Positions 1 to 64,000 of a DNA stretch of 64,000 nt are shown piece by piece. The notes below the pieces were generated by a model. The model was not told the origin of the DNA. It was given only the letters and a program-made list of their open reading frames with translations, and searched no databases. Position 1 is the first letter of the stretch, and each line of letters begins with the position of its first letter. The stretch is from Coniferiporia sulphurascens (lineage: Eukaryota; Basidiomycota; Agaricomycetes; Hymenochaetales; Hymenochaetaceae). The stretch covers positions 2,294,001 to 2,358,000 of the forward strand of contig NBBA01000004.1 of NCBI GenBank assembly GCA_002794785.1, read 5' to 3'. The position numbers and the translations under genes are program-made.

Positions 1-40
1 CTATGTTTCGTTGATTTTGCCCTCTCATTCGGATGCGCAG

Positions 41-885
41 CAATCGGATAGCCATGTCATTTTTGATGTTATGAACGAGCCCCACGACATCCCGGCAGCC
101 ACGGTTTTCTCTTTAGTGAGTAATTGCCAACATCATATTGCCTCACGCGCCACTGATCTAATGACGATAGAACCAAGCTGCGGTAAACGGTATTAGAGCG
201 GCTGGAGCAACAAGCCAGCTCATTCTTGTTGAAGGGACGAGCTACACGGGGGCATGGAGTGAGTAATGATATATGACATTCCGGTAGTGACCAACGCGTT
301 TCTGTCAAGCTTGGACCACGTCCTCCGGAAACAGTGCTGTCTTTGGGGCGATCAGCGATCCGAACAATAATGTTGCCATCGGTGCGCTTATTTTTAAACC
401 CACTATGCCAATATCCAGTCTAAACACTGGGTTACCCCAGAGATGCATCAATACCTCGATTCTGACGGTTCGGGTACCTCCGAAACCTGTGTCTCATCGA
501 CAATCGGAGCTGAACGTATCGCCGACGCGACGACTTGGCTGAAGAGCAACAATTTGAAGGGCTTCCTTGGTGAGATTGGCGCAGGGTCGAACGGTAGATG
601 CCCGGTCTCCTGAACCTCCTGCTACTATATCGGCTGAAATAACTATCTCCGCAGCAGATTGCATTGCAGCGGTGCAGGGGGCTCTTTGTGCAATGCAGCA
701 GTCCAGTGTTTGGGTGGGCGCACTCTGGTGGGCGGCGGGGCCCTGGTGGGGAACTGTGAGTGTCTGACACTGTCCTACCGGGCCCTTTTGCTAATGATTT
801 CCTCAAGTACTTCCAATCCATCGAACCCCCCAGCGGTGCAGCGATCTCCCAAATTTTACCGCAAGCTCTTGAGCCTTTCCTGTGA
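41..885 (+). CDS. GH5 endoglucanase (subfamily 5-like), 3' part; 5' end outside the window
   Basis: A secreted endo-beta-1,4-glucanase that would cleave internal cellulose bonds. Six exons can be joined in one frame: 41-115, 171-258, 310-381, 441-593, 655-755 and 808-885, all with GT-AG introns. The acid/base Glu lies in VMNEPHD in the first exon, followed by [19 protein letters not shown], the [15 protein letters not shown] segment (His/Tyr of the active site) and the nucleophile Glu in LGEIGAGSN. The C-terminus reads WWAAGPWWG and ends at TGA 883-885. No frameshift or stop interrupts the joined frame, so this is a working gene cut by the window edge, not a relic. The N-terminal signal peptide and any CBM1 are off-window. 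A second, more complete GH5 lies at 22.5-24.9 kb on the other strand and is only moderately similar. The subfamily assignment is from motif recognition only. Confidence 0.9.
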
Positions 886-2459
886 TTGAATCTGTAGGAA
901 CTCTGTGGGAAGTGTTTCAAAACCTCCCTCTTCTCCAATTTTCTCGATACCTTCTTGGCTAGTAGTAAATGGGACCATTGGTCGTTATCTGTTCGTCCCC
1001 CCGATACCTGCCCGCGGCTGTTGAGAACTTGAGAACGTCTAATACCGCCTAATAATACCGCCTAAACAAGATCGCAGATCGTCGGGCCGACTTTTGAATT
1101 CAAGTGATGTCAGAGAGTACGCATCAGTTTCTATTAAAAAGGCGTGAGTATTAGTAATTTGGTAGCACTTGTAAAACTTCAATGGCATATGGTTCTACAC
1201 GTGTGCGGTTATCGAGTATGGATACATCCAAAGGACGGCGGGGAGTTCCGCAATCCTCATGAAAGCGCCCATTCATGCCCCATAGCCGCAGCGCTCATAC
1301 GCCCACTGAGGATTAAGTTCAGCGAATTGAGCTCGGAGACAGAAGGCGGCGTTCGCGGTTGACGCTGTAGGTGGTTGAGGACGGCGTTCGTGATCTGCAA
1401 TCAAGACCAATACGTTCTTGTACGTAGAAAAAGTGTATTGATGCGGCACGCGCGACCAACTCGCTGATAGACATTCGACACGAAGTCGTTAGCTTACCAT
1501 CTTCGTGCCATTGACTTATTGCGGCGTTTTGATAATTGCTGCTCCCTCTGCTGCGAATAAATTGCCATGGGTCATTTAGTCACGGGCGCCGAATGCTCCA
1601 ATTTCCGGAGCAGCCGCGCGATCTGCCATCGGAGGAGTTCATTTTGTGGACGAGGTACAGAATTGAGGGCTGTTAAGCGTCCAATTCGCGCTTTTTGCGG
1701 ACAAAATCGAACGGATGGTAATACAACACTGCACGGACCAGGTTGATAAACAATCCGGTTGCAGAGGAAATTGCATTCGATTCATATCGGAAAGTTGCTC
1801 ACTTAGATCAAGGGATCGATATGTGCGCCTTTACATTTGCGACAAGGCCGCATTGACAACCAAGTCGACCTTGTTCTTCTAAGCGCTTTATCAGTTAGAT
1901 GAGCTCGGGCGCCGGAGGCATCAGTGGCACCACCAGCAGAAGCAACCGGAAGGCTCGCATGTTACAGTGTTTTAAGGCGCTATCGAAGTACGAATCTACG
2001 GGCCCTTAGGAAGCTTCTTTGATAAAGACTCCCCACGGACCTCCTCCCTAAAAGATGTAATGCCATAAACAAATAAAAAATACGGACCTTTTCTGGACAT
2101 AGGATGAACCACTTCAAGCTTCTCCGGACCTCGAGACCTAGTGACGCGTGAGTTTGACAGCATGCCGGTGCGGCACATGGAAGACTCACACGATTGATAC
2201 CGCCGCTGAAGTTATTAATTTTGAGCATGGGTGCGGCAACCTGTTTGAATGAGGTGGGTGCGAGTCGAGGCTCATTCACGAAAGGAGGAGCGACAGTTAC
2301 AAATACGCATGCACATATGAGCAGAACTTAAAAATTATCATTCCGATATATACCGTAGCGGCGTTTCCGGATGGTATAAATATGATGAGCCTGGTATGCT
2401 AAACAGTACCGTCAGCCAAAGTGCAAACTGAATCGTCAATAACATACACGCTGCTCAAC
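886..2459. other. gene-poor interval, nothing recognised
   Basis: About 1.6 kb without a frame I can support. The open frames here are short, lack splice-joined continuity and match no family I recognise. The piece following the GH5 stop may hold its 3' UTR. Confidence 0.5.
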
Positions 2460-2788
2460 ATGTCCTCCCCAGCGAACGAAGTACTCATCTTCCTCTCGAC
2501 GTCCCACATGTTTTGACGTCGTACTCTTAACAGATAAAGAACCCAAAATTCCCGACGGACGTCGACGACGACGACGACGACGACTCTGTGGAAATATTTA
2601 GGGTGCCGCGACGGACTCCGATGGCCTGCCAGTTTTGCCGAGGTACGCACTTCCCGCGCTGGGGGGGTAACGAACCTGTGTTTGGGCTGACACGTAAAAA
2701 TCAAGGTCGTAAATTGAAATGCGATGGTAGGAGCATATGCTCTAATTGCGTTCGCCGTTCTCTAGCCTGCGTTTACGCCCCTGTGTGA
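2460..2788 (+). CDS. short Zn(II)2Cys6 zinc-cluster protein, apparently truncated
   Basis: Fungal-type binuclear zinc-cluster DNA-binding domain. Three exons join cleanly. The start ATG 2460 gives MSSPANE, a phase-0 intron ends in ttaacag, and the next exon encodes an acidic Asp run followed by RRTPMACQFCRG. A second intron after CGAG leads to RKLKCDG and CSNCVRRSLAC. The six cysteines have the canonical spacing C-x2-C-x6-C-x5-C-x2-C-x6-C. After VYAPV the frame reaches a donor (gtgagt near 2785), but the best acceptor gives a stop within a few codons and no middle-homology domain is visible downstream. Either the protein is only about 70 residues long or the rest of a normal 600-900 residue regulator has been lost. 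The end coordinate is therefore approximate. Confidence 0.65.
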
Positions 2789-5148
2789 GTGTAACTCCAC
2801 TTTCAGGATTACGGTAAACTTGACCTTGGCTGACTAGTCACAGGAACAAGAATTGAAAATTGGCTTTTGCTTCTTTGGAGTCATGGGAAGGGTTCTCCCT
2901 AGAACACTTTGTCATTGATTGGCGATGCTTTGGCCGGATCCCTGTAATTGACTTTCAGCGCTTCTCCTTGAGCCTTGATTTCTTGTTCTATATAGAAATT
3001 CTACTTGCCGTTTACTTTAGTTGAGTGGAAGTGCATCTTCGCGGCTCAGGGAGTAGCTCCCGCGTAAGCCATTCCGCTATCGCCGCGAATGTAATGCTTT
3101 ACTGCATATTCTTGTGCTTCGACTTCTGTGTTCGCCAACACTCCGGACCTATACCGGCCAAAGGCTGTAAGTAGGGGAACTGTAATTCAGCAAGAGGGCG
3201 TTAGCAGAAGTATATCTTGGGAAATCAACGGTGGTAGTTTGGAGACTACGCGGCTTCTATTAATTGTAGTACATCAAGATGGCGTCGCCTCGGAACTGTT
3301 AGGGGCATAAATCTCACGTCAACAGAGCGATCATGCGCTTTCAGCAGAATGTGCCAGCTTCAAAAACCGATTTATATCAATCTGAAATCTTAACCATGAG
3401 AAATCGGAGAGATGATATCCTGACATAAACGGCAATGAGTATTCATTCACTTAGATCCGTAGTCGAGTCCAAAACTTCGTTCATAATCCCCGTCAAGTGA
3501 GTGAGTAAAAGGAGGCAAGTTTGGAATTCGAACCAAGCGGGAACATTCATACTCACAGATAGCGGTAAAACACCCTGTCCCGTAAATAGCGGTGTAGAGT
3601 CCGGGATCTTTGTTACCCGTTCCGACATACACCGAGAAACCGACACAATGCCCAGAACATCCACAATCAAAAAGGGGAGTAGCCGTCCACCACGGGGATC
3701 TGCTGCCAGCAGATGCAATAGCCTTCTGCCCGCGCTTTCTGCAATTAAACTTCCTTGAGGGTGTTCAGCCTGAGAACAACTATGGGGCTGTGCTCGGGCG
3801 CATACGCAGCCGGTTCGGGTTCGCGGGTATCGTGTACAAGATCAGGATAAGAAGGGTTGTGCTCGTGCCATAATCAATGGACAAGTTCCGACGTAATGAA
3901 TCCAGCCCCAACAACGAACGAGACGGACAACAGACACCTCGCAAATGTATTGTATAAGCACGTACATCAGAAGTTTTGGCAAAATCCGGAAAATATTTCG
4001 GTGAAAAGGCCGAAGCTGCAAGAACAAGATCAGCAAGATCATTTTTGTGCACGGCTAATGCCACGTTACGTTCGCGGTTCTGGTCCGAGTCTAATTCAAG
4101 CACTTTGGGCAATCGAAGGCAAATCAGAGGAAGGAACAAGGGAAGTATCAATTTCCAAATAATGTCACCGGAAGACCTACTCACTTGCATATTAACAGGA
4201 TCACATGCTCTTGCTTTTACGTGAGGACTAAGTCAATGTGCCCATGTCGACGCCTTGCTAGATAAAGACGAAGGCAACGGAAGGGTGGCTGAAATGATTA
4301 TATGAAAATACAGAACATTGAGCGGACTCACTGAGGCAGACCCCCGAATACGTTTGCGCTAAATTATATCCACGTCGTTATATACAAACGGTCCGCACAT
4401 CGGACATCAACGAGCGAAAAACGTAATGTGAGGCCATATCACAATGAGTACCCCTCGGACCGTCGGTGTCCAAATTTATATTACAGAAGAGCAGAGATTT
4501 AGACCTCCTGAATTGCGACTTTAAGTTCAGTGAATATCGTGAGGATGTGCGAGGATGCGCACAATGCACAAGCAGAACGCTGTGAAAGGCAAGGTCGGCC
4601 GAAGGCCTTGTTAATAGTGGGATTTCAAGGCCGGTCCTTCTCAAGGACAGGGCATAGTGCCTGGAGAATTTTTCACAGAAGACCTCCAGAAAACTCGCCC
4701 GGAGAAGACTGTTGTTGTATGTCGGATGCCGCATCCACCCGATCCGTGTCCGCGAACAACCTAATAGCAGGAATCAATGGCTCGGCGCCTGGGTTCAGGC
4801 GCTGAAGGCGTACGTACGTGGGAGCGATGATCCTCATCGCCAAAGCCCGGGTTCATCGGGACGGACAGTCCTATTCTGAGGGCGCCTAGTCAAGTATCTC
4901 GAAAGAGGTGATTTTCAACGATCGTCGAGTTGTCTTGAGGGATAGAGAATACAAAGCGTTAGTATACCTAGACAAGGATGCTAGCAGATGCAAAACCGCA
5001 CCGAAAAGACAACGGACGTCTAAGGGACAGGCATCTAATTTTGAGTAAATACGTGTGCATACACATACAGTCCTCTAAATACAGTCCGCGTACGAGGCAA
5101 AGAGGGGAAGGAGGATGGGCGGGAACGGGTATGGCAAGAGCATCATCA
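2789..5148. other. gene-poor interval between zinc-cluster gene and OPT transporter
   Basis: About 2.4 kb. I see scattered short frames on both strands but no conserved motif and no chain of spliceable exons. It could hold decayed remains of the zinc-cluster gene, but I cannot recognise any of its usual C-terminal sequence. Confidence 0.45.
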
Positions 5149-7955
5149 TCACAGAGAAGCTGGACAACCGGCGCACGTCCCTGGGACGCATCCCCAGCAG
5201 CTTACGACGCCCACGCCACATGTCCTGAGGACAAGTGATACGACGCTGATAACGCCTTCACCAAGTACGAACCCACTTGCCACGACGATCAAGCGAATGT
5301 CACTTATACTATCCGTGTCTCTTCCTTCAGCTTTCGCCCGTGCGGCGAGTCTTCGGTGGTAAATGAATTCGAGTACACCACCAAGGAGCCGCGCGATACT
5401 GAACGCGGGCGTGTTAAGGAATCCAATCGCGAATGCAACGCCAGATGGGAGCCAGCGGGCACATACCGCGGTACGTCTGTGAGTTTTAAGGAATGATGTC
5501 GCAGCGAAGAGAACCGCGAACATAAGCATAAAGTTGCCACTTTGCGGCGGGAGAGATCCATTCCCTGAAGGGCAGATAAAAACATGTGGCATGTAGGGTT
5601 TAGTTCAGAGGGGAGGACTCACGAAGGAGACGCGCAAGACTCAACCAAACGTACGCTGTAGGCGCGGGGAACGAGGGGCCGGGAATCGGATAGGCGCGGG
5701 TGTAAAGGTTGTATGCCGTAGCAGTCACAACGATACTGACCGCTGACCCGATCAACTGACCAAAAAACTGTGCTCGAGGCGAAGCGTGTAGAAGGTGACC
5801 CGTCTTAAGATCCTGCATGAGATCTCCCGCTCTGTTCATCACAGTGTCAATGACCACGCAGGTAGTCAGAGGTTAGAAGACGCACTGCTGGGCCCCGGCT
5901 TCTGCCACGCCACCTGCAATGATATTCGCAACAACATTTCCGGGCTGAATGAACGCAAACAGAAGCTGGCTGATTTTCCCGAGTCCACTGACGGGATTCA
6001 AATCTGTCTCACCAAGCGCACGTACGCTAAAAGTAACAAAGTTTGAATAACCTTGAGTCTCCGAGGCGGATAAAATATGGGCCATTCACAAACCCGAGTA
6101 AACTGAGTACACCGCCCATTAAGAAGCCAATGACAGAGGCCCACGGCCGAATCCCTTCCTTTCCGAATACGGCCCATACTAATAGTGTTCCAATTAATAC
6201 AGAAGCGACGAGACCACCCCCAACCCATTGCATTGGTACCAGGCGCTCAGGTGTTTCCGGATCTTTAGTATCTTGGTCGTCATAAAGTTCATCTCCAATT
6301 TGCGCGTCGCCGCCAAAGGAAGGAGTAAGGGGGGAACGCGGGAGCCGTAAAATACCATTTTGACCCCTAAGTGCATTTGAAATTTTGGAAATGAACTCGC
6401 GACTGACGGGAAGTAGGGAGATGACGCTGTCGGAGACCATGATGGCCAGAGCTGTCCAAAGGATCCACCCACGTGCACCTGTTGTCATGTCCCCAACAGG
6501 CCCAGGTGCCCAACCTTTGAACTTGGAAAGTGGAGATAGAACAGCCCAGCCAACTATCATTCCCTGTAAGTGGTGTTCAGTATTATTAATGTAAGGGCGG
6601 AAATTAGTTACCAGGTTCATGCTCAGCGCTGTGGGAAAGCCCATAATTACTCCTTGGCCAACATAGGACAGGCTGGGGGTGAACGACCAAAGCCAATTCT
6701 GCGCCAGATTTCCCCCGAAGATGGGTATTGAGAAAATCACTGGAAAAAAATAGGCCATAAGCTACAAATCAAGTATCAGTGTCTTACGTATGGCTTAAGG
6801 TGAGTATCTGAACGTACTGTCATGAGGGCAGAAGCAGCGAAGCTCCACCCTAGAGCCAGCCAGCCATCCTTCCGGACAGCATTGCGTTCTTCCGCTCTAT
6901 CCTCCACGTCTTCTTCAATCATGTAAGGTGCAGCTCCATCGTCTTGACCCTCATCGTCTGCCTGGAGCGCTGAATACCCTCGACGACGACGAAGAGAGTC
7001 ATCAGACCTGTTAACTCCTGGTGGGGGCACCTCATGAAGGACAGAAATTAGCTGCGCTGTTGCAGTCCCGGATGGGAAGGCCAGCTGTTCCTTTATAATC
7101 TAACACACGCGGTTCAGCTATATGGCATGTTGTCAAAATCGCGAACTACACCTACTACTTGCTTGCGTATGGGTGGCGAGAGGAATACTCTAGAAAGCTG
7201 TGTAAACACAAGTCTGAGTTATATATATATATAAAGGCCCACCCGAAGAAAGCGATTGCACAAGACCATAGAACTGCCTCAAACCAGGACAGTACAATCG
7301 GGGGTGAGCCGTCTAAATCAGGGTCTAATACTGACAATGCAGGTATGATGCCAACAAACCCGGCTGCCAGGGGCATCTGAAAATTCCTGATGAGATTAGC
7401 GAGACGGTCCGACCAAAAACGATAGAACGCACGGTTCCTGTTGCTGTTGCGGTGGTCTGAAGAACTACATTTTCCTGGGGTGTGATTGGCGTGGGCATCA
7501 GGCGGGATATAAGGTATCCTAGCAATGCGGACTGCAGGGACATCCTGGTGACAAGGTCAACACCTTCTCCATCTGAGTAATCGTAATCCGCGGTGCGTCG
7601 ACTCACATGCTTATCCAGCCGGTTTGCAGACCGAAATACAGATTCGTGAAGCACAACAGACATCCTATGGCGAGTCCAAGAGTAACCGCACGAAACTGCG
7701 TCCAAAGGTTTGAGCGACCACAGGCCGAGATGGCAAAAGTGGAATTCTAACCGTGAACTCTGGTCGCACCGACCCCAGACTTTCCTCGGGCGTGAAGAGT
7801 CTGCATTATTAATAACGGAAGGATAAATTTCAGCAGAAACGTCGAGTAGTTACTTTAGTTTCCCACCTATACCATTTCTGCAGCAGCATAGCGAGGTACT
7901 CACTTGCCAGGGATGAGTCCTCAGCGGCAAGCGGTAGTGCGTGCCGCAACTGCAT
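5149..7955 (-). CDS. OPT-family oligopeptide/metal-chelate transporter
   Basis: A polytopic plasma-membrane importer of the OPT superfamily (small peptides, or metal chelates in the YSL branch); the substrate cannot be told from sequence. From the N-terminus the exons read MQLRHALPLAAED, LFTPEESLGSVRPEFT, FRAVTLGLAIGCLLCFTNLY, PTPITPQENVVLQTTATATG and PLAAGFVGIIPALSVL. A hydrophilic loop with several Arg and Asp/Glu follows (6.78-7.05 kb), then PIFGGNLAQNWLW, WAPGPVGDMTTGARGW, GLGKISQLLFAFIQPGNVVA, AGDLMQDLKTGHLL and the final exon with PQSGNFMLMFAV. It ends at 5149. Introns are short and canonical and the frame is unbroken. I chose ATG 7953-7955 because it is the first in-frame ATG of the exon that splices, phase 2, into LFTPEE. 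An extra upstream exon is possible. Confidence 0.9.
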
Positions 7956-8304
7956 AGAGAGCTTACATAACGCATGCACGTTATTACGTACGCGTTCATT
8001 TTGTCGAGTCAACAGTCCTCCCCGAATTGGCTGGTTGCTGCTGCACACTAGCTCTCTTGTACTGCTTTCCGTTCCTCCACTACTGCACGAGTTCTGTATC
8101 TGTTATTTTTTACACTAAATAGTTCTCTACCTACATAGCCGTTGCTTTGCGTCAGAAAGGCAAGGCTTCCTCATCTGACCCATACCGCATACACGGAGCT
8201 CACTCGCCAGTCGCATTGCTGAACAGAGACGAGATCTTGGTTGCTTACTATTATTCTGGCTGTATCACGAAGGGTTCAGGGCTAGTTTTCCCCAAAAGTG
8301 ACAT

Positions 8305-11110
8305 ATGGCCCAAAAAATCCGGGCGGCGGAAGGTCTTCTGCGCCAGAGCTCACCTAAAGGCGAACCAATGTCAGAATGTGCAGATTGTGGCGATCGTATG
8401 TGTTTACTAATGGCTACATCTTACAGTCTACCGAAGGAAGGAGAGAAGAATGTCCTTATCACCTCTGCTTTGCCATACTGTAACAACGTACCCCATCTAG
8501 GTGCGTGTGACGGTCAATAATGGTGGCGGGGATGATGAAGGTGAATTGCTTACAGGAAACATCATTGGGAGTACACTTAGTGCAGACGTCTTCGCTAGGT
8601 ATGCTCTCATAATTCCCCTTCCTATTTTTTGTGCTGATGACTCTATAGATACAATCGTTCGCTCCGTTCATTTTTTTCTCCTGCTGATGACTTCCTGACG
8701 GATGGGTCTTAGGAACACGCAACCGGCGGACACTCTACGTCTGCGGCACCGATGAATATGGCACAGCGACGGAAACACAAGCCCTGAAAGAGGGGATCAC
8801 GCCAAAGGAACTGTGCGATAAGTACTATCTCTTACATAGGACGACCTACGATTGGTTCGAGATTGCGTGAGTACTCTCTTGTTAGCTTGCTTTTAAGATA
8901 TGCTGAGCTCCCGCGCAGGTTTGATCACTTCGGGAGGACAACAACACCGCAACATACAGAGTACGTTGCCAACAATTATAGTATCTCATTGACTCATCCG
9001 TTGACCTGCAGAATTTGCCAAGAGATCTATTCGAACCTTAGTAAAAATAGCCTCCTTGAGAAGCAGACGAAGGAGCAGACTTACTGTGAAGGATGTGAAA
9101 AGTAAGCTCCAAAGATAGAAATTTTCACCTTGGGCTCAATTATATTTACCTAGATTCCTAGCGGATCGTTTCGTGGAGGGTATTTGCCCCCACTGCGGTG
9201 CAGATGTAAGGGTTTTGTCACCGCCCTAAACCAGTGTCGTCCCTGACCTGTACATAGGACGCTCGAGGAGACCAGTGCGATTTGTGCAGTCGCACTCTCG
9301 ACGCGATTGAACTCATCAACCCGCGATGTCTCGTTAACAAGACACACAAGGTTACGCGGCGCGAGTCTGCACATATGTACGTCCGGCTCGATGCCGTGCA
9401 GCCGCGTACAGAGGAGTGGATAAAGAAATCGTGGAAGATTGGTGGATGGTCACCGAACGCCGTAATCAATGGTGACGGCGCGCTCATTGACGCTCGGCTG
9501 AAGGGTGGAATGCGACCTAGCCCGGTGACGCGTGATCTCACCTGGGGCGTACCGGTGCCAGATATTGAGGGCGCAGACAACCAGGAAATGAAGGGAAAAG
9601 TTTTGTGTAAGTTTTCGATGCAGCATTTATACGACCATTTCTGACTTCATCCTATAATTTGTATGACTATAGATGTTTGGGTAAGGGATGACAACAAATT
9701 GATGTAGTGTCTAATCAGCTGACCTTTGGACCCGAAGTTCGATGCACCCATCGGATATCCGAGCATAACTGCAAACTATACAAGCAGCTGGAGACAGTGG
9801 TGGTTCAACCCAGAACACGTTCGCCTCTATCAGTTCATGGGAAAGGACAATGTATACTTCCACACAATTTTCTTCCCTTCGATCCAATTGGGCGATGGAC
9901 GTGACTGGACCATGTTACATCATCTTTCAACCACAGGTACCTACTACGGATCATCTGCGCAGTATCCGTGATAATTGACGTACACCTGTCTTGATCAGAA
10001 TACCTTAATTATGAGGGCGGGAAATTTTCCAAAAGTCATAACCGAGGTGTCTTCGGACCTGCTGCTAAAGAGACTGGTATTCCTGTATCGGTGTGGAGAT
10101 ATTATTTGCTTTCCTCACGCCCGGAGACGCAAGATGCGATGTTTTCGTGGGCGGAATGCGTAAGCCAATGTCCAGCGACGTCGAGGAAGCGCTAATTTGT
10201 GTCTGTAGATTGCGGCAAACAACAATATTCTGTTAAAAAAGTGAGAGTCTATCCCGTATGTGTGTCAGGCGTGGCTCATTCTCATGGTTGCAGCTATGGA
10301 AACTTCGTCAATCGAGTACTTACATTTGTAGCCAAAAATTACGATGGGATCGTCCCTGACGGCGGTGGCGAGGGTGGACCTGTCTCTCCTAATGATGAAC
10401 ACGACGCTGAATTTGTTGCGGATGTAAACAACCTTCTGCAGCAGTACATCGACGCTTTAGAGTCCGTTAAGCTCCGTCAGGGCCTGCATCTTGTTATGCA
10501 GCTTTCTTCACGCGGAAACTCCTACCTTCAATTTGCTGGCCTCGGCACCGCGCTCAAAGATTCGGACCCGAAGCGCTGTGCACAGGTTCTTTGTCGCGCT
10601 GTGAATCTCATATACATTCTCTCCGTGCTTGTCGAGCCGTTCATGCCAGCAACCGCCGCGGCAGTTCTTGCGCAGCTCAATGCTCCCGAGCGCACCGTTC
10701 CCGAGGCATTCGCCGTTGACATCCTCCCTGGCCATCAGCTCGGCTCTCCTACACACCTGTTCAAGCCCATTAAAGAGGAGATGGCGGAGACGTGGCGCGA
10801 GAAGTTTGCAGGGTCGAAGAAGGTTAGCGCACCTCCCGTCGACGCACCCGGAGATGCGGCACCTGCGTTGTCAAAACGCAAAGCCGCCGCTGCCGCAAAA
10901 GCTGCGAAGAAAGACCCCGTGTATACAGGACCGAAGACTCCCGAGATGATTGCGCTGGAGGAAAAGATTGGCGAGCAGGGAGAAACCGTGCGCAGTCTGA
11001 AGGCGAAGACGCCGAAGACGACGGAACCGGACGGAGAGATCGCTTCTGCCGTCGAGGAACTGAAGAAGCTGAAAGCCGAATTGGTGACGGTGATCAAGAG
11101 TTTGCAGTAG
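8305..11110 (+). CDS. MES1: cytosolic methionyl-tRNA synthetase
   Basis: Class I aminoacyl-tRNA synthetase that charges tRNA(Met). The HIGH-type signature is in [13 protein letters not shown] and the KMSKS-type loop is the variant KFSKS. The zinc knuckle region carries CEGCEK, CPHCGAD and CDLCSR. Further landmarks are [57 protein letters not shown] and the anticodon-binding helices ([15 protein letters not shown]). The C-terminus has an Ala/Lys-rich linker and a WHEP-TRS-like helical hairpin after about 10930. Two internal exons are only 8 nt long (8649-8656 and 9673-9680); both are required to keep conserved residues (RYNRTRN and LYVWFDAP). The start is taken at 8305 because the frame stays open from there; ATG 8410 ([14 protein letters not shown]) is a good alternative. 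The next gene starts about 330 bp downstream in the same orientation. Confidence 0.95.
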
Positions 11111-11441
11111 GGGAGGAATGTGACTGTTTTGTATCTTTAATTTTGAGCAATGACGAAACAAGGGGGAGCCAAATGTACTATTCAATTTCTTTGACTGATC
11201 GTTTTTCTCGCTCATTAGATGCTCGCTATTTTGTTTGGGCCCTGTATCCCCTTGCCAGATGCGAGTCGGGAGAATATGACCAAGGTACCACACGAGTTCG
11301 TGGCGGAACTAACTGACTTGTAGACTTGAAATATAATATCGTACTCCCGAATGGAACATGACGTAGCTATTTGCAGTTAGATGAAGTTGCCGGAAGTAGC
11401 CGACGCTTCCACAGTGCACTGCTATCCATGGCAGCCTGAGT

Positions 11442-13111
11442 TTGCAAGAAACCGTAGCGACAGTAACGTCCCTCATGCCCCTCCGCGAGGTGAGACGAGT
11501 CGCCTCGTACTTCATCCTTGGTTTCTTTGTTGCCCTTGTGTTGCTGCTCGCGGTCTCCGAACGAGCGGACGACACTGCATTTGAGGATGAGCAAGAGCTT
11601 GGGAGGCCCCCTGAGGAGGGTGAGGTCAATCCGTCAACAAGTACGATAATTCGTCGGTTCTATCTGGCACCGGCATGGGTGCTGACCGAATTTCTGCTCT
11701 ATAGAAAAACCTGACTTTACTCAATACGTGTTCTTGAGGACGCTCAGCAAAGAGGAGGTTGATTTTGGTAGGTTTACGATATCTCGTGCGCTGTGCACCG
11801 CTTTGAATTTGGGCTATGCTTCAGAACACTCTGATAGACGAATTATTGTTGTTGGCGATATACACGGAATGAAGGACCCCTTTTAGTATGTCGAGCCCTT
11901 GCACACGCCTTTTCTCCCTCTTCTTATCTTTCGTACCCTTAGCAAATTGTTAGACAAGGTCCAATACACGCCATCTTCGGACCTACTCATCCACACAGGC
12001 GATATCATCGCCAAGAGCTCCATCCGAAACTCCCTCGATGTACTTTCATATATGACCGAACACAATGTAACGGGCGTACGCGGGAACCACGACCAAATGG
12101 TTATCGAGTGGCGTGCGTGGATCGAGCGCGCGCGTGCGAAGCCGGGAGGCGCAGCATGGCTTAAGAAATTGGAGCGTATGAAGCCGAAGGAGCGGGAGGC
12201 GTACGCACAGACTGGAAAGGAGGAGTGGCAGATAGTCCCGAATGGCTGGACACTCATGGACGAGCATCACCGTATCGCGCGCGCGATGTCTCCGGAACAG
12301 TATGCGTACCTTCGCGCGCTCCCGCTCGTGCTGCATGCACCGCGCCTACACACGTTCGTTGTGCATGCCGGCCTCCTTCCCATCGACCCGCACTATAGCG
12401 TGACTTCGCCGCGCCAGCCGCTGGCCCACATCCCCAGCGCAGGCGTAGGTTCGGCTGAAGATAGTCGAGCTATGCGCAACGTAACGCGGCTTCGTTCGGA
12501 GCAGGAGCATGCGTTACTTGTGGACGTTCCGCAGAATACGGATGCGTGGGTATTGCTGAACATGCGCAGTATACGCAAGGACAACACCATCTCCAGGTGT
12601 GCCTTTTGTCGGCACTCCCGAGTTTCACCTAGACTGAAAATTCTGTAGGGAAAAAGATGGATCTGCATGGGCACCTCTGTGGAATCGCATCGTCGCACGC
12701 TGCAACGGCTTTGATACTGAGTCTATGGGAGACGGGGACGTGGGTACTGAGAGGAAGAAATCAAGGGCGCTATTGCCGTGCCATCCATCGACGGTCATCT
12801 ACGGACATGCTGCATCCCGTGGGTTGGACATTAAGCGGTGGACAAAAGGTCTTGACTCTGGATGTGTGAGTGGATCCACCCCCTTCTTTCTTTTACTCGT
12901 GGATGACTGAATATGTTTACGCTTACGTAAGGTATACGGCCGTAGACTCTCCGCTCTCGTCCTTACGCCGTCTGGCCCGAATAAGGCAGCATATCTCGAC
13001 GATGGGTCGGACTCAGGGTCAAAGGCAAGGGGGAAAATGCAGTTCGGCGACGCTGTAGAAGTACGAACGGCAGACGCGCGGGTCGTAAGCGTACCGTGTT
13101 CTGCGCCGTGA
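11442..13111 (+). CDS. PPN2-like membrane-anchored PPP phosphatase (putative endopolyphosphatase)
   Basis: Calcineurin-like metallophosphoesterase resembling yeast Ppn2 (YNL217W), a vacuolar zinc-dependent endopolyphosphatase. A single N-terminal membrane anchor (SYFILGFFVALVLLLAVSE) is followed by the full metal-binding set: VVGDIHG, LLIHTGDII, VRGNHDQ, FVVHAGLLP and VIYGHAASRG. Exons are joined across introns near 11641, 11769, 11887, 12597 and 12867, all GT-AG and in phase, and the stop is at 13109-13111. A long insert between GNHD and the VVHAG motif (roughly 80-90 residues, Arg/Glu/Lys-rich) is typical of the fungal family. ATG 11442 is chosen; ATG 11475 would give a slightly shorter cytosolic tail. 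Function as a polyphosphatase is inferred from family resemblance; location in the vacuole membrane is inferred from the anchor. Confidence 0.87.
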
Positions 13112-13489
13112 CGCTACGGGATCGTCCCCCCTGCCTTCCGTGTCCACTTCGTAGATGTATTCTGTCGCACGCTTGTACAATACTATTCTTGGACCTCAGT
13201 GCCCGCGCACTTCTTGTATTCTCTATATGTTTCAGTTCTTCCTTTTTTTCTCGTCGAACGTTTTGGATAGAGCATCGCCTGTAAACATAATTTATTTTTA
13301 GGTAGCACGCTAGTCTGGCATTATAGGGGCCGATAATACGGAATGCACTCTGATCGTGTCTTCCGCTCGAAATGCTGTGCGTCGACGGCCGCTTCGACAT
13401 TATATTGTAATGTTAGCTTTTTTGCTACCCTACTACTCCCGCCAATTCGAAGCGCGGGCCGGGAAGTTGTCTTCTGAAGTTTCCAAGGG

Positions 13490-13561
13490 TCGGATATGGT
13501 GTAACGGCCAACATTGCCGCCTTTCACGCGGCAGCTCGGGGTTCGATTCCCCGTATCCGAA
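13490..13561 (+). tRNA. tRNA-Glu (anticodon UUC), intronless
   Basis: Cloverleaf: acceptor stem TCGGATA/TATCCGA with discriminator A at 13561, anticodon stem GCCGC/GCGGC around loop CTTTCAC (anticodon 13523-13525), and T arm with the B box GGTTCGATTCC. The first clear T run, a possible Pol III stop, is T11 at 13635-13645, unusually far downstream. It differs from the copy at 27371 at two positions only. Confidence 0.95.
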
Positions 13562-15323
13562 TACATAAGACATGTACCATATGTTAAATAAAACGGCGAC
13601 GGGTACGGAGGTTGGCCGAGAAGTTCTTCGTCTCTTTTTTTTTTTGTGGTGTGGGGTATCTGATGAGTATTGGTGTTATGGAGGGCTTCGAGTAACTTAC
13701 GGTAAGTTACGGCGACTGAGCAGTTTCTCTCTTTTTTTTTGTTGCTCCGAGTAGTTTGCACCCGACCCGGTCGCGGAACTTGAACGCCCAGTACAAATTT
13801 CCTTCGGAAAGGTAATACAACCCGAGCCCCCCGTAGACCCATCGACGGCCTTCCCCTTCCTCTCATCCCCTCTTTTTTTCTCTCTCTCAGTCTTTCGGAG
13901 TTTGGGCAAACTGGCTTCTGTAATCGATTGTCACACTAGTAGCGCTCAGGCTGGACCTTCTTGAAAAATTCACCGTAGGACCCTCGGGTGCGGGCGGAGG
14001 TGAAGGGGGAGGATGCTAAGGGGAGAGGGCGGGCCGTATCTCTTCGGGCTGCGACTCGGAACGACGATCGATACGCTGTGAATATATATATGTATTATGT
14101 ACTCAGACCCATCCTTACGCTTATTCAATAAGCGTGCCTTGTCGCTGTGCACCTAGCATAGCCCGAGTCTGATCGAGGAGGGGGGGGATACTCAGGCACG
14201 TACAGATAGCCAAGTTGAAGTTGCAGACGTGGGACGTGAGATAAACAGGACCCAATTTTACCGCCCTCGCACTCACGCTTAGGCTTGAGCTCGGGCTTGA
14301 GTCTGCAAATAGCGACCCCAATAGCCGGTTCGGATACCGGCATCCGAGTCCCGACGCCCGACCCCGGTGAGGTTCGCGCTGATAGAAAAGTACCTCAAAG
14401 GCTCAAGGTTCAAGGATCACCCGTCATTTCCAGAGCAGCGGCGGCGAGAGGGTGAGCTGCGACCGTACTTCCACACCGCCGCTCTGTGCCATGCTGCTCC
14501 TTCGAATCTTCGCGCTCGACACGGCTTTGTGAAACCAGGGCCCAGGAGCCTGGAAGGCCCGACGGACCGTCACGTTGTTGTATTAATGCACTTCTTATTT
14601 AATAGGCCTGGTCCCGGGTCCGCAGCCTGAGACGCGGATACACTGGCATGTACTGTAGACCCTGTAAACTGTTCACGCGACAATTGTTGCCGCGCCCCAG
14701 GCTGCGCCCCGCGCCCCGCGCCCAGCTAATCGATTTAGGAGGGCGATAATCCCGCATTGTTCTCGTATCGATTCGCGACACTCGAACTTGAAAGTTGTAT
14801 TAAACTGAATCTCTTTCAACGAGCGCAGGTTGAAGTCTGATGTGACTTATTGAGTCTGTGATTATCATTACGTTTACTGACACGTAAACCTCGCTTAGCC
14901 ATTTCATCCGTGTTTGTATTTCAGACTCATCTTAGATCTCTTTCCGTGCGTCGATCATAAAATAACATTATTGACATTTTAAACAGTGATCACGATTCAT
15001 GATCCCGACCGAGTACACAACCCCCCCATCGTCGTGTGTGACTATAACGCCTGAGCCATACCGTATTCCACGACATCTGAAAAATGACCTGGGGAAATAA
15101 GGCCCGGTAATTTCGTGACGAGCGTGTGAAACGCGTGAAAAGATCTCATGAGTGGGAAGTAGTAAAAACATTGAAGGACTCGTTAATGTTTGTGTGCCGC
15201 AGCACCCCACATTAAACTACATGTATCATGATCAGGCCCCGTGTCGGAAAAAAAGGAAAAGAAAAGAAAAGAAAGAAAAAGCACGATTGAGGATAGATGA
15301 CGAGATACCGCGACCACTGCACT
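13562..15323. other. intergenic interval, no gene recognised
   Basis: About 1.75 kb between the tRNA and the transporter. It contains a T11 run (13635-13645), a second T run near 13733, and a short TA-rich microsatellite near 14083. No frame with recognisable protein sequence or splice continuity was found. Confidence 0.5.
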
Positions 15324-17737
15324 TTATGCGTATTCGACCTTCTCTCCTTCGTGCTCCAGGACGTCTTTGTCGCCAGGTGAGCGGGGATGGTGTTGGTGAC
15401 GGTGAGTAAGCGCCGTCTCGCCATTCTTTGCGAGCACTTCCTCCGTGTCTACTTGGTCTCCAAAGATCTCGGCCATGTCCTCTAGCGTTTTCCCTGCGTT
15501 GTCCGATTAGCATACCAAAGCGCGGCAGAAGCGAGAGAAAAAAGATTCAAGAGGAGGGAGACGCGACGCGACGCACCTTTTGTCTCGGGGAAGAACAGCA
15601 GGATCGTGACGAAGCTAACAAAGTTAAGCACAATGAACAGCACATAAAACTTCCACGCCACATTCGCCATCGCCACAGGCGACGCCTCCGAAAACAGGAC
15701 ATTCAGCGCCCAATTGCAGCACGTCGCAACGGCAGTCCCGATCGAGCGCGTGCGCGTCGGGAACACCTCCGACGCGAGCACCCAGCTGATCGGCCCGAAC
15801 GACAGCGAGAACACGATCGAGGTGAGGAAGATCATCGCGATGCCTGCGCGCTGCGCGGCGAGGTTCGGTATGGTGTTGGCGCCTGGGGGGAAGGATGCGA
15901 CGATGGCGGCGAGGATGGAGAATGTGCAGACGAAGGTTGCTGCGCCCATTAGGAGCGGCCGTTTGCGCCCGACGCGGTCGAGGAAGAGGGTGATGAAGCT
16001 GTTCCCGGAAGAAAATGAGAATAATGTCAGACGGAGATGGAAAAGAGATGAGTATCGGGGATGCGTACATGAAGTTTGCGATCGGGCCTACGGCACCGTA
16101 GATACCCTGTACGAGGAGCGTCTTTCCGGGACTCAGGCCAAGTGTCTCATACATCCTAGGACCGTAATAGTTGATAACTTATCCCAAAAAGCAAAACAAA
16201 TGAATACGACGGGACCAGATAACAACGAGAGAAAAGCAAGGGAACTAACTCACCGTTAATACCCGTGAACTGGCCGAATATCTGGATCCCACAAGCAATA
16301 AGCGTGCGCTTCAGCATGGCAGGCGTCGCCCAGAGATCTCTGATGTTCCTGCTGCGCACGACGACCTCCGCCTTGATAGAATCGTACATAACAGCGTACG
16401 CCTCGTCAGCTTGTGCTTTTGCTTCTTCGTTGTCCACGCCGTGCAGCCTGTACACGACTTGGCGCGCTTCGTCGTCGCGGTCTTGTTCGAGCAGCCAGCG
16501 CTGAATTGCGAATCATTAGATCGAGAATTAGTTGAGAAAATGTGGAGGGGATGAACTTACTGGACTGAACGGCATGAATTGAGTTCCGACCAGGAGAAGG
16601 AACGCTGGGAGCATCTGAAAAAAAAAGTGTTGAAGGGATTAGTGCTGACAAGAGGGTAGATCTGGTTCCTGTACCTGTAAACCCAGCGGCAGCCTCCAGG
16701 AGGTACTCGAGTTTATGAACTGGCACCCATAGCCAACCTGTCCAATAAACATGCAGAATTCAGCAAAAGGCTTGAAACAAACGAAGGGGGGGGGAGACGT
16801 ACCCAGTTCGCAACGACGAACCCGATGCCGATCATTTCCTGGGCAAGTCCGACGATGAATCCACGTATCTTGGGCGGCGCAATTTCGGTCTGCAGGAACG
16901 GAGCCACAAAAAAAAAGATAAATGTTAAAAGATGATTTTCAGGGACGAGCGCGTTTTGTACGCTGCTGTTTGGATGGTTACTCACGTTGTACAGGGGGAC
17001 AGTCATGGACAGACAGCTACGTCATTGTAATTTTCAGTCAGCTTTATTAAAGAAGCATAAGAAAGGGAAAGTACGCAACCCGATAGCTACACCAGAGACG
17101 ATACGACCTATGAGAAGAGTTGCGATATTGTTTGCGCCACATTGCATTGCGCAACCCCATAAGGCCCAGACACAGCCGATCTGAAGGTGAAGGAGCGACG
17201 CTCGTCAGTAAACGGAGGCAAAATTATAAGAACATGTAAGCGATGAATCGTATTAACCTGGATAGTCCTCTTGCGCCCGTATCGGTCGTTCCACCATCCT
17301 GCTGCTGCAGCACCGAAAAAGCAGCCTCCTACATGACATTAATATCGTTAGATGAAGTTAAGGAGGATTAGTTACGACAGACATACCAGTGAATGTAGAT
17401 ACGACGGCGCCTGTCAGGCTGGAGTCTGGGTTCCCGAAGAACTCATTGAACTCTTTCATGGTTATGACCGAGGAGATGATACCACTGTGATGAGACTATT
17501 AGGCGCCCGACATCCAATATAGAGGCAGAGTGGGCTCACCTGTCATATCTAAGAACGGGATAGGACGTGAGTGAGCATTACGGGAAGACTTGTATTATCA
17601 TGCAGACAGTAGCAAACAAACCCAAAAAGAAACGCGCCTAATAAACGGCACGATCAGCAAACATGACTGCGCGAAAACAGGGATAACATACCTATAGATA
17701 CGAACGAAGCGCAAAATATGTTGAATATGATACCCAT
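15324..17737 (-). CDS. MFS sugar (hexose-type) transporter 1
   Basis: Twelve-helix sugar porter of the major facilitator superfamily, plasma membrane, probably H+ symport of hexose. Family landmarks in order: MGIIFNIFCASFVSIGAFLFGYDSG, WNDRYGRKRTIQIG, IAPPKIRGFIVGLAQ, FMPFSPRWLLEQDRDDEA, IQIFGQFTGINVINYYGP, DRVGRKRPLLMG, GPISWVLASEVFPTRTRSIG and LFFPETKGKTLEDMAEIFGD. The stop TAA is at 15324-15326. The start at 17735-17737 splices through a 16 nt exon (17622-17637) and a 9 nt exon (17540-17548) that together encode GAFLFGYDS, the conserved first-helix region. The exon structure is in phase throughout, with no break. The substrate cannot be told from sequence. The closest neighbours on the same strand are a macrodomain gene and the chitinase. 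Confidence 0.93.
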
Positions 17738-18225
17738 GGTTGCCCGCTCGTTCGTTCGTTTGACTGCGAACTCGTAGAAGCTAGTAGCGCGTCGCTCGGG
17801 CTTCGAGATGGAGCGTCTTATAGAAAAGCCCCGACGGCAGTATCCCACACCGGGCGCTGCCCGACAAGCATCATGTTCGGAGAAATCATGGTATTTTCTT
17901 CAGTCTCTATGAGCGGAGCTTTGGGTCAGGCCAACGTCGCGGTCTCGCGGTGGTCAGCTGCTATCCAGAAACGACGGGGAATTATGATGAGCGGGCCGGG
18001 CAATACATTACATAACCGCGCGAAATGGCACATTTGCATTGGCAATTAGCATCGGACTGGAGGCACTGGTCGTCGAGAAAATATTTATTTACACCCCGAG
18101 CCGAGGGTGGGCGTAGCATCAATGATGACGCTGCGATGGACCAAGAACATATGTAGCAGAAGAGAAGCAGCGACTCGGAAGCAGCCAGCCACTAGCACGC
18201 AAAAGTCTGAAGCCTATGCGTGTCA

Positions 18226-19381
18226 TTATTTATTTAAGCGGCCGCTCCGTCGCTTGCGTCCGGGTCGACCGGGGCGCGGGGGAAATACTCCGGGGCGAGT
18301 TTCCTGGAAGCGCATGAGCATGAGCATGTATAAAGGGTCCGAGTGAAGTTGTATTACATACTCGTACACGCTTCGGTCTGCCGCGCTGTGGACCGTGAAC
18401 ACGACTCGAGTGAGCTAAGAGGAGAGTCAACAGTACTAGTCAGCCACAGCGCGATTTGGAGTAGTACGCTCCGCCCTACCCGCCCGACGTCATCTTCATC
18501 CAAGAACCGGCGCGTCTCCGCCAACGCGATGCGCGCCGCGTCCGTAATCGGATACCCGTACACACCCGCCGAAACAGATGGGAAAGCCTGCGCCAGCCCG
18601 ATATCAGTGCTGGTGTTTCCCTACTGCGCTAGTGCTTACGATGCTCGTCAACGCGTTATTAACCGCGAGCGCGAGGCTGCGCCTGTAGCACGACGCGAGC
18701 AGGCGCGCACAGGCGCTGATGTCTGCGGCGGAGCGGTCTGAGTAGACGGGCCCGACGGTGTGGATGACGTGTTTCCTGTGCGGGGGTTAGCCGACAGTAC
18801 AGAGCTAGCGGATCGGGGCCACGCACGAAGGAAGGTTGTAGCCGGCCGTCATCTTCGCGTCGCCTGTGGGGCAGCCGCCGAGCGTCCGGCCTTCAGAACC
18901 TCCAATTAGCACTATAGATAAGTGCACGCAAGACGTGGCCTACACTCATCCAGCAGACCGCTCCCCGCCGCTTGGTGGATCGCGCCGTCCACTAGAGGGT
19001 ACAATCGGTCCAGTCTATGTTGTTCTCTGCAGCAGAGTCCACATACCTCCGCCTCCACCTGTAGGCAATCCATCGAGTCAGCCTCAGTTATGATGTCGCG
19101 CATACAGCCGCATTACGGACCTAGGAGACTATTATTCGCCGCATTCACGATAGCGTCGACTTCGAGCTCCGTGATGTCGCCTTCGCTGCACAGTGACAGT
19201 GTACATGTTCCGTCAGTCCGACCGAGTCCGGCAGGGATGTAGATACAGACTATATAGAGACACGATCGAGGTGCCCTTCAGCAGGCTTGTACCGCGTCAG
19301 TGCAGTATTAATGGGCCTCAGGCTGCCATTCGCATACAGCTCGCGGAGCGTGGGGATGCTGGACAGAACGACTTTGCTCAT
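18226..19381 (-). CDS. macrodomain protein (ADP-ribose / O-acetyl-ADP-ribose hydrolase, MACROD type)
   Basis: A macrodomain enzyme that would hydrolyse mono-ADP-ribose esters or O-acetyl-ADP-ribose. Exons join to give SIYEGDITELEVDAIVNAA, NNSLLGGGGGVDGAIHQAAG, GGCPTGDAKMTAGYNLPS, HVIHTVGPVYSD and AFPSVSAGVYGYP, which are the ADP-ribose-binding loops and the catalytic Asn/Asp set of the MACROD1/YmdB class. Part of the glycine loop is made by a 12 nt exon. The start ATG is 19379-19381 (MSKVVLSSIPTLRELYANG). After the fold a short variable tail rich in Arg and Pro ends at 18226. Every intron is GT-AG and in phase. Open-frame prediction alone misses this gene because no exon is much longer than 170 nt. 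Whether it acts on proteins, nucleic acid or small esters is unknown. Confidence 0.9.
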
Positions 19382-19757
19382 TGCAACAAGTATGAGCGAC
19401 AGAGTTCAAGGATGATTATGAGACCCTGATCGAAATAGCCATTCAATTCGTCATTTGAGTTTAGCCGCCGTAGCTCAAAAATAACGAGTCAAAGACTTGT
19501 ACGGGCTAGGACAAAGTTAATACTGTCCACAAGAAGCTTTGGCACAGAGTAAAGGTAATAATGATAACCTACAAACAGCAAGAAAGTGTGTACATATTTC
19601 TCAATACAATAACTTCTTCTTTTCTTTCTTGAAACCACCCCAAAACAAAATGAATGAGGGGAGCGAGTGGAGGGGGGTGGGGGTGGGGGGCGAAGAAGGC
19701 CGTGTGAGGGCCATGATAAGCAAAAGTGAAATGTGGGACAAAGATGTTTTAAAAACA

Positions 19758-21823
19758 TCACAAGTCCATGCGTCGCAGAAGGTTGTATTTGTGCAATTGC
19801 CGTCCGTAACCTTCTGCCGAAAGCATCGATGATAGATGAGCGATATGGCGTTTCCCCACAGCTGAGAGGACATTGACGACTTTGCGGCCCTACGCGACGG
19901 AAGACGGATATAAGCCCTCGAACCGACGGAGACGTGAACAAGCGTATTATTATTTACCTCGTAGTAGATGGTTCTGACGCCATCCCTGATGCGCAAACGC
20001 CGTTAGGAATATCAGCTCGACTAAAGAGAGGCGAGTGCGCACCTTGCGACGAGTTCCTCGCCCGCCAGCGACGCGAGCCTCGACTGGAAACACTCCTGAC
20101 CTACACCGTCAGTGCCGTTACCGTCAGTTCCTGAACCGCCGCTTTGCGAGGTCGTGTTCGTACCCGATCCGCCGCCCGATCCATCCCCGGACCCATCCCC
20201 ATCCCCATCTCCATCCCCGGCCCCATCTCCACTCCCGTTAGACACGTCCTGTCCATTCACAACCAACGCATCTTTGATCGCTTTGTCATACCTGTTGTTC
20301 TCTACAGCGCCACAATAACAATAAGTCACCGGAGCAGCAGGCGAAAGAGCGTTCGGGGGGAAAAAAGGACGCGTACCGTATGCGTCGCTCGCGTCCCACA
20401 ACATCACGCCACCAAAGGTCGTATAGTTCTTCTGTGCAGCAAGCGCATATTGCTGCAGCACCGTAGTGTTTACGTACCCCTGCCCCGCAGCCGTCGCAGA
20501 CCCCGGCGCACCGATGTAAATCTTCACGTCCGGATTCGGCGACTGCGTCCGCGCCCACTCGTCCCAGAGAGAGAAGTCGAATTCCTGCGGTGAAGGTTAG
20601 CGGTTGAAGAGGCATGACAAAGTTTACGTTTGGGGGACCGTACAGTGGGGTAATTCAAGCCGCAGTAATTGTTATCTGTTGTTGCGTGATGGGGGTTAGA
20701 ATGTGAGTTGGGCTGTGATACGAGCTGCGGGTATTTGGCACTGACAGAACTGAACGTATATGGCGTCGAAGCGAGAGGAGTTGATGGCAGGCCCTATGTT
20801 TGCGTCGGGAAACGGACACTGGGGCGCAGCGGTGATATAGTATCTGGTTAATTAATCATTAGCAAACATCGCATGTACTCGAGAACAAGGCAGATAGATG
20901 CCTACGTCTTCTTCGCTGCATCCGTATATGTCCGTAGTCTGTCAACGAAGTTCGAGTAATAGGTCGGTAGACCGCCTTCAATGTCCAGATCAATGCTATC
21001 CAGACGAGAAACCAAGCGGGACCGGGACCAAATTCAGTCAACTATAATTAAAAATAAAACAGAAAGCAGAAACGCACCCATCTAGCACCGCGCTTCCAAA
21101 CGGCCTCTCTTCCCCGTTCCCACCCAAGAACAAACCCCAAATCGTGTCTGCAAACCCCTCCGCCTGGCTCTCGTTCATAAACCCAACAGAGCTGTCCGCA
21201 CCGCCGATGGAGAGAGTGACGATCTTGCCCTTGGACTGGCAAAACTCGATGTCCGTCGCCATGAATGTGCAGTTCGAGAGCTCCGTGCCCGGGAATGTGC
21301 CATTGCCTTCGTTGCATGTCTGTATTAGAGAGGGAGAGGGAGCGGGGAACGTCAGGACTCAGGAACGAGCGGGGACCAGTGGGCATTGCCCCGGGACGCT
21401 GCGTACGTTTGCAAAGCTCATCATCGGCTCTCCGCCCACCCCGAAGAACACGTATAAGAACGCAAGTGGTATCGTGTCGTACACATCATCCTGGCAATAA
21501 TACGATAATTGCTGTTGGTGTCCGCTCGAGTCTTGACCCCAATAGCTGCCGGGAACAGTCAGCCTGAATGGCGCATTTAGACCAGTAGCCACGCGATTGT
21601 GTACTTACACAGCAAGCTAGAGCGAGCGAATAAAAAGCAACCACATCAGTAGAGAAGCCCGTCTGTATAAAGAGTGACGAGGACGCACGTTATCGTTCCT
21701 ATTGATGTCGAACGCGGCTGTGTGGCCGATTTCGAGCGTAAGCATAAGCGCTAATCCCAGCGCTACCCATCCCCGCCAGAGAGCGCTACGCCCAAGCATC
21801 CCGACACTCAGGGAATAAGGCAA
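19758..21823 (-). CDS. GH18 chitinase (class III type) with Gly/Asp linker
   Basis: Secreted endochitinase. The N-terminus has a hydrophobic signal segment (WRGWVALGLALMLTLEIGHT) followed by AFDINRNDN, an 8 nt exon (21609-21616) and YWGQDSSG, giving the family start NLAVYWGQ. Further motifs are VTLSIGGADSS, the catalytic DGIDLDIEGG (formed across an intron near 21000; last Glu is the acid), YVQFYNNYCG and FGGVMLWDASDAYENN. A roughly 50 residue linker follows, rich in Gly, Ser, Asp and Thr with repeated GD pairs. The C-terminal part begins ECFQSRLASLAGEEL and continues through two further exons. The stop at 19758 is my best reading of the last exon and is less certain than the rest. The protein may remodel its own wall or degrade foreign chitin. 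Confidence 0.9.
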
Positions 21824-22459
21824 GGGCGAGAATAGGTGAAGAAGGAGAAGGAAAAAAAACGTTCGGCGTGCTTCACTGCGCTGTCAGCACAGGTCCGTGC
21901 AACGTGTAGGCTTGCGCAGTTCTGTTCTCACTGAAGGCCTGGGTAGCAACTTTCGCTCTCTAGGCACGGCGTAGGCGGGGCGCAAAGCTAGCATTCATGG
22001 CCCTTATATGCACATGCGCGAACCCGCGGCGGCGGGGGGTGATTGCGAGGTACACCGGGGAACATGCAGGCGAACACGTTCCTGCATCAAATCAAATCAG
22101 CCTCAGACAACGACTCTATCGAGGCTAGAAGAAATACAATCTTGGCAACTTGGCAACGAGTGTTTGTATTGGAATGAAGACGACATGAATGGCCATGGCC
22201 GTGGGCTGTGTTGCAAGGGTGAGGAAACACGTTTTCATTGCCGAGCCCGGGACTTTGCAAGTAACGACCAACTCTCGGGCATTCAAGGCCGCGTGAAGTT
22301 TTTAACATCTTTTCAAAAATGAGGATATAAAAGGGAAGTAGCATGCTGCAGCAGGATTTATGTCACGAGCCTCACTCAAAAACTTTCAAACTGATCACTA
22401 CAGAGAAGCAAAAACGGTCATTTGAAAACTTTGGAATACAGTTGACCCGGAAATGGAAG

Positions 22460-24890
22460 TCATTTGACTGCCCTGCATGGTCCCAAAATTAATATGTTTG
22501 GAGGGCGCATTCTCCCAACGCACGCTGTGTCGCCTTGAATGAAAAAAAGCGAAATGACAGAGAAGCTCCTCATACAGTCGCACCGGCCCCGATGACACCT
22601 ACGCTGGGCTAGGGGCTCACGAGAGACTGGAGACGCCCGAGCGCTTGAGGGCTGGGGGTACCGAAATGAGCATAAATGAGCCATTCCAGGAACGCGAGTA
22701 GAAGACCCACTGTCAAACGGTATGTTCGGGCGAATAGACTGCGCCCAGACTGTGTCGAATCCACTATGATTATCCAATTGCATTCAGTACATGAAACGGA
22801 TAATGATGTCGAAGAAGAGAACAATAGAAATACGTACTTCGGCCCACCTAAGTCGTTTACCTCATTTGGCTCGAGGCTGCCCGTATCAGTGCCACAGCAT
22901 GGCGAACTCGTCCCCCATACTGCCCAAAGCAAAAGGTCAGCAAACAAGAATTCAGAGGTTGATAGAAGTTCATTAAGAGAGTAAGTCTTCTTGTCACATG
23001 AGATAATTTATCTGCTTGAAAGCCGGATAGGGTGATGAAGTGGCGAAATTGAAAGAAAAGCTCATTATGAGATCACGCACGCGGTCCAGCGGCCCAGGCG
23101 GACCATCCGATGTATACGTCATTCGCCTCAAGAAAGGTTAGGAGGTCGGTCACAAACTGCGATCAAAATCACAAGTGTTTAGTTTTTCTATCCGAGTCGT
23201 TTTCGACACATCAACCCGCTTACATTAAAGCAGTTCTGGTTGTTGGCGCCACCAAATTCGCTAATGACGGCTCTGCAAATACGCGGTTGATAACCAGGAA
23301 AAGAAACTAGCAACGTTCGGACGCACTTGAGATTATTTTCCTGAAGCCATGTAGTCAACGCAGCCAGGTTAGAAGGTCCTACGCAGTAATAGATTGTTAG
23401 CTGTATTGCTCGCACGAGCAAGGGATTTGAGCTCCTATGTCTACCTGGTTGTGTGCAATTATCATGGGAGCCCGAGAAATCCTCATCTAAATTTCAAGCG
23501 AATGTCAAATGGCGTGCTTCTCTTGCTTATATTTCTGCAACTAAACGTACCGAGATACTGTTTATGTCCGCCTTCAGTGCATGCGTATAAATAAAGAAAC
23601 AAAGGGCTCACCTCGTGGATGTCGATTGCCGTGTTTTTCAGTGGATCCACCAGCATGTTCATAAAGTCGCTCGATGGTGCATCACCCGCTGCACCGGTGG
23701 TTTGTGTCCACGAATGTCCGCCCGTGAAGCCGTTGCCAGGCGCGAGGATCAGCTGGGCTGCGCCAGTCGAACGAATACCGTCAATAGCAGCCTTTGAAGA
23801 AATTTCGGTCAAAGTGAGCGGAGAAAATGGGCCACATTGATTAGGCCATGTTTCCGTACCTGGTTGTTTTGAAGTATCAACTGTGTAGGCTATTCCGCAA
23901 AGGCAATCAGGTATTTCAATTTATGAAAGAGAACTCCCCCCAAAAAGAAGGCTCACCATGTCGTGTGGTTCGTTATTAATCCCAAAGACAACCTTCGGGT
24001 TATCTAAAAAGCGGCTTGCGAGTTCTTTCCAAAAATTTCCGAATTGCTCAGCTGTAGCAGCTAGGGGATCCGTCGTATTTCCAATTATCTATTGAGGATG
24101 AGGAAAAGGGAAACCATAAGTCTCAGAAATGGAAGGCATTTTAAGAACAAACTTACGCTGCCGGTGTTCGGTTGTTGTGAGGGGTCACTTTATTGTGGAA
24201 CTCTTAGCACTTAAATGTGCTGACGACTAAGTATGAAACTCACTTGTAGCGCATATAGTTGTGTGGGTCGAGGAGTGCGTACGCGCCTTTCGTGACGGTG
24301 ATGTGGTTGATGGCGTCCTGATACTCGCTGAAATACTATATGATAAGGATGCTGGTTTGGTAAGAAAGCTTAATTAGACTTCACGATTACTCACGGTCTC
24401 GTTGAATGTACTCCCGAGCCCAGTTTCGACCGGGCACATCCGTTCCTATTCTCATTGAGTAAAATTAGAGAACGTATGGGAGGTACTTTACCATCAAAAA
24501 TGTTACGCGGAAGAAGTTGATATGCTCCTGGTCGACAAAGATATCCACGGTGGTCTGAAGGAGAAATTGTACTTTAGCTTGTTTCTAGCTTGAATAAACC
24601 AATGGCGTCGCACTGTGTTGATGAAAGCAAAATCGACACCAAATCTCCCAGGGAGGCCTGTTCCCTTTGTCGCAATCGCGGAGAACACACCGAATTCCCC
24701 CCCAGACTAGACAGGGGAAAAAAGAGTTCGTAAGCCTCAATGTTTACTTGGGATAGACGCACTGTACCTCGTTCACACCCGCGTAAAGGATTTTCGCATA
24801 CGCCTCCGGGGCCATGATCCACAGAGACGCTGTGGAGGCTATGAAGCCCGCGGCGACCCGCCAAATCGATGTTGAAAATGCAGACGGCAT
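22460..24890 (-). CDS. GH5 endoglucanase (subfamily 5-like), complete
   Basis: Secreted cellulase. The start at 24888-24890 gives a signal-like peptide (MPSAFSTSIWRVAAGFIAST) followed by KILYAGVNESGGEFGV. Then come ATKGTGLPGRFGVDFAFIN, QEHINFFRVTFLMERMCPVE, YALLDPHNYMRYN, the acid/base Glu in GINNEPHD, TGAAQLILAPGNGFTGGHSW, DIHEYLDEDFSGSH, the nucleophile Glu in VISEFGGANNQNC and the WAAGP segment with WGTSSPCCGTDTG. About a dozen short introns are needed and all can be placed in phase. After SIRPNIP the frame continues through a low-complexity Ser/Pro/Arg tail to 22460; the true end may lie earlier. There is no CBM1 that I can see. The gene is on the same strand as the chitinase and sugar transporter, which suggests a common nutritional role but is not proof of co-regulation. 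Confidence 0.9.
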
Positions 24891-26037
24891 AATCGTGTAT
24901 ATCCCGTGTGCAAACTGTGCTCCTTCAAAACTGACCGCCTGTCAAAAGGGAGTTCTTTTGGAACCTGGAGATCGAAACGGAGCGCCCACTCCTGCGACCT
25001 TTATATGCGCGCACAGGACAACTAGGACATCCCCCGAAGCTATCCTATTTTTAAACGTCGTTGACATGCCGGCTAGGACATCACCCGCTGCATGCTGAGT
25101 CGTCGCCCTGCAACGGACAAAAACATCTCTCATAAGAGTCTGCTGCACTACCACGGAGGATTCTCGGCGTCGGACGAAATAGACACTAGCCCGCGCGCTG
25201 GTCGATTTATTCTTTTCGCCCACTACCAGAGGCGATTGTGGGACACGATCGTGGAAGTCTGGTCATATGCGTCGCCGTCAGTGCTTATTAGCGGTAACAG
25301 AAGCCGAGGCGAGTCACCACGCTAAATCTCTAGTCCGCTAGCTTGACGTTCGAATCACCTGCGACGCTATTGTTGTCCATATGAATGTGTAGGAGCAGAA
25401 GTTGTATCATGGGTTACAGGGCCACCAACCGCCTTAGACGTCGAAAGGAAAGAGCATACTTATACGATGAGCACACTACATCGTGAAACGTGCCGTTGCG
25501 CGCCACGTTACCCCGCCCGGGCATTGATATTGTTTAGTATGCTTCGACTCCCATCCCATAATAACAACCTTGGGAAAGCAGTCCTGACAGAGAAACAAGA
25601 TGCACGGTACGCACCCAGTACATTAGCACGTGGACTAAGGTGAGTGTGCGTGAATGCGCATTTAGCTGGTTGAAGTAATGCTGTAAGGTGCGGTCTTAAA
25701 TAAATTTAGCTGCGCAGAAGCTTTCGCACTAGAATTCGTGTTGAGGTAAAAAAAGATTTGGTAGACGTGATTCTAAACAAATACAGAAACAACAGCAGAG
25801 GACATATTTTGCATACAGCGAGCGAGCCACTTATCGTTACAACCATAGTCATCATCTAGCAATTAAGCAGTACTCGCGGACTAGCAACCCCCTCCTCATT
25901 GCCCGAGCCCCATCCTAACGCCCGACAGAACTGATCCGACAATATCCAGACACAATGCGATGTGGAAAGCGATAGCAATGATGATGCGATACAAGACAGC
26001 GACAAGCAAATCGTGTATGATCACTCCCAAGGTTCCC
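24891..26037. other. intergenic interval upstream of the GH5 gene
   Basis: About 1.1 kb holding the likely promoter of the GH5 endoglucanase and the 3' flank of eIF1A. No gene or repeat recognised. Confidence 0.5.
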
Positions 26038-26790
26038 TCAAATGTCCTCAATATCGAGATCGCTGTCATCGTTGTCACCGAACTCGAAGTTGCAGTCGTC
26101 ATCGCCTTCTTGGGCCTCGCCTGTGGCAGTCTCGTTAATCTTCGCATTCTCTGGAAGTTCACCGTAGGCTTTCACTGAAGAAGCACAGGTCAGGCGCATA
26201 TTAGCAGCGCGATCGTTCATGATAGCAACACTACGTACAATTGCGCGCCTCATCCGCAGTGTACTTCACGATTACATCCGCCTTGTCATCCTGGAACTCG
26301 CGCAATGACAGCAGAATGATATCGCCCTGGTTGATCCAGACCTAGTATTTTCCAGTGGCGTCAAGAAAAGGGGAAAATAACGAGATTCATGGTATACGCA
26401 CTTTCTTCCTCATCTTCCCTCGGATATGCGCGAGACGCTTCGAGCCGTCAAAGCATTGCGCCTCGAGACGTCCATTACCCAGCATTTTCGTCACCTGTGC
26501 GTACTCTGCAACCCACTCGTCAGTGATCCGATCTAGCAGAAGAATTACGAATTACGCCGTACCTTGGCCATCCTCCTTGAAGACAAGTTCACGCTTATCG
26601 TCGTCGTTCTCGTTCTTACCGCGCCTGCGATTTTTACCACCCTGTGATCGCAACAAAATGTCTCAGCAACTGCCACACAGGGAATAAAAAGACGCAACAC
26701 AAGCGCCGTCGCACCTTTCCCTTATTCTGCACGATTTGATCAGTAAAAGTGCAATCGGTTCGAGAGAGAGATTTGGCTTACCTTCGGCAT
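26038..26790 (-). CDS. TIF11: translation initiation factor eIF1A
   Basis: eIF1A binds the 40S A site and promotes scanning and start-codon choice. About 147 residues: a basic N-terminal tail ([19 protein letters not shown]), the OB fold ([60 protein letters not shown]) and a strongly acidic C-terminal tail ending [10 protein letters not shown] at TGA 26038-26040. Length and order match the family. The first exon is only 9 coding nt (MPK) and the second is 12 nt (26715-26726, NKGK). This 5' micro-exon arrangement places introns inside the functional N-terminal tail. All introns are GT-AG and in phase. This is a single-copy housekeeping gene and a good phylogenetic marker. Confidence 0.97.
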
Positions 26791-27370
26791 GATTTAGTGT
26801 GAGCGAAGTTCTCCGCTTAGCTGTCCCAGACGATGAAGTAGGAGCAGCGATGAGAGTCACGAGAGAGGCGGGGTCGGCGCTCCGAGTCTGAGGGGGCGGT
26901 TGACCCTATGCGGTACTGATGTAGGAAGTACCCGAAGACGTTCGGCAATTGCCGGTACGACTCATAGATAATTATTAGAATACCGTGGCCCGTGGTGCAG
27001 CTTTGCGCCGCATAGCAAAATATTTGTTTCCGCAAAACGCATATGGCAGAGAAAAGAAGAGAAAGCTTCATAAGCACCTATCACGTTTATGTTATAAAAG
27101 TGATTTTAAGGTCGAATGTTAACAAGGGGTGCATACATGTATAATACTTCGTATTTGCTATTTGTCTTACTGTAAAGAGTACATGCCCAACTCCTCGGAG
27201 TCGTAGAACCCCCTTCAACGGATCAACTTTTATATCCTCGACCATCATGCCGGCACAGCTTACAATAGTCGACTGAGTTTCCCCCCCCTCCATCCGCTTT
27301 TATTCTATCCCCTTAAAGTCGATGGACCCCCTCGCAAAGTCCTAATTGTATATCAGTGACCTATAATATA

Positions 27371-27442
27371 TCGGATATGGTGTAACGGCTAACATTGCCG
27401 CCTCTCACGCGGCAGCTCGGGGTTCGATTCCCCGTATCCGAA
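27371..27442 (+). tRNA. tRNA-Glu (anticodon CUC), intronless
   Basis: Same cloverleaf as the tRNA at 13490 with two changes: position 27390 (T for C in the D loop) and the first anticodon base 27404 (C for T). Acceptor stem TCGGATA/TATCCGA, anticodon loop CTCTCAC (anticodon 27404-27406), B box GGTTCGATTCC. A T6 Pol III terminator lies close behind at 27448-27453. Confidence 0.95.
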
Positions 27443-27673
27443 TGATCTTTTTTGTCTTCCTTTGTAGTTTCTTCCTTTCGTAGTACTCTTGCCTTCATTT
27501 GCTCCACGCAAAGTCGGATTCTATATATTCGCGTCTTCACAACAAAAAGCTTTGCAGCATACGTACACAATAGACGCATACATAGATAACAGGTAATCTA
27601 TTCGGGTTATCAAAAGATAAAGATAATGTTCGTGTCCTGCATAAATCGTCAGAATCGATACAACAAATCGGAT

Positions 27674-30240
27674 TTACGAGGAGCTTATTACCATCGGATG
27701 CGAGCTTGATAGCTGGGGGAAAGGTCAAGTTCTCATGAGCGAAGCAGAGATGAATATTATGGAGTGTCAAAAATACCTGTGGTTTCTGGCTGTACTTGCC
27801 TCTCAGTTCACCGCGTATGTTGATCAGCAACTCTTGGTACGTCTGTTGAGGTTGTCGACCTGGAACGGTGGCAAATCGCAAAAAATAACGACTTGTTAAA
27901 TGCTGCACAGGTTGAGTGACGAAGTGATACATACTCAGCGCATTGATGAATGCCTGCAAGAATTTCTGGTGTTAGCAAAGTGCATTCTGACGTTCGCACA
28001 GAGGAATAGTGACATACGTAGCTCATAGCTCCTGTGGCTTGACCCGCCTCAACTGTGTCGGCACTCGTCTGCGAGTCTTCGCATCCGCTCCACGAGATCT
28101 GTGTATTTTCGGGAGTCGTTAACGGGAACCATTGTGCCATTTGGACGGTAAATGAAGAGCGAGGCGACGTACGACATCTGCCGGACTAGTCCTCGTTTGG
28201 CGCGCATACGCCTCTGCCTTCTGTGTGCTACCCGTTGCGGTCTTGAAAAGGCCCATCGCGCCCTTAAGGACACCTTGCATGTCCTTCTGCGCGTAGGACT
28301 TCGCGACACTAAGTAAGCCCATTCCTGCCTCGGCAGCGAGGTTGGGCTCTTTAATCTTGCCCTCGGTTGAATACTGTCCGCACAATGCGGTTAACGAAAA
28401 CTATGCGTTGGAGAGCAGGAGATATGACGAACTATGTAAGGTAAATCTATGGGCAGAAGTCAGGGGTGCCAAACTTCTTGGCATAGGAGAAAAAGAATGC
28501 GCCATGACGCACCAAGTGCCGAGCCGGAGTGGCAGGACTAATTTCAAAAAGAGTATAAGTGTGCATGTCAAATCTGCACGGTGATCAGCTTACATCAAAG
28601 ATCGCCGTCAAGCGACAGCCAGGAGGTAGGGGTTTGACCTGAGATTAAGTTCATGAGGGATGAGCTCTCGCCACCTAGCTCAAATGCATTCCTACCATGG
28701 TAAAGAATATATCCTATAGCAGAAAAAAGTGTAATGTTCATAAATGTACCCGGCAATAAGGCAAGGAACTCACATCGTCAACAATATGGCTAGCTTGCTG
28801 GAAGTCTACGGGGTAGATGACTACACAAACCCAGGCATAAGCTTCTAATTGATATAGGGACCGTGTGCTGAAGCACCTTCGTCATAACCATCGGCTTCAT
28901 CCCCGTCTAGGTCTTTCGTTTGGCCACCATGCCCGGAGTCTACGTATGACTACATATCAATTGCTCAGATTAGCAGTGGTTAACACTTACAATGGAAGAA
29001 GAGCGAATCGTGTGGTTGAGCATCACGGATGAGCCACCCCATCGCCTCCATCTGCAAGTCCGAAAAACACAAGTAGGGACTGGTGTCAGGAAACCGGAAG
29101 AGATGGATGGGTAACAACTAACAATGTTGTTCTTAGTCGGAATTTGGCGCGGGTTCTGCGCGTCATCCGTAAGCATAACAATGTCGTCACCGCTGTAGCC
29201 ATGGCCTGTTATAAGAAAACATAATCGCCACGTCTTAAGCACAGTATGATGACTTGGCGTATGCGAAAAACCGCACTTATCAAAAAACGTCGCACATTAT
29301 GCGCGTCGTTGATACACCCCTTCAGTTCTGCGTCCTGTCCGAAGTAATTAATCCCGATCTAAACAAATATGGGTATTAGCGCCCATAACATAAGGGTGCA
29401 CAGTGGTGCACATAAGGAGAGCGCACGCACACAAAGCGCTTTCTTCCTCCCTGTGCATTGCGAGTATTGGAAGAACGGCTGCGCATCACGATTGTCAGGC
29501 CCTTGGAAGTGTGGACCGTAGTTCTGCACTCCCGCGGGGGGCATGTACTGTCTGCCACCTTCACCAATGTACAGTATCAATACACAAGGACAGACATGGC
29601 TGCAGGCACAACGCACCGGATGTAGGATGGGAACCGTAGTTCGGTTCAGGACGACCATAGCTACGGATATATTAGCCGTGGGGACCATGCACAACTTGTA
29701 AAGTATACTGGGACGTACGGGTCTTGGGCTTGGGCACCATAACCTCCATCTCTACTGTACCCTTCGTAGCCGCCGCCCTGTCCACCATAGCTGCCAACCC
29801 AGTCGTTAGTACGTCAAGTGACGAGTTTAGCCACGACTATGTCCTACCCTCCATAAGGTCCACCTGGGGGAGGAGGTCCAGGAGGTGGCATATACGAGTC
29901 GCCGTAAGACGGTGCATATGATGGCGCATAGCCTCCCGCTTGTGGCGGCGGTCCAGGTGGCGGTCCAGGCGGAGCGTTGTACCCTCCATATCCTCCGCTG
30001 TTCACACAATCGTTCCTCGTCAATCAAGCTTCGAGGATCGCGAGACACTCACCCATATCTGTGGAAATATGCTCAGTCAGCTCATGCGGGCGGTCTCGAA
30101 TATTAATCTCACCCTGGAGGAGGAGCCGGAAATCCTGGTACTTGTCCTGGAGGAGGACCTTGGGGAGGGCCATAGTCATAGACCTGTCTTTCTTGGTGGT
30201 GATTATGGTGATGGTGGTGATGTCCTGGATAACCGCTCAT
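27674..30240 (-). CDS. MCA1: type I metacaspase with His-rich and Pro/Gly-rich prodomain
   Basis: Cysteine protease of the caspase clan that cleaves after Arg/Lys and takes part in stress responses and protein quality control. ATG 30238-30240 opens MSGYPG followed by a run with nine His in ten residues, then PPQGPPPGQVPGFPAPPP and further Tyr/Gly/Pro-rich repeats up to the catalytic domain. The domain begins with FQYSQCTGRKKALCIG and NYFGQDAELKGCINDA. The catalytic His is in FFHYSGHGGQTKDLDGDEAD. The catalytic Cys is in DSCHSGSALG, which is completed across an intron near 28,537; LPPGCRLTAIFD precedes it. The p10-like part includes TSADTVEAGQATGAMSY. The end is at TAA 27674-27676. Introns are canonical and in phase. 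The prodomain resembles the Q/N/G/Y-rich domain of yeast Mca1, here with His in place of Gln. Confidence 0.93.
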
Positions 30241-31459
30241 CGTTGAAAGCTCAGTTGGTGAACAAGTAAGAGTTCAAGGTCGGGCGATGCGCCCTTAAAC
30301 CGAACAGTTGAGGCTAAGCACGAATAGCCACATTGAGATGTACGTAAGCGACGATCTCCGCGGATTCTTATTATCGTCACTAGTACTGACTGTCACATAC
30401 ATTTCACACTCCACCGGTTAAGCGGTTACAGCGATGTTGGGCTGCTCACCTAAACTTGTAATCGGAACTTGAAAAAGGACAGCATGCCGGTTGCATTTTG
30501 TCACCCTTTGTCACCCTTTCAGCTCTATGCACAAGAGCCACAAACAAGTATTCACCCCGGAATAGCTCGGCAACCTGCCTTGGCTTGTACTAAGTAAGTC
30601 CCAAGGCAAGCATATTGATCAATGTATATATTATACAAGCCGGTGGTCCCAAAAAGCATCTATTCGCTTAGAAACTAATTTCTTGACAATACTTGCCCCA
30701 TGACAATAACACATTTCGTCAAGAAGAATTGCACAATCATCGTTAAATATTCCTTCGGAGTGTACACGAGCATTCGCGGGACCGGTTTAGTTTTGTGGAA
30801 GCCGAGAATTGAATATTCACAAGAGGGGCCGTACATCATTATACACGGGACTTTAAGTACTAGTACTTACTGTACAAGCATAATAACTACTTATGAGATA
30901 GTAATATCGTGTGAGCCCTTTGCCTACAGGAAAGTGGTTTATCCCATAGACACCTCATACAGACCTTCTGTGGACGCTCTGTCCAGCTCTACTGATTCTC
31001 CATGTTGCTCGTGATGGTACTCAAGCTCTTTCACCTCCGATTTAACATCTGACACAGTGAGCTTGTTCTTGTCGGTGATTGAATGACACCTGCAGTCATC
31101 TACACATAATGCGGGTCTACTTTTGGAGCCGTAGCACGTCTCGCGACTGTTATTGAATATGCAACGGTATATGATACTGCGATCAGTCGAGCAATTTCTC
31201 TCAATATTGGAATGAAATTCACGCGTTCACGCACTTTCTTGGGTCACGGTGTTTACCGCCATGTACGCACGCTACGTTTTCGCAGCCCCGGGTCTGAAGA
31301 TGAAGTCAGTCAGGTACAAGTCGACATTATAAACGCACTGACCTTTGTCTTTTTCTGAAGGAGTCAGCGTGATCGTTTCAGTCATCGCCATTAATGAATG
31401 GGATGAACTCACATGCTCGACAGAGCGACGCCTGAATATTGATATTATGCTAACGAATC
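30241..31459. other. AT-rich gene-free interval
   Basis: Contains a short tandem duplication of tgtcaccctt near 30499, an 8 bp inverted repeat TGCCTTGG/CCAAGGCA near 30575-30608, and no protein-coding sequence that I recognise. A 104 codon frame at 30700-31014 has no motif or splice signature. Confidence 0.5.
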
Positions 31460-31716
31460 GGTATTAAATAAATATAACGAATGTACTAAATATAAAGATG
31501 TTCATATGAACACCCATCTTACTAAGAGAATGATAATGCAACGATAACGCAATCGAATAGGAGCTATGATAGTTATAGTATATGTAGCTCACGATAGATG
31601 TATATAAGGAGGGCTGGTCCCTACCATGAAATACATTGGTTTACGCTGATAACCCACCTTTGCCTCAACCTCACCACTGCACCTCATTGTCTACCACAAC
31701 GTGCGTAGATTTTAAG
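31460..31716 (+). repeat. direct repeat copy A (about 257 bp), LTR-element remnant candidate
   Basis: From gtattaaata to gtagattttaag. It shares with copy B the blocks catcttactaag, ataggagctatgatagttat, agtatatgtagctca, gatgtatataagga, catgaaatacat and cactgcacctcattgtcta. A TATATAAGG box inside resembles a core promoter. It is followed at 31728 by TGTTGACATTCC, a possible LTR 5' end. Confidence 0.75.
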
Positions 31717-32003
31717 AATTGGTTATTGTTGACATTCCACAGTGGAAGTGGATGACTCACAAATCCAAATAGCACATGAGATGAAAGACAAAAAAGACCA
31801 GACCAGTTGCATTGGTGAGTCTATTGCTAAAGTATGACGGGTGAAGTGATGGATGCAAAGTTAACCCGAAACAGGCATCTGCAATAACCACATAGGGCCC
31901 CTGGAACCCGGAAGAAGTTTAAAAGGGGTAAAGGGGTACGCAAAGTACATACTGTATACTGATAGCTGATGAGACATCGAAGGAGGTACAGGAGTACTAA
32001 GGG

Positions 32004-32255
32004 GGTATTAAATAATTATAGCAAGACAATATAAATAACAGATGGTCATATGAAGAACCATCTTACTAAGTGAATGATAACGCAATGATAATGCCATACG
32101 ATAGGAGCTATGATAGTTATAGTATATGTAGCTCATGGTAGATGTATATAAGGAGAGCTGGTCTCTGCCATGAAATACATCAGTTTACACTGATAATCCC
32201 ATCCCTCTACTCAACTACCACTGCACCTCATTGTCTAATGTGCGTAGATTTTAAG
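32004..32255 (+). repeat. direct repeat copy B (about 252 bp)
   Basis: Second copy of the repeat, 544 bp downstream of copy A in the same orientation, with many scattered substitutions. The copy is followed by a purine tract (AAGAGGGGG) and then TGTTGG at about 32264, the usual order of polypurine tract and LTR start in Copia-type elements. No reverse transcriptase, integrase or gag sequence is present nearby. Confidence 0.75.
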
Positions 32256-32870
32256 AGGGGGCATGTTGGTAGACTTCCTGCCTACTACTTTTTTTTGAGA
32301 GGTGTTGAATAAACCAGCGTTTCCGATATGAGTGGCGCTAGTTCCACCTTCGAGCCTGTTCTCGCGCAAATTACCAGCCAAGTAATGTTTTTTTGTTTTT
32401 TGTTTTCCAGTTCAACAACGAGTATTTGGAGAAGCAGATCGGTTGAGAGCAAGCCGGTCGTTTTCAAACCACTTGTTAGAAGAAATAAAATCGTGGGAGC
32501 GATTTATTATTACCGCTTTTTCCAGGAACTGCCCAAAGAAGTAACAAGTTTGAATTCGCCTCTCGACAATTTGACAGGGTTTTCACCACCTTATTCGCCT
32601 CCCGGAAAGCGCGGAACACTCGCCTTTGCGTACTTTTGTTGTTGGGAAAACGTTCGAAACTGCAAAAAGCGCCAAGAAGACCCTCCGCAGAAGCACAAGC
32701 CGGTTCGACCGATCAAGGTCCGATTTTTTCTTTCCTCTCACTTCATCTTCTTGTTTTACAAAATTAGAAGCGTCGCAGGAAAGAAAGAAAGTTTTACTGA
32801 AATTAAGAAAATTTTGCTCCGTTTCGCTATAACATAAAACGAAAACTGCCGACGTAAACCAAGCGCCCGA

Positions 32871-34176
32871 ATGGCAACGGACCAGGTGCTCACGCCCACT
32901 CCCACCCCGGCCGGTTACACTTTAGGACCTGCTCGCGGTAATGACACGGCATCTTCAGCTAACGACAAGGCGTCGCGCTGGACGCCTCGCGATGACATGA
33001 CGCTCGCGGACGCACTTGTCGAACAAAAGAGTCTGGGTAGGACTCGCGATGCCGCTTTCACGACAGATGCGTGGTCCGCAGTGGCGGCACGCATGGAGGG
33101 TAGCGAGCTCATCAGCGGTGGTGCGCGGAAGACGGTCACGCAGTGCAAGGCCCGATGGCAACGAGTGCGTGTTCTCCTTTTGCTATTCCTGAGTATGCAT
33201 ATTGGGCCGAGTTCGCTAACGTCATTGTGACTGTCCTTGTCCCCGTGAGCAGCTGAAGATCGAGTACCGCATCGTGAAACACCTGCGCATGCATCCAGGC
33301 TTCTCATGGGATGAGCAAACGCAGACTGTCATCGCGTCCGCAGCAAGCTGGGACACCTATATCGCAGTGCGTACGCGACCTATCTCTTCTTGCGTCGCAT
33401 AGCCACATTGAGTCTGCAAAACAATTATGCAATGCCTCCATTCCTCCTCGTGCTGCGTAGGATCATAGGGATGCGCAACCATGGAGGAAGAAAAGCTTCC
33501 CTGTGTACGATAGGGTGGCGTATCTTGTCGAAGACGAGCATGGACAGGACATAAGTACCTCGTCCAGGCGCCGCTGGGGTGGTATGGAAACCTCGGAGAG
33601 TGCATTGCACACCCTTCCTCCTAGCACGAGCGTATTCGCGGTAACTACGCCACCTGAAAGTGGCAAGTCGACTTTGCCGGTCAGACCTGAACCTGGCACC
33701 ACATTGGTACTGCCCTTCGGCAGGGGCGATGCAGCGCAGCAGGTAAACTCCTAGCCAACGATGGAGTTCACGTTGACCCATTCCGCCTTTGTTACAAGGT
33801 TTCTGCCCCTCCAGACGATGGGAAACGCAGACCGTCTCCTTTTGATGACCAAAGCGCGTCGACGAAGCGTCTTAGGTCTGCGACATCTTCGCCTGCTCTG
33901 CAGTTCGGCGGCCCTTCGTTCGGACAGGTCACGCAAGCAACCGCTCCAAACCCCGTGTTTGCCCCCGCACCGAGTCCAATGACGCGGATGGTTGCCGCCA
34001 TCCAAACAATGGAAGACACCGAGGGCCTCCCGGACGGGGACTTCGTCAAAGCTGTACAGCTCTTCCGGCGTAGAATGGAGGTGTCAGAAGCGTATCTTGC
34101 CATACAGAGCAGACGTGCACGATCGCTCTACTTACGGGCAGAACTGGAGGACTTTACGCGTCCGCAGGTTGGATAA
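32871..34176 (+). CDS. Myb/SANT-like DNA-binding domain protein
   Basis: A protein of the Myb/SANT-like (Myb_DNA-bind_3 type) group that is expanded in Agaricomycetes, some members being linked to Harbinger-type transposons. Four exons join in phase and end at TAA 34174-34176, giving roughly 360 residues. The N-terminal domain carries three spaced Trp: SRWTPRDDMTLADALVEQ, DAWSAVAARMEGSE with TVTQCKARWQR, and GFSWDEQTQTV with ASWDTYIA. It is followed by QPWRKKSFPVYDRVAYLVED. A disordered Ser/Thr/Pro middle leads to a conserved C-terminal helix region (LPDGDFVKAVQLFRRRMEVS, LYLRAELEDFTRPQVG). The frame is intact. No DDE transposase lies beside it, so it may be a domesticated or stand-alone regulator. 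The LTR-like repeats end about 600 bp upstream. Confidence 0.85.
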
Positions 34177-34708
34177 GCGGTATAAATTGTGAGCTCCTGA
34201 CGGACTTCTGTCAGTCGTCTGATTTTGCTTATACTAGTTCCTAAAGTGTTGATGTTCAATCTTGTAAAAGCGTATCGTATATCAAGGGCCACATTGCTCT
34301 TGTATTCAAGGTGTATCTACCATGGATTTTGTCCGATCACATTTAGCCCAGCGCTCCAGAACGATCTCCCGGTGTAGGCCTCGGCATCTCGGCAGTGCCT
34401 TGCTCGGGCGCTAGATCTAAGTTGCTTGGAAGGCTCCGAGATCAAACGCGGTCCGCTACACAGCCTCCCCGGACCGCGAATTACCAGAATTGGGTATCAC
34501 GCGGACTCCGACGTTTTCCCATGCGCAAGCGACTGCAGTCATATGCTTTCCCCCGTGCTTCCCCACAGTCTCGCGTGTTATGTAATCCCCCCGCATCCCC
34601 TTCCAAGATGTTACATAATCAATTCTTCCATCCATCCCCCCGCGTATGTTTTAACTCGAACCGGGCAGGAAGCAGCTCCCTTGGCTTCCCTTCTTTCCTC
34701 CTTTTACA

Positions 34709-37700
34709 ATGGCAATAGGTGCGCAAACAGCGACGAGCCAGGCGGCGTCCCGCCGCAAGGCACTCGCAGGAAAGTCGGGTTGGGTGTGTATGCGTCTTGC
34801 TCTAAAGTGCTAGTGGCCCTGACTTTGTGTACCTGAACAGGCTGGCTTGGTGGAGAATCGCAAAGTGTTTGCCATCGCCGTATTTGCATCGCTCGGCGGT
34901 CTGTGAGTGGTCTTCGGCACACCTCTTCGCCCTGTTGTTGGTCTCCCCTTATTGACCTCTATTCTAGGCTTTATGGCAAGCACACCTACGTCACGTAGAT
35001 CTATATTCACGATTGACATTTGCTTGTACGATCTACAGGTTACAACCAGGTCTGCCTCACCTCTCCCACTTTCTTACTTTTTATTTTCTGACATGAAACT
35101 ATAAAGGGTGTTTTCTCCAGTGTGCTGGGGTGAGTTCCACCAAGGAGTTTTTGATGACTGAATATCGTTTTCTAATTATCATTGTATAGGATGAGGTCTT
35201 TTGATGATCGTATGGGTTCTGCGGTTACGAATTCCGGAAAGAAGGGATGGCTTGTCGCTATCCTTGAGCTCGGCGCCTGGTTCGGTGTGCTCTGCACGGG
35301 TTATTTGGCAGACAAGCTTTCCAGAAAGTATACGATCGTATTTGGTGAGTGACATTCCTGTCCCTGAACAATCCAACCTAATATACTGATTTTCCGTACC
35401 TAGCCGTCGTTGTGTTCTGCATCGGCGTCATAGTGCAGACGAGCGCATTCCACCCGTCATCGATTCTAGGAGGTACGTGTTAAAATTAAAATACCAGACC
35501 GAAACTACAGAAGGATGAATTTGTTCTTCGCAGGGAGATTTATCACCGGTCTGGGCGTCGGTTCAATCAGTATGGCCGTTCCCCTCTACAAGTAAAATCT
35601 CACGCGCCTTTTTTTGCTTCCAATCCTGTTCTAAATATCCATATCTATTAATAAAGCGCCGAACTAGCGCCACCTGAGGTGCGCGGCTCCCTCGTTGCGC
35701 TCCAGCAATTGGCTATCACTTTCGGGATTATGATTTCCTTCTGGATCGATTATGGCACGAACTTCATTGGCGGCACTGGTATCACTCAAAAAGAAGCCGC
35801 CTGGCGCCTCCCGATCGCCCTCCAGCTCGTTCCTGCGCTGATCCTTGGCTTTGGGACGATATTCATGCCCTTCTCTCCTAGGTTATTAATTTGTTGCTCT
35901 GCGCGTGTCAGTAGTATCCTAACTCGTGTTTGCAGATGGCTCATTAATCAGGGTCGTGACGACGAAGCGTTGCAAGTCCTGAGCTCTGTGCGCCGTCTGC
36001 CTCCGGACTCTGACCTCATCCAAATTGAGTTTCTGTGCGCATATTCTTATTCCTACATGTTTTGTTTCCAATTACTAACACCAACATGTCAGGGAAATCA
36101 AAGCGGAACATATGTTCGAGCAAGAGACGTCGCAAATCAACTTCCCCCAGTATCAAGATGGTTCATTCGCGTCGAACTTTAAGCTCGGCCTCTTCGATTA
36201 CCTCAGCCTTCTGCGATCTAGAAGTATGCCGTTCATTTATTCATTTTCACGGCTTTGAGCCTTTACTTACTGTCTTTAGCTTTGTTCCTCCGTGTCGCCG
36301 TTGGCACCCTGTAAGTATTAATGTATTTTCCGACAGTTTATCCTTACCCTAAGCTGGTGCAGCACGATGTTCTTCCAGCAATGGACGGGTGTCAACGCAA
36401 TTTTGTATTACGCACCGAGTATCTTCACTGATCTTGGCCTGAGTGGAAACACGAACTCGCTGCTGGCAACCGGAGTAGTCGGCATAGTGTACGTTGGCAC
36501 ATCTTGCATAATTTTTACCTATTGATCTGTATGCAGTATGTTTTTGGCTACAATCCCTGCGGTCATCTGGGTCGACGACTGGGGCAGGAAACCCGTACTG
36601 TGCGTGTTACCTATATATTCAATTATCTCCTTCAGAAAAAACTGATCCCAGGACCTATCTTCGTTTCCGGTAGTGTTTCCGGTGCATTCCTCATGGCAGC
36701 GTATGTCTACGAGTACTCTGATAGTGCACCGATGAATCAGGCTCACTTGCTATTTTAAGCTGCCACATCATTATCGCCGTCCTCGTTGGCCTTTTCCACA
36801 ACTCCTGGGATACGTACGTCGCAGAACCTATTCACGATGATATACGCTGATCATACTTGTCTCTACAGACACAGAGGTAGATAGTTTTAGGAAACTGCTT
36901 GTCTCCACACGAACTGGTCTTATGCACTTGACTATTTCTAGCTGCCGGATGGGCCGCTTGTGCTCTTGTTTGGGTCTTTGCGATGGGTACGCATTCTTTA
37001 ACTCCCAGGTTTTTGTAGTTAATATCCTCGTCTCATCTCCCGTCCTCCCTCAGGTTTCGGTTACAGCTGGGGTAAGGCAACATCGGTCGCAATACATAGC
37101 ATCAATCGAGTCTGAAACATTCTTTCTGATAGGCCCTTGTGCATGGATCGTCGTCGCCGAGATCTGGCCACTTAGCATTCGTGGAAAGGGTGTCTCGATT
37201 GCTGCATCGTCCAATTGGGTTAGTCATATTTTGTTCAAGGAACCCTAGTCGCATCCTATATAATGCTAATGCTGATGATATGTGCTTGTAGATGAACAAC
37301 TTCATCGGTAAGTTAATGAATATTGCAATATGGATTGAAACTAAAGAATGAATGGGTCTCTCCTCGTTGTGCAACTTCCATCTTCTAATAGTTGGGGAGG
37401 TAAACATCAGCCTTATTTAGTTGCTCGTGGATTTACGTGACTGACATGGGGCTGCTAGGTGACTCCTACGATGCTCACGCACATCGGCTTCGGGACATTC
37501 GTGTTCTTCGGTGTAAGATCTAGTCATCTGCAACCGCAATCGTCCGCTAACACGCAATATCATCTAGACATTTTCCTTCCTCGGGGGTCTATTCATCCTT
37601 TTCTTCGTAAGCATCTTTCCTTCCCTGATCGTCTTGCTATGATGGTAATAAACAACACCACCTACCCTTGCTCACAGGTTCCCGAGACGAAGGGACTGAC

Positions 37701-37878
37701 ACTTGAGGAGATGGACGAAGTCTTCGGAGACGAGGGCAAGAGCTCCGTCGTGGACCAGCAGCGCCTGCTTGCGATCCATAAGCGCATTGGGCTTGACGCG
37801 TTCGCAGCGGGTGGCGCACCCGAGGACGTAAAGGGGAACGACAGCGACGAGAAGATTGAGGTGTCGCACCACGTTTGA
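34709..37878 (+). CDS. MFS sugar (hexose-type) transporter 2
   Basis: Sugar porter of the major facilitator superfamily. Motifs in order: [173 protein letters not shown] and [19 protein letters not shown]. It ends at TGA 37876-37878 with a long acidic cytosolic tail. More than a dozen short introns. The first-helix GYNQ is made by an 11 nt exon (35039-35049) that is preceded by a GC-AG intron (donor gcaagc). The protein differs clearly from transporter 1 and is not a recent duplicate. Substrate unknown. Confidence 0.93.
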
Positions 37879-38350
37879 TCGACGGTATCGTTACGGGTTG
37901 TTATGGGTCCTTTGACCGTTCGGGCGCAGCCTTTTTCCCCTGCTTTGTGCACTTGTCCGTCTTCATTTCAAATATCCTTTACCAATTTGTTTCCCTGTTC
38001 CGTCCGTCACGAGTAACTGTCTCGACTTGTTATACTGTACCTATCTTATGCCATGAAATGCATTCATCTCATAACTCATTCACACAAAATTACAGTGAGT
38101 CTCAACATTGACTGTGGCATGATACTACACACATATCGAAAGAAGAAAATGCAGAACGCGAAACAAACCTCTGCAAAATACTTAAATAACATTGTATTTG
38201 ATATCTGGATAAGATGCGGTGAGTTAGAAGCAAATGCAAGAGTGTTTTAATTGTCCTGGCTCGCGGAGCACATGCAGTATGAAGCGAAGCAGAAAGAGGA
38301 GAACATGCATCGGGTATGACCGCGTTGGAAAAAAAGAAGAGCAAAAAAGG

Positions 38351-41300
38351 TTATCGTCTTTGAGCGGGCTGGCGCGTAGGTAAGCGTTGAATGGTGAGCG
38401 GCACCTCCCTTGGTGGCGGTGGGAACATAAAATGGGCAGGGGCAAGGTTATCGAGACCTAAATGCATTCCTTGGAAATGCATGGGCTGCTGCGCGGGACC
38501 GGGGCCAGGGTTATAAACAGGAGGGAAGTCAAGAGCGTGGTCAGGGGCAGCGGGAATCGGGGCGGGATCCGGCATCGGGATACGGTCCTGTAACTGCAGT
38601 GCACCCGGATGGACTCCGAAATCAGGAGCAGCAGCCTGCTGCCGCTGTTGCTGTTGCCGTCGCTGCCCCATCTGCTGAAGGTGGTGCGGATGTATTCCCC
38701 TAACCATAACCCGCCGAAAGGCGTCCTGAGGGCCAGCGAGGCGAGCGAGTATCCCGTGCTCGGGAGGCGGTTGCTGCATTGCCGCTCCCACACGCGCTTG
38801 AGCACGCTCTATTATTTGCCGTGCGTCCAGATGCCCCACGGCTTGCTCCTGAGCGTGCTCGGCGGGCTGCGGTGCGTGTCGGTGACGAGCTACAGCCATT
38901 GCGCGTTGGTAAGCGCGGTCAAGATCTGGCTGGTTATAGTGACCTGGAGCCGCCGCGGGCGCGTTGACGGGCGGGATAAGCGCTTGGTGCCAGTCAATAA
39001 TGCGTCCGGCAAGTCCTGCGTGTTCGCCGAAGAGAAAATTGGGGGCAGGGAGATGCTGGACTTGTGGAGGTAGGTGAGGAGGGTGTGCTGCGTGCACGCG
39101 ATCATGATTGGGATTATCCACCGATACTGTCTTTAGCAGTTCGCCCTTGAGTTTTTCCTTGTCAACTTCTGGGTTCTCGTCTCCCATTTGTTCGATTGCC
39201 CGCTCGCGCGCCGCGGCAACCTAGAAGTAAACGTCATGAAATTGATACGAAATGTACGAGGGAGTAATGATAAGGACTGACCTCCTGGTCGTGGCGCTGC
39301 TCGACCGCATCCCACAGCTGACACTTTGATTTAGAGCTGCTCGCTTTGCAGAGATAACCGGGGGGTCTCTGTTGAAAGTCTGTGAGAACGGACAGTCAGG
39401 AAACACACCGAAATCGCGGACCTGGTCAAAGTGCTCATAACCCTTAATGATTTCGCGGCAAATATAACAGGATAGAGTGCGACAATTAGGGCACGTCATC
39501 TTGTTGCACTGCGAGATGCATGAGTTTATAGCTGCACAGAAGAGGCATAAATTGTTCTCACTCCACCCTCTTTGACAAACGCTGAAAGCCGTTACTTCAG
39601 ACACATTCAAAAACATAAAGGATCAGAATGACTCACGTCTTTTGCATTTCGGGCAATTACGCATAAGAGCCTCAGCTGTACAGAGTTACTTTTCTGCATA
39701 GGTCCATAAATTACACTACTTACTCATAGCCTCTTCGACTTTGTGTCGCACATCCAAGCCATTCTCCTCTTCGAACTCTGAATTGTCATGAACTAAGCAG
39801 TCATCCAGGACCAGGAGTAACTGTTTTTACCTTTGCAGCTTTTCGGTAGATGGTCCTGTAAGACGATGTGAATAGAATGCGTTGTGATTCGTCCAATGTG
39901 ACCTACAATCTTTTTACAAGCTCTGCAGCTTACTGCCCCGCATTCTTCGCGCTCGCACCTGAAAAGCTTCTCCTGAGGATTATCAATAACGACTTTATAC
40001 TCGCAGAACGGACACTCCTCAAGCCCGTCCAACCCCGCAGCTTCAATCTCTTTTGCCTGCTTCACGCGGTGATACAAGTCAAGGAGCTTCGGAGATAGGA
40101 AACGTGCAAGCTCTGAGTCTGAGAACGGCAGCCTGCACTGAGATTCATGCATGCACAAGAGGTTTGGATCATGCTTCCCGAGCTGTTCCTTGACGTACGA
40201 TGTCATGCACGTCATACAGAAGAGATGCGCTTCTGGACACTGCACCATCTTATCCTGGCTAGAGATCAATGAAGCATCTATCAATAAGGCCAGAGCTGTG
40301 CGTACGAAAGCATAATGTGAAAAACAGCATCCGCATTGGATACCGTCCTCACACTCCTCATCGTCTTCAGGAGTAAGTGTAAGCTTGTCAGGAGTATGCG
40401 TAGTTGGCTGGCCAGTCTCTGCTTGTAGTCTCCCCAGAAGCCATGCCCGCTCATTTTCGAATTCTACATCGTGTAGTTTCCCTTTATCCATCCGCCTCTT
40501 TACCGATGTCTTCACCTTAAATGGTGGCGTTTCCCGTTTCAATTGCTCGCGAAGCACCAGAAAAGTAGGCGCATATAACATGCGGTTCAACGACAGAGTA
40601 CGCCGGACATGAGGAATTGGTATGGAAGGAAAATCGACGGTGAGTTGGTTCTATAAAGCGACGGATCAATGCTGAGGGGGAAAGAGACAACAGTGAACGA
40701 ACCAAAGCCATTTCGGTGTAGTTTGCCCCTCCTTCAAACGGCCGGTCTTTAATACAGTAGTCTTTTTTTGCGATGCTGGTGGCTTGAGACCCGGTGTCCT
40801 CGATGTCCCGCTTCCGCTTGCCTTTGTTGCGCTCAACCTTTGGATAGGACTCCTCAAAAAGGGCGGGAACTACGGCTTCGACGACCCGGTCACGGTAATC
40901 AGGGAGGAATCTTTCGATGAGTGCAAGCGCGTGGGCAGGCTGCACATCGGGAACCACATCGAGAACTTGAGATAGGTAGTCATCCGCGGTACGAGTGACC
41001 ACCTCGTTCGTAGAACCAGACGAAATAAGTGGGAGCTCTGGCGCAGGAGCTTGGACGGCGGATAGCGTCGGTTCGTTGGTTAGATCACTCAATGCTTCAT
41101 TATGAATGTTCCCCAATCCCACTGAAGGCAATTGTTTCTGCGAACCAGAAGAAGACTGAAAGTGAGACGAAGCCAAGGACCGGTTAGTGAAAAGCGTTGT
41201 ATCGGCGGCTTCTCCGGTCGTCTTTTGACGCTTCCAAGGTCGCGCAGGTAGGTCATCATCGCTGTCCGACGTGAGGACAATCACATCGCCGGCTGGGATG

Positions 41301-41380
41301 TTAGTGGTGTTCCATCGAGGTTTGCAGTTTTGAGACGGTCCTGCGCTTGGTTGTCGGGACGCAGACACCGCCCGCCTCAT
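38351..41380 (-). CDS. RBR-type E3 ubiquitin ligase, RNF216 (TRIAD3)-like
   Basis: RING-between-RING ligase that passes ubiquitin through a cysteine thioester. The N-terminal third is disordered (GDVIVLTSDSDDDLPARPWK resembles a SUMO-interacting motif). Then come a conserved helical part, RING1 (CGCCF, MVQCPEAHLFCMTCM, LLCMHESQC), IBR (EECPFCEYKV, LFRCEREECGAVSCRACKK, LPKSCK) and RING2 (CPKCKRPFVKECNKMTCPNC), whose catalytic Cys lies in the MTC of that stretch, then SCYICREIIKGYEHFDQ as in RNF216. A 14 nt exon supplies part of RING2. The C-terminal 280 residues are rich in Pro, Gln, His and Ala. The stop is at 38351-38353. The start ATG 41378-41380 is chosen because it leaves a 196 bp divergent promoter; the frame stays open further upstream. 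Substrates are unknown. Confidence 0.88.
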
Positions 41381-41576
41381 CGGGATCGGATGCCAACGTA
41401 CTTGAGGACGAAGACGTGAATAGGATGGCGAGAACGACGACGAAGGGTTCTTGTATGAAAGACGCGATGAGCGCGTGCGGACCAAGTGTTTATGAGCATG
41501 TCGGCACGGTGCCACTGCTCGCGTGGACTGCGTGGCCGGATGTGGTAGCGCGAATCCAAGTTCTACTGCGCCGGTG
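41381..41576. promoter_or_regulatory. divergent promoter between RBR ligase and unknown basic protein
   Basis: Only 196 bp separate the chosen start codons of two outward-facing genes, so the promoters must overlap. No TATA box or repeated motif stands out. If the RBR start lies further upstream, the first exons of the two genes would overlap instead. Confidence 0.5.
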
Positions 41577-43587
41577 ATGTCGCCGCAGGTAGGAGACGAA
41601 ATCGTCGTGAGTAGACATCGAGCACAACGCCTGAACTCGGTCTTGCTACTGAACCGTTCTGTATACACAGGTCAGGAAAAGGCGCAGGCGGGCAGCTGTT
41701 GACCCGTGCTTAGGCTACTACGGTCCCAGTGGTGACGCGACCCCAGCCACGACCTCAGGCGTACCCCGAGTACTCGTCCCGGAAACGTCTTCTCCTGTTG
41801 TGCGGTATGAAGAGAACGACCCACAGGATGGTCCTCCTTCCGACTTGATGATGATAACGGTTGAGGACTTTCTTCGTCAGCAGGCGACGTCTAGTAGTCC
41901 GAAGCGCTGCAAGATGACATACAGCCGCAAGAAACGGCGAACGGCGACAAGACGGATACACCTGTCTTCTTCTGATGTGTATAGTCAATCCTGTGCTGGT
42001 GAGAGTCCGTCCGATGATTCGGAGAGTTCAGGTTCTGTCGCCCGCGTTCGCCGTTCAGCACGTAAAGCAAAGCTCAGAAAGGCTCCTCTACCATCTCGGT
42101 CTGTCCGAAAGATGCAGACTAGAACAGACTTGACGTCACGGTTCTCAAAGCGGATGCAACGTGCTGCTGTTCTCTCGCATGTTGATCAGGAGGTGCAGGT
42201 TGATTCTCTCGATATGGCACCTCTTCCTCTGAGTCTCGTTCCGTTCGACACTTACCTCATCCCGAGTTCTCCACTCAAATCTAAACGCTCCAAACTCGTT
42301 GATCCGCGTCTCCCCAGGCAGCTAGATTCCACATTCTTTAGCAACGAAATCCTATCCAAGACAAAGCCGTATATGCCTTTCTTGCGATGGGGCCCTTCTC
42401 GTACTCTTGCCGCTGAGGATCTTCCAAAGACGCTACCAAGAGTGAACAGAAAGAAGCTACCTGTGTGCAGATCGGAGGGGTCATCAACATTGGTACCGCT
42501 TGAACTTGTTACATACGAAGCGCACAGTGAGGGGCGGTCAATGAAGTTCAACCAGTAGGTGTTGCCCTTCTTAACTTTGAACTATGGTCGAAATCTGCGG
42601 TCCCTCCCTCCTAGAAATGCGGTTCACGGAGTACGCCGCGTGATCTCCCCTGTGGTCTCCCGGATAACTCACAAAGGGCCCACACCATTACTCTTGCCAG
42701 CCGACAACCAAGATGCCTTAAATCCGACTTCTTGCGAAGGAGTGTCTCTTCATAAACCTGTTTGCAATGATCCTTTTCTATCTTGTATCAGTCGCTCTGT
42801 ACATGAAGTTGTCCGCACAAACGAGGAAGGGCCTTTCTCTACGGAATTTTGTCACGAACTCGTCAAGAGCACTTCAGCAACTCCTACTGATATCCATTCA
42901 AGCATTACGCAAAATAAACCGACCGAAAGCACTAACAGTAGTTTACGACGCGCATATACGGTGGATCCAGGCTTGTCAAGCAAGCGCCCTTTCGTATTAC
43001 CCGCGCCGACCCTCGCTCGCAACTATAGCCCGTTCGCATCACATCCGGAACATCCTAGGTCCCACTCCAATGATAAACCTATGCGCGGTATTGGCACCCT
43101 CCTCGATAGCTTGATGGAAACAGCCCGCGGTGTACTTGTCTCGCAGTCGCAATCGCAATCTCAAGGAAATCCGGACGAGTCCACTGTCGATCATCGTCGC
43201 AAGTCGAAACCACGACCTAGGTCTGGCAAGACTATACTACCTGGGAAAGCTATTGGTCCTGACGAGCTGGCAGTGGCTACCACGCGCGGGCAGGTAGACA
43301 GGCATGGAAAATCAAAGATACCGTCAAAAATAACTTCTTCACGGCATGTTCTGTCACCCCCGTTGCGCCGAGTACCATCGCAATCATATGGCCACGTCCT
43401 GAAGACTGCTAATAACTTCATTGCGGTGGATAACCTCCAACTTGATTCACTTGCTCACAGGAACACCGTCATCTTCATATCAAACGCTGAGCTGACCTCC
43501 AATCATCAAGAAGACTTTTCTGACTTGCTCAATGAAAACACCGAGAACACCAGATCCCACTCGCCCGGATTATTCTGTCTTCAATGA
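41577..43587 (+). CDS. uncharacterised basic, disordered, probably nuclear protein
   Basis: Three exons: 41577-41588 (MSPQ), a second from about 41672 to 42554, and a third from 42615 to the stop at 43585-43587. The donors gtaggag and gtaggtg and the acceptors tacacag and ctcctag are in phase, so the two large frames seen here belong to one gene of about 620 residues. I do not recognise a fold. The sequence is very basic and Ser/Pro-rich. It starts with VRKRRRRAAVDP, has the nuclear-signal-like clusters MTYSRKKRRTATRR and RRSARKAKLRKA, and a short SQSQSQSQ run near 43145. It shares a promoter region with the RBR ligase. A chromosome- or chromatin-linked role is only a guess from the charge pattern. 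Confidence 0.75.
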
Positions 43588-43590
43588 AAT

Positions 43591-43872
43591 TCATATGACT
43601 ACATAACGGTAAATTATTATCCAGACTTGTCTATCGTGTTCCAAGTGTAACATAACATCATACATATGTGCCCTTGGGCTCGAGCTTATGCGCGACAGAG
43701 TAATATCACTTAACCCGGATTCGCTGTCCTTTGCGACCATAACAGCTACCTGCTCCGACTTCCATGTAATGCCTTGTGTGGCAGGCCCTAGATGAAAGGG
43801 TGACTGATAATGATGTTTCGTCACCACGGGACGAAGCTCATAAGTGGCCCAGGGGCTGTTGAAATGCGACAT
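43591..43872 (-). CDS. possible small protein, unrecognised
   Basis: A 93 codon frame with a true ATG (43870-43872), reading MSHFNSPWATYELRPVV and then HHYQSPFHLGPATQGITW. The amino acid make-up looks protein-like rather than random, but no family is recognised. A 30 nt in-frame segment near 43686-43715 has intron-like ends (gttaag/cataag). It ends 4 bp from the stop of the convergent gene. It could equally be 3' UTR. Confidence 0.35.
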   Translation of the reverse strand: MSHFNSPWATYELRPVVTKHHYQSPFHLGPATQGITWKSEQVAVMVAKDSESGLSDITLSRISSSPRAHMYDVMLHLEHDRQVWIIIYRYVVI

Positions 43873-44234
43873 CCTACAGTTTTGTTCATATCGCTTGGTC
43901 GACCCTTAATGTCGTAGTAAAACTTATCGAGACACCCGTTCGCTGTACACTCGCAAACTCCTCAGTAATACCATTCCTGTCTTCCGCAGCAACCGCATCT
44001 CCTAAGAAGGATATAATAATTCAGTAATAAGAGGCTACAACCGGTGGATAGATGGGAGAGAGATCGAAACACATACAGGCGATACAGAGGACGGAAATGA
44101 GAAGCGAAGACAAAGACGAAGGCGAAGGGAGGAGCAGAAAAGGAGGCACAGAAAGACCCCAAAATAAACTAACGGCCCGAAGCGGCATACAGACAATCCA
44201 GGAGGTAAAAATAAGCTCCATCGAAGATAGCGGA

Positions 44235-46567
44235 CTACCGTCTCGTCCCTGGCGTAGAGGCGCGCTTTGGCGTTCCAGGCGGCTTGCGCGGCGTTGGCGG
44301 AGGGACGTCCGTGAGCTTGCGTTCCACGGTTAGACCACCCTCGGCCGCCTGTGCCTGTGTCTCATTTGCGCGCTGCACGTCTTTCGCAGCGCGACGTGCC
44401 GCATCGCCGAGCTGACTGCGTGGGCGGGCGGCATCCGTACGTGAAATGGCTCTCAGGAGGTCCTGTGGATCCGGCCCTATATGTTGAGCGGAAGGAAGCG
44501 CAGTGACAGGTACGAAGTTCGAGAGCGCGCCCGGATTGGTGAGAGAGGAAGGGTTTGCGGGAGGAAGTGTACGCTGTGCGAGGGAGATAGAAAGCAGGGA
44601 GAAGCGGTGATCGAGCTCAGAGGCAGTTATCTGCGTTAGCTGTCGGGAGACTGAGACAGCAGCATGAAGTCGGTCCTCCTAAGATAAAGAAGATCAGAAT
44701 GTATGGAGGGGTATTCGTCTTAAGCGCCTCTTACCTTGTATTGTAGCTCCTCTTGTCGTGGATCACCCTTCCCGACACCTGCCACCCCAACCTCCAGCAA
44801 TTGCCTTGCTACATCGTAACCCTTGGGCCCCCGGAATGCATCGGGCAGCTCGTTCTCCCAGGGCTCAAGCTCCTCGGGTTCCTGCGACGTTGCGCGTTGC
44901 TTTCCCTTCGCTTTAGATGTTGGCGTCCGAGAACGGGTCCGTTGGTTCAATGAAGACAATACATTCGTCTGATGTGCGTTGTAGAACTGCGCGACCTCAG
45001 CCCATGCTATATCTTCCTTTCTCCGTCTATCCAAGTATTCTTATTAAAAAAAAGAAAAATGCGGAAGCTCGGATGGGACGTACTCCTCTATTTGCTCCGA
45101 AAATAGTCTCTCCCTCGCTTTATTCCTCACATTCTGCTCATTTTCCTTCAACTTCCACGACCCGTTTGCTTCTGCTGCTGGTCCAGAGTAGGCACTTGTG
45201 TCGATCTTCTTCTCCGCCAGCTGACGTAGTAAGTCATCTTGAATTTCCTTCAGCAGCTCTGGGCCACCTGGAGGAAGTGGCGGTAGACTTGAATCAGGAG
45301 GTAGCTGACTTGCAACGGACTTGCGCCCGTGATTGCGGGAGGAGGACGAAGATGAAGGGTCCATTGCGCGAGAGGAGACCCATATTAAGAGCTGACGAAC
45401 GCGCTGAGACTCGGGAAGATCGGGATCGATGTGTTTGAAAAGTGAGCTGTCCGATACGGAAGTGTGTGGCCGGGCTGACGATTCATAGATCAAAGCCCGG
45501 TCGACAAAAGGAAGATAATTGTAAGACACCACTCACTAATGATGCCTGTGGACTCGTAGGTTGAGCTTATGCGTTTTCCGCGCATGCCCATCGAACTTCT
45601 CCTTCTCGAGTGTCCTAATGACTCTCCGTTAGGACCTCCCCCACCCGGTCGCCTGCCTAAGTCTGTCGTTGATGAGGATGAAGGTGCCTTCTGCGGGGGT
45701 TCGCCGCGAAAAAGTTTGTTCTTCATAATCTGTGGCGTCTCTCGCTCTGTAATAGGCAGCATTGTATCTCGCGATGCGCATGACGGGGTCCCAAACCCAT
45801 CCCCATTGCTTGCGGGAGCGACACCCGCCTGCTCCTGCAACTGACGGACACGCGTCTTCGTAACGCCCGGATTAGGGGGCCTATCCGGGGGAAACGCAAA
45901 GTCGACATTTAACGCAGCGGAAGACATGTTCGCCATGCTCGCGCGCGAGCGGTCGCGCAAGCCGTCCGCCTCCGTGTTCATCTGCCGCACATCTTCCTCA
46001 ACTTCGCGTTCTCCACCAATTCTGTCAGCCGAAACGTCCCTCTCCTTCCCCTTCTTCCTTACACGTGCGAAGGCAGGGCCTGCTGTAGTCGTTTTTGACG
46101 ACGGAGGCTTCGAGGAGGCTCTAGATGGAGGTTTTAATATTGATGGGCCAGCGTTAGCGCTCTGTTCCGTTTCAGACGATGCAATCCGGGACTGAGGACG
46201 CTCTGTCTCTTGCGAGCTTTGCGAACGCACTGGAGGTCCCCTTGTGATGAGAAGTCCGCCTATCTTCTCCTGACCTGGTTCTGAAGTTAACAAATTATGA
46301 GAAAATCAGAGAGAAATATGCGCGTCGGGCGTACGTTTGCGTTTCAAATCGACACTAGCAATCTATACAAACGACGTTATTGGCCGCACAAGAAACAGCT
46401 ACGTGTTGAATACGCACATCATTCTTGAGTTTCTTGGATGTCTTCCCAAACGCGTCTCCGTCCTCAGGGACCTTGCGTTTGGCAGCGGACGCGGCATTGA
46501 TAGTAGGCGGCTGGATAGGAAACATTGGTTGTTCAAGACCGCCGCCGGAAGATTGGAATGATCGCAT
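44235..46567 (-). CDS. DSN1: kinetochore MIS12-complex subunit DSN1/Mis13
   Basis: Component of the MIS12 complex that links the inner kinetochore to NDC80. The diagnostic Dsn1 stretch is present: RRRSSMGMRGKRISSTYE, then GIIAQPHTSVSDSSLFKHID and PDLPESQRVRQLLIWVSSRA. A Ser/Pro-rich N-terminal half (KRKVPEDGDAFGKTSKKLK) and long helical segments (LLKEIQDDLLRQLAEKKIDT) complete the picture. The RRSS motif is the expected Aurora B/Ipl1 site region. Exons join in phase, including a 28 nt exon at 46335-46362 between the first large exon and GQEKIGGLLITRG. The stop TAG is at 44235-44237. The start is uncertain: ATG 46565-46567 is the first in-frame ATG, but the frame remains open for about 130 bp upstream and an extra exon is possible. 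The protein is about 700 residues or somewhat less. Confidence 0.88.
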
Positions 46568-47278
46568 AAGATTTCGTCCGGTAAAAATACGCGCGTCGAG
46601 GGCGCGTCGGGCGAGTTCTTCGGCGGCGCCGGGAGACTGTTGCTCGCTGTCGGGCACGTTGGGCGCGGTGTTGATGTGAGAAGGTCGACATAACCACAAT
46701 CGGTGTTTGAATTTATGTCACAATAACCTTGTCACGCCACAACAACACAACCATAACGCGTCGCGTCCACCTGGCGCGTGCATGACCCGGCAGTTGAGTT
46801 TTCCTCAACCAGCTTTCTTCGTCAAGGCTCGACAACGCTGCTCTGCCAGTCGCCACCCCTTTTTCTATGTTAGGGTTGCTTCTTGCTACTGAAAACATTC
46901 CCGAACCTCTTCACCCTCGTCCAAGTAAGGGAAAGTCATGGAAACCGGGGCTAATAGACCACTGATGCATGGGAGGAGTTGAGCACAACAGGTGTGAACG
47001 AGCTAAGGATCTACACAAAACTTTGAGGTGGCTTAAGGAGCTGACAGAACAATGGTTGGGAGGGGCAAGCCTCGAGGTGATCCGTGTTCATTCGCAATCC
47101 TGGTTCACACGTAAGCTTCATGGCACGCACTGTTTCTCCACCTTTCTCTCTTTCTTTCTTTATATTCGACTCCATAACTATTGTTATCTCCAAGCCGGGA
47201 ATGCTTTCGTCCCGCATTTTCCCTCCTCTCTACGAGCATGTCCAGCTTCCACACGCTGGGAAAGTCTTAATATCCTTG

Positions 47279-49412
47279 TCAGTACTCAGACGCCACTTCT
47301 AAGCCGCCATTACATACCTGAGGATAAATCGGCAGGATTGTGTTCCAATATTCGCACGACTGGTCTATCGTGAAGTGGTCTCCTGGCAGAGCACCCTGGT
47401 TCGAAATACCCAATATCGCCAGAGTCTCGCTGACATCCGGGTCGTATTTTTGCCATCCAGAAATCTGTGGACCCAACGAAGGGTCTATAAACTAGGTCAG
47501 CGCGTCCGGGGACCCCAGATCAAGTGACGAGCTTCACCCTTCACAAAATTAGTCCATGCTTCGACCATATAGTTGGAAACTTGTTGCTCAAATGGCGTGA
47601 CCGGGATAAAGGGCTGTTCAAGAACAATTGTGTCTGTCGTCCTGGACTATCGTAGTGAGTAGACTGGACTTGTGCGCATACGTCTAATTGCTCACCCCAT
47701 GACAAATTTGATGTCCTCGCCTGGTCGCAAGAATAGTTAGTCTTTTAACAGACGTCAGTCTATTGGCTTACCGTGGAATGTCCCAATCGATGCTCCTAGC
47801 AAATTTAAATTGTTCGCGACCAGATCGAATCGGTACCTCCAAACAGGCAGATCGAGCGCATCGGTCCTCCACTTTCCTAGGTTGTGTGCAAGACACAGCA
47901 TATGTGCGTCTCTCCACATAGCGGATGTTGCATTGTACACCGATGGATACGTTTCCGATAGACCAGGATACATTTCTAAGACCTTCGTGGAGTTTGCAAA
48001 TGGGAAGTTGAAGTTATTGCTTAGCCTGCAGGTCATTGTCAGCTACGGACAATGTCACATTGCTGTGTTGTCCTACAAGTAAGCGCTCTCATTTGTAAAT
48101 GCCGTGGGTTCGCTGTTAACGATCAGAGTTCCCTCATCCTACAATATGGCTCAATTCATCAATTTTTTCTAGGGATCAGCGGTCGAGTGTCCTACTTTAT
48201 TTGTTCCAATCAAAAGCGGTATTTTTGCAGTTTTACCTTCCTTTGTTTGCTTAACGTAATCCTTGAGGACCGTGATGTTATCAATTACAGGCTGGAACTG
48301 GTTTCCCGATGAAAGTAGTATGTCCTGGAGAGCAAGTCCATCTTTTGTCCTCAGGCAATCGAGTTGACCAGTGGAGGTAGGACAAGACAAATTTTGGGAG
48401 ATCGCCTCAAGTTGATTACCCAATTCCCATTGCGGTTGCGATGCTGCACGGTAATTCTTAATTGGGAAGTGACATGCAAATAGTACACGGATTACACGTA
48501 CTGTCGGAGCTCTGCATGACGGCCCCTCTGATGATTGGGTCTTCTGGCCACGCCGACATGTAGAAGTTCGTCATCTCTGGGATCTGTTAGCTTTTTGCTT
48601 GCCAATGCCTTGCTATTTTGCTGGATCCTTACCTGCGCCAACAGACTCCCCTGCAAACGCAACACTAAATCAGACCGTTTCTGTGCTTATGACAATGGAG
48701 CGACTCGCCGCCCAGTGTGATTTTTGTCGGATCTCCTCCGAATGCCTCCGCATTGTCTCTGATCCATTCAATCGCAGCTCTGGTGTCTAGCAAGCCGAAG
48801 TTCTGCGTCTCCCCTGCATCGGATATTTCCTTCGCATGCGGCCACGCCCAAAGCGATAGTCTGTAATTGTAACTTGCAAAAACGATTCCCTTCGCGGCGA
48901 GGAAGGAACCGTCGATCTTTGGGTCAGACGACGCGCCACTATCGAAACCGCCGCCGCTTCAAACCGCGAATTCGTGATATCAAATGGTTAAAAACGTCAG
49001 CTGGATTCAGTATGCTCAATGTCGGCGCCTACTAGGAGTAAATATAGATCGGGAGGTCCGTTGCACCCGTCGGCGCGATGACGTTGATACGCAGACAGTC
49101 TTCGCTCTGCACGCTCGTCCCATTTCCGCCGTTTGCACGGCCCTGCAAACATGCAGGACCAAACTGCGACGCGTTGAATACTGCACCCCTGGTGTCGGTG
49201 AAAGGCTTCGGCGGGCGCCAGCGATTTGTGCCGGAGGTATCCTGTGCGTAGCGTACGCCATACCACTTTTGTAGCGCGACAGAAGTGGTCGTATTGTCCA
49301 GATAGCCAAGCACTGGCCCGGAAGTCGTATGGACGAGCAGTGGGTCAGCTGCAGCCGCGCTTGCGCACGACGCGAGCGCAGCTATTAACACTAGTTCAAT
49401 GAGGAGCAGCAT
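47279..49412 (-). CDS. secreted type B carboxylesterase/lipase
   Basis: Alpha/beta-hydrolase of the carboxylesterase type B family. Signal peptide MLLLIELVLIAALASCASA from ATG 49410-49412, then GPVLGYLDNTTTSVALQKWY and GVRYAQDTSG with WRPPKPF, the disulphide region GPACLQG and SEDCLRINV, the oxyanion region GGGFDSGASSDP, and FASYNYRLS. The catalytic Ser is in TLGGESVGAG, which is formed across an apparent GC-AG intron (donor gcgagt near 48712). The catalytic acid is in IGTNKDEGT and the His in GTFHGEDIKFVMG. The C-terminal exon ends CEYWNTILPIYPQ and runs to the stop at 47279; a final intron after this point is possible. Many Asn-X-Ser/Thr sites fit secretion. The substrate (lipid, feruloyl or other ester) cannot be told. 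Confidence 0.88.
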
Positions 49413-49804
49413 AGTCCACACTGCGGCCTCCAGAGCAAATACTCCGTTTTTCAGATTTCTCGCTGGCGTATTAAGTCATTTGGACGAGGAAGAGAAGACA
49501 CCAAGAATCGTCAAATGTCCGACCACTCACCGAGACTTCACCCAACTGTTCACATGTTCGACGCTCTCTTCGGTTTCTGATCTTACCGCGGATATATAGC
49601 CTTTCTTGCGCTCCGGGCCTAGGCTTCTAACTTAAGAAACCTTCTAGCAATTTTAGTAATATATTCTAGGTAGTCTCCGTGTACATGTCGTTGAAGTCGT
49701 CTAATAAGCATCTAAGCGCTGTCAAAAAGCTCCCCTATTGATTAAAAGAAAAGAACCGAGAGGAAAAAATCATAATTTCGTGCCGCAACCGTATGAACGG
49801 CTCA

Positions 49805-56328
<6,524 letters not shown>

Positions 56329-58220
56329 CGAAAGGGACGGGGGCAGAGAAGGAGCAGCGGGGGCGGGGAGAGGGACCTCGAGAACTACAACTTTTTCGGG
56401 CCGTGTACATTATATACCTGGAGCATCGGGGGAATTGACGACACACGGTCCCTGCATTCCGATAACACGATTATTCAGCCGTCTGTGGTGCTACATGTAG
56501 GCAAGAGATAGACGAAAATAAACAGACTTAATGGTCGCATTCGGTCCGCCATGCGGAAAGAACGTCGAATCCCCGGCTTTCTTAACACTCGAGAACGCTT
56601 CGCCGCAGCGAGCGCAGCATGTGTAGCGTGGGTAAAGCCGACGGCAATTGATTTTTGTAAGGCATCTTCTAGTCATCATACGCCAAAACGCGCGAAACAG
56701 ACACATAAGAAAACTGGTAAAATATAACATTTGTCTTTTCTTTGAAATATGTCCTGTTTCTTCGTCGCGCAATATTGTTTTTCTTGTGACAAGACCAAGT
56801 GGCCTCAGGCACGCCTTTCGGCAATGGATCCCGCTTTCGCACTCCGACGGCTTTAACATCGGCACGTCGGGATTGTCCAGTCGTGACTCGCCACCACACC
56901 AATACTTGCATATTTTCGATCATTATTGTGCAACCTCAAAATTATGCAGCCAGAAAAATTCACCACCGTCTACCACCCGATGAGTTTCCTCGGGGTCCTC
57001 CTTGTAAAATCACCAGGGACCACGTACAGCGTCCTGACACAAGCATCAACGCGGTGGCCTCCCCGTGCATTGCCTCTGACGAACGAATTGTGCATTTCTC
57101 GCTGTTGATGGCATCCGTCTTATGCGCTGCGGAAGTCGTAGTCTGTCTTCAGGTTCACTATGCTGTTGTATTTTGGCTCAAACAATCAGGATTCTGTGTC
57201 GGGCGGCGTCCGTCGGCGTTCTCCCCAAGATGCACCTGATTATATCGCATAAATAGCCTTCAGATCGTCGTGCATGTCCCCTTTCTGACTGCGAGCCTTC
57301 CGGAATCGAGACAATCGGCACCGGAAGTTCTGGAAGTCCTTGGCCATCCCTGAATAACGACGCCAAGCGCGGACCAGCAGCAAAGTCCGAGTGAGAGCTT
57401 CGTCCCTATACACAAGCTGTGAATCTGTTTGATTTACCATATCGGGGCTCCGAAGCAATGTAATGAAGAAAAGGCTTCGCCGGGTTCGATTATGCCCTTA
57501 CCAACGGCACAACGATCATTAGAACATCGACTTACGGCGGGGTGTTATCGTCAGGTAGAGCCGATAAATCGGACTTGACATTGCTCCGCATTATGCAGAT
57601 ATCCACTCAACACTTTTCTTTCCTGCGTGAGGTCATTCATTGGCAATGGTTGCGCGGCGGCATAAGTGAGCTCATACCTGCATTCGTGCTGTCCATATTC
57701 TAATTTCTCATCGATCTCTGAAGATACATTTCAATCGGTCGAAAATCCATTTGGCTCTTGTTGAGAAGCACGTGGTAGCCATAATCCTAGGGACATATGC
57801 AGACCTTCCCTGTACAGGTCCATCGTCTCGTGTACTCCGTGATGACCGCCGGTGTCGTGGCCATTCCCATGCCTCCAGTTTAGTGAAGCTTCGCTCCCGC
57901 GAATCCGACAGCAGCGAGGGCTGTGGTGTGCTGCATCGCCCAGCACCACACTCGCCGTCCGTACTAGCCTTGATTCTCCATCGGGTTGATTGAGCATGCC
58001 AGTGTAATGATTTTTCCTCAAGTCGCTACACGTGCGAAGGGAACGGATAGCGACTAACTGCATCTATGACGCGCGCACCTACAATTATTCTCCCGCGCAG
58101 TGCATGCCAGTGGGTCCCTGGCTGCATCCCAGTCCCGGAGGAACACTTAAATAGGAGCGTGTTTACTCTCCATCCCCATACAATTCCTCCAGAGCCCTCT
58201 TTCACTCTGCCGACACAACC
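56329..58220. other. gene-poor interval; possible relic of an FAD monooxygenase
   Basis: Nearly 1.9 kb upstream of the ABC gene. The minus strand near 57,930 encodes RTASVVLGDAAHHSP, which resembles the GD motif of FAD-dependent (salicylate hydroxylase-like) monooxygenases, but the following GAGA and helix region is not in frame and no Rossmann start is seen. If real it is a decayed fragment. Confidence 0.25.
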
Positions 58221-58673
58221 ATGACTCTTAAGGATATAGCGTACACTATCTTGTCGGTGATTCATCTTCCGGAAATCCTCGTCCGCCTCGCCAGACCAGC
58301 TGGGAGCAGAGTGAGATTTGTCCACCCCTCCCTTCTTTGGCTGATGGTTATATCTCACGACGTACATGCACTTTCTTTAGGGTCGGTCCGCAATGCTACG
58401 CGTTCATATTTATTGAATTCGCTTTCGGGACTATCACTAGCTGTCGAATCTTGCCTTTGAAGTGAGTTTGTGCGGTCTGTGCTTCCCTTGCCTCGTCTTC
58501 TAATGACTTCCCACCAGCTCGGAAGTCTGACGTTCGGGAACGCGCATACCTTCATTATTCGGCGGTCGACTTCGCTGCCCGCCGAAATACATTCCGTTAT
58601 TATCTTAGAGTTACCAAACACTGTCTGGGTCCATTTCCCCCTTATTACTATCCATAGACCATCGCCGATATAG
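58221..58673 (+). CDS. candidate small gene, unrecognised
   Basis: ATG 58221 lies about 70 bp after an AT-rich TATA-like box (cttaaataggag near 58147) and a CT-rich stretch, a good promoter context. The first exon reads MTLKDIAYTILSVIHLPEIL and is followed by a donor (gtgaga near 58311) and an acceptor (ctttag 58380). After the first intron no reading frame is convincing: one ends within a dozen codons and the other needs an out-of-phase join. No family recognised. The end coordinate is a guess. Confidence 0.3.
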
Positions 58674-58908
58674 TCATTATTTGTTAGAGGTTCATTCTCA
58701 GAAGTGGAATCAATCCGTAATCAGTTATTCGCTCCCCCCGAGTACTTGCATCAAGGAAGTCGTTCAAATGAGATATCAAGTTTGATTTGGAAATTGTGCT
58801 TATGAAAGCATATTGAAGGGTTGTATGTAACCTTGTCGCGCGGTGCTGCGACTGCGCAACCACGGCGACGAACGTCGACGATCCCCAAAGCTGCCTCATC
58901 AGCGTAGG

Positions 58909-60499
58909 ATGTGGTGCTCGCGCACCGTCTTTCGTTGCTTCCGATGGATAGAACGCGCGGCCGACAAGGTCACTGGTGCCGCGGGGCCGGTGTTCGTTAC
59001 CCTTGCGGTCGTCCTTCTCGCATTGGGCGTATTCTGCTTCTGTGAGTCACCCCCCCCCCCCCCCCCCCCCCCTACCCGCCATGTACGGAGTTCTATCAAA
59101 TTACTACTATTTTACCACTATTTACATTACTTACCGTTTCCACAAGTCGAGGTGATCCAGCCAGCGCTGCGCTGGCCCCTGCTCACCGCACCGCTTGACG
59201 TGCTCATTGCGCTCAATCTCCTCGGTCAGTACTACCTTGCATGCACAGTGGCCCCCGGGTTCGTCGGAGATGCGCCTAGAGACGAGGAGGGTATTTTCTG
59301 GGCGCGCAAACGCAAACGGGGAGGACTCGCTGGGCGCTGGTCGGAGGGCACAGATGCAGGACTAAACATAACGCGCGCCCACATGACCCGATGCAAGCGC
59401 TGTGGGCAGATGCGCCCTGAGGTGAGTTGATTCGGGCCTGCGCTATGGGCTTGTATTCCTGTCTGACCCCGTTTCAATGACGCGTAGAGAGCTCATCACT
59501 GTCGGATATGCAACCGCTGCGTCTTGAAATACGATCATCATTGTCCAGTGCGTCATTTTTCCCCGATCAACTTTAGTCAACGATGTCTCGTCTGACCGAA
59601 ATCACCTTAGTGTAGGTTTCGAGTCTCATCGCGTTGTTGCGGAATGTTCATCCTTAAGACTATTAGGGATTAACCAGTGTGTGGGAATTTATAATGAACG
59701 GCATTTCGTACTATTCATGTGAGTCTGGACGCATTGTTCCCCTCTTAGCCTTCTCAATTAAAGTTTATATTATGGAAGGGCCTATCTCGTGTTGTCGACC
59801 TTCTGCTTCTCCATCCTTGGCTATGAGAAGGTATGGGAAGCAATGGGGTTCTCTTACGTGCGTATCTGCCGTAATTTATTTCATATACTCGGAGTCTAAT
59901 TTTTATTGTTTTAATTGGGACTTAAAGACGTGGGCGCATTGGACACCGGAGATACTCTTCTCCCTCATATATATACTTTGCGTGGTGCTTTGTCTTGCTG
60001 TCGGCGCTATGTTGTCGTGGCATGTTTGGAGCATTTGTTCTGGCGAGACGTCCGTGGAGAATCATGATCATGACTTCTATCGCAAGTTTGCAAAAGAACG
60101 CGGCCAGGTAGGATGTTGTTCGTCCGGTCTTTGTTTTTCCACCGGTTGACCTTATTTTCGCTAGACTTTTGAGAATTCATACGACTTGGGGTAGGGTCAA
60201 AGGGTTATGTAACAACGGAGCAAACTAAGAACCCTTTTCCGTATTTCCTAGGAAACTTAAGAACCTGAAACTCTTCTTCAACCTTGGGGAAGATGGCTAG
60301 TGAGTCATCTATCATTCAGCCTCAAACCTCCAGTTCGTTGATTTCGTCAAGTCCTTACACGAGTCTGTTATTACCTTTGCGCGTAATGCCATACACCGAT
60401 GGCTCCTCCTGGGCACGGCGACCAGGCTATGTCGGTCACAAAGGTGTTCGACCAGAAGAAGAGCTTACGGATGAGGACTTTGAGGAAGAGGAAGAATAG
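58909..60499 (+). CDS. DHHC-type protein S-palmitoyltransferase
   Basis: Membrane enzyme that attaches palmitate to protein cysteines. The start ATG 58909-58911 (MWCSRTVFRCFRWIERAADK) precedes TM1 (PVFVTLAVVLLALGVFCFF), TM2 and a cytosolic loop. The zinc/catalytic domain follows: MTRCKRCGQMRPERAHHCRI, CNRCVLKYDHHCP and WINQCVGIYNERHFVLFM, where the Cys of DHHC is the acyl acceptor. TM3 and TM4 follow. The tail carries the family motif SLLLPLRVMPYTDGSSWARR and ends in a poly-Glu stretch at TAG 60497-60499. The Trp between CP and INQ can only be read if a single T at 59611 is an exon by itself (see the separate entry). A run of 23 C lies in intron 1. The overall motif set resembles ZDHHC16/Pfa-type enzymes; the exact subgroup is unclear. 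Confidence 0.92.
59050..59072 (+). repeat. poly-C run (C23) in intron 1 of the DHHC gene
   Basis: Twenty-three consecutive cytosines just after the donor gtgagtca. The complementary G run could form a quadruplex, and its length is likely to be unstable or misassembled. Confidence 0.95.
59611..59611 (+). other. predicted single-nucleotide exon of the DHHC gene
   Basis: The upstream exon ends CAT TGT CCA at 59547. Intron 59548-59610 runs from gtgcgtc to ccttag; the single T follows; intron 59612-59666 runs from gtaggtttc to attag; the next exon starts GGATTAACCAG. Joining through T gives CPWINQC, the invariant motif, in frame with everything downstream. No other GT/AG pair in this interval that I could find restores the frame. 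Confidence 0.75.
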
Positions 60500-62670
60500 A
60501 TGGCGATCCATCCCTACGCCAACGAGCTGATGGCGGTGTTAGACGCACATCTAACGATCTATCTATCTGCACCTTGCTTTACCTTTTCTTGCACTGCTTT
60601 GAAACTCGCCTACATCGGGCGCCACCGTAGAATGGTCATGTATTGTAATGTGAGTCGTGCTCTCCGTTCCTTCGATTTTTTGATTCATGATGAACGTCGC
60701 CGGGGCCATATGACGTCTCCGAGTACTCCGATCACATTCGTGTCGGACATCTGGGGAGGCGCACGATTAACGTCCGGCTTAAGTGACCTTGCTTCTAGCA
60801 AGAGACCGTTTCTGATACATTTTTCCCTCCCTTTTTATCACTATCGCTTACGACCTTTCGTCGTCCTGGCTGCTTGCGTTCCGGAATTTTTTTACTGATG
60901 ATACTTTTTTTAATGCTCTCCGCAGAATGTTTTTATTGGGCTTAAATGGACTCCCACTTACATGGACTCGGACATACGCACGTCGTGTACACGTATACAT
61001 AACTATGTGAAGCCTGCTCGTAATACCGTCATAATCCATCTCAGGACCTCTTGGGGGTGGGCTAAGCACCAGTCGAACAAAGTTTTTCTGTGTCTGTGCT
61101 TAAGTTTGGCGGGGGACCGCAAGTGAGGTCGTGGAGCCACAGTTCTTTTTTTAATGTTTGGGATCGCTACCGTTGCCGACGCTGCATCGAAACGACGATC
61201 TGTTGTCGTCATTCGTGATGGGGCTGCATCTTTCTGAGTTCTCTTCGCAGGAGGGATACGTAGTCCTCTCCAGAACAAAAAATCAAGTCTCGCTGCTTTC
61301 TGACGCACGCCGGCGTTGCGGTAGTCGTCGTCAATGTGAGCTACGACCGCCGAGTCTGCGATTCTTGTCAACGAGAAGAGTTCGTTTCAACGAGGGGGGA
61401 TACTACGTCCGCCGATGATGCAGCCACCAAGTCGGCTGTATCTATACGAAGAGATGCAAAATATTACTGTGTTAAAAGCTCAAGCATCAAATAATTTCGC
61501 TTAGTCCACGTCTCCATGCTCCACTTCAAACGGCGTAGCTTTTATTTTTGTGGGACCTTTCAGACTGTTCGTATGCAATAATCCAATAGTACTGGTGCCT
61601 GGAGGGTAAGTTACATTGACTGTTGAGAGACAGACGCCCGCGGGAGCCAGGAGGGGCTGACTGGGTCTATTAGTCCCTGCATAGCTTGCTCGCTAGGCGG
61701 AAGTCCGGAAGTTGCATAGCATCTGGGAAAGTAGCTGTGTCCCGGACTCAAATACCCATTAGTTTTGCGCTGCACAAGGAGCCAGTAATTTGAAATCGAG
61801 GTTACTTCGTGGGCGTCTTCTTTATCCGGATATTCCCGACCTTTTTTCGGGGACGATTCTGGGTTTGAGTTTGCAAATGTCAGGGCTGAGTAATGCAGGC
61901 GTGAAGAACGACTCGGAATGGAGCAACCTGCGGAAGAACCGGCTGAGGGCTGTCGTATTTGTCCATAGTCAATATAATGGAAGCTCCCGTGTTAAATTTC
62001 AATTGTTGTTGCATTTCAACCTCAGATCACGACCGTGTTCGAGCCGGGCCACAGTTGAGGCCTTCACCAAGTGACCTGGAGATGCGTGGCGAGGGATAAT
62101 TGATAACTTGATACTGTAGTTACCGCAAGTCGAAAACCTCTGCACAAGGCGTACGTGGTGGGTAATAATAAGAGATGAAGCGCCACACACACATGCTCAT
62201 TCTATTTTCTTAGCCATATTTCACACATAGTATATTCCAGGGAAGATTGCCGCGAGAAATCGAAGTTCCTCAGAGAAGAACTGATATCGCGGAAGTACTG
62301 ATAAGGAAATAAAACAGATCGCAGTTGATCAGCGTCCGTTCGGACTGTCGTCGTCAAGGTTGCTGGCCGGTTGGATATACACATCTCTTTCCTTTTCTCC
62401 TCCGTTCGTGTCGTCGACTCACGCCCGTTCGCAGCAGCGCAACATTTCGCGGGCTTTTCCTGTACTTTTTGGCTTAAGTTATTCAGAGCCTGCTGCCTCT
62501 GCCTAGACAATACCACCCCTTCAAGTTTGATGCCAAAAGTTTACTAGGTTCTTTCGACTTTCACGAAGGCCAGGAGATATCGCGTCTCCGCCGTCCATTC
62601 TTTACCTGCCGACGCACGGTCCCCCGCCGACGACATTCTTTTTACTCATTTGAACCCTTCGCAAGACGAT
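60500..62670. other. intergenic interval, nothing recognised
   Basis: About 2.2 kb. Starts with the 3' UTR of the palmitoyltransferase gene. Frames of up to about 130 codons occur on both strands but show no conserved motif. The last 150 bp are CT-rich and fit a promoter for the next gene. Confidence 0.5.
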
Positions 62671-63687
62671 ATGGCCCCGTCTGCTGATCTCCTGGAGCGC
62701 TCTTCAGATCCATCTACCTCTGCGACAAAGAGTGGATCCTCTATTCCAAGCATAGCGATAGCTGGTTTTTGCGTCGCGGGCGTTCTGGTACTTGCCGTGT
62801 CCATATGGCTGGGAATCACCTTTTATCGCAAACGGGAGAGGAGGAAACGAGAGGAGAAGCGTGGCTCTGCGTTCTTAACTGTCAAAGGCGTTATCAAAGA
62901 GTCGTGCGTATCTCATGTTTATCGTACAGCTGTTTCCAGGTCTGATAGAGGTTTTCATTGAAGCTCCCTCGGCGTGAAAGGGACGGGCTTTTCAAGAGCG
63001 AACCTCACCGATTCGATTATTCTGCCGGAGAAGGCAATCATACGACCCGACGCGACCCCCGAAGAAATCCTCGACTACCACTCAGAGAACGGGAGCATGC
63101 CCCGCCCTTTTGCACCTTTCTCCTTTGCCCTCAACATGCAGGGCTATGCCCCCTCACCGTCCTCCACATCGTCTGCAGAAGCCCACGACAAGCGCGTCTC
63201 CACCCTCTCCTTCTCCGTCTCCTCCGCGCGTCTCCCAGGGCTCAACGCGCCCGCACACTCCGCCTCAGCGCTCAGCAGCGCCCGCTCGTCGCTTCGCTCC
63301 TCCTTCCTCAGCGCACGCGCCTCCGTCTTCTCCACCGCCTCGTCACTGCGCTCGGGTGGCAGCGGCGGTGCGGGCGTGCAGACGCGCGTCGTAAGGCAGG
63401 TGTTCACGCCGATCCTGCCCGACGAGCCAGTCCTCGCGCTCTCAGAACGCGTCGCCGTGCTCCGTTCATTCGACGACGGCTGGTGCATCATCGCGCGCGC
63501 GCGCCCCCACGCGCCTGCCGGTGAGACGGAGCTCGGCGCCGTCCCCGCGTGGTGCTTCGTCCGCCCGATGAAGGGCTTGCGCCCCGAGCGCCCCGTGCGC
63601 AGCTCGAGTCTCGGTGTGACCGTGCAGCTCGACGCGCTCGCCCCGGATCGCCCGCGCGACGATATCATCTCGTGGTCGAACTTCTGA
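62671..63687 (+). CDS. Fus1-like single-pass membrane protein with SH3 domain
   Basis: ATG 62671 opens a Ser/Thr-rich extracytosolic segment (MAPSADLLERSSDPSTSATK), followed by one membrane helix (AIAGFCVAGVLVLAVSIWLG) with a stop-transfer cluster (RKRERRKREEKR). One intron (donor gtgcgt at about 62904, acceptor ttgaag at about 62963) joins in phase to VKGTGFSRANLTDS. A long Ser/Ala-rich region precedes an SH3-like domain: VFTPILPDEPVLALSERVAV, SFDDGWCIIARARP and GAVPAWCFVRPM. It ends VISWSNF-like (DDIISWSNF) at TGA 63685-63687. Domain order is that of yeast Fus1, which acts at the mating cell cortex; here a role in polar growth or fusion is inferred only. Codon use in the last exon is very GC-rich with strong C bias at third positions, suggesting high expression. 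Confidence 0.82.
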
Positions 63688-64000
63688 GCGTACCCGCGTC
63701 ATCTGGAATGGCGCCCCCCACCCCGGGTGGTGGAATGTTTTACTTCCTCCCTCCTCCTTCCCCTCGAGCTCACGTTCGCTTTCTTTTTTCCCCCTCTTTC
63801 CTTTCTTGTTTCCCCCCTTTTTTGCGTCGGTCGCCTCCTGCGCGTCCGTCCGTCCGTCCGCTCTCCATACCTATACCGTTTACCGCTGTACTGTACGTCC
63901 TAGATATCTCAGTGTCTCGACGACGCAAATGTTCTCCCCTCGTAGCCGCGCGGCACGCATTCCTACGTCCGAGTCTTACATTCCCTCCCTTCCTCACCGA
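63688..64000. other. CT-rich 3' flank of the SH3 gene
   Basis: Pyrimidine-rich sequence with a cgtccgtccgtccg tandem tetranucleotide near 63844. Probably the 3' UTR of the preceding gene; no further gene seen before the window ends. Confidence 0.5.

What the first reader, a model, noticed from the sequence alone, without database searches (positions are those of the whole stretch)
59548..59666. A one-nucleotide exon inside the catalytic motif of a DHHC palmitoyltransferase
Seen directly: CCA at 59545-59547 is followed by a 63 nt GT-AG intron, a lone T, a 55 nt GT-AG intron, then GGATTAACCAG. Only insertion of the T yields TGG, the Trp of the invariant DHHC-CPW motif, and keeps the rest of the gene in frame. 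Both introns have normal lengths for this genome and branch-like sequences (ctgac; cttaagac). One-nucleotide exons have been described in very few genes, and gene predictors would not call this one. An alternative is recursive splicing at a zero-length or one-base site.
Basis: partly seen in the sequence, partly recalled or inferred. Interest (0 to 1): 0.88.

Follow-up and report, generated by a model that had tools for sequence, protein, structure and literature searches.

The report
One-letter exon kept across mushroom-forming fungi
A fungal enzyme gene contains an exon of a single DNA letter that must be spliced in to make a key amino acid; related mushroom-forming fungi appear to share this oddity, and the great majority of the gene annotations examined miss it.

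Summary
At 59548-59666 two ordinary GT-AG introns (63 and 55 nt) flank one T at 59611, in an intact 10-exon DHHC palmitoyltransferase gene (58909-60499, 333 aa). Of 32 in-frame models enumerated for exons 3-5 (14 one-intron, 18 two-intron), only the one-nucleotide exon gives DHHCPWINQCVG. Orthologues suggest it is conserved. Of 187 listed proteins, 35 of 35 close relatives from non-NCBI contigs (33 of them at most 2,573 nt, transcript-like) read DHHCPW, against 4 of 130 genome-annotated Agaricomycetes/Dacrymycetes. The other 126 carry predictor work-arounds (PVR, PG and so on). In 119 of 119 parseable ones the residue before [I/V/L]N is R, G or W, the residues an NGG codon can give. The only two inserts long enough to be whole intron-exon-intron translations can each encode YAG-T-GTRNGT at exactly one place, giving 52+47 and 47+46 nt introns. 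Twelve of 12 listed annotated outgroup basidiomycetes read W normally. Most likely it is a constitutive one-nucleotide exon spliced in two steps. Such exons are known (plant APC11 and VPS55, Fusarium CYP621A), so this is a new member of a known kind. No RNA, and no DNA of relatives, could be read.

The parts
58909..59041 (+). exon 1 of the DHHC palmitoyltransferase gene
   Evidence: translation matches Coniferiporia weirii P0001 from its ATG
59147..59421 (+). exon 2
59488..59547 (+). exon 3, ends ...KYDHHCP (CCA), phase 0
59548..59610 (+). intron 3, GTGCGT...CCTTAG, 63 nt, CTGAC near -18
59611..59611 (+). exon 4: a single T, first base of the Trp codon TGG
   Evidence: only enumerated model that gives DHHCPW; orthologues
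59612..59666 (+). intron 4, GTAGGT...TATTAG, 55 nt, phase 1
59667..59718 (+). exon 5, starts GG ATT AAC CAG
59779..59857 (+). exon 6 (acceptor ends at 59778, corrected from a first guess of 59763; gives FMAYLV as in most orthologues aligned)
59928..60107 (+). exon 7
60165..60190 (+). exon 8
60252..60299 (+). exon 9
60352..60499 (+). exon 10 with stop TAG

Best explanation
The T at 59611 is a constitutive one-nucleotide exon of a DHHC palmitoyltransferase gene. It supplies the first base of the Trp codon of DHHCPW. The 3' splice site of intron 3 and the 5' splice site of intron 4 lie one base apart, so the two short introns are most likely removed one after the other by intron definition: whichever goes first leaves T joined to one exon and a normal site for the second step (order inferred, not shown). 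The arrangement is not recent. It appears to be shared across Agaricomycetes and possibly Dacrymycetes, and most simply arose after their split from Tremellomycetes, by gain of a second intron one base from an existing one. Shown: the sequence, the frame, the uniqueness of the model. Strongly inferred from proteins: conservation. Not shown: RNA from this species, splicing order, mode of origin.
For: Window: 1 of 32 enumerated in-frame models gives DHHCPW; the 333-aa frame is otherwise intact; no spliced copy was found in the genome, as the spliced 113-nt query matched only the two window exons, positions 1-60 and 62-113. Relatives: 35 of 35 proteins from non-NCBI contigs read DHHCPW[I/V/L]N, against 4 of 130 genome-annotated ones (Fisher p 1e-31, rows not independent); within the listing alone, 23 of 23 against 2 of 97. 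On a tree with the junction masked, the nearest genome-annotated neighbour of 33 of those 35 lacks the motif; P0131 and P0046 are 89% identical over 214 aa but read CP-W and CPVG. In 119 of 119 parseable genome-annotated proteins (4 of them with the right motif) the junction residue is R 60, G 48 or W 11, all that an NGG codon can give; 83 of 119 have Val (GTN, the donor) straight after DHHCP. The two inserts of 28 aa or more, P0160 and P0163, can each encode YAG-T-GTRNGT at one place only, with introns 52+47 and 47+46 nt; P0161 and P0093 start with Cys, encodable as T|GTRNGT, leaving 54 and 45 nt. C. weirii's work-around ends RLLG-INQ, the translation of the window's own intron-4 end.
Against: No cDNA or reads of this species were seen. 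The lists were capped (120 of 290 hits, 120 of 224), and the query carried the W, which favours W rows in the region search. Four genome-annotated proteins already read W (correct annotation or intron loss). The leaked-site test is modest alone: shuffled peptides allow a usable site in 181 and 34 of 5000. Against it: the third Cys-starting insert, P0102 (CTQG), cannot encode T|GTRNGT, and the site that P0181 can encode would leave 20 and 34 nt, too short unless its insert is only part of the stretch. Dacrymycetes rest on one annotated species (P0157).
Confidence: 0.93

Rival explanations
1. One long intron with a shifted donor (59552-59666, GTGC|GTCATT), giving DHHCPVRINQ: Trp replaced by Val-Arg, as the commonest gene model among relatives says.
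For: In frame and stop-free through exon 5 and to the normal stop; 57 of 130 annotated relatives carry exactly VR.
Against: 0 of 35 transcript-like proteins show it; donor GTCATT does not fit GTRNGT; the PF01529 score falls from 112.6 to 100.2 bits; Trp is present in 12 of 12 listed annotated outgroup proteins and in aligned human DHHC20.
Confidence: 0.02
2. Sequencing or assembly error: the true locus has one intron and a normal TGG, with a T lost in the assembly.
For: No reads could be inspected; one missing base would suffice.
Against: 126 of 130 genome-annotated relatives show the same trouble at the same codon, and C. weirii leaks the same end of intron 4 with G, not T, before GG. A YAGTGTRNGT placed to give two introns is rare by chance (0.045% of shuffles).
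Confidence: 0.02
3. Stwintron (nested intron) or zero-length recursive splice site rather than an exon.
For: Two tandem introns in a fungus, and the steps are probably sequential; stwintrons are described in fungi (abstracts).
Against: In a stwintron an internal intron interrupts a splice element of the external one (abstracts). Here both introns have their own complete ends, and the DHHCPW frame requires one base between them to stay.
Confidence: 0.02
4. Pseudogene or allele with a frameshift, the AG-T-GT being coincidence.
For: None beyond the local oddity.
Against: The rest of the frame is open over ten exons and aligns along its length with C. weirii; relatives share the pattern.
Confidence: 0.01

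Closest known systems
Single-nucleotide exon of Arabidopsis APC11 (PMC4674806; abstract and discussion read) and the 1-nt microexons of plant APC11 and VPS55 (PMC8831610; passages read)
   Same: One base between two introns, widely conserved, missing from reference annotations, needed for the frame
   Different: Plants, other genes, RNA and RT-PCR evidence reported; no relation of the genes
One-nucleotide exon of Fusarium CYP621A (PMC12940212; abstract, introduction, results and discussion read), called there the first for a fungal gene
   Same: Fungal; the base completes a codon in a conserved motif; two introns in a stretch about twice the usual intron length
   Different: Reported from one ascomycete genus, base G of a Gly codon, supported by SRA reads; here the T of a Trp codon in the DHHC-CPW motif, apparently spread across a basidiomycete class
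Stwintrons of fungi (search listing and abstracts only)
   Same: Two introns in tandem removed stepwise
   Different: No splice element is interrupted here and one base is kept

Membership tests
one-nucleotide exon | exactly one base between two introns with canonical ends | tested here: met
   GTGCGT..TTAG | T | GTAGGT..TTAG, (from sequence, not RNA)
one-nucleotide exon | the base is needed for the reading frame and the conserved motif | tested here: met
   1 of 32 enumerated models gives DHHCPW; skipping the T brings a stop after 273 codons
one-nucleotide exon | the base is in the mature mRNA of this gene in this species | not testable with these tools
   no reads held; 35 of 35 proteins from transcript-like contigs of relatives carry W
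one-nucleotide exon | shared by orthologues at the same position (true of APC11, VPS55 and CYP621A) | tested here: met
   protein level only: 119 of 119 parseable annotated junction residues fit NGG, 83 with Val after P; leaked sites in P0160 and P0163; P0102 does not fit
stwintron | an internal intron interrupts donor, branch or acceptor of an external intron | tested here: not met
   both introns complete and one base apart
DHHC palmitoyltransferase | PF01529 domain with DHHC cysteine-rich motif | tested here: met
   112.6 bits, cut-off 28.7
DHHC palmitoyltransferase | palmitoylation activity | not testable with these tools
   sequence only

The most novel reading that the evidence does not exclude
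The one-base exon and its two introns have been kept since the common ancestor of Agaricomycetes and Dacrymycetes because the obligate two-step splicing is useful: skipping the T, or retaining either intron, frameshifts or stops the protein inside or after the catalytic motif, so splicing efficiency could act as an on/off control of this acyltransferase.
Probability: 0.1. Interest if true: 0.88.

Novelty: new member of a known kind. Interest (0 to 1): 0.74.

Why it matters
It may be the first one-nucleotide exon reported for a basidiomycete: none turned up in the open-access library searched, which lacks most subscription journals. The basidiomycete microexons seen there are larger (2-10 aa in Phanerochaete P450 genes; passages of PMC1184071). 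It would be far more widely kept than the Fusarium case. It sits in the catalytic motif of an enzyme, so by this reading 126 of the 130 genome-annotated proteins examined have a wrong active-site motif. Mushroom genomes with RNA data would give a natural series for asking how the spliceosome handles a one-base exon, in which order the introns leave, and why it is not lost. The R/G/W junction signature offers a way to look for more such exons.

Tried and rejected
The PVR one-intron model, assembly error, stwintron and pseudogene readings were weighed and rejected as above. Scans for genomic DNA of orthologues found none: viral contigs with the window protein, genome contigs and viral contigs with alignment A2. 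Other DHHC genes of the same genome (7 matches) do not show the arrangement where the motif could be read: L001, L002/L003 (one gene) and L004 read DHHC-x-W on contiguous DNA, and in L005 TGG is followed by GTACGT. In L007 the motif was not found. A first gene model used the wrong acceptor for intron 5 (59763); it gave the 338-aa protein used for and the alignment, and was corrected to 59778. The leaked inserts were at first chosen by eye; one search listed all 119 inserts, ran the test on those of 8 aa or more and on the short Cys-starting one, and found two of 28 aa or more, the same two. Paper searches: 'single-nucleotide exon', 'microexon' with 'fungi', 'intron' and '1 nt', 'stwintron', 'one-nucleotide exon', 'microexon' with 'basidiomycete', '1-nt exon', 'micro-exon' with 'mushroom' and 'splicing', 'single-base exon', 'recursive splicing' with 'fungi' and others, 'DHHC' with 'basidiomycete' and others. 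Of the nine papers, passages of four were looked at (PMC1184071, PMC3990503, PMC4014442, PMC11121469); those passages report no one-nucleotide exon, and the other five papers were not opened.

Full report
What is there. The window is from a genome of 39.3 Mb in 31 contigs. The closest listed protein is from Coniferiporia weirii, 92% identical over 96% of the query, an Agaricomycete of the order Hymenochaetales. The gene at 58909-60499 on the + strand has ten exons and nine GT-AG introns and encodes 333 aa with one PF01529 DHHC domain, 112.6 bits. Exon 3 ends with CCA at 59547. Then come a 63-nt intron, a lone T at 59611, a 55-nt intron, and exon 5 starting GG ATT AAC CAG at 59667. With the T the protein reads KYDHHCPWINQCVG.

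Is it more than chance? I enumerated one-intron (GT/GC-AG) and two-intron (GT-AG) models for this segment, introns of at least 40 nt, that keep the frame without a stop through exon 5. There are 14 one-intron and 18 two-intron models, and only one yields DHHCPW: the one-nucleotide exon. AGTGT is the only AG-N-GT in the 119 nt. With the ends fixed, 6.2% of 20,000 dinucleotide shuffles contain AGTGT in a usable place, but only 0.045% contain YAGTGTRNGT. Both donors match GTRNGT, and both lengths lie within the range of the gene's other seven introns, 52-105 nt.

Orthologues. The first search listed 120 of 290 proteins; the region search listed 120 of 224 and added 39; a search steered to longer proteins listed 29 and added 28: 187 in all. 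Unlisted hits were not seen. I split the 187 by source. Of 130 named genome-annotated Agaricomycetes and Dacrymycetes, 4 read DHHCPW[I/V/L]NxC[V/I]G (P0012 Tricholomella, P0018 Taiwanofungus, P0132 Flagelloscypha, P0134 Mycena latifolia). Of 35 close relatives from lgn, jgi or ena contigs, 35 do. Twelve of 12 annotated outgroup proteins do (6 Ustilaginomycotina, 4 Tremellomycetes, 2 Pucciniomycotina), and so do 6 of 6 lgn proteins that I grouped by eye as Malassezia-like. The remaining four (P0183-P0186) are distant DHHC proteins, 2 of 4 matching. In the listing alone, ranked over the whole protein, the figures are 23 of 23 against 2 of 97. Groups other than those looked up are assigned from names by recall.

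Why the 35 are taken as transcripts. Their longest contigs are 903-2,573 nt except P0127 (5,823) and P0150 (4,043), and 31 of 35 hold an uninterrupted protein of at least 280 aa. In the window the same protein is cut by nine introns. The meaning of the label lgn is not given by any search. Leaving out the three contigs above 2,393 nt gives 32 of 32.

Predictor work-arounds are themselves evidence. Annotated inserts between DHHCP and [I/V/L]NxC are VR (57 of 130), longer V... (18), G (15), other (14), VW or VG (8), C... (3) and W (4); 11 could not be parsed. A donor GTRNGT directly after CCN has a second GT at +5; using it gives V plus an NGG codon, hence VR, VW or VG. In 119 of 119 parsed proteins the residue before [I/V/L]NxC is R (60), G (48) or W (11), the only residues an NGG codon can give; the first residue after DHHCP is V in 83. 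The inference is that in these genomes the upstream exon ends at CCN, the downstream exon begins with GG, and the T is not beside it. Among the 11 unparsed, P0055, P0056 and P0106 read DHHW, and P0040, P0113 and P0115 read CPCVG; both outcomes also appear among the window's own false models.

Leaked intron sequence. Only two of the 119 inserts are 28 aa or longer: P0160 (Gloeopeniophorella, Russulales) and P0163 (Mycena indigotica). They look like straight translations of the whole stretch. Each can encode YAGTGTRNGT at exactly one place, giving introns of 52+47 and 47+46 nt; shuffled peptides allow a usable site in 181 and 34 of 5000. P0161 and P0093 seem to retain only the second part, starting with Cys, encodable as T|GTRNGT, leaving 54 and 45 nt. 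Two results do not fit neatly: the short Cys-starting insert of P0102 cannot encode T|GTRNGT, and the site that P0181 can encode would leave 20 and 34 nt, so its insert would have to be a part only. C. weirii P0001 leaks RLLG before INQ, the letters that the window's intron-4 end gives in that frame.

Direct pairs. On a tree with junction columns masked (P0103, P0187 and the four distant proteins left out; 181 tips), the 18 outgroup proteins form one clade, and the nearest genome-annotated neighbour of 33 of 35 transcript-like proteins lacks the motif. P0131 and P0046 (Heliocybe) are 89% identical over 214 aa with CP-W against CPVG; P0082 and P0118 (Lactarius) are 86% over 335 aa, also CP-W against CPVG.

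Age. Dacryopinax (Dacrymycetes) is annotated CPLG-INQ; Auricularia and Ramaria also lack the Trp. The listed Tremellomycetes and members of the other subphyla read it normally. The simplest reading is origin in the common ancestor of Agaricomycetes and Dacrymycetes. The Dacrymycete side rests on one species; the tree pairs it weakly (0.60) with contig P0156, which reads W, and whether that pair lies outside the Agaricomycetes was not tested. No dates are estimated.

Mechanism (inferred). The two sites are one base apart, so the two introns are unlikely to be recognised across the exon or at the same time. Sequential removal by intron definition is the most likely path, as proposed for APC11 (PMC4674806, discussion). 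Order is unknown. Skipping the T, or retaining intron 3 or intron 4, brings a stop after 273, 171 or 176 codons. Origin may be gain of a second intron one base from an old one. The alternative proposed for CYP621A, base loss at an exon edge rescued by a cryptic AG-N-GT (PMC12940212, discussion), is not excluded.

Comparison. One-nucleotide exons are known in plant APC11 and VPS55 and in Fusarium CYP621A, described in 2026 as the first for a fungal gene. PMC12940212 counts only APC11 before it, while PMC8831610 also reports VPS55. This locus is the same kind of thing in a new gene and phylum. It is not a stwintron, since no splice element is interrupted.

Limits. No reads, cDNA or orthologous genomic DNA were available; scans of held collections found none. 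The case rests on the window DNA and on protein sequences of relatives.

Noticed in passing
59050-59072: A run of 23 C in intron 1 of the same gene, the only C run of 10 or more on the + strand of the window.
   Followed up: no
L005 1561-1584: Another DHHC gene of the same genome reads DHHCPW with the Trp codon directly followed by GTACGT, so an intron may begin immediately after the Trp codon there.
   Followed up: partly
13490-13561 and 27371-27442: Two tRNA-Glu genes with different anticodons (TTC and CTC) in the window.
   Followed up: no
protein P0103 (Phellinidium pouzarii): The annotated protein lacks the DHHC motif and has no precomputed Pfam domain, perhaps because exons around the one-base exon were dropped.
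   Followed up: no
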